Made by a program: the position numbers and the translations under genes. Positions 1 through 50,409 of a stretch of 50,409 nucleotides of DNA are shown piece by piece. Positions within the stretch are counted from its first letter, which is position 1; each line of letters opens with the position of its first letter. Origin of the DNA: Gemmatimonas sp. (GTDB lineage: Bacteria; Gemmatimonadota; Gemmatimonadetes; Longimicrobiales; Longimicrobiaceae); contig WHSP01000017.1 in the NCBI GenBank assembly GCA_009380025.1, positions 1 to 50,409 of the forward strand. Direction: 5' to 3'. The notes under the pieces were generated by a model. That model had not been told where the DNA came from. It was given only the letters and a program-made list of their open reading frames with translations, and made no database searches.

Positions 1-90
1 GACGAGCCGCGAGTGAGGCGTACTTTTGTACGCCGCAGGGAGCGGCGAGGAAGCGGAACGCAGAGCTGCGCGATTTATCAGGGGCCTAGG
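1..90. repeat. Partial dispersed palindromic repeat at window start
   Basis: The first 90 bases read as non-coding repeat. A perfect hairpin lies at 17-34 (arms GGCGTAC and GTACGCC around TTTT). The stretch at 66-85, read on the minus strand, resembles the GTTGAAAAACAGGCTGCGC motif at 30141 and 50355, as if it were the inverted other end of the same element. The window probably begins inside this repeat. That the two ends are parts of one element is inference. Confidence 0.5.
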
Positions 91-94
91 CTTT

Positions 95-451
95 TCAGTC
101 GGCCACCGGCAGACGCGCGTCGTCGGTCCCCTTACCGCCACCGAGGAAGGCCTGGTAGGCGGCGAGGGTACGCTCGAGGCTGGTAGCCGTGGCGAGACAA
201 ACGTCCGCAACCTGGATGGCCTGCGAGGCTCGGTGGGTGCTCTCGCGGAGTAGGGCACCCTGCCGCTCGAACTCGAGCTGGACATGCGCGTCGGTGCCTC
301 TCGGCGCCGCGAAGACGATCGTGGCCGTCGTCGCGAGAATGCCGCAGATCGCGCCCTTCGCGAACGCTCGTGCCCGCTCGAGCCCTGATGCCGCAAGGGC
401 AACGGTTCGTTTGCCCTCCCGCCACCTCGCTAGCCCAGGTATGAACCGCAT
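95..451 (-). CDS. Hypothetical single-pass membrane protein
   Basis: Encodes 118 residues that I do not recognise. The ATG at 451 is preceded by an AGAGGGAA ribosome-binding sequence; the reading frame continues upstream but that part does not look like protein. A basic N-terminus (about residues 1-30) is followed by a hydrophobic segment of about 18 residues (GAICGILATTATIVFAAP), then a soluble helical tail of about 65 residues. The likely topology is one transmembrane anchor with a short tail. It is divergently oriented from the small gene at 672. No function is proposed. Confidence 0.6.
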   Translation of the reverse strand: MRFIPGLARWREGKRTVALAASGLERARAFAKGAICGILATTATIVFAAPRGTDAHVQLEFERQGALLRESTHRASQAIQVADVCLATATSLERTLAAYQAFLGGGKGTDDARLPVAD

Positions 452-671
452 ATTCCCTCTTCGTTTCGTGACATAAGCCTCGGCGGCGCCCGTCCACGTC
501 CAATATTCGTGCCAAACCGTCCAAATCGGGCACGGGCAGCCGGTGTTCGACGCCCTCTCGCGAGAACGGCCGTCGCAGTGAGGTCGGTAGCCAGTCATGA
601 AGATGGCATGAAGCTGGCACGCCGAAACACTCTGAGAGAGTGACGTTACACCGGGTGGGAGCGATCGATCC

Positions 672-932
672 ATGGTCGAAGGACTGCTCTACACGGATGA
701 GGATGGGCGGGAGTGGACGGTGACGTTGGAAGCGCCCGGAAAAGTCCTGTCAGTACCCTCATCGCTGGAAAGAAGTGGCGCCCTGCTGCCCGAGCATGAG
801 CTCCGGATCGTCTTCCGGTCGGGCGGGGAGACGTACAGTGAGGCGTACACTTCTCTGTCCGCACTGGAGGACCTGTCGGACGACGAAATTCAGGGGTGGT
901 TGGAGACGGCTATAGCGGGGGCCGGCCTCTGA
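672..932 (+). CDS. Small acidic hypothetical protein
   Basis: Encodes 86 residues. The ATG at 672 has a plausible GTGGGAG ribosome-binding sequence about ten bases upstream. The protein is acidic, with no membrane segment or known motif. Its opening (LLYTDEDGREWTVTLEAPGK) alternates like a small beta-sheet domain and its end (LSDDEIQGWLETAI) looks helical. It lies 49 bases before the macro-domain gene on the same strand, so the two may share a transcript. Codon use matches the neighbours, which supports a real gene. Confidence 0.65.
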   Translation: MVEGLLYTDEDGREWTVTLEAPGKVLSVPSSLERSGALLPEHELRIVFRSGGETYSEAYTSLSALEDLSDDEIQGWLETAIAGAGL

Positions 933-981
933 GGCTGAAACCTGGTCGATCACTGCTCCTGACCCGCCGCCCTGACCCGCC

Positions 982-1539
982 GTGAGTGTTCGAAGTGCGT
1001 TACGTGATCGGATGACGATCGTATCAGACGATATCACGCGGATGCACGTCGGTGCGATCGTCAACGCGGCAAACGAGAGTCTGCTGGGTGGTGGTGGTGT
1101 GGACGGCGCGATTCACCGGGCGGCAGGGCCGGATCTGTTGAAGGAATGTCGTACGGTGGGGCCGTGTCCGACGGGCGAGGCCCGAATCACCGCGGGGTAC
1201 CGGCTGCCGGCGCAGTACGTCATCCACGCGGTCGGTCCGATCTGGTGTGGCGGGGGGCGAGGCGAGCCGGAACTGCTCTGCTCCGCCTACCGCTCGAGTC
1301 TCGGGCTGGCCCGAGAGAACGATGTCCAGTCCATCGCCTTTCCCGCGATCAGCTGTGGCGCGTACCGTTATCCGATCGAAGCCGCCACCGGGATCGCCCT
1401 CCGCGAGGTAGCCGCCTTCCTGGACCAGTACTCCACACCAGAGCAAGTATTCTTCGTGTGCTTCGGGGAACAGGTGCGAGCCGCCTACGACCGCCAGATC
1501 GGGGAAGTAGTGGGCCCGGGTCCGGAGCACGCCGACTGA
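982..1539 (+). CDS. Macro-domain O-acetyl-ADP-ribose deacetylase (YmdB/MacroD type)
   Basis: A single macro domain of 185 residues, close in length and layout to E. coli YmdB. Visible motifs are NAAN (28-31), the glycine loop [10 protein letters not shown] (36-45) with the conserved Asp41 and His45, and the phosphate loop ISCGAYRYP (123-131). Proteins of this family hydrolyse O-acetyl-ADP-ribose or remove ADP-ribose from acidic side chains in the cytoplasm. The GTG at 982 is used here, but the ATG at 1012 gives an N-terminus closer to family length and neither has a clear ribosome-binding site. No sirtuin or ADP-ribosyltransferase lies nearby, so the partner is unknown. Confidence 0.9.
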
Positions 1540-1729
1540 TCAGATCCTTCCGCCGATAGGGGTACCTCGCACGGGGCACGTTCGAAGATCCCTGAAGCTG
1601 CAGTGCGCATCTGGCCGACACCCCGTCAGGAGCGCTGCGACACCCTATGGCCGGTCCGGTGTATTGGGGCGACCGGCAGAGCCGGCGGACGTTCGAGCCG
1701 GCGCGGAGCACACGAGCGAGTGAGGGAGA

Positions 1730-3574
1730 ATGGCGGAACGGAAGAAGGGGCCCTCAGCGTCGGTTGTCTGGCGCGAGGCCCGACGGCTAGTGGGCGACCA
1801 TCAGCGCTATCTGGTGATCGGTTTCGTTCTGATGATCATCAGCCGGCTCGCCGGCCTCGTCCCTTTAGGCAGTTCCAAGATCCTCGTGGACGACATCATC
1901 GCGGAAAGTCGAAGCGATCTACTCTTACCGCTGGCGGGCGCCGTCATCGTTGCCTCACTGATCCAGGCGGTCACCTCGTTCAGCCTGTCGCAGGTCGTCG
2001 GCATCACGGCGCAGCGAGCGATCACCCAGATGCGGCGTCGGGTGCAGGCTCACGTCGCACGACTCCCCGTCCGCTATTACGATTCCACCCAGAGCGGCGT
2101 ATTGATCTCGCGTATCATGACCGACGCCGAGGGCATTCGGAACCTGGTCGGTACCGGGATCGTGCAGCTCGTCGGCGGTCTGGTCGCCGCCGCGATTTCC
2201 TTGGGAGTCTTGCTGTGGCTGAACTGGCAGCTCACCCTCGGGATCGTTGTTCTCCTCCTTCTGTTCGGAGGCGTGATGATCGCCGCGTTCACGCGGCTCC
2301 GTCCGATCTTCCGCACGCGAGGCGAGCTCAACGCGCTGGTCACCGGTCGACTGGGTGAAACGCTCGGTGGGATTCGGATCGTCAAGGCGTACGGTACCGA
2401 GAAGCGTGAAGAGAGGGTCTTTACACAGGGAGCGCACAAGCTGCTGCGCAACGTTGCGAGCACGATCACCGGGACTTCCGCTGTAGGCGCTTTCGCAACC
2501 GTAATCATCGGCGCCGTCAGTGTTCTGATGATCGTGTTCGGTGGCGGCGCAATTCTGGCCGGGGAAATGACACTCGGCGATCTCCTGATGTATATCCTCT
2601 TCACCGGGATGATGGCGGCGCCCGTCATCCAGATCGCTTCCATCTCGACCCAGGTGAGCGAGGCGTTCGCGGGCCTCGACCGGATCCAGGAGTTGCTCGA
2701 CACGTCAACCGAATGGGATGAGGACCGCGCCCGCACGCCGTTGCTCCACGTCGAAGGGGAAGTCGAGTTTCGGGACGTCGAGTTCGAGTACGACGCTAGT
2801 GTGCCGGTTTTGAATGGGGTCAACTTCGCGGCCCCTGCTGGCTCGACGACCGCCCTCGTCGGCTCGAGCGGCTCGGGCAAGAGCACGCTCATCGGCCTCG
2901 CGATGGCGTTCCATCGACCGAAGTCCGGCCAGATCCTCATTGACGGCCACGATCTCGATGACGTTCGGCTCAGCGACTACCGATCCCACTTGGGGGTGGT
3001 GCTCCAGGACAACTTCCTGTTCGACGGGACTGTTGCGGAGAATATTCGCTTCGCACGCCCGGACGCCTCACACGAGGAAGTCATCGCCGCAGCGAAGACT
3101 GCCCATTGCGATGAATTCGCCTTGTCGCTTCCACAGGGCTACGAAACGGTGGTTGGGGAGCGGGGCGTCAAGCTCTCCGGGGGGCAGCGTCAGCGGGTCG
3201 CGATTGCGCGAGCCGTTCTCGCTGATCCGCGGATCCTGATCCTGGACGAGGCCACGTCCAGCCTCGACAGCGAAAGCGAAGCCCTGATTCAGGACGGACT
3301 TCGCCGTCTCCGCCACGGACGCACGACGTTCGTCATCGCCCATCGCCTTTCCACCATCCGCAGTGCCGACCAGATCCTGGTCCTCGAGGGAGGCCGGATC
3401 CTCGAACGCGGCACCCACGCTGAGCTCATGGTCGCAGAGGGCCGGTATCGGGAGCTCCACGATCGTCAGTACTCGTGGGAGTCGGACCGGTTCGTCAATC
3501 CGGGTGAGGACTTTACGCCCAATGTTGCCGTCGACGTTCCAAAGATCCGAGAGACGCGCGCGACCGCGCTCTAG
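1730..3574 (+). CDS. ABC exporter, fused membrane and ATPase domains (MsbA/multidrug type)
   Basis: A half-transporter of 614 residues, typical for the type IV exporter family. Residues about 25-315 form the six-helix membrane domain and about 345-580 the ATPase. Motifs: Walker A GSSGSGKST (378-386), Q-loop Gln426, signature LSGGQ (482-486), Walker B LILDEATS (503-510) and H-loop His538. It would act as a homodimer in the inner membrane and export lipid or a hydrophobic compound; the substrate cannot be read from sequence. GAGGG sits just upstream of the ATG at 1730. The C-terminal tail after 580 is not conserved-looking. No partner gene is adjacent. Confidence 0.93.
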   Translation: MAERKKGPSASVVWREARRLVGDHQRYLVIGFVLMIISRLAGLVPLGSSKILVDDIIAESRSDLLLPLAGAVIVASLIQAVTSFSLSQVVGITAQRAITQMRRRVQAHVARLPVRYYDSTQSGVLISRIMTDAEGIRNLVGTGIVQLVGGLVAAAISLGVLLWLNWQLTLGIVVLLLLFGGVMIAAFTRLRPIFRTRGELNALVTGRLGETLGGIRIVKAYGTEKREERVFTQGAHKLLRNVASTITGTSAVGAFATVIIGAVSVLMIVFGGGAILAGEMTLGDLLMYILFTGMMAAPVIQIASISTQVSEAFAGLDRIQELLDTSTEWDEDRARTPLLHVEGEVEFRDVEFEYDASVPVLNGVNFAAPAGSTTALVGSSGSGKSTLIGLAMAFHRPKSGQILIDGHDLDDVRLSDYRSHLGVVLQDNFLFDGTVAENIRFARPDASHEEVIAAAKTAHCDEFALSLPQGYETVVGERGVKLSGGQRQRVAIARAVLADPRILILDEATSSLDSESEALIQDGLRRLRHGRTTFVIAHRLSTIRSADQILVLEGGRILERGTHAELMVAEGRYRELHDRQYSWESDRFVNPGEDFTPNVAVDVPKIRETRATAL

Positions 3575-3576
3575 CC

Positions 3577-3793
3577 TCGGGCAATCCCGTCGCCGGGCAG
3601 ATCATCAACTGGACCGTCGTTGCCGGGGGAGGGTCGACGTTCTCAGGCGTTACGGTCAGTGGTGCGTCCGGGACGACCCTCGACACTTGGACACTGGGCC
3701 CCGCCCGGTCCCCAGAGGGTCGAGGCGCGCGCCGTCGACAGCACGACGGGCGAACCGATCGTTTTTGCCGTGTTCGACGCGACGGCTAGCTGA
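3577..3793 (+). pseudogene. Relic of a bacterial Ig-like domain protein (frameshifted 3' end)
   Basis: Directly after the exporter stop, translation from 3577 gives an Ig-like strand pattern (NPVAGQIINWTVVAGGG, then SGASGTTLDTWTLGP). The match breaks near 3717 and resumes one frame over with RVEARAVDSTTGEPIVFAVF, ending at a TGA at 3791-3793. Together these form the end of the Ig-like repeat common in secreted surface proteins. There is no start codon or upstream remainder, so this is a decayed fragment with at least one frameshift. The intact surface protein at 18990 shows that this genome uses Ig-like repeats. Confidence 0.7.
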
Positions 3794-3831
3794 TCGCCAC
3801 GTGCGGTCCCCCCACCTCACCCGCGACCCCC

Positions 3832-4371
3832 CTACAACCTACCGCGGATCGCGATCGCCATTGGCGACTCGTTGAGCTCCAACTCCTCGAGCCTCCATTT
3901 ACCATCGTCCAAACGAACGATACAACTGAACGACCGCAGCAGCGTCGACCCGTCCACGCGCGCCTCCTCTACGTACGAGTCCACCCGGTAGCGACCTCCG
4001 CCCAAGGCCACCGTCTGATCCTCGGTCGTCGCCGCGAACGTGACGACCGAAGAGTTGTCTTCGATTTGCTCGATGACCGACTTTGCGCAGACATAGAACA
4101 CCTGCGGGTCGTCGCCGGGGCGGAATCGTAACGTCGGCTCCGGCGCGTACTCAATCACTGTCTGAGCGTACCAATCCGCCACCGCAGGGCCGTAGACATC
4201 CGAAAAGCCGAAGGCGATCAGAGCGATGATCGCGGCGATAAGAGCCCGCACCGTTCGGACACGGCCGCTCGTTGGAGCGCGTTCACGTGACGCTCCCCCA
4301 CAAGTGACGCAGCGGTCGGCGATCGTCGGGAGTCGCTTCGCGCATCGTCGGCAGTGGTTGCGGCGCATCAT
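3832..4371 (-). CDS. Zinc-ribbon membrane protein of unknown function
   Basis: Encodes 179 residues. The N-terminus carries two CxxC pairs (Cys7/Cys10 and Cys21/Cys24), a small zinc ribbon expected in the cytoplasm. One hydrophobic helix follows (about 43-60, VRALIAAIIALIAFGFSDV). The remaining 115 residues would be periplasmic and look like an NTF2/cystatin-sized alpha+beta domain. The layout resembles zinc-ribbon proteins that tether an extracytoplasmic domain, but I do not recognise the family. The ATG at 4371 is directly followed by a second ATG and either could be used. Confidence 0.65.
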   Translation of the reverse strand: MMRRNHCRRCAKRLPTIADRCVTCGGASRERAPTSGRVRTVRALIAAIIALIAFGFSDVYGPAVADWYAQTVIEYAPEPTLRFRPGDDPQVFYVCAKSVIEQIEDNSSVVTFAATTEDQTVALGGGRYRVDSYVEEARVDGSTLLRSFSCIVRLDDGKWRLEELELNESPMAIAIRGRL

Positions 4372-4543
4372 GGGAAGTATGGTCCGTTGCAGGTGGCGTG
4401 GGGTTTATCTATTCATGTAAGTGCAGGTTATATACCAACTTATAGAGACTTAAGGTCGAGTGTCCGCGGGCGCCTCGGGGCCGCTGGTCGGTGCTCCTGG
4501 TTCTATGTCTCTGTCCTTCGACAGGCGGCGACTTTGCGTCCCG

Positions 4544-5863
4544 TCACCAGGCGTCGGTCGGGAGGGAAGCGGCCTCGGGTTCAGGTTCCTGAACGCCCCG
4601 CAGCGAAGAGGACAGCCAGGAGGAGAGGCTGGCCATGAGCAGCTGGATGAGGGCGACGATTGAAAAGCCTGCTGCGGAAGCTACCTCAGCCTCCAGCGGA
4701 ACGAGGGCTAGCAGGGTGATAGAAAGGGTTGCCAGGATGGAGAAACGGAGGCTTCCGGTGCTGAACATAAGGCGACCGGCGAGCCAGGGTGTCAGCAGGG
4801 CCGAGATTGCGAGCGATCCGAGCGCAGCGCGAACGTCAACGGTGCCCGCGTTAGCCCCGAAGATCCAGGTTGCGAGGAGAATCAGGGTGAGCGCGTCGTT
4901 CGACCACCGCCGAAGGCGGGTCCTCGAGTCGGTAGGCCGGGGCCTGGAGGAAGTCGGTTGCGCAGCCACCCGCGCCCGGCGTACGAAGCCCCGCGTGTCC
5001 GTCTCGATCGCGCGGAGTAGCGCCCCGGCGTCAGCGAATCGATCTTCCGGGAAGGGGGCCAGAGCTCGCTCGAGGAGCTCCATCACCGGTGGCGGGAGGG
5101 AGTGCCTCCGGCGCAGTCGGGACAACGACTCCTCGATCTCCAGGACGGTGTGTTCACCATCCATCGCTCGAAAGAGTCGGCGCCCGGTAAAGAGGTTGTA
5201 AGCGACGGCCCCGAGGCTGAACACGTCACTTGCAGGGGTCAACGTCTCTCTGCCGCGAAGCTGTTCCGGCGAGGCGAAGGCGGGCGAGAGGGGCTCCGCT
5301 GTACCCGCCAGGGCGTAGGTGAGGGTCAGGTCGCCATCGATCACTCCCTGGGCGATACCGAAATCGAGAACCTTGACGCACGTTCCACCATCACTGTTGA
5401 CCGCCATGAAGAGGTTGCCGGGCTTGACGTCCCGGTGGACCAGCCCGGCGCGGTGTCCGGCAGCGACACCGGCGGCCGCCTCCCGTAAAGCTGCGAGCGC
5501 CGAGTCGAGCCGTGGAAATCCAACCCGCCGGAGCCGGGTCGCGAGATCCTCCCCCTCGAGGAGCTCCATCGTCAGGAAATCGAGTCGCAGGCTCGGGTCG
5601 GTTCCGCAATCGTATACGGCGACCACGTTGGGATGCTGGATCCCTGCGGCGATGCGCGCCTCGCGTGCAAGCCTCGATCGCAGTTGCCCATGCGCTTCGG
5701 GATCGGGCGACTGCGGCGTCAACACCTTCAGGGCGACGTCTCGCCGGAGCTTCGCGTCGTGCGCTCGGTAGACGACCCCCATCCCTCCACGACCGAGCAC
5801 TTCCCCCACTCGGTACCGGTCGAGAAGTGTTCGATCCGTGAGCAGCCCTTCGAGGCCGAACAT
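4544..5863 (-). CDS. Membrane-bound eukaryotic-like Ser/Thr protein kinase
   Basis: Encodes 439 residues from the ATG at 5863. The frame stays open to 6010, but those extra 49 residues look non-conserved and the kinase fold begins right after 5863. Catalytic motifs are complete: P-loop GRGGMG (24-29), invariant Lys46 (VALKV), HRDVKPGN with catalytic Asp145, and DFG (167-169). After the kinase domain (ending near residue 290) and a basic linker come four hydrophobic segments (about 323-340, 347-367, 371-391, 392-417), so the kinase would be anchored by its C-terminus facing the cytoplasm. No PASTA or other sensor domain is present. Its targets are unknown. Confidence 0.9.
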   Translation of the reverse strand: MFGLEGLLTDRTLLDRYRVGEVLGRGGMGVVYRAHDAKLRRDVALKVLTPQSPDPEAHGQLRSRLAREARIAAGIQHPNVVAVYDCGTDPSLRLDFLTMELLEGEDLATRLRRVGFPRLDSALAALREAAAGVAAGHRAGLVHRDVKPGNLFMAVNSDGGTCVKVLDFGIAQGVIDGDLTLTYALAGTAEPLSPAFASPEQLRGRETLTPASDVFSLGAVAYNLFTGRRLFRAMDGEHTVLEIEESLSRLRRRHSLPPPVMELLERALAPFPEDRFADAGALLRAIETDTRGFVRRARVAAQPTSSRPRPTDSRTRLRRWSNDALTLILLATWIFGANAGTVDVRAALGSLAISALLTPWLAGRLMFSTGSLRFSILATLSITLLALVPLEAEVASAAGFSIVALIQLLMASLSSWLSSSLRGVQEPEPEAASLPTDAW

Positions 5864-6218
5864 TGTCACTACATCGAGACAGGCAAGCGAAGAGAGCGTG
5901 GCGAGGCCGGCTTCGTTCCGCTCGGTCGGGGTGCTGGGCTCCGGGCCGGGCAGGGTGGCAACCGACGATCCGATAGATAGATGGCAGGACCCCAGGGGGC
6001 AAGGCGCCACGCAGCATAACCTGCACGTCTCTCATTGGCGCCGGAGATCACCCCGATGATTCCGAGGCACCCCGCAAGATCACTGCGCTGGCACGCGAGC
6101 GATCCTCCGGGGCGGCGAACCATGGCTGTGATAGCGATTGATCACGACTCCAGCGCTGGATTTCCCGCGATCGTGATCTACCGATGTGGTTGGGCACCGA
6201 ATCCGTTGAGGGCGATTT
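5864..6218. other. Gap between kinase and diguanylate cyclase genes
   Basis: These 355 bases lie upstream of the kinase and downstream of the cyclase, both on the minus strand. The part to 6010 is open in the kinase frame and could extend its N-terminus. I see no other convincing gene. No continuing EAL domain of the truncated cyclase is recognisable beyond its stop codon at 6219. Confidence 0.4.
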
Positions 6219-7445
6219 CTAGAAGAGCAGCCGTAGCTCGTTGTTCGTGAGAGTGGAGCTGAGCTTGGTTTCGAGCTTCAGCTGATCCGCGAGCTCGCGC
6301 CGCATCGCGTCGTCGAAGATCTCGTAGGTCGCGGTGGGATTGCGTCGGGCTCGGTACATCGCGGCGTCGGCATCTCGGAGAACGTCGGACGGGCTCTCGT
6401 AGCGACCGCTACCGAGGGTGAGGCCGACGCTCGCCCGGACGGGTACGTCCTGCCCCGCCAGGGCATAGGGATCCGACAGGGTTTCGACGATCCGCTCAAC
6501 GAGACGTCTTGCCACGTGGGCGCTCGGCACCTCGTCGAAGAGGATCGCGAACTCATCGCCCCCGAAGCGAGCCACCGTATCGACCCCCCGCACACAGCCG
6601 TCGAGGCGTCTCGAAACGGCGATGAGCAGCCGATCGCCCTGGTGGTGGCCAAAGCTGTCGTTGACCGATTTGAACCCGTCCAGATCGAGGAAGACGACGG
6701 CGAATCCGTTGGTCGGCCAACGGCGCATCCGGGTGAGGGCCTGTTCGAGGCGATCGAGGAAGAGCGGGCGGTTCGCCAGACCGGTGAGCGGGTCATGCAA
6801 CTCCGCGACCCTCAGCTCGTCTTCGACGAGCTTCCGGTCCGTGATATCATGCAGCACAGTGGCATCGGAACACCCCTCGAAAAACATCCGATAACGTCGG
6901 GCGGACTGCCGGGGAGCCTTCTCCCGTCGTGACCGCTTGTCCAGGCCCAGGTGCACGACGGCGAGCGACGCCACCTCGGTCAACATCCGCGACTCCAGCC
7001 GGGTCCACGACCTCTCATTCCGCGTCCATGCCGCGACTCCGCCCCTGCTCATCCTGGATCGAGAAGGGAATGGAGCCCCCAGATAGCCAGACGGCACGAA
7101 CCCGAAGGTCCCCGCAGCCTCGGCCGCCTGCAACACGCCAGCCCCATTCGTCAGGCGGTTTGCGCCCGAAGAGACTGCACCGAGGGAGATCGAAGCCCGC
7201 GCGGCCCGAACACCATCCACCGTCGACACGAGAAGGGCGTCTCCCTCTCCATCGGGAAGGGCGAGGGAGAGAACGTCGACGTCAAGAGCGGATCGGGCAA
7301 GCCGGAGGAGGGACTGAATCGCACTCCACCATGGCTGCCTGTGCGGCTCGATGGGAGACGACCCTGCCGTTGCCTGCGTCAGGCCTTTTGCCACAACGAT
7401 TTGGAATTCGATGGGTCGGCTGAACAGCGCGAGATCGCCCGACAA
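6219..7445 (-). CDS. Diguanylate cyclase (GGDEF), truncated before its EAL domain
   Basis: Encodes 408 residues from a TTG at 7445. Residues about 35-170 look GAF-like. A PAS remnant begins RYRMFFEG (184-191) and jumps within a few residues to the PAS end (HDITDRKL), so the PAS core is missing. The GGDEF domain (about 212-380) is intact, with GGDEF at 295-299 and the inhibitory site RGVD (286-289), so c-di-GMP synthesis with product inhibition is plausible. The protein then reads into the usual start of an EAL phosphodiesterase domain (ETKLSSTLTNNELRLLF) and stops. It appears to be a former GGDEF-EAL protein reduced to the cyclase. Confidence 0.85.
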   Translation of the reverse strand: MSGDLALFSRPIEFQIVVAKGLTQATAGSSPIEPHRQPWWSAIQSLLRLARSALDVDVLSLALPDGEGDALLVSTVDGVRAARASISLGAVSSGANRLTNGAGVLQAAEAAGTFGFVPSGYLGAPFPSRSRMSRGGVAAWTRNERSWTRLESRMLTEVASLAVVHLGLDKRSRREKAPRQSARRYRMFFEGCSDATVLHDITDRKLVEDELRVAELHDPLTGLANRPLFLDRLEQALTRMRRWPTNGFAVVFLDLDGFKSVNDSFGHHQGDRLLIAVSRRLDGCVRGVDTVARFGGDEFAILFDEVPSAHVARRLVERIVETLSDPYALAGQDVPVRASVGLTLGSGRYESPSDVLRDADAAMYRARRNPTATYEIFDDAMRRELADQLKLETKLSSTLTNNELRLLF

Positions 7446-8578
7446 CTTCGCAAATGACGGGCCTCGTCGGCCAGCATCTTGAGGGATTCGAGCGTCTTCC
7501 GATCAACGATCCATATGACAAGATCTTAGGAGGCACGTTCTGGAACAGGGGTACTTGTGAGCGACAGCTATTAGAGGAAATCTTTTCCAGATATGGAACG
7601 GAGTTCCGACGGTCAGTCGCCATCGCGACACTCCGATCCGACCGGACCGGGCTGAAGATGAGGGTCGGCAACAAGATGGCCCGAGGGGGTCAATTGCAAC
7701 CGTAGCGCAGCCGGCAGGTATCAAAGTCGACATCGAACAGAAGAGGGGTGGACCCGTTGTCGGAGCGAGGGCAGGAGATAACAGTCGAGCGAGGAGGAGA
7801 TCGGAGCCCTTGGCAAAGGCCGGATGCGTCGGGAGGATGGACTGGGTTGCTCCTTGCCTTATCTTGGCGTTGAGGCCTGCCGCGGGGTGTACTCAGACCC
7901 CCGGTGGCGACGACCGATTCGGCGGGACGGGTGATCGACGACTTGAGGCGGCGGCCCGAGCCCCTGCCGAGCACGAAGGAGGCGCTTGCGGATCCGATCT
8001 CAAGCTCGCGGCGCAACGCGACCGTGGTTGCGGCGGAGAGGGTTTCACCGGCGGTCGTGACGGTGAAGTAGTCAGACGGGAGCGTGGGGGCCCGCACTCC
8101 AGCAAACGCCCGCCGAGCGACGATCGGCGTCCGAGCCAGGGAGTTCTTCCCTGGGGCCTGCGGATGATCTCCCGGCTCCTCACCCGCCATCGTCCCGACC
8201 TTCTGTCACGATCGGAGGGTCGGGGCTCCGGCCAGGAAGGGCGGATCGCCGCGAAAAACGAGGCCGCCCCTCAGCTGGACGACACTTTTCGAGGGCCTCT
8301 GCTCCTCGCCGGAGTCGGCGGTACGATCCTGGCAATCGTTGGGATCTCGCGAGGCGCGGGTGAGTTGCACTGGAAGCGGTGTGCTGCCGATTCGCGTCCA
8401 CCGATTGCCTGATTCCCTACTGCCCGAGATCGCCGGCATGGCCGCCGTGGAAATACAGCGGCGTAATGCAGGTAGGCGACTGGTTTCGAACGCCTTGCAC
8501 GGAGTCGCCGCGCCCGGCGAGAAGTCGCGGAGCGGTTTTGGATCCGTTACTTTCTACCCGCTGTAAACACCTTGGTCC
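7446..8578. other. 1.1 kb without a convincing gene
   Basis: Several frames are open here but none has protein-like codon use throughout, a ribosome-binding site and a recognisable domain. The minus-strand frame at 7690-8190 has a protein-like patch (SDYFTVTTAGETLSAATTVA, about 8000-8100), and the minus strand near 7450-7510 reads RKTLESLKMLADEARHL for a short stretch. These could be decayed gene pieces. The promoter of the cyclase should lie at the left edge. I cannot assign anything further. Confidence 0.35.
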
Positions 8579-9094
8579 ATGAACCTGCTTGAAGTCTCAC
8601 CGCCAGCGATGCCCGCAACTCGCGAGTTGCGCCTGAACGACGGATCGGTCGTGGTGCTCGACGATCCGGATTTCTGGCGCTTTTGGAAGTCGAAGCTGTT
8701 CATTCACAATCGGCATGTATGTTTGAGGGATACGGAAGGTAGGATCCGAAGGCTGCACCGAGAGGTACTCGAGGTGCGTGATTCGAGAATCGTGCGTTTT
8801 CTGGACAGCGATCCGAGGAACTGCACGCGCTCGAACCTGCAGGTGTTGGATCGCAGCGTTCTGGCGACGGCCCGCCCGGCACAAGGAGCCTGCTCATATA
8901 AGGGCGTTTCTCCCTATCGGGGAAAGTGGCAGGCGACGATCCGGCTGGATGGAAAGCTCAAGTGGTTAGGGAGCTTCGAGTCGGCTGAGGATGCCGCGAA
9001 AGCGTACGATGACGCGGTTCTGCAGCATCGAGGTCGGACCGGCGTCCTGAACTTTCCGAAGCGCGGGCGCCGACGGAAAAAGGAGGCGAGCTGA
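8579..9094 (+). CDS. AP2-domain protein related to HNH homing endonucleases
   Basis: Encodes 171 residues. The C-terminal part (about 106-160) is an AP2 DNA-binding domain ([33 protein letters not shown]), the three-strand fold used by plant ERF factors and phage/bacterial HNH enzymes. The N-terminal 95 residues align with the HNH_3 part of such enzymes: LHREVL is followed by [10 protein letters not shown] and TRSNLQVL. Where active enzymes have DHINGD, this one has RFLDSD, so the catalytic histidine seems lost. It may be a DNA-binding protein derived from a homing endonuclease. A basic tail (KRGRRRKK) ends it. It stands alone with no phage genes around it. Confidence 0.8.
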
Positions 9095-9203
9095 CATAGA
9101 ACTTCTCGCCGAAGGGTCGTCGTCGTAGTTCTCAACGAAGTTTGCCAGGCAGCGGTAACGGGGTCGCGAGGATCCAGCCGCTTCGTCGGCCGTCCCGCCT
9201 CGG

Positions 9204-9226
9204 ATTCCGCCTTCGCGGGAATGACG
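9204..9226. repeat. Short palindromic repeat (ATTCC-N-GGAAT class)
   Basis: The sequence ATTCCGCCTTCGCGGGAAT plus GACG is one base short of a widespread intergenic repeat with arms ATTCCCGC and GCGGGAAT. Such elements resemble the Neisseria dRS3 family and occur in many Gram-negative genomes. It lies in the 200-base gap between two convergent genes. Confidence 0.55.
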
Positions 9227-9257
9227 ACGGGAATATCAGTGAGTGCGGGATCGACGA

Positions 9258-9285
9258 GAACGGCCGCCCGATCGGGCGGCCGTTC
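9258..9285. terminator. Perfect 28-base GC-rich palindrome, likely bidirectional terminator
   Basis: The 28 bases form a perfect palindrome with 14-base arms (GAACGGCCGCCCGA). They lie between the convergent genes ending at 9094 (+) and 9298 (-), where a shared terminator is expected. The right flank continues CTGCTG, with only a weak T tract. Confidence 0.7.
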
Positions 9286-9297
9286 TGCTGGGAGATG

Positions 9298-10353
9298 TCA
9301 GCGACCTAGCAACTGCGAGCCGGGCTGAGTCGCGATGTCGGCGGGATGCGGATGCAGACCGCCTGGCAGAGCGTTCGGCGCATCGAACGCCGTCTGCACC
9401 GGAGCACCGGCCAGGTCGGGCGGTGTCGCGAGACCGAGGAGCCAGAGGGCGGTCGCGGCTGTATCGGTTGTGTGAATGGTAGCCGGCAGCTCCACTCCCG
9501 AGCGGACTCCCTTGCCCCAGGCGATCCAGGGAATGGTCATATCGGCCTCCTCGGTGGTTCCATGGGTGCGTCCATGCCCCCCGTGGTCAGAGGTTACGAT
9601 GACGGTGTAGCCGCCGGGGCCGAAGGCCTCGTCCGCGGCAGCGAGCACGCGTGCAACTGCCGCGTCTGCCATGTCCACCGCCCAACCATAGACGGGACTC
9701 ATCCAGCCGATGAGGTGGCCGGCGTAGTCTGTATCGCCGAAGTGAACGAACGTCAGATTCGGCCGTTCGCTAGCGAGGTAGTTTTCCACTTCCTCCGCCG
9801 TTCGATCGGCGAGCCAAAATCCGTCTCCCTCCGGGAGCACGGCGTGGTCGACCGACCCGGGGAGTATGAGGTGATCGAACTTCCCCTTACTGAAGAAGGC
9901 CGCAGTGTGCAGGCCGCCCGAACGGGCGAGCGAGAATATCGTCGGTACGACGACCCTGCCCACCTCCTCCACCTGGTTCTCATTCCAGGTGATGCCATGG
10001 ACACTGGGTTCGACCCCGGTGAGCATCGATGCATGGGAAGGCAGGGTGATACTCGGGGTGATCGTGGTCGCCTCGAGGGAGTAACTGCCTTCGCGAATCA
10101 AACGCTGGAGTGTGCCGGCGCCGAACCGGTCGATCGCGTCGGGGCGCAGCCCGTCGATCGAGATGACGATAACATGGTCGCTGACTCGTGGAACCGGACG
10201 GATCTCGGAGCTCGAAGCGCTGACGTGGCGGATGCCCGCGGCCTCCGGGGCAGGATCCGAGTAGACAAGTGGCTGGGTAGCCGCGCAGGCGGCCGAGGTA
10301 GCCACAAGCAGGCCGGTGCCAGCGAGCTGGCCGAACCGAGCGCTGCAAAGCAT
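9298..10353 (-). CDS. Exported alkaline phosphatase-superfamily phosphodiesterase (NPP type)
   Basis: Encodes 351 residues of the type I phosphodiesterase/nucleotide pyrophosphatase family. The N-terminus has a signal peptide with a lipobox-like end (ATSAAC, Cys23), so the enzyme is probably a periplasmic or outer-membrane lipoprotein. Metal and nucleophile positions are visible: Asp67 in SIDG, the nucleophile Thr103 in SITLPSHASM, Asp209 and His213 in DTDYAGH, Asp256/His257 in SDHGGHG, and His294. The family hydrolyses phosphodiester bonds of nucleotides or phospholipid headgroups using two zinc ions; the substrate is not clear. GGAGG lies four bases before the ATG at 10353. Confidence 0.9.
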   Translation of the reverse strand: MLCSARFGQLAGTGLLVATSAACAATQPLVYSDPAPEAAGIRHVSASSSEIRPVPRVSDHVIVISIDGLRPDAIDRFGAGTLQRLIREGSYSLEATTITPSITLPSHASMLTGVEPSVHGITWNENQVEEVGRVVVPTIFSLARSGGLHTAAFFSKGKFDHLILPGSVDHAVLPEGDGFWLADRTAEEVENYLASERPNLTFVHFGDTDYAGHLIGWMSPVYGWAVDMADAAVARVLAAADEAFGPGGYTVIVTSDHGGHGRTHGTTEEADMTIPWIAWGKGVRSGVELPATIHTTDTAATALWLLGLATPPDLAGAPVQTAFDAPNALPGGLHPHPADIATQPGSQLLGR

Positions 10354-10673
10354 AGAACCTCCGGGTAACGGACAGGCCAGAGTACCGGATCGGAGCTGGC
10401 GATTCGTTTCTGGTACAACGATATATTGGCCAATGTTTTACGCAGTTCGGTACCCAGGCCGGCTGCTCGGGGTTCCGCAGCCGTCCCGGGGTTCAGAAGG
10501 GGAAGCCGAGGTCAACGGTAGAAGCTGTGGAGTAGAGCGACGTGAGGCAGATGAGTCTGCGTGGGGACCCACCAGGAGTGGCTCACCCAGCGGCTGGCCG
10601 CAACGGGGCAAACAGCGACTGCGATTCGTGACCTTGCCTGGCGTGAGGCGGTTGCCTTGGCTGGTTGGCGTCG
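10354..10673. other. Promoter region of the phosphodiesterase; no clear gene
   Basis: This 320-base gap lies upstream of the phosphodiesterase and downstream of the NlpC/P60 gene, both on the minus strand. The part near 10415-10445 is AT-rich (ATATATCGTTG on the minus strand) and is the likely promoter. A plus-strand frame from 10561 opens with a plausible peptide but loses protein character where it enters the NlpC gene, so it is not called. Confidence 0.4.
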
Positions 10674-11747
10674 CTACCGGGCCGAGCCTGCTCCCGCAGG
10701 AAGTCCAGCGTCGATCACCCGACGGGCCGCGACCAGATGCTCGAGGAACCAGCGTCCTCGCGAGCTTCCCAGATCGTCATAACGGACGCCACTACCGCTG
10801 CTGCTCGAGTGGATGATGCGGCCCCCGCCCGCGTAGAGCGCCGTGTGATCGACGTCCCTGCCGTTCGACGCGAAGGCGAGGAGGTCGCCGACCTGGAACT
10901 GACCGATCTCGAGCGGCAGGGCGTTCCCGAAACGCGCTTGATCCTGTGAGACTCTCGGTACCGAGACTCCGTTCAAATCATAGACGTAACGGATAAAGCC
11001 CGAGCAGTCGAAGCCGGTCTGCGGCGTGTTCCCGCCCCAGAGATAGGGCACGCCGATATAGCGTTCTGCAGTCTGAATGGTTGCCGAAGCAACCCGGAGG
11101 CGCGTATCCGCGTTCAACCCGGAAGTTCTCGGAGCCGTAGCGAACGGGCCAGAGGGGGTAGGCACCCCAACCGGCCGAGGGAACGCGGGTACGTTACCCG
11201 GCCGAGGCACGGCCGATCTGCCACCGAACCCTACATTGAGTGCGGCTCGGAACTCCATTCCATTCCCGACGACTCGATCGGGTCGATCCAGCGTCTCGGC
11301 AAACGACTTCCGGTACCGGGCCTCGCCCTCGAAGGAGAAGCCCCTACCGAACGGCGCTCGGAACCCACCGCCGTAGCTGTAGTTGGCCGCAATGCCGATC
11401 CCGTCCGCCCGCACGCCCCGGATTCCGATCCCGGCGAGAGCGTACGGGATCAGCGTCGTCCCGCCTCGGGGATTACCGATGTAGAGCAGCCCATCGAAGT
11501 CGGCGCTACCGATGCCGCTCGTCGGCGCGGCGAGGGAGTCGGCGGTCGGGACGGGAGCCGTCGTGACGTCGAGGCCCAGGCTCCCACGAGTGGCGAAGAT
11601 ACCGTGCTCCCGAGCAAACGTACCTCCGATCAGCAGCGGATTGTTCGCCAGGCCCGGATCGCTCGCGACATAGGCGGAGACGGCGGTGCGTGCCTGCGCG
11701 TTCAGCGTCGCTGGCAGCAGCAGGGCCAGAACCACGTATTCCTTCAT
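10674..11747 (-). CDS. NlpC/P60 peptidoglycan endopeptidase with N-terminal beta-barrel-like region
   Basis: Encodes 357 residues with a signal peptide (cleavage expected after NAQA, about 19). Residues 20-175 alternate like a small outer-membrane beta-barrel (TLIPYALAGIGIRG, NYSYGGGF, FSFEGEARYR). A proline-rich linker (about 178-208) leads to an NlpC/P60 domain (about 220-345) with catalytic Cys248 in FDCSGF, His301 in DVDHTALY and a third polar residue His313. The family cleaves cell-wall stem peptides. Joining such an enzyme to a barrel-like segment is unusual and would place it at the inner face of the outer membrane. AGAGGA precedes the ATG. Confidence 0.88.
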   Translation of the reverse strand: MKEYVVLALLLPATLNAQARTAVSAYVASDPGLANNPLLIGGTFAREHGIFATRGSLGLDVTTAPVPTADSLAAPTSGIGSADFDGLLYIGNPRGGTTLIPYALAGIGIRGVRADGIGIAANYSYGGGFRAPFGRGFSFEGEARYRKSFAETLDRPDRVVGNGMEFRAALNVGFGGRSAVPRPGNVPAFPRPVGVPTPSGPFATAPRTSGLNADTRLRVASATIQTAERYIGVPYLWGGNTPQTGFDCSGFIRYVYDLNGVSVPRVSQDQARFGNALPLEIGQFQVGDLLAFASNGRDVDHTALYAGGGRIIHSSSSGSGVRYDDLGSSRGRWFLEHLVAARRVIDAGLPAGAGSAR

Positions 11748-11988
11748 TACATCCTCTCGATTCGAAGATGCTGATTCGGAAGTTTCTGACCGCGAAGTTA
11801 TTGCACGACGGTCACTCCCAGAACACCGAATGGAAATTTCGGGCCGCGCCGGAGAGCGTCAAGAAGGGAAAGTCTCCCTGAGTTGGCCTCTCCGGCATGG
11901 CGCGCAAGTGCTTCGGGAAGGGCGTCGGACCGCTCCGCATCCCCCGGAGATGGTGCCTACCCGCGAACCCGTTGCAGTGTTGCAGTCC

Positions 11989-13575
11989 TCAAGGGGCGAT
12001 GTCATGGAAGCGGACCGCGTCCTCCTTCTCGAGGGCGGTTCGAAGGGTCCACTCGCTCTCGAAGAGCATGAGAGGGCGATCCTTGGAGTCGTAGACGAGA
12101 GAGCGGCCGATGCCGCGGGCGAGCCTCTCGATATCGGCGGCGGGTCCTTCGACCCATCGGGCTACCTTGTAGGGGAGGAAGTCGAGTTTGGCGGCTACGC
12201 CGTACTCGCTCTCCAGGCGGTGGAGGAGGACGTCGAACTGGAGCATGCCCACGGCCCCGACGATCGGGGCAGGGCCAGCACCGGAGTCACTGAAGAAGAC
12301 CTGTGCGGCACCCTCCTCCGAGAGCTGCTTCAGGCCTGTATCCAGCTGTTTCCGGCGCAGGGGATCCCCAATCCGGACCCGTGCGAAGTGCTCGGGTGAG
12401 AACCGCGGAATGCCGCTGAATTCGAGCACCCCGTTGGAAGAAAGGGTATCGCCAATCCTGAGGCTTCCCCGGTCATGGATTCCGACGACGTCACCCGGCC
12501 ATGCCTCCTCGACGAGCGTACGTTCTCGGGCCAGGAACTGCGTAGGGGCCGCGAGCCGCAGCGATTTTCCGGTGCGGACGTGGTTCACCGTCATGCCCGC
12601 CTCGAAATGGCCCGAGCAGACTCGAACGAAGGCGATTCGGTCCCGGTGTTTGGGGTCCATATTCGCCTGGATCTTGAAGACGAAAGCTGTGAAATACTCG
12701 TCCTCGGGCTGGATCGGTCCGATCGTCGAATCTCTCGGGCGAGGGGTCGGCGCGAGCTTCAGGAACGAGGCGAGAAATGGCTCGACACCGAAGTTCGTCA
12801 GAGCGCTGCCGAAGTAGGTGGGCGAGACCTCGCCACTGAAGAAGCCTTCGGGAGAGAACGGAGTTCCGGCGAGCTCGAGGAGCTCGATCTCCTCGTGAAG
12901 ACGGTTCCAAGCACCCTCGCCGATCGCGTCGGCGACCGCCGCGTCGTCCAGCGAGCTCACGCGCACGGCTGCCCTTCGCTGACCATGGTCTTCCCCCTTC
13001 TCGAACAGGAGGATCTGCTGGAGCTCGCGATGATAGACACCGAGGAAGTGCGCGCCGTCGACAATCGGCCAGGTGATCGGGAAGCATTTCAGCCCCAGAT
13101 CTCGCTCCACGTCGTCGAGCAGCTGGAGGGGCTCCATCCCGGCGCGATCACACTTGTTGACGAATGTGAAGATTGGCGTTCTACGCCGATGGCACACTTC
13201 GAAGAGCTGGCGCGTTCGCTCCTCGACGCCCTTCCGGTTGTCGAGCAGCATCACGGCGCTGTCGGCGGCAATGAGCGTCCGGTACGTATCCTCGGAGAAG
13301 TCGGCGTGGCCAGGAGTATCCAGCAGGTTGAGCTGTGCCCCCTCGTACTCGAACTGGAGAACACTGGATGTGACGGAGATGCCACGTTCCTGCTCCATCT
13401 TCATCCAGTCGCTCGTTGCGTGACGCGCGCTCCGACGGGCCTTTACACTACCCGCCAAATGGATCGCGCCACCGTAGAGAAGGAGCTTCTCGGTGAGCGT
13501 CGTCTTCCCCGCATCGGGGTGGCTGATAATGGCGAAGGTCCGCCGTCGGCGGACCTCTTCTTCGAGTCGCGACAT
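11989..13575 (-). CDS. prfC: Peptide chain release factor 3
   Basis: Encodes 528 residues, essentially the length of E. coli RF3 (529). This GTPase removes RF1/RF2 from the ribosome after termination. G-domain motifs are clear: SHPDAGKTT (18-26), GISVTSS in switch I, DTPGHADF (86-93) and NKCDR (140-144). The RF3-specific domains follow through FRVHDIAP-like end residues (RFHDIAP). The ATG at 13575 (MSRLEEEV) has GGAAG upstream; the open frame runs further back to 13647, but those residues are not RF3-like. It starts about 140 bases from the divergent His-rich gene at 13713. Confidence 0.96.
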   Translation of the reverse strand: MSRLEEEVRRRRTFAIISHPDAGKTTLTEKLLLYGGAIHLAGSVKARRSARHATSDWMKMEQERGISVTSSVLQFEYEGAQLNLLDTPGHADFSEDTYRTLIAADSAVMLLDNRKGVEERTRQLFEVCHRRRTPIFTFVNKCDRAGMEPLQLLDDVERDLGLKCFPITWPIVDGAHFLGVYHRELQQILLFEKGEDHGQRRAAVRVSSLDDAAVADAIGEGAWNRLHEEIELLELAGTPFSPEGFFSGEVSPTYFGSALTNFGVEPFLASFLKLAPTPRPRDSTIGPIQPEDEYFTAFVFKIQANMDPKHRDRIAFVRVCSGHFEAGMTVNHVRTGKSLRLAAPTQFLARERTLVEEAWPGDVVGIHDRGSLRIGDTLSSNGVLEFSGIPRFSPEHFARVRIGDPLRRKQLDTGLKQLSEEGAAQVFFSDSGAGPAPIVGAVGMLQFDVLLHRLESEYGVAAKLDFLPYKVARWVEGPAADIERLARGIGRSLVYDSKDRPLMLFESEWTLRTALEKEDAVRFHDIAP

Positions 13576-13677
13576 CTTCGCTTCCGTTCGAACGGTACCC
13601 CCTTGGGCGCCGGTACTGTAACCCCTTGAAGATAAAGCGCCAAGCACCGCGACTCAACCCGCTGTTGGGGCGGCGTA

Positions 13678-13706
13678 TTTACGTGCGGAACGAAACCGCG
13701 TATCAT
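13678..13706 (+). promoter_or_regulatory. Sigma70-like promoter for the 13.7-kb cluster, probably leaderless
   Basis: TTTACG (13678-13683) and TATCAT (13701-13706) are separated by 17 bases and match the -35 and -10 consensus at 4 and 5 of 6 positions. Only six bases separate the -10 box from the ATG at 13713, so transcription would begin at or beside the start codon. No ribosome-binding sequence is visible, which agrees with a leaderless message. Confidence 0.5.
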
Positions 13707-13712
13707 AGAGAT

Positions 13713-14168
13713 ATGGCGCAAAGGGTCCCTCGAAGGCGGCACCCGGTGCAGTTCCGCGTCGCCGTCCTGATCATGCTGGCTGTTTTCCTCCTCGCGGGAG
13801 TGCGGGAGGGAATCGCCGGCTACGTGTGCTTTCAGCATGGTGGCCACGATCACGACAGCCATGCCTTCGCGGGGAGTGGAGACAACCATTCGCCCGGTGA
13901 CAGCCCGGCGGACGCACACGAGGCGCATCACGGAGCTCACGCCGAAGCCAATGATGACGCCTCCACGAGTCACGGTGAGAGCGACCCCTGCTCCTGCGTT
14001 GGCGACTGCCAGACGGGGGAGAGCGGCGCACGCCCGAATCCGGAGCCCTCGCCGTCGGCGACAATCACTCTCACCGCATCCGCGGGTGCCAATCCGGCGT
14101 TCTCCCCCCTTCCCGGCGCCCCCGAGTTCTTCCTTCCCTATTCGAACGGTCCACCCAGCCTAGGCTGA
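13713..14168 (+). CDS. Exported His/Cys-rich protein, possible metal-binding protein
   Basis: Encodes 151 residues. A basic N-terminus and one hydrophobic helix (about 16-36) are followed by a histidine-rich stretch (His at 42, 45, 47, 50, 59, 69, 72, 73, 76, 87), then CSCVGDC (93-99) and a proline-rich tail. The helix would export or anchor it and leave the His/Cys region in the periplasm. Such composition suggests binding of copper, zinc or nickel. The frame extends upstream to 13626, but a promoter-like pair ends six bases before this ATG. It is the first gene of the plus-strand block and precedes the TonB receptor by 93 bases, so a role with that receptor is inferred. Confidence 0.75.
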   Translation: MAQRVPRRRHPVQFRVAVLIMLAVFLLAGVREGIAGYVCFQHGGHDHDSHAFAGSGDNHSPGDSPADAHEAHHGAHAEANDDASTSHGESDPCSCVGDCQTGESGARPNPEPSPSATITLTASAGANPAFSPLPGAPEFFLPYSNGPPSLG

Positions 14169-14261
14169 AGTCCCGATAGGTCTTCACTCGAAGCCGCCGA
14201 CGCCGCGCATTCCTCGCGGTGGCGGTGCTATCCGCAGCTATCCGGATCAGGGTGGGTCGTC

Positions 14262-16601
14262 ATGGAACAACGCGCAAATCGCTTGGCCTTTTGGTGTGTC
14301 GCACGGGTCGGAGTCGCGGCGCTCGTCGCCGTGTCTTTGAACGTCGGGGTAGGCGTCGCACAGGAGGGAACGGGTAGGATACAAGGGCAGGTCATCGGAG
14401 AGGAGACGGGCCAGCCCCTACAGGGTGTTCGGGTGTATGTGGACGGGACGACGCGGGGCGACCTGACGGATCCGCAGGGTCGGTTCGTCGTCGCAGGAGT
14501 CCCAGCGGGGCAGCGGGTGGTCGTCTTCGAGTTCATCGGTCGTGGATCGGTGCGACAGGCGGTGGAGGTCGGTCCGGGCGAACAGGTCGACCTCGATGTG
14601 CGGCTGGGCATCGAAGCATTGCCGATCGATGATGTCGTGGTCAGTGCGACGCGTGAAATGCAGAGCCTGGCGGAGACCGCCGCGAGCGTTGGCATCGTGC
14701 AGAGTTCGGAGATTCGGGAAACCCTGCCCGCCCATCCGTCCGAGATCATGGGCAAGATCCCAGGGGTGTGGGTGAACGTGACCGGTGGTGAGGGGCACGC
14801 GACGGCGATTCGTCAGCCGCTCACCACGGACCCCGTGTACCTCTACCTGGAGGATGGCGTCCCAACGCGCTCGACCGGGTTCTTCAACCACAACGCCTTG
14901 TACGAGATCAATCTGCCGCAGGCGGAACGGATCGAAGTGATCAAGGGGCCGGCGACGGCGCTCTACGGTTCGGACGCGATCGGCGGGACGATCAACGTGG
15001 AGACGCGGCCGGCGGTCGCCGCGCCAGGTCTGGATGCGACGCTGGAAGGAGGGTCCCACGGGTTCATGCGGCTCCTCGGCTCCTACGCGTTCACCTCGGG
15101 CGACAACGGCGTTCGGACCGACGCCAACGTCACCCGAACCGACGGGTGGCGGGATGGGACCGCGTACGATCGGCAGAGCGGCACGATCCGGTGGGACCGG
15201 GTGATCGGAGACGGCCAGACGGTGAAGGCGGTAGCGGCCGCTTCGCGCGTCGATCAACAGACGGCCGGCACGTCGAGGCTCCCCGAGGAAGCCTATCTCG
15301 AGACACCGACAATGAACCTCACGCCGATCTCCTTCCGGGATGTCGGCGCCGCGCGAGTGTCCGTCGAGTACGAGCGCGTTTCCGGGAGTTCGCTGCTGAC
15401 CCTGACTCCCTTCGCGCGTCACAATTCGATGGACCTGCTGCCGAATTGGTCCCTCACGTACGATCCGACGGTCTATGAGACATCGAATCAATCGATCGGA
15501 TTCCTGTCCAAATACCGGCGCGACTTCTCGGAGATGAACGCCCGACTGATCGTCGGTCTGGATGTGGATTGGAGTCCCGGGAAGCGCTACGAACAGACCA
15601 TCGAGCCAGTTCAGAGCGGTTCCATCTTCACCGACTACACTCCGGGAGCGGCGATCTACGACTACGACGTCACGTTTACGGGCCTCTCGCCGTACGTGCA
15701 TCTCGAGGGAAGCCCGCTGGAGCGCCTCCGCGTCACCGCCGGACTCCGCTTCGACCGCCTGGGCTATGACTACGAAAACCACCTGGGTGAGCTGACGACG
15801 GGCCAGCACCGCCGCCCGGGGAGCACGAGCGTCAGTTATACCGAGTTGAGCCCCCACCTCGGCGCGGCGTACGACCTGGGCTTCTCGAGCATCTTTGTTT
15901 CGTATGGCCAGGGCTTCCGGGCGCCCTCGGAGGGGCAGATCTTCAGGCAGGGGGTAGCGCTCAACACGATTGACCTGGAGCCGGTGAAGGCCACGAACTA
16001 CGAAGCGGGGTTCCGAGGGTCGATCGGCGGCAGGCTCTCGTACGAGGCGGCCGCGTACTACATGGAGAAGACGAACGACGTCCTCACGTTCCAGCGTTCC
16101 GACGACGAGCGTGAAACGCAGAACGCCGGGGCGACGCTGCACCGGGGCGTCGAAGTAGGCTTCGGTGTGAGCCTACCCGCGAACCTGACTTTCCAGACGG
16201 CCGTCTCGTACGCGAAGCATACCTACGAGGATTGGGAGCCGAACGAGACCACGGACTACAGCGGCAAGGAGATGGAGGTCGCGCCGCGCAGGATGGGAAA
16301 CACCACGCTTGCGTGGGCGCCCGGTGGGGAAAGGAGCCCGCGCGTCGAGCTCGAGTGGGTGCACCTCGGATCGTACTGGCTCACGCCCGCGAACGAACGA
16401 AAGTACGACGGGCACAACCTGTTGAACCTGACGACCACCGTACCGGTAACACGCAACGTGAGGCTCGTTGGGAAGCTGAACAACGTGACCGACGAGCGTT
16501 ACGCCGAAGCCGCCGCCTTCAGCGCCTTCCGTGGCGTGGAGCTGGCTCCCGGGCTACCGCGTACCTTTTTTGTCGGCGGTCAGATCCAGATCGGAGGTTG
16601 A
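14262..16601 (+). CDS. TonB-dependent outer-membrane receptor
   Basis: Encodes 779 residues. Signal peptide about 1-34; a carboxypeptidase-regulatory-like beta-sandwich (about 38-118, GRIQGQVIGEETGQPLQGV); a plug domain (about 125-235) with the typical ERIEVIKGPATALYG; then a barrel ending in an aromatic-rich terminal strand. It would import a bound ligand across the outer membrane with energy from TonB. The plug contains LEDGVPTRSTGFFNHNALYE, which is not siderophore-specific as far as I can tell. Flanking His-rich and CPCC proteins suggest a metal or metal complex as ligand (inference). The stop is three bases from the next start. Confidence 0.93.
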   Translation: MEQRANRLAFWCVARVGVAALVAVSLNVGVGVAQEGTGRIQGQVIGEETGQPLQGVRVYVDGTTRGDLTDPQGRFVVAGVPAGQRVVVFEFIGRGSVRQAVEVGPGEQVDLDVRLGIEALPIDDVVVSATREMQSLAETAASVGIVQSSEIRETLPAHPSEIMGKIPGVWVNVTGGEGHATAIRQPLTTDPVYLYLEDGVPTRSTGFFNHNALYEINLPQAERIEVIKGPATALYGSDAIGGTINVETRPAVAAPGLDATLEGGSHGFMRLLGSYAFTSGDNGVRTDANVTRTDGWRDGTAYDRQSGTIRWDRVIGDGQTVKAVAAASRVDQQTAGTSRLPEEAYLETPTMNLTPISFRDVGAARVSVEYERVSGSSLLTLTPFARHNSMDLLPNWSLTYDPTVYETSNQSIGFLSKYRRDFSEMNARLIVGLDVDWSPGKRYEQTIEPVQSGSIFTDYTPGAAIYDYDVTFTGLSPYVHLEGSPLERLRVTAGLRFDRLGYDYENHLGELTTGQHRRPGSTSVSYTELSPHLGAAYDLGFSSIFVSYGQGFRAPSEGQIFRQGVALNTIDLEPVKATNYEAGFRGSIGGRLSYEAAAYYMEKTNDVLTFQRSDDERETQNAGATLHRGVEVGFGVSLPANLTFQTAVSYAKHTYEDWEPNETTDYSGKEMEVAPRRMGNTTLAWAPGGERSPRVELEWVHLGSYWLTPANERKYDGHNLLNLTTTVPVTRNVRLVGKLNNVTDERYAEAAAFSAFRGVELAPGLPRTFFVGGQIQIGG

Positions 16602-16603
16602 GC

Positions 16604-17890
16604 ATGTGTCTCCTACGAGGTCACAGTGGATTTCTTGGGACGGCTTTGGGTTTCGTGGCGGTCGTTGTGCTTGCCGGCTGTTCGGATTCCGAGGCGCGTT
16701 CCACTCCTCCGCTCGACCGGGCGACCCTCGCTGAGACCGGCGCGTCCAACCCGACGGTCGCCGTCTCGCCCGCCGGGCTGACCTACGTCGCGTGGGCCGC
16801 GACCGAGGGCGATGAATCCAACGTCCTGTTTTCGCGAACCGTGGCCGATGGAACCTTCTCCGAAGTGGTCCGGGTCAACCACATCGCCGGCGACGCGGCG
16901 CCGCACGCTCAGGCGCCCGCCCAGGTGGCGGCCGGACCCGGGGATGAGATCTACGTCGTCTGGCAGAACCGAAGCGAGGCCGAATGGCTCGACTTCGGTG
17001 CGAGCGACGTCCGCTTCTCCCGCTCGCTGGACGGAGGCGAGACCTGGTTTCCGGCCGTGACCGTCAACGACAACGACCCTAGCATACCGGCCCGTAACAC
17101 TTTCCACGACGTGGAAGTGGCGGACGATGGAACGATCTACGTTTCGTGGATCGACGCCCGAGTCCGGGACGGCTTCCGAGGCGACTACTACCGCGAGACC
17201 GGAGAATCCCCGCCGGTCGATGAGGAGCCGGCCACCGAGATCCGGCTTACGAGTTCGAAAGACGGGGGTGCGACGTTCACCCCGAGTGTCGTCCTCGAAA
17301 CCAACTCCTGCCCGTGCTGCCGTACGTCGATGGCCACCGGTCCGGACGGGATGGTCTACGTGTCGTATCGCAAGGTCTACGGGGACAATATTCGCGACAT
17401 CGCCGTGGTCCGTTCCCTCGACGGTGGGCGGACCTTCGAGGAGCCCGTTCGGGTTCACGACGATGGTTGGTACATCGAGGGCTGTCCGCATGCGGGAGCG
17501 TCCCTGGCCGTAGACCGAGATGGCCGAGTTCACGTTGCGTGGTTCACCGGAGCCCAGGATCACCCCGGCGCCTTCTACGCCGTTTCGGAGGATCAGGGCC
17601 GAAGCTTCGAAGAGCCCGTGCGGTTGACGCCGCCGGGCGCGGTTCCGACTACACAGGTCGCCGTCGCGGCCGACGATGCGGGTACCGTGTGGGTCGCGTG
17701 GGAGGAGACGGACGGTGCCCAGGCGCGCGTCGCCCTGGCGCGCACCCAGAACGGTGACGGGTTGGAACGGGTAGAGCTCGGCGGTCCTACCGGTCTGATC
17801 CCCGCAGTGGCGGCGGCTAATCCGGAGATGGCTCTCGCCTGGCTGGACGGCGAGGCCGTTCGGTTGGTGCGAACGGCCGCGACAGAATAA
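16604..17890 (+). CDS. BNR/Asp-box beta-propeller lipoprotein with CPCC motif
   Basis: Encodes 428 residues. The ATG at 16604 lies two bases after the receptor stop, with GGAGG inside the receptor's last codons, so the two genes are translated together. A signal peptide ends in the lipobox VLAGC (Cys26). Four Asp-box motifs (SLDGGETW, SKDGGATF, SLDGGRTF, SEDQGRSF) indicate a sialidase-type propeller. Sialidase arginines are not evident, so I do not call it a sialidase. CPCC (236-239) and GCPH (293-296) face each other in sequence order on neighbouring blades, and could bind a metal ion. It may be the surface or periplasmic partner of the TonB receptor. Confidence 0.85.
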   Translation: MCLLRGHSGFLGTALGFVAVVVLAGCSDSEARSTPPLDRATLAETGASNPTVAVSPAGLTYVAWAATEGDESNVLFSRTVADGTFSEVVRVNHIAGDAAPHAQAPAQVAAGPGDEIYVVWQNRSEAEWLDFGASDVRFSRSLDGGETWFPAVTVNDNDPSIPARNTFHDVEVADDGTIYVSWIDARVRDGFRGDYYRETGESPPVDEEPATEIRLTSSKDGGATFTPSVVLETNSCPCCRTSMATGPDGMVYVSYRKVYGDNIRDIAVVRSLDGGRTFEEPVRVHDDGWYIEGCPHAGASLAVDRDGRVHVAWFTGAQDHPGAFYAVSEDQGRSFEEPVRLTPPGAVPTTQVAVAADDAGTVWVAWEETDGAQARVALARTQNGDGLERVELGGPTGLIPAVAAANPEMALAWLDGEAVRLVRTAATE

Positions 17891-18033
17891 GGGTCCAGTT
17901 CAAGCTGGCGAGGGCGCCTCCGGGTTTACCAGGTCGACACGTGGACGCTTCGCTAGTGATAGCTTCTTTTTTGGCGGACCGCTTGCGATCACAGGGGGTA
18001 GCAGATCGGCATCAATCGGACCTCGAGGAGTAC

Positions 18034-18972
18034 ATGGAACGCATTCGTATCCCCAACGACGCCACCTACGCCCCGCTGTCTCTACTGGATGTGGCGCTCA
18101 CCGCTCCCATGGTGTCGCGTCTGCTGTTCCGCGCGTCCCTGCCGGGCCGCGCCATCCAGGTGGCGGCGCTGGGCATCTACTTCGGCAGCGCCGCACAGGA
18201 CTGGTGGGAACGGCGAGGCGTTCGAAAGATCGATTTTCTTCGGGTCTACGGCGCCGACGTGCGACACCTGGACGAGATGCCCGAAGAGACCCGGCGACAG
18301 GAGGTTCGACGGTTGGTCGAAGAGGCGAACGATGGCTTCACGGCCGAGCGCCTGCCGCGACCGGAGCTCGCAGCCGAGGTCGATCGACACCTGACTGACT
18401 ACATTGCCGGGATTACCGGCCAGAGGGTCGAAACGAGCACGGAAATCCGCAGCTTTGCCGTAGCGCAGCTCATCTTTCCATTCGCGCTTGGGGCGTGCGA
18501 TTTTCTTTCCGGCGATGTGGCGATCTTCAAGGACACCGGTGTCTTCGAGCCGCACGTCGTCGCCCATGAGTTCGCACACCGGAAGGGATACTGGAAGGAG
18601 CTCGAAGCGCAGGCGCTGGCGTACTTCGCGAATGCCGCGTCCGGCAACCCGATACTCGAGCAATCCGCACGCTGCGAGCGGGTGCACCGACACCTCCGAG
18701 TTCTGGCCGGCGACGATCCGGATCGGTACCCTACGGAGGTCGCGGATGCAGGCTTGCGATCCGAGCTCGAGAAGCACTTCACGGGAATTCGGCCTGTCCC
18801 GGGCGCCGTCGCCGCGAAGGTCGAGACGCTGATGAAACGACTCTACGACGAGCGTATGCGCCTGACGGGACAGAACGGTATCCAGGACTACGATCTCGGC
18901 TTCACCAACTTCCTTTATACTTTCGAGCGCAGCTCCTCCGCGCAGCGACCGGCACCGGAGGCAGTGTCCTGA
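18034..18972 (+). CDS. Putative zinc metallopeptidase (HEFAH; DUF3810-like)
   Basis: Encodes 312 residues from the ATG at 18034, which has GAGGAG close upstream; a GTG at 17941 would add 31 residues. HEFAH (178-182) followed by KELEAQALAY gives a zincin HExxH site with a downstream glutamate (189 or 191) as third ligand, the layout seen in DUF3810 and related membrane peptidases. Hydrophobic stretches at about 37-52 and 141-155 could associate with the membrane, but no classical signal peptide is present. It sits 143 bases after the CPCC lipoprotein and 17 bases before the next gene, so it is probably in the same operon. Its substrate is unknown. Confidence 0.7.
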   Translation: MERIRIPNDATYAPLSLLDVALTAPMVSRLLFRASLPGRAIQVAALGIYFGSAAQDWWERRGVRKIDFLRVYGADVRHLDEMPEETRRQEVRRLVEEANDGFTAERLPRPELAAEVDRHLTDYIAGITGQRVETSTEIRSFAVAQLIFPFALGACDFLSGDVAIFKDTGVFEPHVVAHEFAHRKGYWKELEAQALAYFANAASGNPILEQSARCERVHRHLRVLAGDDPDRYPTEVADAGLRSELEKHFTGIRPVPGAVAAKVETLMKRLYDERMRLTGQNGIQDYDLGFTNFLYTFERSSSAQRPAPEAVS

Positions 18973-18989
18973 ACAACGGTTCGATTTTC

Positions 18990-21002
18990 ATGAAGACACT
19001 CTCGTTGGGAATTCTCGCGTTTGCTATCGTTCCCATCAGCGTGGCGGCGCAGGCGACGACTCCAACGGTCGGCAGCATCATCGTTCACCCAACGGATCGG
19101 ACAATGTTGGTTGGCGATACGCTTCACCTCCAGGTTGAAGCTTTCGACGCGAACGGCGATCCCCTACCCGAAGCGCAGGTCAGATTTAATCCGGCCGGTG
19201 CTTTCTTCGAGGCATCGGTCGATTCGACGGGGCTCGTGACATCCGGTTCAACGGGGACGATTCCCATCGGCGTGGCCGTGATCGTGCCCGGTTCGGACCC
19301 GTACGTCGAGCGCGTCGACATTGAGATGGTGCCGGGCCCCGCCGCAACAGTGGAAGTTTCCCCGAGCCGGCTCTACCTGGCCGTCGGACAGCGGGTGAAG
19401 CTCGATGCGACCTCGCGATCGGCCCTGGGCGACGCGCGAGAGGACACGTTTACGTGGCAGAGTACGGCCCCGGCGGTAATCGAAGTCGACGATTACGGGA
19501 GGGTGGTGGCCGTCGAACCCGGCGAGGCGACGGTGACGGCGACGACGGGAGCGGCCTCCGGCGATGTGATCATCGAGGTCGTACCGAATCGTGTGGCAGA
19601 GATCGAGCTCACCCCATCGGCGACCGAGGTACGGCAGGGCGACGTCATCCGTTTTCAGGCGACGCCCCACGACGAGCAGGGCGCAGTGGTCGAAGGGTTG
19701 ACGCCCTCTTTCAGCTTCGCGCCAGGGCACGGCTCCATCGATCCCGAGGGCGCCTTCGTCGCCTACCGTCCCGGTGAGTATGTGGTGACCGCCAGCTTCG
19801 GCGATCGGACCGCGGACGCTCTCGTCGTCGTGGAACCGCGCAATGTCAGACGACCTCTGGAGGTCGTGGGCCGTCTACCTCGCACTGCGTTCACGACCGA
19901 GGAGGTGTGGGCCCATCCGACGGAGGAGGTGGTCTACCTCGGCACGGGCTCGGGTGGCGATCGGATGTACGCGATCGACGTCTCCGACCCCACCGATCCA
20001 GTCGTCACGGATTCCCTCGTCGCCGACACGCGCCGGGTGAACGATGTGATGACGACGCCGAACGGCCGCCATCTGGTCCACACCCGGGAGGGCGCAAGCA
20101 GCCGAAGAAACGGGATCGTGGTCGCGTCCCTCGAGGATCCACGTCATCCGCAGGCCATCACGGAGTTCACGGAGGGTGTAACGGCGGGTGTTCACTCGGC
20201 CTTCGTCTACGAGCAGCCGGCTTTCGGCACGCACGTCTACTTGACGAACAACGGCACCAACGCGATGCACGTGATCGATATAAGCGACCCGACGAACCCG
20301 CAGGACGTGGCGCAGTGGCGGTCACCGAGCCCCAATGCAGGCGGCTCGCTCCACGACATCGCTGTTCAGGACGGCTTGGCCTACCTGAGCTACTGGAACG
20401 ACGGGCTCATCGTTCTGGATGTCGGCAATGGCGTCCGGGAGGGCAGCCCATCGAGTCCGCAGTTCGTGACGCAGTACAAGTACGATCTGAACGAGATGTA
20501 CCGGAACGTCGAGGTCGACGGCGGTCCAGGATTCATTCGGGGGACCCACACCGCCTGGCGGTACAGGGATTACGTGTTCATCGCCGATGAGGTGTTCGCC
20601 AGCCAGCCGCAGCGCGGGACGCGGGACGCCTCCGCGACTCGTGCCTGGGGGAATCTCCAGGTCATCGACGTTTCCGATTGGGAAAACCCTCGGTCGGTCG
20701 CGTGGTATACTCCCGAGGACGGGGGCGTTCACAACCTCTGGGTGGAGGACGATCTGCTGTACATGGGCGCCTACACGTCTGGCTTACGCGTCTTCGACGT
20801 CTCCGGCGAGCTCCGGGGCGACCTGCGCGCTCAGGGGCGGGAGGTCGCCCACCTGGACACGGCGGATATGGAGGGCCGTGTACAGAACCAGGCGATGACG
20901 TGGGGGGTCGTCGTGAAAGACGAACTTGCTTACGTCAACGACATGCACAACGGTCTGTGGATCGTACGGTTCGACCCGGCTCCCCCTACCGGTGGCCAGT
21001 GA
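18990..21002 (+). CDS. Secreted Ig-like and LVIVD-repeat surface protein
   Basis: Encodes 670 residues with a signal peptide (cleaved near VAAQA, about 22). Three Ig-like/BIG2-type repeats span about 28-290. A beta-propeller of LVIVD repeats follows (about 300-665), marked by MYAIDVSDPTDP, MHVIDISDPTNP, LQVIDVSDWENP and LRVFDVSG. LVIVD proteins are extracellular, common in marine and soil bacteria, and of unknown function. The propeller contains several surface His pairs (HSAF, HDIAV, HTAW, HNLW) at equivalent blade positions. It starts 17 bases after the peptidase gene. There is no C-terminal sorting sequence that I recognise. Confidence 0.88.
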   Translation: MKTLSLGILAFAIVPISVAAQATTPTVGSIIVHPTDRTMLVGDTLHLQVEAFDANGDPLPEAQVRFNPAGAFFEASVDSTGLVTSGSTGTIPIGVAVIVPGSDPYVERVDIEMVPGPAATVEVSPSRLYLAVGQRVKLDATSRSALGDAREDTFTWQSTAPAVIEVDDYGRVVAVEPGEATVTATTGAASGDVIIEVVPNRVAEIELTPSATEVRQGDVIRFQATPHDEQGAVVEGLTPSFSFAPGHGSIDPEGAFVAYRPGEYVVTASFGDRTADALVVVEPRNVRRPLEVVGRLPRTAFTTEEVWAHPTEEVVYLGTGSGGDRMYAIDVSDPTDPVVTDSLVADTRRVNDVMTTPNGRHLVHTREGASSRRNGIVVASLEDPRHPQAITEFTEGVTAGVHSAFVYEQPAFGTHVYLTNNGTNAMHVIDISDPTNPQDVAQWRSPSPNAGGSLHDIAVQDGLAYLSYWNDGLIVLDVGNGVREGSPSSPQFVTQYKYDLNEMYRNVEVDGGPGFIRGTHTAWRYRDYVFIADEVFASQPQRGTRDASATRAWGNLQVIDVSDWENPRSVAWYTPEDGGVHNLWVEDDLLYMGAYTSGLRVFDVSGELRGDLRAQGREVAHLDTADMEGRVQNQAMTWGVVVKDELAYVNDMHNGLWIVRFDPAPPTGGQ

Positions 21003-21050
21003 AGGCCAGCAGCTCTCTGACCCCCTGAGACGACGAACCCAGTTAACGCG

Positions 21051-21680
21051 ATGACGGAACGGACGGGCTTCAGCGTACGATCGGCAGGGTTGATCGTGCT
21101 CGGTGCGATCATCGGGGTCGTTGGGCTGAGCGCACTACGCTTTGCGGGCCAGCCGCCCCACGAGCACGTTCACTACCACGCCAACTGGGCGATCTTCGTC
21201 GACAGTGAGCGCCTGGATTTGACGGACGACTGGTACATGGAGGATGTCTTCCAGTGCCTGGCCGATCCTTCCCAGCAGCGGGCTGAGGATCGAGCCCACA
21301 TGCACGAGAACAACCAGGACGTCGTGCATGTCCACGCTTCCGGCGTCAGCTGGGATCACTTGCTGGCGAACCTCGGCTTCGGGGTGGGGGACGACTACCT
21401 GGAAACCGATCGCGAGCGCCTGGAAGAGGATGATCAGAACTCGGTGAAGTTCGTATTGAACGGGCGGCCGGTGAGCTCGATCCGGAACCTGCCGATCGGC
21501 GACGAGGACCGCCTCCTGATCAGCTACGGGACGCAGACCATCAAAGAGGTGATGGAAAGCGAATTTCCGGTGGTCGAGAAGAGCGCCGGAGAGTACAACG
21601 TGTTGCCGGATCCGGCGAGTTGTTCGGGACAGCAGGCAGAGACACTGGGCGAACGAATTCGCCGAGCAGTCTGGTACTGA
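21051..21680 (+). CDS. Membrane-anchored histidine-rich protein (HxHxHxH)
   Basis: Encodes 209 residues. One N-terminal helix (about 13-30) anchors it, leaving the rest in the periplasm. Right after the helix comes HEHVHYH (37-43), then Cys69, HMH (83-85), HVH (93-95) and His103, a dense set of potential metal ligands in a domain of under 110 residues. The C-terminal half (about 130-175) looks like a small beta domain. I recall similar uncharacterised proteins in environmental genomes but cannot name a family. It ends the plus-strand block, 48 bases after the LVIVD gene. A copper- or zinc-binding role is inferred from composition and neighbours. Confidence 0.75.
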   Translation: MTERTGFSVRSAGLIVLGAIIGVVGLSALRFAGQPPHEHVHYHANWAIFVDSERLDLTDDWYMEDVFQCLADPSQQRAEDRAHMHENNQDVVHVHASGVSWDHLLANLGFGVGDDYLETDRERLEEDDQNSVKFVLNGRPVSSIRNLPIGDEDRLLISYGTQTIKEVMESEFPVVEKSAGEYNVLPDPASCSGQQAETLGERIRRAVWY

Positions 21681-21722
21681 AGTCCTTTGCCGCGCATGCG
21701 GACGCTCGGCTGCGGACACGGG

Positions 21723-22922
21723 TCACGAGCTGAAGTAGGCGGCGTTTTCATCGATGTAGCCGTGCGTCAGATCGCAGCCGAAGCCGGTCGCGGAACCGTT
21801 TCCGATGCCGAGATCGACGCGGATCTCGACGGGGTCCCCTGAGAGCTCTCTTCGCAAGACCGACTCGTCGTAGTCGAGCTTTCGACACTCAGCGAAGACC
21901 GCCACGTCGTTGATCCAGACCGCGGTCATCGCGGGGTCCTGTTGGACGTCGAAGCACTTCCCAACGGCCATTAGAACCCTACCGACATTCGGATCCGCAC
22001 CAAACGCCATCGTTTTCACCAGCGGCGAGTTGATGATCGACTTGGCAGCCTTGCGGGCCTGATCGCGGTCTGCCGCACCCTGCACGGCGGCGCGGAGCAG
22101 CTTCGTCGCCCCCTCGCCGTCCCGCGCCATCATCTCGGCCATGCGGATGCAACCAGCCTCGAGCACACGCCGAAATGCACCTTCATCGACCTCGCCGGCC
22201 AGTCCATTGGCAAGGACGACACACGTGTCGGACGTACTGGTATCGGAGTCGATCGATAGCATGTTGAACGAATCCTCGACGGCCGAACGAAGCGCGCTGT
22301 CGAGCGCCGCGGCGTCGAGCCGGGCATCGGTGAAGATGTAGGCGAGCATGGTCGCCATGTTGGGCTCGATCATTCCGGAGCCTTTGCCCACCCAGGTGAT
22401 CGTGGCTCCGCCGACCGAGGCGGAGATCGCCTTCGGCCGTGTGTCGGTCGTCATGATGCCTTCGGCCCCTACCAGCGGATCGTCAACCAGCTCGTTGCCG
22501 ATGCCGCGTAGGCCTTCCTCGATCATTTCGATAGCGAGTTGCCTGCCGATGACCCCGGTCGAGCTCATCAGGACGTCATCGGCGCGGAGGCCGAGCTCGG
22601 CGGACGCGGCAATCCCCATTCGGCGCGCGTTCAGGATGCCGGTCTCGCCCGTGGCCACGTTGCTGAGCTTGCTGTTCACGACGATCGCCTGCAGGCGTCC
22701 GTTCTCGAGTAGCTCCCGGCCGACGACGATCGGGGCGCCGGGGAAGCGGTTGCGAGTGAAGACGCCAGCCGCTGCAGCAGGGACGCTGGAGACGAACACG
22801 GAGAGGTCCCTGGCGACGGGCTTCAATCCGCAGTTGCGGCTGGCACACCGGAAGCCGGCCGGTAAGATCGGACGGGCGTGGAATTCCATAAGGATGCTTG
22901 GCTCGCATCGAAGACGGAGCAT
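21723..22922 (-). CDS. argJ: Glutamate N-acetyltransferase / ornithine acetyltransferase
   Basis: Encodes 399 residues, the usual ArgJ size. The enzyme moves the acetyl group from N-acetylornithine to glutamate in the cyclic arginine pathway. Conserved elements are SSTGVIG (oxyanion Thr-Gly), GKGSGMIEPNMATML with the self-cleaving, nucleophilic Thr of ATML, DSDTSTSDT, and the C-terminal YIDENA. The usual N-terminal SGNANACTG is SKLSNVATG here, so it belongs to a divergent subgroup or has altered substrate use. The ATG at 22922 is used; an ATG at 22889 (MEFHARP) is equally possible. It converges on the plus-strand block, with 42 bases between the stops. Confidence 0.88.
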   Translation of the reverse strand: MLRLRCEPSILMEFHARPILPAGFRCASRNCGLKPVARDLSVFVSSVPAAAAGVFTRNRFPGAPIVVGRELLENGRLQAIVVNSKLSNVATGETGILNARRMGIAASAELGLRADDVLMSSTGVIGRQLAIEMIEEGLRGIGNELVDDPLVGAEGIMTTDTRPKAISASVGGATITWVGKGSGMIEPNMATMLAYIFTDARLDAAALDSALRSAVEDSFNMLSIDSDTSTSDTCVVLANGLAGEVDEGAFRRVLEAGCIRMAEMMARDGEGATKLLRAAVQGAADRDQARKAAKSIINSPLVKTMAFGADPNVGRVLMAVGKCFDVQQDPAMTAVWINDVAVFAECRKLDYDESVLRRELSGDPVEIRVDLGIGNGSATGFGCDLTHGYIDENAAYFSS

Positions 22923-23229
22923 CCCACAATGGGGCCCCGAATGTCAGCGCGGGCATGATAGGGATGAAGCGGTCGTCACGACAGGGCTCGTGAAGTTGGA
23001 CATCGCCCGTGGAGATGGCGACAACGCCTGCCAGTTGCGGTTGAGAGGAGTTATGTTCCAAGCGGCGGGGCGGTTCCCGACGGGACAGTGACCTCGGCGG
23101 TCCCTGCGAGCGCCTCGTGCGTCGTTCAGTCGCGGCCCGTCGCGTGCCTCGACCTGCCCGATTTCGGCCTTGGCTGAGGCCTGTCTATGACCAGCTTCTA
23201 CCAGTTCGGAAAGACGGAATGAGGGAAGT
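22923..23229. other. Divergent intergenic region between argJ and ctaA
   Basis: These 307 bases separate two divergent starts and should hold both promoters. Short frames exist on each strand, but none has family resemblance or a ribosome-binding site. No clear -35/-10 pair stands out. Confidence 0.4.
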
Positions 23230-24186
23230 GTGAGGCTAGGTCGGTTCGCACGGTATGCCTGGGGAGTGCTAGGGCTCAACCTGGGGGTCATCCTGTGGGG
23301 AGCGTTCGTCCGTGCGACGGGCTCCGGTGCCGGATGTGGTAGCCATTGGCCGCTGTGCAATGGCGATGTCGTCCCTCGCACAGCGCAGGTCGAGACCTTG
23401 ATCGAGTTCGCGCACCGCGCCACGAGCGGGATCGCGCTGCTCGCAGTCGTCGGGCTTTTCCTGTGGGCGCGAAGGGAGTACGATCCTGGCCACCGCGTGC
23501 GGGCCGGCGCCACCTCCTCGCTCCTTTTCATCGTCATCGAGGCGCTCCTCGGCGCGGGGTTGGTCCTCTTCGAGCTCGTTGCCGACAACGATACCGCGCT
23601 GCGGGCGTTCTCGATGGTCGCCCACCTGCTCAACACATTCGTCCTCGTCACGGTCCTGGCGATCACCGCGTGGTGGGCGTCCGGTGGACCCCCGATCGAC
23701 CTTCGTGCACGTCCCAGTCGCGCAGTCGGCCTCGGCGTCGCCCTCACCGCGCTCGCCTTTGTTGGCGCCACCGGTGCGATCGCCGCTCTCGGAGACACGC
23801 TCTATCCCTCCGCCTCCCTCGGCGATGGGCTCCGTGACAGCTTCTCCAGCGAGTCGCACCCCCTCATCCAACTGAGGAAGTATCATCCCCTTGCCGCTGT
23901 CCTCGTTGGCATCTACGTCGTCGCGCTCGGTCGGTATCTCACGCGGGCGACGCTTTCCAGTCCCGTCCGGATCCTGGCCGCGATGGCAACCGGCCTCTAC
24001 GTAAGCCAGCTCCTTGCCGGCACCGTGAACATCGTTCTTCTCGCTCCGGTCTGGCTTCAGCTGATCCACCTCCTTCTGGCGGACCTGCTTTGGATCGCGG
24101 TCGTCCTGCTGGCGGCTACCTCCCTCGCTTCCACCTCGATCGAGCGGAGCGAGCCCATTGGACCAAGGCTGATCGTCAAGTCGTGA
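23230..24186 (+). CDS. ctaA: Heme A synthase (COX15/CtaA family)
   Basis: Encodes 318 residues with about eight transmembrane helices. The enzyme oxidises the C8 methyl of heme O to make heme A for aa3-type cytochrome c oxidase. Key residues are visible: the extracytoplasmic Cys36 and Cys43 (GAGCGSHWPLC) as in Bacillus CtaA, and heme-ligand histidines in EFAHRATSG, VAHLLNTF, KYHPLA and LIHLLLAD. A GTG start at 23230 follows GAGGGA. No ctaB or oxidase subunits are adjacent. Its nearness to the putative metal-handling block, which could serve copper-dependent oxidase assembly, is suggestive only. Confidence 0.93.
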   Translation: MRLGRFARYAWGVLGLNLGVILWGAFVRATGSGAGCGSHWPLCNGDVVPRTAQVETLIEFAHRATSGIALLAVVGLFLWARREYDPGHRVRAGATSSLLFIVIEALLGAGLVLFELVADNDTALRAFSMVAHLLNTFVLVTVLAITAWWASGGPPIDLRARPSRAVGLGVALTALAFVGATGAIAALGDTLYPSASLGDGLRDSFSSESHPLIQLRKYHPLAAVLVGIYVVALGRYLTRATLSSPVRILAAMATGLYVSQLLAGTVNIVLLAPVWLQLIHLLLADLLWIAVVLLAATSLASTSIERSEPIGPRLIVKS

Positions 24187-24272
24187 CGTCCGGTTCTTGC
24201 GCGGTAGGAATCCCCCATCGGACGTCGCGGAGCTCGGTGGCGGAATGAGACCCAGTATGCCTTAGAAGTAAG

Positions 24273-24782
24273 ATGACTTCCAACTCCCCAAGCGACCCTG
24301 GGGCCGCCCCAGCTCCACGTGCTGAACAGGCCAAAGCACTTCGACTGTGGGTAGTCCTTTCCCGGGCACGTGAGGCGATCGCCTCGCGCCTGCAGGAGGA
24401 CGTGACGCGCCACGGCCTTACGCTGACCGAGTTCGGCATCCTGGAGGTCTTGTACCACAAGGGACCGATGTTACTGGGGGAGGTTCAGCGACGGATTCTC
24501 GTCTCCAGCGGTGGTGTGACGTATCTGGTGGACCGTCTGGAGAGCAAGGGCCTCGTGGAGCGTCGGACGTGTAGTGAGGATCGACGAGCGCGATACGCTG
24601 CCCTTACGGACCGGGGGTTCGAGCTGATCAGTAGGATCTTTCCCGAACACGCGGCCTGCATCGAGGCAATGATGTCGGAGCTGACGGTCGATGAACAGGC
24701 GATCGCCCATGGGTTGCTCCGGCGCCTTGGTCTGGCTGCGGCCAGGGCCGACTGCGGTGGTGAGGGGAGTCCGGAGGTTTGA
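24273..24782 (+). CDS. MarR-family transcriptional regulator
   Basis: Encodes 169 residues. After a disordered proline-rich start (1-18) come the MarR helices and winged helix (about 25-150): LTLTEFGILEVLYHKG, a recognition helix in SSGGVTYLVDRLESKGLV, and the wing with CSEDRRARYAALTDRG. MarR dimers usually repress neighbouring genes and release DNA on binding a phenolic compound or oxidant. Single cysteines (C96 region and near the C-terminus) leave a thiol-based mechanism open. The DoxX gene 141 bases downstream is the likely target. Confidence 0.92.
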   Translation: MTSNSPSDPGAAPAPRAEQAKALRLWVVLSRAREAIASRLQEDVTRHGLTLTEFGILEVLYHKGPMLLGEVQRRILVSSGGVTYLVDRLESKGLVERRTCSEDRRARYAALTDRGFELISRIFPEHAACIEAMMSELTVDEQAIAHGLLRRLGLAAARADCGGEGSPEV

Positions 24783-24923
24783 ACATTGCATGGCGGGCCT
24801 GCCCGTGCGAATCGGCGATCGAGCGCGCTCCGAAGGTAGGCGGAAGACGATGGCGGGGCCACCGGCGATCCACAGGGTGGCTATCGCCGACCTTGAGGGA
24901 ACTCACATCCAAGGGGAACGGCA

Positions 24924-25346
24924 ATGGAGAGCTTGAGTCGATATGGTCACACCATCCTCGGTATCCTGCGAATTGTGGCCGGCCTTCTCTTCATGCAGCA
25001 TGGTGTGCAAAAGCTCTTCGGTTGGCTGGGAGGCCCGCAAGCGGAGCTGATGTCGCTGTTGGGACTGGCAGGAGTGTTCGAGATGTTTGGTGGGTTGCTC
25101 ATCGTCCTGGGGCTGTTGACTCGACCGGTGGCGATTGTGCTGGCGGGTGAGATGCTGGTTGCGTACTTCATGGCGCACTTGCCGCAGGGGTTCTGGCCGC
25201 TTCAGAACGGAGGCGAGCTGGCCCTGCTGTACCTCGTCATCTTCCTCTATCTCGCGACGGCGGGTCCGGGTCGATTCGCGATCGATGGGGCGCGTGGAAA
25301 GGAGTCGGCGGTCGTCGACGCGGAACCCGTAGCGCCCACGACCTGA
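24924..25346 (+). CDS. DoxX-family membrane protein
   Basis: Encodes 140 residues with four transmembrane helices (about 8-25, 42-62, 66-86, 98-118). The family signature is visible: RIVAGLLFMQHGVQKLFGW near the start, then the glycine-rich GVFEMFGGLLIVLGLLTRP. DoxX/MhqP-like proteins occur near MarR regulators in quinone and thiol stress responses, but their biochemical role is largely unknown. Pairing with MarR here fits a stress-inducible module. The start at 24924 lies among AT-poor DNA with GGGGAACGG upstream. Confidence 0.9.
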   Translation: MESLSRYGHTILGILRIVAGLLFMQHGVQKLFGWLGGPQAELMSLLGLAGVFEMFGGLLIVLGLLTRPVAIVLAGEMLVAYFMAHLPQGFWPLQNGGELALLYLVIFLYLATAGPGRFAIDGARGKESAVVDAEPVAPTT

Positions 25347-25428
25347 CGACGAAGATCGCTCTTGGCAAGGGCACGAAGCCACGGCAGATTACGACGCTCG
25401 CCCTCCAACGCGTCGAATCGAGGACACC

Positions 25429-25947
25429 GTGATGATCGATCGCCATAAGCACACCCGCATTCTGCCGCTCCAGTTTCGGGTGATATCCGTGCCATTCCTC
25501 GTCGTCGCGGTCGTTGCGGGGGCATGCGGGGACTTTGATCAGGAGGCCAATGTGGACGCCGGCCCTGCGACGCTGACTTACGCCCCGGAGCTCGAGGTTG
25601 AGATCGACGAGATGGAGCCCACGTCGTCGGGGCTCTACTATCGCGACATCCAGGAGGGCTCCGGCGAGCAGGTCTCGGCCGGGCAACGCGCGACCGTTCA
25701 CTACACCGGCTGGCTTCCGAGCGGCGAACAGTTCGACAGCAGCCGAGAGGGCACGCCCTTCGAGTTTGCCGTCGGCGGTGGAGAGGTGATCCCGGGTTGG
25801 GACGAGGGGGTGGAGGGGATGCGCGTGGGGGGTAGACGTCAGCTGGTCATCCCTCCGGAGCTCGCCTACGGAGAGGCGGGAGCGGGTGGAGTCATTCCAC
25901 CGAACGCAACATTGGTGTTCGATGTCGAGCTTCTGGGCGTGACCTGA
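25429..25947 (+). CDS. FKBP-type peptidyl-prolyl isomerase, probable lipoprotein
   Basis: Encodes 172 residues. The N-terminus has a basic region, a hydrophobic segment and a lipobox-like VAGAC (Cys33), so it is likely attached to a membrane outside the cytoplasm. After an acidic linker (34-62) comes one FKBP domain (about 66-171) with VHYTGWLPSGEQFDSS, VIPGWDEGVEGM, and the ending IPPNATLVFDVELL. These are the pocket residues of active FKBPs. It would speed prolyl isomerisation during folding of exported proteins. Nothing ties it to the MarR-DoxX pair. Confidence 0.92.
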   Translation: MMIDRHKHTRILPLQFRVISVPFLVVAVVAGACGDFDQEANVDAGPATLTYAPELEVEIDEMEPTSSGLYYRDIQEGSGEQVSAGQRATVHYTGWLPSGEQFDSSREGTPFEFAVGGGEVIPGWDEGVEGMRVGGRRQLVIPPELAYGEAGAGGVIPPNATLVFDVELLGVT

Positions 25948-26045
25948 GGTGCGGCTCGAGGAACAAACGTGGCGTGGGGCGATACAAGCTTCAAGCCAGC
26001 CGGGCTGAGGAGCCCTTCCTCCTTGTAGTGTTCCCTGGCAGTGCC

Positions 26046-26459
26046 ATGCAAGCAAAGACGATACTGCTCGTCGAGGACCAGATCGACTTCAGTGCGGTTC
26101 AGAGGGCAAACCTCGAGCGGCACGGTTACCATGTGCTCGCTGTAGAGGACGGCCTCGAGGCCGTACGCTATGCGCGGGAGCACCATCCGCATGTGATCCT
26201 GATGGATCTCTCCCTGCCGAGCCTCGACGGTCTGAGCGCAACTCGGGAGCTGAAACGAGACCCTGAGACCAGCGCAATCCCCGTCATCCTCTTGACGGCG
26301 CATGCCTACGGTTCGGTCGGTCGCCGGGCCCGCGAAGCGGGGTGTGCCTCCTTCATCCCCAAGCCTTGCGAGCCGCGCCGGGTTCTGGAAGAAGTGCGCG
26401 AGCTCATCGGACCTGCGGAGGAGCCGGTTCAGACCGCCATTCCGGACAACCGCGGATGA
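26046..26459 (+). CDS. Single-domain response regulator (CheY-like receiver)
   Basis: Encodes 137 residues from the ATG at 26046; the frame is open further upstream, but that part is not receiver-like. It is a lone receiver: acidic pair Glu10/Asp11, phospho-acceptor Asp54 (LMDLSLP), Thr84 (LLTAHA) and Lys106 (PKP). There is no output domain, so it should act by protein contact or as a phosphorelay shuttle. Its stop TGA overlaps the ATG of the next gene (ATGA), so the two are translated together. Several hybrid or orphan kinases in this window could phosphorylate it. Confidence 0.9.
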   Translation: MQAKTILLVEDQIDFSAVQRANLERHGYHVLAVEDGLEAVRYAREHHPHVILMDLSLPSLDGLSATRELKRDPETSAIPVILLTAHAYGSVGRRAREAGCASFIPKPCEPRRVLEEVRELIGPAEEPVQTAIPDNRG

Positions 26460-26971
26460 GGACTTCGGGTTGGATCGTGTTCGCCTGTGCGATCACGATG
26501 TTCACCTGGGGCGACCTGGCCGCGCAGCAGGATACACCTCCGGATTCGGTTCGCCTCTACGGACTGACCGACGCCTCGAGCATCGCCGGAGGGGTGGTGA
26601 TTCCGGCAGGTCGATCGGTCGTCTGGACGAGTGGTACCGGCCCGCCGCTCTTCAACGAGCGGGCGCAGCCGGGAACGCAGGAGCGCTTTGGTGACACGAA
26701 GATTCAGGCCGAGGGCGTGTTGCGTCGCATCGAGGAGCAGCTCGGCGACCTGGGCCTGGCACTCGGGGATGTGGTGTACATCCGCGCCTATCTGGTACCG
26801 GACCCCCAGCTGGGAGGGATCGATACGGCAGGGTGGAACGAGGCATTCCAGGAGGTCTTCGGGACCCCGACCAATCCCACACGGCCCGCGCGCTCTACGA
26901 TCGGCGTTGCGGCGCTGGTCAATCCGGACTGGCTCATCGAGGTCGAGGCGTTCGCCGTCTATCCTGAATAG
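26456..26971 (+). CDS. Secreted RidA/YjgF-family protein
   Basis: Encodes 171 residues. A signal peptide (about 1-24, ending DLAAQQ) is fused to a RidA domain (about 35-171). The catalytic arginine region (PARSTIGVAAL) and the IEVEAFAVYP end match the imine-deaminating group, whose cytoplasmic members hydrolyse enamine/imine products of PLP enzymes. An exported version must have another substrate, perhaps a reactive carbonyl or imine in the periplasm. It starts inside the last codon of the receiver gene (overlap of 4 bases). Confidence 0.88.
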   Translation: MRTSGWIVFACAITMFTWGDLAAQQDTPPDSVRLYGLTDASSIAGGVVIPAGRSVVWTSGTGPPLFNERAQPGTQERFGDTKIQAEGVLRRIEEQLGDLGLALGDVVYIRAYLVPDPQLGGIDTAGWNEAFQEVFGTPTNPTRPARSTIGVAALVNPDWLIEVEAFAVYPE

Positions 26972-27007
26972 ATAGACAGCCAGCAATCCGTTGAGTCTTC
27001 GATCAAG

Positions 27008-27238
27008 TTACTCCTGCCCTCGCGGCTCCTTCCACCCGGCCCTTTCCCTGAGCACGCGGGCGATAGGTGAGTCTACGCCGCTGGCCATCACCACCGTCTG
27101 GTTCGCCCTCTTCACGTAGTAGTACCGGTGCAGTCCGGCGTTCTCCCTCGTTCCAAGCGCTTTCACCGCTTCCTCGATCTCGGCGGAGGCGTCGCCCGAC
27201 TTTGTCAGCACGTGGTACTCGATCCCTCGATCAGTCAC
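27008..27238 (-). CDS. Small hypothetical protein coupled to the SnoaL gene
   Basis: Encodes 76 residues from a GTG at 27238 whose bases overlap the stop of the upstream SnoaL gene (GTGA), a classic translational-coupling arrangement. The sequence is compact and charged, with a beta-turn-beta look (LHRYYYVKRANQTVVMASG). It has no membrane segment. I do not recognise a family. Its tight coupling suggests it works with the SnoaL-like protein, for example as a partner subunit. Confidence 0.6.
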   Translation of the reverse strand: MTDRGIEYHVLTKSGDASAEIEEAVKALGTRENAGLHRYYYVKRANQTVVMASGVDSPIARVLRERAGWKEPRGQE

Positions 27239-28155
27239 CGCGAAAGGCGTAGCTTGGCCGGGCCCACATCCATCTGCTGAAGCATCACGAGAACGTCTCC
27301 CTGCCACCACTCCTCGACGATCCGACTCTCATCGATCCGGAACGTGCTCATGCCGCTCCCACTGATCCGCTTGAAGGTCGGTGGAACCCCCTGGAACTCC
27401 CCGAGATGCGTCCCGCTCATCGCGAATCGAAGGGCGACGCGGTCGTCCTCGGCGACGGTATCGAGGACCTGGACCTCGAGGTCCGGAAAGGCTGTGAAGA
27501 GCGTGACGAGCACGCGTTGATACGCCTTGAGGTCGTTCGCCTGCCCGAGAGACCCACCGTGCCACCGGAAATCGTTGCTGCAGGTGTCGACTGCGGCCTG
27601 GGGATTCTGGCGATTGAGGACGTCCAGCACGAAGCGCCTGACGATCGACTTGTGCCTCTCCCGCGCGGTGCCATCGACTGTCTGCGCGTAGAGTTCGAGT
27701 GGTGCGCGGCGGTCGGGAGCATGCAACGGACTGCCGCTCACGAGCCCGAGCTGCCGCAGCAGGGTATTGCTGTCGAAGTAGCTTCGGAGCTGGCTCATCC
27801 CCTCCTCGCCAAACTCGAGCACATCGCAGAAGCGGAGCTGAACGTCCATGCCCGTGGGTGGAACGTGTCCCTGGGGGGTGAGGAGCGGACCCGTATGGCA
27901 GCCCGTCATCTCATACTCCGCGATGGCCCTGTCGCCGGCTCCGGCCACGTCGATCGAGGTCCACTGGAGGTCGGGGAAGGCCGCCGCCCAGCCCCGCATG
28001 TATTCGAGAAAGGCGCCACGGCCGCGGCCGACATCGCCTGTGGCGACATTGAGGAACAGCATGGTGTCGGGTATGCGCTCGGCGGCCTTCTCGTACTCGC
28101 CCGCAGAGAGCGCTTCGTATAGCGCGCGGACGTCAGCGGTCACATCGAGGCTCAT
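27235..28155 (-). CDS. Tandem SnoaL-like (NTF2-fold) protein
   Basis: Encodes 306 residues made of two SnoaL-like domains, about 1-150 and 165-300. Each has the family pattern: an N-terminal helix pair, an F.DL.W or FPDLEV strand (AFPDLQWTSIDV, AFPDLEVQVLDT), a GTHxG or GCHTG turn, and a final strand pair ending W..GD. SnoaL-type proteins include polyketide cyclases and many uncharacterised hydrolase-like folds; two fused copies would form an internal pseudo-dimer. No polyketide genes are nearby, so a cyclase role is not supported. Confidence 0.82.
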   Translation of the reverse strand: MSLDVTADVRALYEALSAGEYEKAAERIPDTMLFLNVATGDVGRGRGAFLEYMRGWAAAFPDLQWTSIDVAGAGDRAIAEYEMTGCHTGPLLTPQGHVPPTGMDVQLRFCDVLEFGEEGMSQLRSYFDSNTLLRQLGLVSGSPLHAPDRRAPLELYAQTVDGTARERHKSIVRRFVLDVLNRQNPQAAVDTCSNDFRWHGGSLGQANDLKAYQRVLVTLFTAFPDLEVQVLDTVAEDDRVALRFAMSGTHLGEFQGVPPTFKRISGSGMSTFRIDESRIVEEWWQGDVLVMLQQMDVGPAKLRLSR

Positions 28156-28473
28156 GCGACTCTCTCGAGGGTGAAGGTGTGGCGACGGCGCGGGGCCGCG
28201 GCAACCTCGCCGATCATCCGGTCGAGGGGACTCTCCAGACAGCAGGAGTAGTGCCTGCCGAGGGTGGAACGAAGGTCGCCGCGTCGAGGGCGTGGAGCTT
28301 GCTACACCGTGGGCGCTTCTCTCTCATGGGCCGCCGGCCATTCGTTTCGGCCATTCGTTTCGGTTGCGACCACCGAGGGAAGCCGGTATCCTCCGAGATT
28401 CTGTCCCTGATGCAGGCGTGGCTGCGGCTGCGCGGCACGGCGGTTACTGGCCTCACGAACGGCGCCGATCCGT
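28156..28473. other. Divergent gap between SnoaL and kinase genes
   Basis: These 318 bases separate divergent genes and presumably hold their promoters. I see a local direct repeat (GGCCATTCGTTTCGGCCATTCGTTTCGG, two 14-base copies, at about 28336-28363), but no gene or convincing promoter boxes. Confidence 0.4.
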
Positions 28474-30138
28474 TTGACCGGAAAGATGGAAAGCTCCGAT
28501 CTGGAACGTCTGGGACGGTTGATGCTCGAGGAACGACCTGGTGCCTCTCCGCTCGAGGTCCTCCTGCGGGTGATGCCGGCCGGCGCTCTGCTGGCCGAGG
28601 CGCCGGACGGCCGCATCGTCCTCGCCAATCCGCAAATGGAGAAGGTGTTGAGGATGGAGCTCGAGGCGGGGACGGCCGCGCCCGCCCTGAAGGGGTTCCA
28701 CGACGACGGCACCGAGTACACGCCGGAGGAGTGGCCGCTCGTCCGGGCACTCTCGCGAGGAGAGGCCGTCTCCGACGAGGAGATCGAGCTCGTACGCGGT
28801 GACGGCAGTCACGCGGTCGTCCGTGCCAGTGCGACTCCACTCTGCGATGAATCAGGCGAGGTGGTGGGCGCGGTGCTCACCTGCCTCGACATCAGCGAGC
28901 AGCGGCGGCGCTACACATCTCGAAAGTTCATTTCCGACGCGGGTGCTCTGCTTTCCTCGAGCCTCGACCCGGTCACGACGCTCCGTAATATCGCCCGACT
29001 GGCCGTGCCGACCCTCGCGGATTGGTGTACGATCGATCTGATCGACAGCGAAGGTCAGATCGAGAGAGTTGCGGTCGAGCACATCGACCGACGTAAGGCG
29101 CGGGCGGCGACGGAGCTCGCCAAACGCCACCCTCCGTCACAAACGGCTCCCGTGGGCGTGGCGAAGGCGATTCGTCGCGGAAAATCAGAGCTCATCCGGG
29201 ATGTGACTTCAACGTTTCTGGACGAGCTCGCACAGGGGCCCCGACATCGTAAGCTGCTCGAAGAGCTAGGGATCCGATCCTTGATGATGGTCCCGCTGAT
29301 CGCCCGCAGTGGCCCTCTGGGCGCCATCACCTTCGTTTCGGCAGAGTCCGGGCGGCTCTACTCACTGGAGGAGCTCGAGATGGCTGAGGAACTCGCGGCG
29401 CGTGCCGCTCTCGCCATCGAGAACTCGCGCTTGTTTCACGAGTCGCAGGCGGCGAGCGAAGCCAAGTCGGACTTCCTCGCCGTGATGTCCCATGAGCTGC
29501 GAACGCCCCTCACGGCCATTATCGGGTACGCGGAGCTGCTTCAGCTCGGAGTCCCGGAGCCGGTTACCTCCCGTCAGCACGAGCAGGCCGAGCGGATCGA
29601 AGTCTCCGCTCGCCACCTCCTACAACTCATCGAAGAGATCCTCACCCTCGTTACCCTTGATTCCGGCGAGAGCAAGCTGAGGAACGAAAGGGTCGACGTG
29701 ATCGAACTCCTTCATCGCGCCTCATCGATCATCGAGCCCATGGCGCGGTTCAAGGACCTTCCCGTACGCGTCGGCTACCCCCAAGGGGAGACGCTCCTTC
29801 ACTCAGATCCTGACAAACTCCTCCAGATTCTGCTGAACCTGCTGTCGAACGCGGTGAAGTTTACCGAGACGGGAGAGGTCCGGCTCGTCGGGCGAGTCGC
29901 AGGGGACTCGTTCGTGTTCGAAGTGATCGATACCGGGATCGGGATGGACGCCGACCACTTGTATCGGATCTTCGACCCTTTCTGGCAGGTCGAACGTCCG
30001 ATCACTCGGCGCGCAGGAGGGACCGGATTGGGACTGACAATCAGTCGGCGGCTGGCCGATCTCGTCGGAGCGGAGATCGACGTCGAGAGCACCCCGAATC
30101 AGGGAAGCACCTTCAAGCTGATCGTGCCACTGGACTAG
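28474..30138 (+). CDS. PAS-GAF sensor histidine kinase
   Basis: Encodes 554 residues from a TTG at 28474; an ATG four codons later (28486) is an alternative. Order: PAS (about 25-142), GAF (about 160-320), HisKA with phospho-acceptor His340 (MSHELRTPL), and HATPase (about 440-553) with N-box (NLLSNAVKF), G1 DTGIG (486-490) and G2 GGTGLGL (515-521). No transmembrane helix, so it senses a cytoplasmic signal. It has no receiver or adjacent regulator and is therefore an orphan kinase; the lone receiver at 26046 is one candidate partner. Its stop codon lies in the hairpin shared with the next, convergent gene. Confidence 0.92.
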   Translation: MTGKMESSDLERLGRLMLEERPGASPLEVLLRVMPAGALLAEAPDGRIVLANPQMEKVLRMELEAGTAAPALKGFHDDGTEYTPEEWPLVRALSRGEAVSDEEIELVRGDGSHAVVRASATPLCDESGEVVGAVLTCLDISEQRRRYTSRKFISDAGALLSSSLDPVTTLRNIARLAVPTLADWCTIDLIDSEGQIERVAVEHIDRRKARAATELAKRHPPSQTAPVGVAKAIRRGKSELIRDVTSTFLDELAQGPRHRKLLEELGIRSLMMVPLIARSGPLGAITFVSAESGRLYSLEELEMAEELAARAALAIENSRLFHESQAASEAKSDFLAVMSHELRTPLTAIIGYAELLQLGVPEPVTSRQHEQAERIEVSARHLLQLIEEILTLVTLDSGESKLRNERVDVIELLHRASSIIEPMARFKDLPVRVGYPQGETLLHSDPDKLLQILLNLLSNAVKFTETGEVRLVGRVAGDSFVFEVIDTGIGMDADHLYRIFDPFWQVERPITRRAGGTGLGLTISRRLADLVGAEIDVESTPNQGSTFKLIVPLD

Positions 30139-30169
30139 AAGGCTGTTGAAAAACAGGCTGCGCTTCTAG
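30135..30169. repeat. Copy of the dispersed repeat forming a hairpin between convergent genes
   Basis: The 7-base arms CTAGAAG (30135-30141) and CTTCTAG (30163-30169) flank an inner hairpin CTGTT-GAAA-AACAG. The stop codons of both convergent genes (30136-30138 plus strand, 30166-30168 minus strand) lie inside the outer arms. Bases 30137-30163 match 50347-50373 at 25 of 27 positions. It may serve as a bidirectional terminator, although no T tract follows. Confidence 0.6.
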
Positions 30170-31614
30170 TTGACATCCGCGGGATCCACGTACGTCTCGA
30201 AGAACCCCTCCAGCTCGCGAGGCGGCTGTCCCGCCTCGGTCACGGTCGCCAACCCCCGCATCTGGACGAAGTACCGGGCAACTGAGCGGTGCATGTCGGT
30301 GATGTGACGGTCGTGCACGTCGATCCTGACGGCGAGGCCACGTCGTGAATCCTCGAAAAGCAGTTCGGTCGGGACCTGGAGCTCGACGCCGTCGACCTCG
30401 ACGGCCTCCGCCTCCGTGACGTCGAGCCTTTCAGGACGGAACACGCCGCGCACGCCGGCGCCATCGACGAGGTAGGCGAAGAGGCCGGGATCGGGTTCCC
30501 CGGGCGCGGCGACGCTCCCGTAGAGAAGGCTTACGGTCTGGTCCGAAGCTGCCCCCCACTCCCAGGCAACGTTCCGCCAGACGCCCCAGTTGTGGTCGTG
30601 ATAGGCGGGTGCGTCGCTCAGGATGTCGCAGATCGGGCCGGCTGCGGAAGGAACGCAGATTCGGCCATTGGCGGTTCCCGAAAGTGCAGGCACGACGTAG
30701 CCAGAGACCAGGTCGCCTCCGCCGATCTCCGTGGGCGGGAAAATGTGGTTGGGCGATGGGCTGATGCGGAGCTCGAGCTCCGCACCTTCGATCGATCCGG
30801 TGAGGGTATAGGCGCCGCCCGTCTGGCTGACGGAGATCCCCGGAGAGAGGACGAGGCCTGCCCGCGCGGTATCGAACTCGATCGTCGTATCTGGAAAGTT
30901 GTGGGTGTAGGAACGATGGACGCCGTCGGCGGAACGGGAGGTGAGAAGTAGCTGGCCACCCCATTCGCCCGGTTCACCGACACGTCCGCCGATCATGTAG
31001 GTGAGGTAGACCCATCGGTTCGAATCGATGAGGATGTTGAAATAGTGCCATTCGGCCCAGGTGGAGTCCCCCAGTGCCGCGCCGTACGGACGGTGGAATG
31101 AGTCGATTTCGTCGTAGAGCTGGCCGGGCTCGGGCTCCGCCCAGCGGCGGTCCGCATCGCTATCCGACCAGGATCCGGCGATGAGGTCAGGTGCGCCGCC
31201 CACGGCGGCCGAACGGCTCGGGATCTCACCCGTAGCTATCGCAGGCAACTCCCTACCGCCACGAGAGATGTGAACGATGCGCGAGTCCACGAGCGGGCTG
31301 GCCGCTTCGACGCCGAAGGAGTCTCGTCCACGGGGCGATTCGAGAACCTGCCGCTGGATGAAACGTGCCTGTTCCAGTCCGAGGAAGAGCGCGCTGGTTC
31401 CCCCGGCCTTCAGCATTTCGGGGGTGATCCCAGCCGGAACGACGATGAGGTCACCGCCACCGACCAGGGACCGATCCCGTGCCTGGGTAAGCATCGCTTC
31501 GCCGACGGCGAGGAGCACGACCATGACGGCTACTCCGAGCGCGTAGCCACAGAGCAGAAAGGCGAAGCGACCCGGTCGGTGGCGAATCTCGGAAAAAACG
31601 ATTCGACCAATCAT
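30166..31614 (-). CDS. MacB-type permease N-terminus fused to AttH/CrtC-like lipocalin domain
   Basis: Encodes 482 residues. Residues 1-135 resemble the start of a FtsX/MacB permease (one helix about 16-42, then the beginning of the periplasmic domain). Residues about 165-482 are the two-part lipocalin fold of AttH and carotenoid 1,2-hydratase (CrtC), with WAEWHYFNI and the diagnostic YHDHNWG. In AttEFGH systems the AttH protein works with an ABC permease; here it is anchored by a permease-like segment. It starts in a 4-base overlap with the ATPase gene. The reaction is unknown: carotenoid genes are absent, and lipid or hydrophobic cargo handling is the likelier role. Confidence 0.85.
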   Translation of the reverse strand: MIGRIVFSEIRHRPGRFAFLLCGYALGVAVMVVLLAVGEAMLTQARDRSLVGGGDLIVVPAGITPEMLKAGGTSALFLGLEQARFIQRQVLESPRGRDSFGVEAASPLVDSRIVHISRGGRELPAIATGEIPSRSAAVGGAPDLIAGSWSDSDADRRWAEPEPGQLYDEIDSFHRPYGAALGDSTWAEWHYFNILIDSNRWVYLTYMIGGRVGEPGEWGGQLLLTSRSADGVHRSYTHNFPDTTIEFDTARAGLVLSPGISVSQTGGAYTLTGSIEGAELELRISPSPNHIFPPTEIGGGDLVSGYVVPALSGTANGRICVPSAAGPICDILSDAPAYHDHNWGVWRNVAWEWGAASDQTVSLLYGSVAAPGEPDPGLFAYLVDGAGVRGVFRPERLDVTEAEAVEVDGVELQVPTELLFEDSRRGLAVRIDVHDRHITDMHRSVARYFVQMRGLATVTEAGQPPRELEGFFETYVDPADVN

Positions 31615-32378
31615 CGTGCGGGTCTCCCGTCCGATACGATGCGGCCATCGGACATCTCGATCACGCGCCTCGCGCGCCGGGCGATTTCCGGGTCATGGGT
31701 AACCGTCAGCAGCGTCGTCCCATGTGCGTTGAGACTCGAGAATAGCTCGAGGATCTGGGCGCTGGTGCGGCTGTCCAACTCGCCCGTGGGTTCGTCTGCG
31801 AATACGACGTCGGGCTGATTTGCCACGGCGCGGGCGATCGCGACCCGCTGCTGTTCCCCGCCGGACAGCTGAGGCGGTCGATGATCCGTACGTCCTCCGA
31901 GGCCCACGAAGTCGAGGAGCTCACGGCTTCGCTGGCGTCGGTCCCTTCTCGCCACTCCTGCCTCGGCCATCGGGAGCTCGATGTTTTCGGCCGCCGTGAG
32001 GACCGGAAGGAGATGAAAGCGTTGAAACACGAAGCCCACACGGAGGAGCCGGAGGCGGGCGCGGGCTCGTTCATCGAGCCGTCCGAGGTCGTTGCCCAGG
32101 AGCTCCACCGTGCCGGCCGTGGGAGCGTCGATTCCCGCGAGCACATTCAGTAGGGTACTCTTGCCGCACCCGGAGGGACCCACGATCGCGGTCCACTCGC
32201 AAGACGCGACGACGACGTCCACGCCTCGGAGTGCCGCTACGCCTCCCTCTTCCGATGAGCTACGTCCGTAGACCTTCTGGACACCGCTCGCCCGGATGAC
32301 GACCTCGACCGGGTCGGCGAGATTCGACGCGGCTCGGCCTCGCTCCAAAGCGTCAGGGAGTCGCCCGGCTCTACTCAT
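31611..32378 (-). CDS. ABC transporter ATPase (LolD/MacB/AttE type)
   Basis: Encodes 255 residues. Walker A GPSGCGKST (67-75), Q-loop Gln119, signature LSGGE (171-175), Walker B VVFADEPTG (191-199) and H-loop His228 are all present. DEPTGELD is typical of the LolD/MacB/FtsE group that pairs with FtsX-like permeases, which is what flanks it. These complexes push substrates from the inner membrane or periplasm outward rather than transport them through a channel. The ATG overlaps the permease stop by one base (TGATG). The first 20 residues form a non-conserved extension. Confidence 0.93.
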   Translation of the reverse strand: MSRAGRLPDALERGRAASNLADPVEVVIRASGVQKVYGRSSSEEGGVAALRGVDVVVASCEWTAIVGPSGCGKSTLLNVLAGIDAPTAGTVELLGNDLGRLDERARARLRLLRVGFVFQRFHLLPVLTAAENIELPMAEAGVARRDRRQRSRELLDFVGLGGRTDHRPPQLSGGEQQRVAIARAVANQPDVVFADEPTGELDSRTSAQILELFSSLNAHGTTLLTVTHDPEIARRARRVIEMSDGRIVSDGRPAR

Positions 32379-33556
32379 CAGTCCGCCTCCTCGCGAAGGG
32401 CCGAGCCGAGGGGCGCCCGGAGCGCCTGGGCGCCGGGTATGACCCCGACGAGGGCACCGATCCCAACCATCAACGTGATCGCCAGGGCGACCGAGATCCC
32501 ATCGAAGACGAAGAACGATACCCGTGCGGGAATGCCCGGGAAGGTGAGAAGGATCTGATCGAGCCGACGGGCCATCCAGAGGCCGATCGGGAGACCGAGG
32601 AGTGCGCCGCCGGCCGAGAGCGCGAGGCCTTCCACGACGATTCCAATTTGCACGCGATGCCCGGCCACACCGATAGCGCGAAGGGTTGCGATCTCACCGA
32701 AGCGCTCGCGGACGCCGATCGTGACGATGGTCGCCACCAGCAGGGTGGCGACGCCGAACGAAATCGAGCCGAGAATCGTGGAGAGCTGCCGAAAGTAGGC
32801 GAGCCGCTGGTCGAGTGCGGCGGTGAGATCGCGCGTCGAATAGGCGGAGAGTTCCGGAGCGGCTGCGGAGATCCTTTCGACCAATGCTTCCTCGTCGGCG
32901 TCGGCGGCCGGCGCCACGGCGAAGAGGGAGACCTCGTCCGATCGACCCGTGATCTCCTGGAGTCGTGCTAACGGGAGGGCAACCGAGCGTTCGCCCGCAT
33001 AATTGAAAAGGAAGTCTCCGACCCCGCTGATTCGGTAGGATGCGGAGCCACGGGGACGGCCGAGGGCGACGTCCAGCTCGACCGCGAGCGAGACCGTATC
33101 TCCGACGCTGATGCCCAACGCCTCCGCCAGCGGTCCGCTCACCACGATTTCATCATCCCCCGGCTCCTCTCCTTCAACGAGGAGGTAGAGCATTTGGGCC
33201 GCCGGGTCGATTCCGCTGGTGAAGAGGGGCTCACTCGCAGAGTCGCTGCGGACGAGATAGAGTTGCGCGCCCAACACCGGGGCCACCGAGCGAACGCCCG
33301 GCACCTCCCGCAGTTGCTGCGACACCGCGGCCGCCTCGGAAATACCGGCTTCGCTGTCGAAAGGGAGGGTTCCAGCCGGCGTTACGCGAACGGGATAACC
33401 CTGTGCCCGCGTCAGCGCCGCGAACGAATGCGTCAGGCCCGACGCCAACATCGTCATGTCCACCAAGAGCGCAGAGGAGACGCCGATTCCGGCGAGGGCC
33501 AACAGGGTGCGGCCACGATGGTGAAGGAGCCCACGCAGAGACGCCCTGACGATCAT
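32378..33556 (-). CDS. FtsX-like ABC permease (complete)
   Basis: Encodes 392 residues with the full MacB/LolC layout: one N-terminal helix (about 15-40), a periplasmic domain (about 45-255), then three helices (about 265-290, 305-335, 350-380) with the FtsX motif VRERFGEIATLRAIGV. It is the permease for the adjoining ATPase. It overlaps the genes on both sides (4 bases upstream, 1 base downstream), so the four-gene unit is an operon. The substrate is unknown. Confidence 0.92.
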   Translation of the reverse strand: MIVRASLRGLLHHRGRTLLALAGIGVSSALLVDMTMLASGLTHSFAALTRAQGYPVRVTPAGTLPFDSEAGISEAAAVSQQLREVPGVRSVAPVLGAQLYLVRSDSASEPLFTSGIDPAAQMLYLLVEGEEPGDDEIVVSGPLAEALGISVGDTVSLAVELDVALGRPRGSASYRISGVGDFLFNYAGERSVALPLARLQEITGRSDEVSLFAVAPAADADEEALVERISAAAPELSAYSTRDLTAALDQRLAYFRQLSTILGSISFGVATLLVATIVTIGVRERFGEIATLRAIGVAGHRVQIGIVVEGLALSAGGALLGLPIGLWMARRLDQILLTFPGIPARVSFFVFDGISVALAITLMVGIGALVGVIPGAQALRAPLGSALREEAD

Positions 33557-34356
33557 CGCTCGCCGAGTCGTTGTGGGGGTACCCGGACGATCCTGACCGC
33601 AGCTAAACCGCCGGCGATAAGGCCCAATGCGACGCCCAGACTTGCGGCCACAACCACGATTCGCGGGGAGAGGATTGCAAATCGAAGCGTCGTATCATAG
33701 TACGCCCCGAAGTAGGTGTTGACGCCGAACGTCAACACCGCCCCCATGGCGACCCCCAGCACGCTCGCGACAGCAGCGATGAGGACGGCCTCGGCCACGA
33801 CCGCGGAAACGATCGTGCGGCGGGAGACGCCGATCAGACGCATCGTCCGCACGTCCGGACGGCGCCCGTCGACCCGGATCACCATCAGGCAGAGCAGGAA
33901 GATCCCACTCGCCAGCAGGGTCACCAGGCCGATGGCGTCATGGAAGCGACTGACGACCCGAAATGTCGTACTCGATCGGTCAGCCAGCGTCACCGATTCG
34001 TATACCTGAGTGCCGAATGCGAGCGACTCCACCCAACGCGCCGTTGCCTCCGGATCGGCCCCGGACCGCAATTCGATTGCGAAACGATCCACCCGATCGT
34101 GATCCGGCAGCATCTGCTCGAGATCCGGTAGATGGAATCGGACTTCGTAGTCGTTGCGCGCGATCCGGTTCGGGTCAGGCGCTCGCTCGAAGATCCCCGC
34201 TACCACGAACGCTCGCTCGGCGGTTCCGCCCAACACCCTCGCAATCACGGTATCGCCGACGCTGGCCGGCAGTTCCTCGGCCAGGCGGCGCTCGACCAGG
34301 ATTCCAGGGTCCACGGGAAGGGGAAGCAGCAGAACCCCGAGAAGCGCGATGAACAT
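33553..34356 (-). CDS. FtsX-like ABC permease lacking its N-terminal part
   Basis: Encodes 267 residues, about 120 short of a complete FtsX-type permease. It begins in the middle of the periplasmic domain (DPGILVERRLAEELPASVGD) after a short hydrophobic start (MFIALLGVLLLPLP). It continues with the rest of that domain and the three C-terminal helices, including DVRTMRLIGVSRRT. The first transmembrane helix and roughly the first 100 residues are missing; an in-frame stop lies just upstream near 34383. Either this is a 5'-truncated gene or the short hydrophobic start acts as a replacement anchor. It is the first gene of the operon. Confidence 0.75.
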   Translation of the reverse strand: MFIALLGVLLLPLPVDPGILVERRLAEELPASVGDTVIARVLGGTAERAFVVAGIFERAPDPNRIARNDYEVRFHLPDLEQMLPDHDRVDRFAIELRSGADPEATARWVESLAFGTQVYESVTLADRSSTTFRVVSRFHDAIGLVTLLASGIFLLCLMVIRVDGRRPDVRTMRLIGVSRRTIVSAVVAEAVLIAAVASVLGVAMGAVLTFGVNTYFGAYYDTTLRFAILSPRIVVVAASLGVALGLIAGGLAAVRIVRVPPQRLGER

Positions 34357-34430
34357 CTGGTTAGGGGGCTTTGACGAACGTCAAGACGGAGCGGGTTCGA
34401 GCGGCGGGCCCGCTTCGCCCTTACCGTGGT

Positions 34431-35123
34431 TCAGCGAAAAATCGCTTCGCAGACGGTGTCGGTATCAGAGAGATCGGGGAACAGGTGGTCGGGATTGCAG
34501 TTGGCGAGCTGGTCCAACGGATACGTGCCGGTCGCGACAGCGATCGTGCGAACACCCAGGTGCTCTCCGCAACTGATATCGAAGGGCGTATCGCCGACGA
34601 TGACCACGGACTTGCCCTCGAAAGTCCGTCCGAAGGTAGCCTTCGCTCGGGCCACGGCGATGGCTGGGAGCTCGCAGCGGTCGTGATGGTCGGAGCCGAA
34701 GGCGCCGACGCGAAAACGATCGAACTCGATGCCGGCCGAGGTTAGCTTGAGTTCGGCACCCGCGCGGACGTTACCGGTGAGGAGCCCGAGCACAGCCTCG
34801 TTGGGAACCGAGTCGACTCGGTCGAGAAGCTGACGCACCCCCGGGTAGAGCGTAGCGTCGACGGCTCGAAACTCGGCGGCGAGCAACGACGCATAGCGAT
34901 CCCAGAACGAATCGAGGCCGTGGTCTATCTGGCCGTCCTCTATCCCTGCCAGTCGAAGGAGGTCCCGTGCGATCTGGGGATCGGTGCGACCCGCGAACGA
35001 ATAGCCGTCCTCGGGTCCGTCGGTGGCGAACGTCTCGCGCAGGGCCCTACGGAATGCTCGAGGGGCGGCGCCGCGGGAGCTCAGGATCGTTCCGTCGACA
35101 TCGAACAGAACCAGCCGATTCAT
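34431..35123 (-). CDS. HAD-superfamily hydrolase (phosphoglycolate phosphatase-like)
   Basis: Encodes 230 residues of HAD subfamily IA. Motif I is DVDGT (nucleophile Asp8, acid/base Asp10), motif II LLTGN, motif III a lysine in the AKATFG region, and motif IV VIVGDTPFD. A helical cap (about 16-90) lies between motifs I and II. Such enzymes dephosphorylate small metabolites like 2-phosphoglycolate or beta-phosphoglucose; the exact substrate cannot be read from sequence. It ends 74 bases before the start of the permease operon on the same strand. Confidence 0.9.
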   Translation of the reverse strand: MNRLVLFDVDGTILSSRGAAPRAFRRALRETFATDGPEDGYSFAGRTDPQIARDLLRLAGIEDGQIDHGLDSFWDRYASLLAAEFRAVDATLYPGVRQLLDRVDSVPNEAVLGLLTGNVRAGAELKLTSAGIEFDRFRVGAFGSDHHDRCELPAIAVARAKATFGRTFEGKSVVIVGDTPFDISCGEHLGVRTIAVATGTYPLDQLANCNPDHLFPDLSDTDTVCEAIFR

Positions 35124-35138
35124 CGACTCGCCGGGAGG

Positions 35139-35678
35139 TCAGCGGCGGAGGTTCCCGCCGACGATGTACTCGCCGGTATTTCTCTCGAAGTCCGCGCCGA
35201 TTCCACGGCCTCGGAACTCGAAGCCGAGGCCGAAGCGATCACCGATCCATACCCGCAGACCGACCGCGCCCGAGATGGTCAGGTCCAGCTGCGTCCCACC
35301 CGAATCAGTGTTCTTGAAGTCGACGATCGCGCCAGCGCCGAGGCCCATGTAGGGACTGACCGACGTGAAGGGTAGGCTCAACTGGAGCTGGGCCTCTGGA
35401 ATGAGAACGCTGGACGTGCCCGTCGTTTGCTCTGGCCGTGCTGCCGCCATACTCCCTTCCAGCAGAAGCACGGAGCTCAACGGGGTGCCGCCTCGAAGCG
35501 CGACCATCGGAGCGAGCCCGGTGCCGTCGAGTTCGAATTGCATCAGTCCGAGAGCGGCCATCCATCCCGCGACGGGTTCCGGCTCCTGCGCAGTAGCCGC
35601 GTATGGGGCGGTCAGCAGGAGGAAGGATGCGATCGGGAGAAGCCTATGGAAGTCGAGACGCATGGTCGTTCTATTCAT
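35139..35678 (-). CDS. Small outer-membrane beta-barrel protein
   Basis: Encodes 179 residues from the ATG at 35678; one at 35663 is also possible, and the frame runs back to 35759 without protein character. A signal peptide (SFLLLTAPYAATAQ) is followed by alternating hydrophobic strands with glycine turns (SPYMGLGAGAIVDFKN, LTISGAVGLRVWIG, FGLGFEFRGRGIG), typical of eight-strand OmpA/OmpX-like barrels. It begins directly upstream of the HAD gene (15 bases between them). Function unknown. Confidence 0.8.
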   Translation of the reverse strand: MNRTTMRLDFHRLLPIASFLLLTAPYAATAQEPEPVAGWMAALGLMQFELDGTGLAPMVALRGGTPLSSVLLLEGSMAAARPEQTTGTSSVLIPEAQLQLSLPFTSVSPYMGLGAGAIVDFKNTDSGGTQLDLTISGAVGLRVWIGDRFGLGFEFRGRGIGADFERNTGEYIVGGNLRR

Positions 35679-35828
35679 GGGATCGGCACCGGCCGGCTTT
35701 CGCCCCAGGCGACTGCAAGATCGGGGCACCTGCGGTCTCTGACAAGGGACCGGCCCCACTCAACGCGTGGGGACGGCCTTCGCGATTTGTTGGTCGGCGG
35801 ATCGGAAGTCGCGGCCGGGCGCGGGGCG

Positions 35829-35972
35829 CTAACGGAGGGCGACGTATACCAGCGTCAGAAGGAAGCCGAGGATCGCGGCGATGAGGAACGCCCGAAGCAG
35901 CGCCCGAACCGGTGTCGGGGGAGGGTCGGGCCGCGTCCGGCCGTTGGCCCCTGCCCCGGGCTCGCTGGTCAT
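35829..35972 (-). CDS. 47-residue single-pass membrane peptide coupled to metZ
   Basis: The ATG at 35972 overlaps the stop of the sulfhydrylase gene (ATGA). The peptide has a proline- and glycine-rich hydrophilic start (about 1-22) and one transmembrane helix (about 24-45, LLRAFLIAAILGFLLTLVYV), ending in an arginine. The 4-base overlap and clean helix support a real gene. The short proline-rich cytoplasmic start resembles small accessory peptides, but no function is known. Confidence 0.6.
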   Translation of the reverse strand: MTSEPGAGANGRTRPDPPPTPVRALLRAFLIAAILGFLLTLVYVALR

Positions 35973-37153
35973 CGCGAGCGAGCCAGCGCCTGTTCGACGT
36001 CCTCGACGATGTCATCGAGGCGCTCCAGCCCGACCGAGACGCGCACCATTCCGGGTGTGATGCCGACCCGCTGTCGTTCCTCCCCGGAGAGCTTGGAATG
36101 GGTCGTCGACGCGGGATGGGTCACAATCGTCCGCGTGTCCCCAAGGTTTGGGCTGTGGGACAGCAGGTCGAGGCCATCGAGGAAGCGGCGTGCCCGGTCG
36201 AGGCCGCCCTTCAAGATGAGAGCGACAATTCCACCACCAGCGCTCATCTGCTTTCTCGCGAGTTCGTGCTGCGGATGGCTCGGGAGGAAGGGATAGAGAA
36301 CACGCTCGAGCTCCGCATGCCCCTCGAAGTGTTGGGCGAAGCCGAGTGAGCTCTCGCAATGGCGGTCCATCCGGACCGCGAGTGTCTCCAGGGACTTGGA
36401 GAGCACCCACGCATTGAAGGGGGAGATCGAGGGCCCCGTGTGGCGGATGAAGTATCGACACTCCCCGATCAACTCTTCGGGTCCGAGGACGGCTCCTCCC
36501 AGCGTTCGTCCCTGTCCATCGATGAACTTCGTCGCCGAATGGACGACGAGATCGGCGCCAAAGCGGATCGGCTGCTGGAGGTACGGCGTCGTGAAGCAGT
36601 TGTCGACCACCAGCAGCACTCCGCGCTCGCGGCAAATCCCGCTGACCATTTCCAGGTCGATCAGGGCGAGCCCCGGGTTGGACGGAGTCTCGACGAAGAC
36701 CAGCTTGGTACTGGGACGGATCGCCCGGAGCCAATCGTCGTCGGTCGCCTCGACGTCGACGTATGTGTGCTCGATCCCCCAGCGAGGAAGGACTCGGGTC
36801 AGGAGCTGGTGGGTTGAACCGAATAGCGCCCGACCAGCGACGAGGTGGTCACCGGTGGAGAGGAGGGAGGCGAAAACAGCGAAGACCGCAGCCATCCCGC
36901 TGGCGGTCGCCAGCCCGTCCTGCGCCCCCTCCATCGCGCACAGCTTCCGAACCAGCTCCTCGGCGTTGGGGTTGGAGTACCGGCTATAGACGTTGCCGGG
37001 GATCTCATCCGCGAAGAGCGCTCTGGCTTGCTCCGCCGAGTCGAATACGAAGCTCGACGTCAGGAAGAGCGGAACGGAGTGCTCACGCTGAGCCGTGGTC
37101 TTTACCTGCTCCCGGATCGCGCGTGTCTCAGGCGCTCTCTCACGATCTGCCAA
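35969..37153 (-). CDS. metZ: O-succinylhomoserine/O-acetylhomoserine sulfhydrylase (MetZ type)
   Basis: Encodes 394 residues of the Cys/Met-metabolism PLP family. The enzyme joins sulfide to an activated homoserine to give homocysteine in methionine synthesis. The start is a TTG at 37153 with a strong GGGAGG six bases before it; the frame is open to 37483, but the extra part is the shadow of the neighbouring gene. Family features: SRYSNPN near residue 60, the ATASGMAAV loop, VVDNCFTTP, and the PLP lysine in SATKFIDGQG (Lys209). TRAIREQVKTTAQREHSVPLF is MetZ-like, which favours a sulfhydrylase over cystathionine synthase or lyase. Confidence 0.88.
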   Translation of the reverse strand: MADRERAPETRAIREQVKTTAQREHSVPLFLTSSFVFDSAEQARALFADEIPGNVYSRYSNPNAEELVRKLCAMEGAQDGLATASGMAAVFAVFASLLSTGDHLVAGRALFGSTHQLLTRVLPRWGIEHTYVDVEATDDDWLRAIRPSTKLVFVETPSNPGLALIDLEMVSGICRERGVLLVVDNCFTTPYLQQPIRFGADLVVHSATKFIDGQGRTLGGAVLGPEELIGECRYFIRHTGPSISPFNAWVLSKSLETLAVRMDRHCESSLGFAQHFEGHAELERVLYPFLPSHPQHELARKQMSAGGGIVALILKGGLDRARRFLDGLDLLSHSPNLGDTRTIVTHPASTTHSKLSGEERQRVGITPGMVRVSVGLERLDDIVEDVEQALARSR

Positions 37154-37301
37154 AATCGACCTCCCATAGGTCGCATCGGTGGACGGCGCCGCGCGTCGCC
37201 ACCGGGTTCGGGTCTTCGAGAATTGCGAGCCGCGGAAATCTAGAGCGAACGGCCTCGCGCACAAGCGAATCGGAAGAGCGTCACCAAGAGAGGGCGGCGG
37301 C

Positions 37302-38603
37302 TCAGGGATCCTCGTCGGGCACCCTGTTTCCGTTGATCCATACGGACTCGATCGTGCGAGTATTGGCGATGTCGTCCAGGGGATTGGAAGTGAGCACGAC
37401 GAAGTCAGCCCGCTTGCCGGGTTCGAGGGTTCCGAGCTCTTCTTCCAGACCGACGCAGGTCGCGGCGTCACCCGTCGACGCAACGAGGATCTGCATCGGG
37501 GTCAGGCCGGCGTCGGCCATCATTTCCAACTCGAGGTGCTCGAAGTACCCCTGGAACCGCCCGGCTGGACCGCTATCCGTTCCCATGGCGACCGTTACGC
37601 CGGCATCCGATAGCAACTTGACGTTCTCCAGCGCCACCGGAAGCTGATCTTCCCAGTACTGAGCGCTCCGGCTCTCCTGCGTCTGACGCTGCCTCTCCGG
37701 ATCCTGGAGCTCTTCCAGGACAGCTGGATCGACCTCCCCGAGGAAGAACGGATCATCGAAGAAGTCCGGTCGCGAGCCGTAGACGAAGGTCGAGAGCTCG
37801 CGCGTGAGCGTCGGAGCGAGACAGACACGCTGCTGGCGGAGCAGGGCGATCAGCTCGTCGTCAACCAGCTGGTCGCGTACGCTGTGGGCGATCAAGTCTG
37901 CCCCCGCTTCCAGGGCTCCCTTGGCGTCGGCGAGCTCGACTATGTGGACCGCCACCGGGATCCCCTGCCGGTGCGCCTCGTCAATGACGGCACCGTACAC
38001 CTCGGGTGCCATCTTGTCACTTGCCCCCAGGTTGCTGTCGATCCGGATCTTTGCCCAATCGACATTCCACTCGGTGAGGCGCTGGACCTGCTCGACTGCC
38101 TCCTCCGGCGAACTCGGGTTCAGGACAGGACCGGCGACGTAGACTCGTGCCCGATCCAACGCCGGGTCGTCCTGCTCGTCACGGATCTGCACGCCCGCCT
38201 CCTGATCGTCTCCGAGGCTGACGACCGTGGTGACGCCATAGCGTGCGAACCTCCCGAGTTGCTCGAGCACGTTCTCTCGCGAATAGTTGCCGCTCTCGAG
38301 CCCCCGTACGTCGCCGACATGTCCGTGGGTGTTGATCAGGCCAGGAATCACGGTACGGTCCGAGAGGTCGATGCGCTCCGCACCCTCGGGGATCTCGACC
38401 TCGCCCACCGGACCGACGGCCTGAAGCACGCCGTCCTGCACGATGATGACAGCAGGGTCGACAGGAGTGGTCCCAGTTCCGTCGATCAACCTGGCGCCGA
38501 CGTAAGCCTGCATCGACGCACCTTCGGCCGGCGACGTACCCTCGCAGCCGACGGCCGTCAGAATCGCCAGAACTGGTGTTGCCCTACGGAGAAAGGCGTT
38601 CAT
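37302..38603 (-). CDS. Amidohydrolase-family lipoprotein
   Basis: Encodes 433 residues. A signal peptide ends in the lipobox TAVGC (Cys20). Metal-site motifs of the amidohydrolase superfamily follow: NTHGHVGD (HxH), the lysine in DWAKIRID, HIVELADAKGA and DLIAHSVRD (two His), and GTDSGP (Asp). This pattern is shared by imidazolonepropionase-like and prolidase-like secreted enzymes of environmental bacteria. It would hydrolyse a cyclic amide or dipeptide-like substrate outside the inner membrane. No peptide transporter is nearby, and the substrate is open. Confidence 0.9.
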   Translation of the reverse strand: MNAFLRRATPVLAILTAVGCEGTSPAEGASMQAYVGARLIDGTGTTPVDPAVIIVQDGVLQAVGPVGEVEIPEGAERIDLSDRTVIPGLINTHGHVGDVRGLESGNYSRENVLEQLGRFARYGVTTVVSLGDDQEAGVQIRDEQDDPALDRARVYVAGPVLNPSSPEEAVEQVQRLTEWNVDWAKIRIDSNLGASDKMAPEVYGAVIDEAHRQGIPVAVHIVELADAKGALEAGADLIAHSVRDQLVDDELIALLRQQRVCLAPTLTRELSTFVYGSRPDFFDDPFFLGEVDPAVLEELQDPERQRQTQESRSAQYWEDQLPVALENVKLLSDAGVTVAMGTDSGPAGRFQGYFEHLELEMMADAGLTPMQILVASTGDAATCVGLEEELGTLEPGKRADFVVLTSNPLDDIANTRTIESVWINGNRVPDEDP

Positions 38604-38619
38604 GACAGGTATATTGGTG

Positions 38620-38676
38620 AGGGGTATCGGCTATCGGTCGAAAAGCTATCAGCTATCAGAGTGAAAGCCATCAGTA
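38620..38676. repeat. Cluster of imperfect GCTATCAG/GCTATCGG units
   Basis: About five imperfect copies of an 8-base unit (GTATCGG, CTATCGG, GCTATCA, GCTATCAG, GCCATCAG) lie just upstream of the amidohydrolase start. Simple intergenic repeats of this sort occur in other environmental genomes; a regulatory role is possible but unsupported. Confidence 0.45.
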
Positions 38677-38753
38677 ATCCCCCGCAGTCCTCCGTGTTCT
38701 CCGCGCGAGCCCCGTCGCAGACCTACCTCACGAGGATGCCCGTGCGGCCTCGG

Positions 38754-39599
38754 CTACTGGATGGCGAGAGGCAACTCCACCCGGAAGCCTATGTGGTCGA
38801 GCCGATGGATCCAGGCAGCGCGGCCTCCGTGCTGCCTGGCAACCTGCCGTGCGACGGCGAACTCCAGCCCAAGCCCTTCCGCGGTTGCCCCGTGTAGCAG
38901 CCGCTCGTCGCGCAGGCGCCAGCGTCCCCTCCCGAACGCGCTCTCCACGGGATCGAAGAGCACGACGACGCTTGCCGTAGAGCCGTCCGCGGCAGCGGTT
39001 GCCGAGATCGTGGAGCCCTCCCGCGCCGTTCGGGTCGCACCATCGATCAGGTTGCCGAGAGCATGCCTCAGCGCCGCCGGGTCGGCCACCACCACGATGT
39101 CCGGGCCGGGGGCGATGTCGAGATCGACGGGGCGATTCGAGAGAGTGGCATGATCGCAGGCCACGTCCTCGAGGAGGAGGCCGAGATCGACAACGCGACG
39201 GGCTGGGAACTCCCGTCCCTCCCGATCCTGCATCACGAAGAGAAGGTTCTCCACGGAGGAACCGAGCCGCTGCGCCTCGCGCCCTACGACTTCGAGCCAC
39301 TCGTGACGTTGCTCCTCGGACGACTCGCTGCCGAGGAGCAACATCTCGTTGAAAGCCTGGATATGGGAAAGGGAGGTGCGGAGATGATGTGCGAGGCCCA
39401 TGGCGAGCGAGCGACGCAGCCGATTGGACTCGCGTTGATGGATCCAGGCAACGACGCCCGACGCGAACAGTACCGAGACGAGGAGCCAGCCGAGAAGGGC
39501 CAGCATTTCCGAGTCACTGATGGCGGTGAGGACGACCGCAACCGCGAGGGCGAGCAACAGCGCGGCAATGAGGAGCGAGCGTGCAACGCTCGAGTGCAC
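38754..39599 (-). CDS. Membrane histidine kinase with degenerate catalytic motifs
   Basis: Encodes 281 residues from a GTG that follows the regulator's stop codon with no spacing. Two transmembrane helices (about 8-26 and 34-53) enclose almost no periplasmic loop. The dimerisation helix has His71 but reads LAHHLRTSLS instead of HELRTPL. In the ATPase, the N-box second Asn is Gly (NLIDGA for NLxDNA) and the G1 box DxGxG is absent (LFDPVESAFG); the G2-like GLGLEFAVA remains. It may be a phosphatase-only or inactive partner of the adjacent regulator. Confidence 0.85.
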   Translation of the reverse strand: MHSSVARSLLIAALLLALAVAVVLTAISDSEMLALLGWLLVSVLFASGVVAWIHQRESNRLRRSLAMGLAHHLRTSLSHIQAFNEMLLLGSESSEEQRHEWLEVVGREAQRLGSSVENLLFVMQDREGREFPARRVVDLGLLLEDVACDHATLSNRPVDLDIAPGPDIVVVADPAALRHALGNLIDGATRTAREGSTISATAAADGSTASVVVLFDPVESAFGRGRWRLRDERLLHGATAEGLGLEFAVARQVARQHGGRAAWIHRLDHIGFRVELPLAIQ

Positions 39600-40223
39600 C
39601 TAGACCTGCCCGAAAACGACCGCGCCGACCGCAGCACGGCTGGAAACGCCGAGCTTTGCCAGAACCTGCTCCGTATGATTCCGAGCCGTGAAGTAGCTTA
39701 CCGAGAGACGCCTCGCGATCTCGGCGTTGCTGCAGCCTTCGGCCAGAAGTCGCGCAACGGCGGTCTGCCGAGCCGTCAGCCCGTACCGTTCATGCAGATC
39801 GTCGTCCGAAACGACGACGGCGGCCGTGGCTGACTCGGCAGTCGACTTGGCAGAGGCGCGACGCAGCAACGCCGAGATCCGCGCCAGGAGCTCCATCACG
39901 CTGAACGGCTTCGTCACGTAGTCGTCCGCACCCAGCCGGAATCCTTCGAGCTTGTCCGCCTCGAGGTTTCGAGCCGACAGAATCAGGACGGGGCAGGAAT
40001 TGCCGCGCTCACGGAGCTCCTTAAGGACGGAATAGCCGTCGCGGTCGGGGAGCCCGAGATCGAGGATGATCAGTTCCGGTCGCTCACTTGCCACGAGGGG
40101 GAGCGCCTGCGCGGCACGAGTCGCCAGCGAGACCTCGTAGCCATCCAGAGACAGGTTCTTCTGCAGCGCCTCCGCAAGATCGGGAGAGTCCTCGACGATG
40201 AGGACTCGATGTTTTGAATCCAT
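39600..40223 (-). CDS. Response regulator with receiver and LuxR-type HTH domains
   Basis: Encodes 207 residues: a receiver (1-120) with Asp55 as phospho-acceptor and Lys in DYVTKP, then a linker (about 121-143) and a LuxR/NarL-type HTH (about 145-205; LTARQTAVARLLAEGCSNAEIA, LSVSYFTARNHTEQVLAKL). The receiver looks OmpR-like (LGADDYVTKPFSVMELLARI), an uncommon pairing with a LuxR output. The kinase gene starts right after its stop. A TACAAT-like -10 box may lie near 40258-40263 on the minus strand. Confidence 0.92.
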   Translation of the reverse strand: MDSKHRVLIVEDSPDLAEALQKNLSLDGYEVSLATRAAQALPLVASERPELIILDLGLPDRDGYSVLKELRERGNSCPVLILSARNLEADKLEGFRLGADDYVTKPFSVMELLARISALLRRASAKSTAESATAAVVVSDDDLHERYGLTARQTAVARLLAEGCSNAEIARRLSVSYFTARNHTEQVLAKLGVSSRAAVGAVVFGQV

Positions 40224-40346
40224 CGGTCGGAGGGGTTGGAAGTGCTGTGACCATCGGGATTGTACTGCAGTGCCGATTGTCCGGCCGGCGGCAGCACCTT
40301 CGGTATTGTGCTGGACTCAGTCAATCGAGATTCCCAGGGGCAGAAG

Positions 40347-41987
40347 CTAGGAGGGCAGAGGGAGGTCGACATGGGTCATCCGACCCCCTGCGTCGTCCTC
40401 GCCCTCGGCTGCGAGTGCGAGCGGAACCGTGAAATGGAACGTCGCGCCCGCGCCTTCGACGGAATCGACCCAGATCCTGCCACCATGGGCTTCCACGATC
40501 ATTCGGGAAATCCAGAGCCCGAGTCCGATCCCGCGACGATCCCCCTCCCTGGCCTGCCAGTAGGCGCTGAAGACATGCGGGAGCTGATCACGGGCAATAC
40601 CGGGTCCGGTGTCTTCGACGTGGCCGCGGAGTTCGTTGTCACCGATAGTCCAGCCAAGAATCACACGACCCCCAGGCGGGGTGAACTTGAGGGCGTTTCC
40701 GACGAGATTCGACAGGACTTGCTGTAGGCGCGAGGCGTCCAGGCGCGCCGTGGCGTCCGCGACCTCGGACTCGGACTGAACGACCAGTTCGATCTCGTAG
40801 GACTCGGCCAGGGGCTGAAGGAGCAGCTCTGCGTCCCGGAACAGGGCCTCGATCGAACAACTCCCTCTGCGCAACGAAAAGGTTCCATGCTGCAGACGGG
40901 AGATGTCGAGAAGATCCTCGATCTGCTGCTGCATGCGGCGCGAGGTTTTGTGTATGCTGGCGAGCGCGTCTGCCTCGTAGGCATCGCCGTCCGGCGGGAG
41001 CAAGCCGATCAGCATCTCGGAGTACATGCCGACCACGGCGAGCGGGTTGCGGAGGTCGTGAGCGACGACAGACAGCATTCGCTCCCGGGCCCGGCTCGCG
41101 AGTTGAGCGTCCGCGAAGAGTTGAGCATTTTCGATCGCCAGGGCCGTGCGTGCGGCCAGATCGGAAATCATCTCCAGGTCCGCCTCCTGGATTCGCCTCG
41201 GCTTCGATACCGAGAGCGCGACCGCCCCGATCGGGCCGGAAGAGCCGATAATGGGTGCGAGTATCAGCGGCTCCGCTTCATCTTCGACGACCCGCGCGCA
41301 ACCTTCCTCGATCGCCGCTGCGGTCATGGCCGCGATGTCGCTCCCAACGGGTAACATCGACGGGCCAGAGCCACCAAGCGCGGCGTGAGCGGCAGTTCTG
41401 AGCTCGCCGGCCTGAAGCAGGAGGAAGCGGCACTCATCGGCGAACTCCCGAACGAGGAGGTTGGCCATCTGTGCCAGGGCGGTATCCGAATCGAGTGACG
41501 TGCTCATCACCCGGCTCGCTTCGGCCAGCAAGCTCGCCCGCCGCTCGGCCGACTCCGCCCGCAGTCGCGCCTCTCTCTGCGATCTGTGCAACAGCCTGAT
41601 CTCGAGGAGGTTGCGGACCCTCAGCAGGACCTCGACGGCGTCGAACGGCTTGGTCAGAAAGTCTCGGGCGCCTTCGGAAAGAGCGCGATCCCGAGCCTCC
41701 TGTGTGGCGTCGGCGGTGAGCACGAGCACAGGCAGGAAGTCGCCGGGCGGCGCGAGCTCCCTCAAGTCGGCGAGAAGCTCGAATCCGGTGCGGTGAGGCA
41801 TGTGGAGGTCGAGCAGAATGAGATCCGGCTCGAACGTCCTCCACTTGGCGAGAACCTCCCGCGCGTCGGAAACGCGGGCGATCCGCCGGTACCCCTCGGA
41901 AACCAGGAGCCCCTCGAGCAGGTCGAGGTTCGCTTCCTCATCGTCGACAACGAGCAGGGCGCAGTCGGCCAGCTCCTGAGGGATCAT
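40347..41987 (-). CDS. REC-GAF hybrid histidine kinase with N-terminal receiver
   Basis: Encodes 546 residues. The ATG at 41987 overlaps the stop of the large upstream kinase (ATGA). Domains: receiver (about 8-128, Asp60 in LLDLHMP), GAF (about 155-295), HisKA with His310 (VVAHDLRNPL), and HATPase (about 415-525) with N-box (SNLVGNALKF), G1 DTGPGI and G2 GIGLGLWIS. A receiver before a kinase suggests that phosphorylation of the receiver controls the kinase, probably by the upstream kinase. The frame is open back to 42698, but that part is a shadow of the upstream gene. Confidence 0.92.
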   Translation of the reverse strand: MIPQELADCALLVVDDEEANLDLLEGLLVSEGYRRIARVSDAREVLAKWRTFEPDLILLDLHMPHRTGFELLADLRELAPPGDFLPVLVLTADATQEARDRALSEGARDFLTKPFDAVEVLLRVRNLLEIRLLHRSQREARLRAESAERRASLLAEASRVMSTSLDSDTALAQMANLLVREFADECRFLLLQAGELRTAAHAALGGSGPSMLPVGSDIAAMTAAAIEEGCARVVEDEAEPLILAPIIGSSGPIGAVALSVSKPRRIQEADLEMISDLAARTALAIENAQLFADAQLASRARERMLSVVAHDLRNPLAVVGMYSEMLIGLLPPDGDAYEADALASIHKTSRRMQQQIEDLLDISRLQHGTFSLRRGSCSIEALFRDAELLLQPLAESYEIELVVQSESEVADATARLDASRLQQVLSNLVGNALKFTPPGGRVILGWTIGDNELRGHVEDTGPGIARDQLPHVFSAYWQAREGDRRGIGLGLWISRMIVEAHGGRIWVDSVEGAGATFHFTVPLALAAEGEDDAGGRMTHVDLPLPS

Positions 41988-44900
41988 GAAGACGGGTCGA
42001 CGAGGAAGCGCTCGAGGGTCTCGAGGAAGTCGTCGACGTCGAGCGGCTTGGTCAGGTATCCGTCGGCGCCGGCGCGGCGTAAGCGGTCCTGTGAATCGCG
42101 CGTCGCGTCGGCGGTGATCACGACGACCGGTATCGACGCGGTCCGATCGTCGGAGCGGAGCCGTTGGAGGACTTCGTCGCCCGAGATGTCGGGCAGGTGC
42201 AGGTCGAGAAGGATGAGATCCGGCGAGTGTTCGCGCGCCAACTCGACACCGAGTTGACCCTGGAGCGCCGGAATCGTCCGCCACCGGGGTCGCATCAAAA
42301 GGATCGATTCGACCAGACTCAGGTTGGCGAGGTTGTCCTCGATGTAGAGCAGGGTGGCCGACCCATGGTCGGCTTCCAGAGGAGCAGGGGTGATCGTGCC
42401 GACCTCCTCGTAACTCTCGACTGGATCGGCAGCCGAAACGAGATCGAGGCGGAAGATGCTCCCCCCCGCACCGGTTGATTCGAGCAGCAACTCGCCGCCC
42501 ATCGCCTCTGTGAGACGCTGGGATAGCGCCAGACCCAGTCCGGTGCCCTCCACCTCGGACTGCTCGGCCCCGAGGCGGGAGAAGGGGGTGAACAGCTCCT
42601 CTCGTCGATCGGCGGGGATTCCGCGTCCAGAGTCCTCGATCCGGATCGAGATTCTCGAGTCCCGCGGGTCCGGCTGGACGCAGGTGAGGCGGACCCACCC
42701 CCCTGGCCGATTGTACTTGACGGCATTCGAAAGGAGGTTCAGCAGCACCTGAACGAGGCGCTGGCGGTCGGCTCGGACGAAGAGGTCATCGTAGGGCCTG
42801 GGGCCGTCGTCGAGGTCGATGTCGCGCTGAGTCGCCAACGGTCGTACAAGGCCCACTGCCTCGTTGAGAACGCCGTGAACCTTCACCGGCTCGAGCGAGA
42901 AGTTCTGCCGTCCGGCTTCGATCCGGGCAATCTCGAGAACTTCGTTGATGAGCTGTAGCAGGTGCCGCCCGGCCTTCAGGATGTGGCCGACACTGCGACG
43001 CTGCTCGGGCAGGATCTCGGACCGGTCGAGAAGCTGGGCGAAGCCGAGGATGCTGTTCATCGGCGTCCTCAGCTCATGGCTCATCCGGGAAAGGAACTCG
43101 CTCTTCGCCCTGTTCGCCCGCTCGGACGCGTCGCGCGCCCGATCGGCCTCTTCCTTCGCCTGGGCGAGAGCGCGCTCGGCGATCATCCGTTCCGTGATGT
43201 CCCGAATGTTGAGGACGACGCCCTCGGAAGCGGACTTCGGCAAGAGAGTTCGGCCGAACGCCTCGAGTATCTTCCAGTTCCCATCCTTATGGCGGAACCG
43301 GTATTCGAGACGGAGCACAGTGCCGGGATCGGCGGCAATCCGTGCAAGCTTCTCTCGCGCGAGCTCGGCGTCCTCCGGATGGATGTACGGGAAGCCAACC
43401 TGGCCGATCATCTCCTCCGGCGTATACCCCAGCCGTCGTTCCAACGACGGACTCTGGTACAGGATCCGACCTTCCTCGTCGCAGATGCAAGTGATGTCGT
43501 GCGCGTTCTCGATGAGCGTGCGAAAATGCTCTTCGCGTTCGCGGAGGATGTCCTCCGCAGCGTGCCTCTCGGTCACGTCCCGGACATTGAAGACGAAACC
43601 TCCGGCGGCGGAATCCGGGACGAGCGGACTCCCGACTGCCTCGACGAAGCGCCAGCCCCCGTCCTTGTGACGGAAGCGGCACTCGATCAAAGCGGATGTG
43701 CCGGGATCCTCGGCCAGCTTCGCGAGTCCTTTCAACACGCCAGGGGCATCGTCCGGGTGGATGAACGCGAGCGAATCCTCCTGCATGAAGCCCTCTGGCT
43801 CGTAGCCCAGGATTCTACCCACCGACGGACTGCCGTACGTCAGCCGTCCCTCCGCATCGAGAATCACCACCATGTCGTGGGCGTTCTCGATGAGCCTCCG
43901 GAAGTGCTGCTCGCTCTTCCGCAGCGCTTCCTCGGCTTCCTGCCGCTCGGTGACGTCGCGAGCGTTCACCACGACGCCAGCATCGGGCGAATCGGGCAGG
44001 AAGGTGCGCCCAAAAGCCTCGAAGACCCTCCAGCTGCCATCCTTGTGGCGGATCCGATAGCGGACGGAGCGAACTTCACCGGGCGAGTTGAGCGTCTCAG
44101 CGAGCGCCGCCCCGATCTGAGGAGCGTCCTCGCTGTCGATGAGCTCCACCGGATTGCTTCCCATCAGCTCTTCCGGCGTATATCCGAGGAGGCGCTCGAC
44201 GGATGGGCCGGTGTACGTCACCCGTCCCTTCGAATCGAGGACCTGGACCAGGTCATGGGCGTTCTCGATGAGCTTCCGGAAGTGTTCCTCGCGTTCCTTG
44301 AAGGTCCGCTCGGCCCGTTTCCGGGCGGTGATGTCACGAACGATGGCGATGAGGGAGCCATCAGGGAGGGGAAGGATCCGGGCTTCGTTCTCGAACGTCT
44401 CATCGCCGACAGTCAGCGGATACTCGACGACGGCGAGGCGACCGGTCGTGGCCACCTCCTCTAGCCCTGCACCAATCAGCTTCGTCACTTCCGGCGGCAT
44501 GATCTCCGTGATCGGCCGGCCCAGGAACTCCTCCGGTGGAACGTACAGCGCCTGACCGCTCCCCGAGCGGTGATGCAGGATGGTGCCGTCCGCGGCGAGT
44601 CGGAAGTAGAGGTCCGGAAGGGTCTGGAAGATTCCCTCGAGCTCTTCGGTCCGATGGGTGAGCTCCTCGCGAGCCGACTCGTGCTCGGCGACCGATCGGC
44701 TGAGCGCCTCGTTCGCGGCCTGCAGCTCAGCGGTTCGTTCCGCGACCCGTGCCTCCAGCGCTTCGTTCGCCTCACGAAGTGCCGCCTCGGCCATCTTGCG
44801 CTCGTGGATCACCCGGACGTTGGCGAGGACGCGGTCCTCACCGAGGATCGAGACCCGGTTCAGGCTCACCTCGAGCCAGAGGGCCTCGCCATGTCGATCC

Positions 44901-46384
44901 ACCAGCCACTCGAAGCGCTGCGGCTCACCGGCGGCCGCCTGGCGGATGTAATCGATCGCCGCCTTCCTCTTGTCGCCACCGGCCGGGCCGCTGAGCGCGT
45001 CCAACCCGTTCGCCTTCAACTCGTCGACGCTCAGCCCATGGATCTCGCAGGCTTTCCGGTTCACGTCCAGTACCGCCCCGGTGACCGGGTGGTGAACGAA
45101 AATCCCATCGTTCGCGAGATCGAAGATGGTCCGGTAGCTCTCCTCCGACATCTTGAGCTGCTCTTCGGCCGTCTGCTGCTGGGTTACGTCCTGGTGGACA
45201 ATAATCGTTTCCCGCAGCCTTCCGTTGGGATCCCGGACAGGGAACATGAACGCCTGGATCCACCGCGCTCCCGGCGACTCCGGTGTGGGATGCGGCTTAT
45301 CGCCCGCGAAGAGAACCGGCGGGAGGAAGACCATTTCGCCCGCGAAGCCTCGCCGAAGTATGTCGCGGATCGACTTCAACCGCGGCTCGGCCAGGGGGTT
45401 GAAATCGCCGAGATCCTCCAGACTACGTCCCCAGAACTCCTCGAACGCCGCGTTCACCTGAAGTGTCTTCCCGTTCGTGTCGAAGATCTGGACGCTGAAG
45501 GGGAACTGGTCGAACAATCCACGGAAACGGGACTCGGAAGCGCGGAGAGCCTCTTGAATCCGGCGTAGTTCGGTGATGTCCTGAGCCGTTCCAAAGACCT
45601 TGATCGCGGTGCCATCCGGGCCGCGGTCGACGTTCGCTCGGGCGACCGTCCATCCGGGCGTGCCGTCCGCCCGGATCGAGCGCGCCTCGAACTCGTACGG
45701 GCGAGTGCCTTTGATCGCCTCACGAATCGTATCGCGAACTCGCGGCTGATCGTCCGGATGGATGAAGCGCAGGAAACCATCGAGCGAAATCCGCTCCCCG
45801 GGGTCGATTCCGGCCAATGAGGCAAGCCTCCGGGACCAGGTGACCTCGTCTGTCACGACATCCCAAAACCAACTCCCGAGGCCGGCCAACTCCTCGACCT
45901 GGTCGGCCCGGAGAGCCCGATCGGCGAGCGCTGCCTCCGTCGCGCGGCTCCTCCCCCGCTCCTGTTGCCCCGCGATGCACTGGGCGACGGCGAAGAGAAA
46001 GAGGCGGTCCTCCCGCGACCAGTCGAGCCCGTCCGTTCGCTCGCATACCAGGATTCCAGCCTTCGAGCCGCTGCGGACGGGCACCTGGATCGTCGAATCC
46101 GTAGCGACGCGTAGCTCGCCTCGCTGCTGCCTGACTCCAGGTTCGCCGCCCAGGGGCTCAGACGTCGTCGGGTGGTGCGCAAGACAGCTGGGCCGGCCCC
46201 CTCCCTCCGGCTCCATCCAGAGCGTAATCCTCCCTAGCGACAGGGAACGATGGGTCGTCGCCAGAACGGCCTGAATTGCCGCTATCGGGTCGTCGGGAAG
46301 ATCGGATAGCTCGAGAAGGGCGTCCTCGACATCGACCGGCGCCGAGGCGCTGATGGCGGAGGGGCGAGGTGGGGATTGTTTCAT
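41984..46384 (-). CDS. Seven-PAS hybrid histidine kinase with C-terminal receiver
   Basis: Encodes about 1466 residues from the ATG at 46384; a GTG at 46399 would add five. Order: GAF-like (about 20-150), PAS1-3 (about 165-545), coiled coil (about 550-600), PAS4 (about 605-690), PAS5-7 (about 698-1075), HisKA with His1103 (MSHELRTPMN), HATPase (about 1170-1300) with DSGRGIP and EGTGLGLALS, and a receiver with Asp1394 (LLDLHLP). PAS5-7 are a tandem duplication with exactly 378-base spacing. No transmembrane helix, so signals are cytoplasmic: redox, light or small ligands are typical for such PAS arrays. Translationally coupled to the REC-GAF kinase. Confidence 0.92.
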   Translation of the reverse strand: MKQSPPRPSAISASAPVDVEDALLELSDLPDDPIAAIQAVLATTHRSLSLGRITLWMEPEGGGRPSCLAHHPTTSEPLGGEPGVRQQRGELRVATDSTIQVPVRSGSKAGILVCERTDGLDWSREDRLFLFAVAQCIAGQQERGRSRATEAALADRALRADQVEELAGLGSWFWDVVTDEVTWSRRLASLAGIDPGERISLDGFLRFIHPDDQPRVRDTIREAIKGTRPYEFEARSIRADGTPGWTVARANVDRGPDGTAIKVFGTAQDITELRRIQEALRASESRFRGLFDQFPFSVQIFDTNGKTLQVNAAFEEFWGRSLEDLGDFNPLAEPRLKSIRDILRRGFAGEMVFLPPVLFAGDKPHPTPESPGARWIQAFMFPVRDPNGRLRETIIVHQDVTQQQTAEEQLKMSEESYRTIFDLANDGIFVHHPVTGAVLDVNRKACEIHGLSVDELKANGLDALSGPAGGDKRKAAIDYIRQAAAGEPQRFEWLVDRHGEALWLEVSLNRVSILGEDRVLANVRVIHERKMAEAALREANEALEARVAERTAELQAANEALSRSVAEHESAREELTHRTEELEGIFQTLPDLYFRLAADGTILHHRSGSGQALYVPPEEFLGRPITEIMPPEVTKLIGAGLEEVATTGRLAVVEYPLTVGDETFENEARILPLPDGSLIAIVRDITARKRAERTFKEREEHFRKLIENAHDLVQVLDSKGRVTYTGPSVERLLGYTPEELMGSNPVELIDSEDAPQIGAALAETLNSPGEVRSVRYRIRHKDGSWRVFEAFGRTFLPDSPDAGVVVNARDVTERQEAEEALRKSEQHFRRLIENAHDMVVILDAEGRLTYGSPSVGRILGYEPEGFMQEDSLAFIHPDDAPGVLKGLAKLAEDPGTSALIECRFRHKDGGWRFVEAVGSPLVPDSAAGGFVFNVRDVTERHAAEDILREREEHFRTLIENAHDITCICDEEGRILYQSPSLERRLGYTPEEMIGQVGFPYIHPEDAELAREKLARIAADPGTVLRLEYRFRHKDGNWKILEAFGRTLLPKSASEGVVLNIRDITERMIAERALAQAKEEADRARDASERANRAKSEFLSRMSHELRTPMNSILGFAQLLDRSEILPEQRRSVGHILKAGRHLLQLINEVLEIARIEAGRQNFSLEPVKVHGVLNEAVGLVRPLATQRDIDLDDGPRPYDDLFVRADRQRLVQVLLNLLSNAVKYNRPGGWVRLTCVQPDPRDSRISIRIEDSGRGIPADRREELFTPFSRLGAEQSEVEGTGLGLALSQRLTEAMGGELLLESTGAGGSIFRLDLVSAADPVESYEEVGTITPAPLEADHGSATLLYIEDNLANLSLVESILLMRPRWRTIPALQGQLGVELAREHSPDLILLDLHLPDISGDEVLQRLRSDDRTASIPVVVITADATRDSQDRLRRAGADGYLTKPLDVDDFLETLERFLVDPSS
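43139..44272 (-). repeat. Three tandem PAS-encoding units of 378 bases
   Basis: The motif encoding LIENAHD recurs at 43503, 43881 and 44259 with a spacing of exactly 378 bases (126 codons). Each unit also carries RFRHKDG or RIRHKDG and RDVTER or RDITER at matching positions. The spacing without any length change points to a fairly recent tandem duplication inside the kinase gene. The last unit merges into the coiled coil before HisKA. Confidence 0.8.
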
Positions 46385-46697
46385 GGAGATCTCTCGCACG
46401 GAACGAACACACCCAACTAGGCTAGATGCGCCAAGCTACCCACGCTCAGCCATAGCTGCAAGTCTTGAAGGGGCGAGGCTTTGCTGACTGCCACCCCCGA
46501 TCGAGAGATGGCTCCCCGGGCGTTTCGGCGGGCTGGAATCGGATCCGTCCACCCCGGGATCGATCCCCGGAGCGCCCACGCTCGGGCTTCCCGGGCGCCG
46601 GCATATCCACAACATTCGAATTCTACCGGGCCGCGATGCCCTCGGCCGGGGGTTCCGACCGGGAGTGAAATCCCGGAATGTCGGGGCAGGGCTCCTC
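46385..46697. other. Divergent upstream region between the large kinase and the ArsR gene
   Basis: These 313 bases precede both divergent genes. A hairpin lies at 46659-46676 (CCGGGA-GTGAAA-TCCCGG), about 22 bases upstream of the ArsR promoter's -35 box; it could be a second regulatory site or a terminator-like structure. No gene is visible and the kinase promoter is not clear. Confidence 0.45.
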
Positions 46698-46727
46698 TTG
46701 ACATGTGACCAATTAGTCACATATACT
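46698..46727 (+). promoter_or_regulatory. Near-consensus promoter with palindromic operator in its spacer
   Basis: TTGACA (46698-46703, perfect -35) and TATACT (46722-46727, -10) are 18 bases apart. The spacer is filled by the palindrome ATGTGAC-CAATTA-GTCACAT (46703-46722), which overlaps both boxes. This is the expected place for an ArsR-family repressor to block its own gene. Only seven bases lie between the -10 box and the GTG start. Confidence 0.75.
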
Positions 46728-46734
46728 CACTTAC

Positions 46735-47529
46735 GTGAGCGACGACGATGCGGTGTTCCGGGCGCTGGCGGACCCGACGCGACGGCTTCTCCTCGACCGG
46801 CTCTTCGAGCGTGACGGCCGCACGCTCACGGAGCTGGAGGAGGAGCTGGCGATGACGCGGTTCGGAGTGATGAAGCACCTTCGAGTTCTGGAGGAGGCGC
46901 ATCTCGTCGTCACGCGGCGATCGGGACGGAAGAAGCTGCACTATCTGAATTCGATCCCGATCCGGGAGATCCACGATCGGTGGATCGACAAGTTTCGCGC
47001 GCCGTGGGCGGCGGGCCTGACCGACCTCAAAAGGGAGCTGGAGGCGACCATGGAAAGGGTATTCGAGATCTACATCAAGACGACTCCGGAGCGGTTGTGG
47101 CAGGCGATCACCGACCCGGAGATGAGAAGGAAGTACAGCTTCGGGGTTTTCGTGGAGTCCGACTGGGAGCCGGGATCGGCGTATCGGGGGATTGTGGGGG
47201 ATACGACGGTGTCGCCGAGCCTGCCAATCGTAGAGGGAGAGAACCTGGAGGTCGACCCACCGAAGCGGTTGGTGCAGAGCTATCGGGCCCTCTGGAGTGA
47301 CGAGGTGAAAGCGGAGGGGACGTCCCGGGTTACGTGGGAGATCGAGCAGATCGAGGATTCGTGTCGGTTGACGGTGGTGCACGACCAGCTGCGGGAAGGA
47401 GCGAACGCGGAGCTCTATGGTGGGTGGCCGATGATCCTCTCCGGGTTGAAGACGCTGCTCGAAACGGGCGAGACGCTCACGACGCCCGGGTCGCTGATGT
47501 ACGCTACGGCGGAGGACTGGGAGAAGTAG
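46735..47529 (+). CDS. ArsR-family HTH fused to SRPBCC/AHSA1 domain
   Basis: Encodes 264 residues from a GTG at 46735 with no ribosome-binding sequence; the promoter position predicts a leaderless message. Residues 1-100 are an ArsR-type winged helix (FRALADPTRRLLLDRL, LAMTRFGVMKHLRVLEEAHLV). No metal-binding CxC motif is present, so it is not a metal-sensing type. Residues about 105-264 are an AHSA1/START-like SRPBCC domain (MERVFEIYIKTTPERLWQAITD, GWPMILSGLKTLLETGE), a hydrophobic-ligand pocket. Fused forms of this type occur with the two parts as separate neighbouring genes in many bacteria. The ligand-binding domain may sense a hydrophobic compound and control DNA binding. Confidence 0.9.
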   Translation: MSDDDAVFRALADPTRRLLLDRLFERDGRTLTELEEELAMTRFGVMKHLRVLEEAHLVVTRRSGRKKLHYLNSIPIREIHDRWIDKFRAPWAAGLTDLKRELEATMERVFEIYIKTTPERLWQAITDPEMRRKYSFGVFVESDWEPGSAYRGIVGDTTVSPSLPIVEGENLEVDPPKRLVQSYRALWSDEVKAEGTSRVTWEIEQIEDSCRLTVVHDQLREGANAELYGGWPMILSGLKTLLETGETLTTPGSLMYATAEDWEK

Positions 47530-47539
47530 CGATGGAAGG

Positions 47540-47573
47540 GGTTGCCGGTGCCGGGTTCTCGGTGCCGGCAACC
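47540..47573. terminator. Hairpin between convergent genes
   Basis: Nine-base arms GGTTGCCGG and CCGGCAACC enclose a 16-base loop with a smaller inner stem. The site lies between the stops at 47529 (+) and 47600 (-), where a bidirectional terminator is expected. The unit TGCCGG recurs around it, so it may also be an intergenic repeat. Confidence 0.55.
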
Positions 47574-47599
47574 GGACAACAGGAGTCTGGCAACCGGTT

Positions 47600-48802
47600 T
47601 CACGATCGTGCCAGGCTGTCCACGATCGTTCGATCCAGACTCTCCGGCGCCTCGACGGTCACCTGCTCGCATCCGTGGAAGGCAGCGAATTCGTGAACGG
47701 CGTGGCCCAGTACGGGAGCGAGCTCGCGTACCTGTTGGAATCCCGGCTCGAGCAAGAGATTCCGGACGATGAACGTTCGACGGCGTCGGTCCGCCTTGGG
47801 ATCGAGTCGACCCACGAGGCGGTCACCCCAGAGGATCGGTAGGGTGAAGTACCCGTACTTTCGCTTCGGCTCGGGCGTGTAGCACTCGATCCGGTAGTCG
47901 AAATCGAAGAATCGGAGTGTGCGGCCGCGATCGATGATCAGGTTGTCGAAGGGGGATAGCAGGCGGACCGATGCGACCTCGGTCGGCCGATCGAGCGCAG
48001 CGTCGAGCGCGTCGGCGGCTACGTAGTACGGCGTACCATCCAGGCTACGGACGCGGACCTCGGCGACCTTCCCCGCGTCGACCAGTTCCGCGAGGGCGGC
48101 CGCCACGGTCTTCCGGTCCACTGACCACCACGCCGCTTCGCGGTCCGTGGCGATTCCCTGCGCGGCAAGAGTTCTATGCACAACGTAGCGCGCAACTTCC
48201 GCCGGCCGCGGACGCGAGGTATCGGTTCCGGCGGGGAGCACGCGCTCGGTCAGGTCGTAGACCCGCTGAAAGTTGTGCCGTCCCGCGATCATCAACTGCC
48301 CCGACCGGAAGAGGATCTCGAGCGCTCGCTTGGTCGGCGTCCAATCCCACCAAGGACCACGCTTTTCAGGCGGTCGGGCGAAGTCCGCAGAGCGAAGGGC
48401 GCCTTCGGCCCGGATGCGCTCCAGCACGTGCCGGACGACCCTGCGGTTCCCGGCCCGCCACGCCTTTATCTTGGGCCGCTGCGCGAAGGCGCGCATCATC
48501 GGGAGGTAGTAGCGATAGACCGACACGGGGAGGTAGGCGGCGGCGTGCGTCCAGGACTCGAAGACGCTCCGATCGCGGCTCAGCAGGACGTCGAGCATCG
48601 CCGGAACGTAGTCGCGGTGACGAGTCCAGAGCACGTGGTGATGTGCCCGTTCGATTACGGCGATTGTGTCGATCTGGACGTAGCCGAGTCGGGCGATCGC
48701 CTCGGCGGCCCCCGCGATTCCGGGGGAGAGCGGCCACCCTACGTCGAGGCCCTGCGCGCGCAGGACGATGCGGCGGGCGTCTGAAATGGAGATCGTTATC
48801 AT
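47600..48802 (-). CDS. YcaQ-family DNA glycosylase (winged-helix, crosslink repair)
   Basis: Encodes 400 residues from the ATG at 48802 (MITISISDARR), which matches the usual family start; ATGs at 48820 and 48904 are possible. The family signature QID lies in LGYVQIDTIAVIERAHHHVLWTR. The middle and C-terminal part contain winged-helix repeats (TVAAALAELVDAGKVAEV, LLSPFDNLIIDR, WGDRLVGRLDPKADRR). YcaQ-type enzymes excise interstrand crosslinks or alkylated bases caused by natural products. Divergent from the gene at 49052, with an AT-rich promoter region of about 250 bases between. Confidence 0.88.
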   Translation of the reverse strand: MITISISDARRIVLRAQGLDVGWPLSPGIAGAAEAIARLGYVQIDTIAVIERAHHHVLWTRHRDYVPAMLDVLLSRDRSVFESWTHAAAYLPVSVYRYYLPMMRAFAQRPKIKAWRAGNRRVVRHVLERIRAEGALRSADFARPPEKRGPWWDWTPTKRALEILFRSGQLMIAGRHNFQRVYDLTERVLPAGTDTSRPRPAEVARYVVHRTLAAQGIATDREAAWWSVDRKTVAAALAELVDAGKVAEVRVRSLDGTPYYVAADALDAALDRPTEVASVRLLSPFDNLIIDRGRTLRFFDFDYRIECYTPEPKRKYGYFTLPILWGDRLVGRLDPKADRRRRTFIVRNLLLEPGFQQVRELAPVLGHAVHEFAAFHGCEQVTVEAPESLDRTIVDSLARS

Positions 48803-49051
48803 GGGTAAAACGGACAACATTGTGTTTACTCGCGTTACTTGTGCTGGGACGGGTTCATGAGATGATCTGGTTCGGAAATTCTCCATCTTACTGTAGTCAC
48901 GCAAGATACACTATAGACTGTTTGTTTCGCGGCTGTCGTACGGCGAATAGTGAGCTAAGTTTGGCTTAGAATCTCCTTGTGCTATTTGTAGTCGCCTATT
49001 AGCTATGCACAGTCCACGACAGCCGGCGTAAACCTTTGACGGACTGGATAG

Positions 49052-49498
49052 ATGGCTGACCGAAACGAGAAGGTGTTCGAGCGGGTTCGACAGGAGCTGG
49101 CCAAGAGCAGCAAGCTTGGCTCGCGTGAGCTATACCAGATGGCGAAGAATTGGGACCAAAGTATCGGGCAAGACACCCTCCAGCAGTTTCACGCCCGGTA
49201 CGTGTTGCCAATTAAACGTGAGGAGAGTTCCCGATCGAAGAAGCGGGGTGGTCGAAGAGCCGGGGTGACCGGTCGGCGAGGTCGAGTGGAGGTTGCGGCG
49301 CCGAAGACGCCTGTCGTTCGGCAGCGAGACGGACGCGGGAGCGGGACAGAGCCAGAGCCACCCGCCGATCGTGACAAAGTACGTACAGTCCTCCTCGAAT
49401 TCGCGCGTGACTTCGCGGACGCGGAAAGTCGAGCCGACATCATGCAGGTGGTGAGTCGGATCGACGACTACGTAGATAAGATCGCTCCCAGGAGCTGA
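49052..49498 (+). CDS. Hypothetical two-part protein with basic linker
   Basis: Encodes 148 residues. The N-terminal 57 residues form a helical domain (VFERVRQELAKSSKLGSRELYQMAK, ending HARYVLPIKRE). A lysine/arginine/glycine-rich linker (about 58-105) follows, then a C-terminal helical pair (about 108-148). Similar small proteins with this opening seem to exist in related genomes, but I cannot name a family. The basic linker suggests contact with nucleic acid. Upstream DNA (48803-49051) is markedly AT-richer than the rest of the window. Confidence 0.7.
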   Translation: MADRNEKVFERVRQELAKSSKLGSRELYQMAKNWDQSIGQDTLQQFHARYVLPIKREESSRSKKRGGRRAGVTGRRGRVEVAAPKTPVVRQRDGRGSGTEPEPPADRDKVRTVLLEFARDFADAESRADIMQVVSRIDDYVDKIAPRS

Positions 49499-49630
49499 CC
49501 GAATCGGCACCAGGGACTTCACCCGAGGATCACCCTGAGTGCCCGAGGCCGCCGGGGGAAGTTTCGCGGGACGGTCGCTGCGCTGTAGACGCTGAGTGGC
49601 GATCGGCAATCTGGGAGCAACGAATGGAAC

Positions 49631-49678
49631 GGCGGGACCCGTCGAGCGGGCGATCAGCTCGACCCGACGGGTCCCGCC
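49631..49678. terminator. Strong bidirectional terminator hairpin
   Basis: Fourteen-base arms GGCGGGACCCGTCG (49631-49644) and CGACGGGTCCCGCC (49665-49678) pair perfectly, followed by TTGTTG on the plus strand and GTTCCATTCGTT on the minus strand. It separates the convergent genes ending at 49498 and 49717. Confidence 0.8.
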
Positions 49679-49716
49679 TTGTTGCGCGCATACCGAGAGC
49701 CCACCTGCGAACGGCT

Positions 49717-50247
49717 TTAGGGAGAGAAACCGAAACCTCCGCCGATCGCTCCCAGGATCGCAGTTGGGATCGCAATCGCGAGCCAACCGAGTACTGCGGT
49801 ACCGATCGCCCGCCCCGTACTGAAGTCGAGTGCCTGTCGAATTGCGACGATTCCGGCGATGAGGATCCAGATGGCGACGACTGCGCGCACAAGCCAGCCG
49901 AAGATCGGAATGATCGCGAGGAGGATGAGGACCCCGGGAGCCTGTGCGAAGCCAAGCGTTCGCAACAGCTCGCCCCACGTCGCAGTGCCGCCAAGGAGCT
50001 TGTCACCAATCAGGTAGGTGACCCCCGCCCAGACGACCCAGCCCAGCAGCGCGGCGATGAGTCCGCCGAAAATCCCCACCCCTCCGCTGCCGATCGCCGC
50101 AATCGCCTGGGCCACGGCGACGAGCGCCACGACGCCGGCGGCCTGGATGGTAGCGCTTTCATCGTGCTCGACGGCTTCGTACGTGTTCACGTCGAGCATC
50201 GCTGCTCCCTTCATCCGATCGACCAGCCCAGCCGTGCTTCCGTTCAT
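49717..50247 (-). CDS. Yip1-domain membrane protein
   Basis: Encodes 176 residues with about five transmembrane helices (about 34-53, 57-82, 92-116, 119-141, 148-170). The order and glycine-rich helices fit the bacterial Yip1 family, small membrane proteins of unknown role. The N-terminal 30 residues are soluble. AGGGGTGA precedes the ATG at 50247. No partner gene is present within the window. Confidence 0.8.
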   Translation of the reverse strand: MNGSTAGLVDRMKGAAMLDVNTYEAVEHDESATIQAAGVVALVAVAQAIAAIGSGGVGIFGGLIAALLGWVVWAGVTYLIGDKLLGGTATWGELLRTLGFAQAPGVLILLAIIPIFGWLVRAVVAIWILIAGIVAIRQALDFSTGRAIGTAVLGWLAIAIPTAILGAIGGGFGFSP

Positions 50248-50346
50248 CGGTCACCCCTGGTTTGAGAGTGGATCGCGCTCCAACGAGCGCGGGAATCACG
50301 ACGTGTCGACTCGGAAAACGTAGCCGCACTTGTGATGAGAGGTACA

Positions 50347-50409
50347 AGAAGGCGGTTGAAAGACAGGCTGCGCGAAGGCCGAAGAGAAATCGTGCAGGTC
50401 GAGGCGCGC
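50347..50409. repeat. Partial dispersed repeat at window end
   Basis: Bases 50347-50373 match 30137-30163 at 25 of 27 positions (core GTTGAAA-ACAGGCTGCGC). The window stops 36 bases further on. Joined to the window start, the two pieces would give an element with similar inverted ends, so the contig probably broke within a repeat. Confidence 0.6.

Follow-up and report, generated by a model that had tools for sequence, protein, structure and literature searches.

A six-gene stretch and its conserved core

The window, by which we mean the whole 50,409-nucleotide stretch of Gemmatimonas sp. DNA analysed here, carries six co-oriented genes on its + strand, which we designate A to F. All six were found at the positions and in the order given by the original prediction, with the same B-C gap and the same motifs. 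Gene A (13713..14168) encodes a short leader peptide of CruR/CutF type, rich in His and Cys and predicted to be exported. It is separated by an intergenic region of 93 bases (14169..14261) from gene B (14262..16601), which encodes a TonB-dependent receptor with Pfam matches to the barrel (4.9e-37) and the plug (1e-16) and a CarboxypepD_reg-like N-terminal domain. Gene C (16604..17890) encodes a sialidase-fold beta-propeller lipoprotein with BNR repeats, and only two bases lie between the stop of B and the start of C, given that C starts at the ATG at 16604. Further downstream are gene D (17941..18972), coding for a DUF3810 HExxH protein (motif HEFAH; PF12725, 9.8e-10), gene E (18990..21002), coding for a surface protein that matches Big_2 and the LVIVD repeat, and gene F (21051..21680), coding for a membrane-anchored HxHxHxH protein (HEHVHYH) that matches no Pfam or NCBIfam family. 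The gaps C-D, D-E and E-F measure 50, 17 and 48 bases, and one strand is used throughout.

We scored B as present at E<=1e-60 in 198 genomes of the same class and in a wider set of 249 genomes of the phylum, and found it in 19 and 22 of them, respectively. C directly follows B in 19 of the 20 assessable genomes (G160 and G260 were left out of this count because the contig ends at B), the exception being G267, in which A and C are both missing around the B homologue. Of 19 cases in which the upstream side could be assessed, 18 have an A-type leader ahead of B; 17 of these fit the strict pattern, and the leader of G170 has a variant Cys motif. A genome fetched once the pattern had been set, G222, also has A, B and C. 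The order leader-receptor-C is kept with more distant receptors as well (G039, G118, G140, G152 and G158); of these, G140 has an additional TlpA gene ahead of C. In G180 the leader is followed by CopC and C, CopC taking the receptor's place. By comparison of these genomes, the conserved unit is made up of the first three genes only. Of the neighbourhood proposed originally, A-B-C thus recurs in relatives and D-E-F does not.

Leader, receptor and propeller

The product of gene A has 151 residues if it starts at the ATG at 13713, or 140 if the start is the GTG near 13746. It contains the motif CSCVGDC, followed by 47 residues from the last cysteine to PP, three further residues and the stop; NGPP, within the C-terminus LPYSNGPPSLG, is reached after 45 residues. 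C39, C93, C95, P142, P147 and P148 are invariant among 15 homologues, and in 18 of 19 leader sequences 46-51 residues (mode 47) separate a CxC-type motif with a final Cys from a PP, which lies 2-6 residues from the C-terminal end. The Cys-to-PP pattern gave 22 matches in the six frames of 0.72 Mb of fetched DNA, each heading such a cassette; since this DNA was chosen for its cassettes, the count is a specificity control within loci and not a genome-wide rate.

Judged by its sequence, gene A has the architecture of the CruR/CutF copper-sensing leader peptides. Leader-controlled copper receptors are already known (PMC9426467, PMC12914433). In the CruR-CrtA(BfrG)-PepSY_TM system of Bordetella pertussis (PMC9426467, PMC12914433) we find the same short exported leader with a Cys motif, about 45 residues and APP/GPP close to the C-terminus. 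CruR itself carries CXXC and RAPP 45 residues apart, this spacing matters for regulation, and the leader switches its receptor operon off with copper (PMC9426467). The two systems also have in common a C>G bubble at the leader end, a TonB receptor as the next gene and ties to heme-copper oxidase. They differ in that A has CxCxxxC for CXXC and falls below the DUF2946 cut-off, in that B lies outside the CrtA group by profile, and in that a CxCC propeller and TlpA stand in for PepSY_TM. Against DUF2946 (PF11162) gene A scores 11 bits for a gathering cut-off of 23.7, and its best homologue reaches E 0.029; because of this score we call A CruR-like and not a member. We rejected assignment to DUF2946 or CopL, as the matches are sub-threshold and the curated cut-offs are not reached.

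CutF-like proteins have been defined as shorter than 150 aa, with a signal peptide, a PP in the last 15 residues and a same-strand gene within 1 kb (PMC9973294). The PP and the same-strand neighbour of gene A fit this rule set, which is shared with CutF-CutO of Rhodobacter capsulatus, and a putative signal peptide was judged by eye; the longer form of A exceeds the length limit by one residue, whereas the GTG form falls within it. TonB receptors are frequent neighbours of CutF-like leaders (PMC9973294). Unlike CutF-CutO, however, the window has no stable stem-loop before B: folding of the A-B intergenic region gave z = -0.5. We therefore rejected a stem-loop of the CutF type, for which z falls below -2 at only two cassettes (L041 and L052), and the lack of a stable stem-loop leads us to favour the CruR mode over the CutF mode.

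Spanning the 3' end of A and the first part of the A-B gap on the + strand is a C-rich, G-poor stretch (14038..14194), with 37-47% C against 18-23% G. The difference between C and G peaks at 31% at the stop of A, a value that only 0.05% of surrounding sense coding windows reach, and a comparable C>G extreme is found near the leader's stop at most other cassettes. In the CruR system, Rho-dependent termination is marked by a C>G bubble that extends from within the leader to the gap behind it (PMC9426467), and with its similar signature the stretch is a candidate Rho-utilisation site, to which the proline-rich code of A may partly contribute. A scan for promoters and terminators returned sites no more numerous than in shuffles.

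Receptor B carries conserved histidines in two plug motifs, EGH (H179) and FFNHNALYE (H210). Compared by profile with solved receptors, it comes closest to PqqU (1.7e-61), followed by CirA (1.6e-35), BtuB (1.3e-31) and CrtA (9RVQ; 4.4e-28). Since CrtA is not the closest of these, we rejected B as a CrtA-group receptor. OprC (TIGR01778), likewise a TonB receptor in a copper setting, was also rejected, the score of B being 29.6 bits where the cut-off is 472.45. Indeed, B reaches none of the curated receptor-family cut-offs, which places it outside the B12 and carbohydrate groups, as the original prediction required of a metal receptor. By these sequence scores, B is a group of its own.

An AlphaFold2 model of C, built from two sequences (pLDDT 74.8, pTM 0.79), retrieved sialidases in a Foldseek search (4e-12), and BT3686 at a TM score of 0.62. 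Apart from C2 and the lipobox C26, the only cysteines of C are C236, C238 and C239 in the motif CPCC and C294 in GCPH. These four occur without exception in all 21 homologues from the phylum and from Calditrichia, and are also kept in plasmid homologues of Roseobacteraceae and Bacteroidota, except for one record shortened beside a transposase gene. R256, R264, P295, G298 and W313 are equally invariant. In the secondary structure of the model, H168 lies on the first strand of a blade, and C236-C239 and C294 lie just before that position in successive blades, so placed that the cysteines and H168 may meet in space. Sialidase active sites occupy this first-strand position as well. The BNR/Asp-box propeller fold is shared with GH33 and with proteins named "sialidase family protein", but we rejected C as a GH33 sialidase, as the RIP motif is absent and CxCC...C and copper neighbours are found instead. 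Nor does C reach the curated cut-off of PDIAV_lipo (NF053835), scoring 47.5 against 90.

A TlpA-like thioredoxin gene adjoins C in many genomes, and in G039 (L104 8825-10765) propeller and TlpA thioredoxin domain are found in one 646-residue protein. Both the adjacency and the fusion argue for a location of C on the periplasmic side. In the open-access literature searched, we found no description of a CxCC propeller that has a copper role and is linked to TlpA and a receptor. To this extent the original claim that no such system had been described stands for the propeller partner, and not for the leader-receptor logic, which was published with CruR-CrtA.

Copper genes around the cassettes and a model for A-B-C

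Copper genes of the kinds sought on the strength of the original prediction, namely Sco, copper ATPase and oxidase genes, are present at other cassettes or at homologue loci. The G093 cassette is flanked by genes for a CopA-type ATPase, a CsoR-type repressor and a cupredoxin, and MbnP and MbnH lie by a member of the cassette family in G132. In G267 (C93; L144 6034-13617), the B homologue (49% identity) is directly followed by genes for a membrane protein that looks by eye to be of 4Fe-4S type, for a CoxB-like protein and for COX1 and Sco, and a Sco gene is also found near the Calditrichia pair. A route to oxidase assembly, as first proposed, is therefore plausible.

Outside the phylum, homologues of C lie beside multicopper oxidase, CopC/CopD, plastocyanin, CusA and copper ATPase genes on plasmids, whose hosts are Roseobacter, Roseovarius, Phaeobacter, Sulfitobacter, Pseudosulfitobacter, Runella and Adhaeribacter. 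These plasmid homologues are annotated as "sialidase", and their loci are copper resistance loci. The homologue in Salipiger has a mercury operon and fragments of multicopper oxidase as neighbours, that in Spirosoma lies beside a DUF326 gene, and that in Marinovum about 3 kb from a multicopper oxidase gene. On a Hymenobacter plasmid the layout is that of CruR, with a leader that contains Cys, a receptor resembling B and a PepSY protein. In Nitrososphaera viennensis, a "putative sialidase" (by name) is depicted in the copper-limitation clusters together with CopC/D and DsbD genes (PMC7785015).

Gene context and motifs are what ties the cassette to copper, and for A, B and C they support the idea of copper uptake well. 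We consider it likely that A-B-C is a copper-limitation operon that imports copper under CruR-type leader control, with C capturing the metal and a TlpA-type protein acting as reductant. When copper is short, translation of A would stall at its C-terminal NGPP, with the ribosome covering the C-rich Rho site, and this would allow B and C to be made. When copper is present, it would bind the CxCxxxC of nascent A and relieve the stall, and Rho would end transcription before B. The receptor would carry copper, free or chelated, over the outer membrane. On the periplasmic side, the propeller would hold the metal with three cysteines in one inter-blade loop, the fourth in the next and histidines nearby, its cysteines being kept reduced by the TlpA-type thioredoxin, and would hand the metal on towards cuproenzymes such as heme-copper oxidase.

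A different function may be considered for the same metal. If A-B-C handles copper for protection, C would sequester periplasmic Cu(I) and B would import something for defence or repair. C could indeed serve in detoxification, since outside the phylum it is found mostly beside copper efflux and oxidase genes, in islands of that kind, and in G084, G102 and G160 the MsrP-MsrQ genes for methionine sulfoxide reductase, a methionine repair function, directly precede the receptor or the propeller. Nevertheless, we judge this reading unlikely: TonB receptors import, the CruR leader turns its receptor operon off with copper (PMC9426467), and the B homologue of G267 sits beside COX1 and Sco. On our reading, A-B-C probably brings copper into the cell.

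The same architecture serving nickel, cobalt or zinc seems to us distinctly improbable. It would fit the His-rich composition of A, given that some CutF-like proteins with a His-only motif head nickel/cobalt genes (PMC9973294), and the siroheme and CbiX-like genes that adjoin C in G014 (by eye). However, the CxC of A is invariant, Cys-type leaders are mostly copper ones (PMC9973294), and the metal neighbours that recur are copper genes.

More improbable still is a receptor for vitamin B12 or a PQQ-like cofactor with a BtuG-like surface propeller as its lid. PqqU, CirA and BtuB are the nearest solved receptors of B, and in the BtuB-BtuG system of Bacteroides a TonB receptor likewise pairs with a beta-propeller surface lipoprotein (PMC10404256). 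Yet B scores only 114 bits against the BtuB model (TIGR01779; cut-off 599.7), for which we rejected it, and 83.5 bits against the PqqU model (cut-off 1200); with no Rfam match in the window, there is no recognised cobalamin riboswitch. The propeller of C is of another type, sialidase-like and with conserved cysteines, BtuG is not among the structural matches listed, and C has copper neighbours and, in G039, forms one polypeptide with a TlpA domain.

Copper import by A-B-C would have wider implications, because only a few copper receptors have been described and copper acquisition at the outer membrane is poorly known (PMC12914433). The cassette adds a candidate subfamily of copper receptors from a different phylum and would extend a leader mechanism for copper sensing known so far mainly from Pseudomonadota and Bacteroidota. 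It also points to a function for a family of propellers that carry a sialidase annotation: the CxCC propeller looks like an undescribed copper-handling family that is misnamed in databases. We give about even chances to the broader proposal that it is a new cross-phylum copper-carrying family, working with TlpA-type reductants in both import and resistance, and serving in this phylum as the acceptor dedicated to a TonB copper receptor that is controlled by a CruR-type leader.

Genes D, E and F and the surroundings

Despite the short gaps and common strand in the window, a single system of all six genes has next to no chance of being correct and was rejected, since other genomes do not place D, E or F next to A-B-C. 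A close orthologue of D is present in two cassette genomes, in both of them on a different contig. E is one of many paralogues, whose family was detected in 145 of the 198 genomes at sites remote from the cassettes, and F occurs in 7 of 198, in unrelated contexts. D, E and F may be co-transcribed passengers of A-B-C, and for D, immediately downstream, such a role is possible.

A heme A synthase gene (COX15-CtaA, 23230-24186; profile match 4.3e-36) does lie 1.55 kb beyond F, as originally noted. We nevertheless rejected its linkage to the cassette, because argJ (21723-22922, named by eye) intervenes on the opposite strand and the neighbourhoods of other cassettes yielded no CtaA. Close to F lie heme A synthase in the window and, in G053 (L094 6375-6977), a UbiA-family gene, possibly for heme O synthase; this proximity to genes of heme-synthesis type in two cases of seven is perhaps due to chance.

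The family of E (window 18990-21002; G000:C61) is sometimes arranged in tandem, for example in G152:C64. The MsrP-MsrQ loci (L042, L046 and L096) belong to one family of the class. Marine Roseobacteraceae carry the propeller gene on conjugative and other plasmids (L114, L115, L116, L117 and L123) with copper and, once, mercury resistance genes. No relatives were found in the viral contigs searched. Elsewhere in the window, positions 8579-9094 encode a bacterial protein that resembles, by eye, an AP2-domain protein of the HNH/AP2 homing-endonuclease type.
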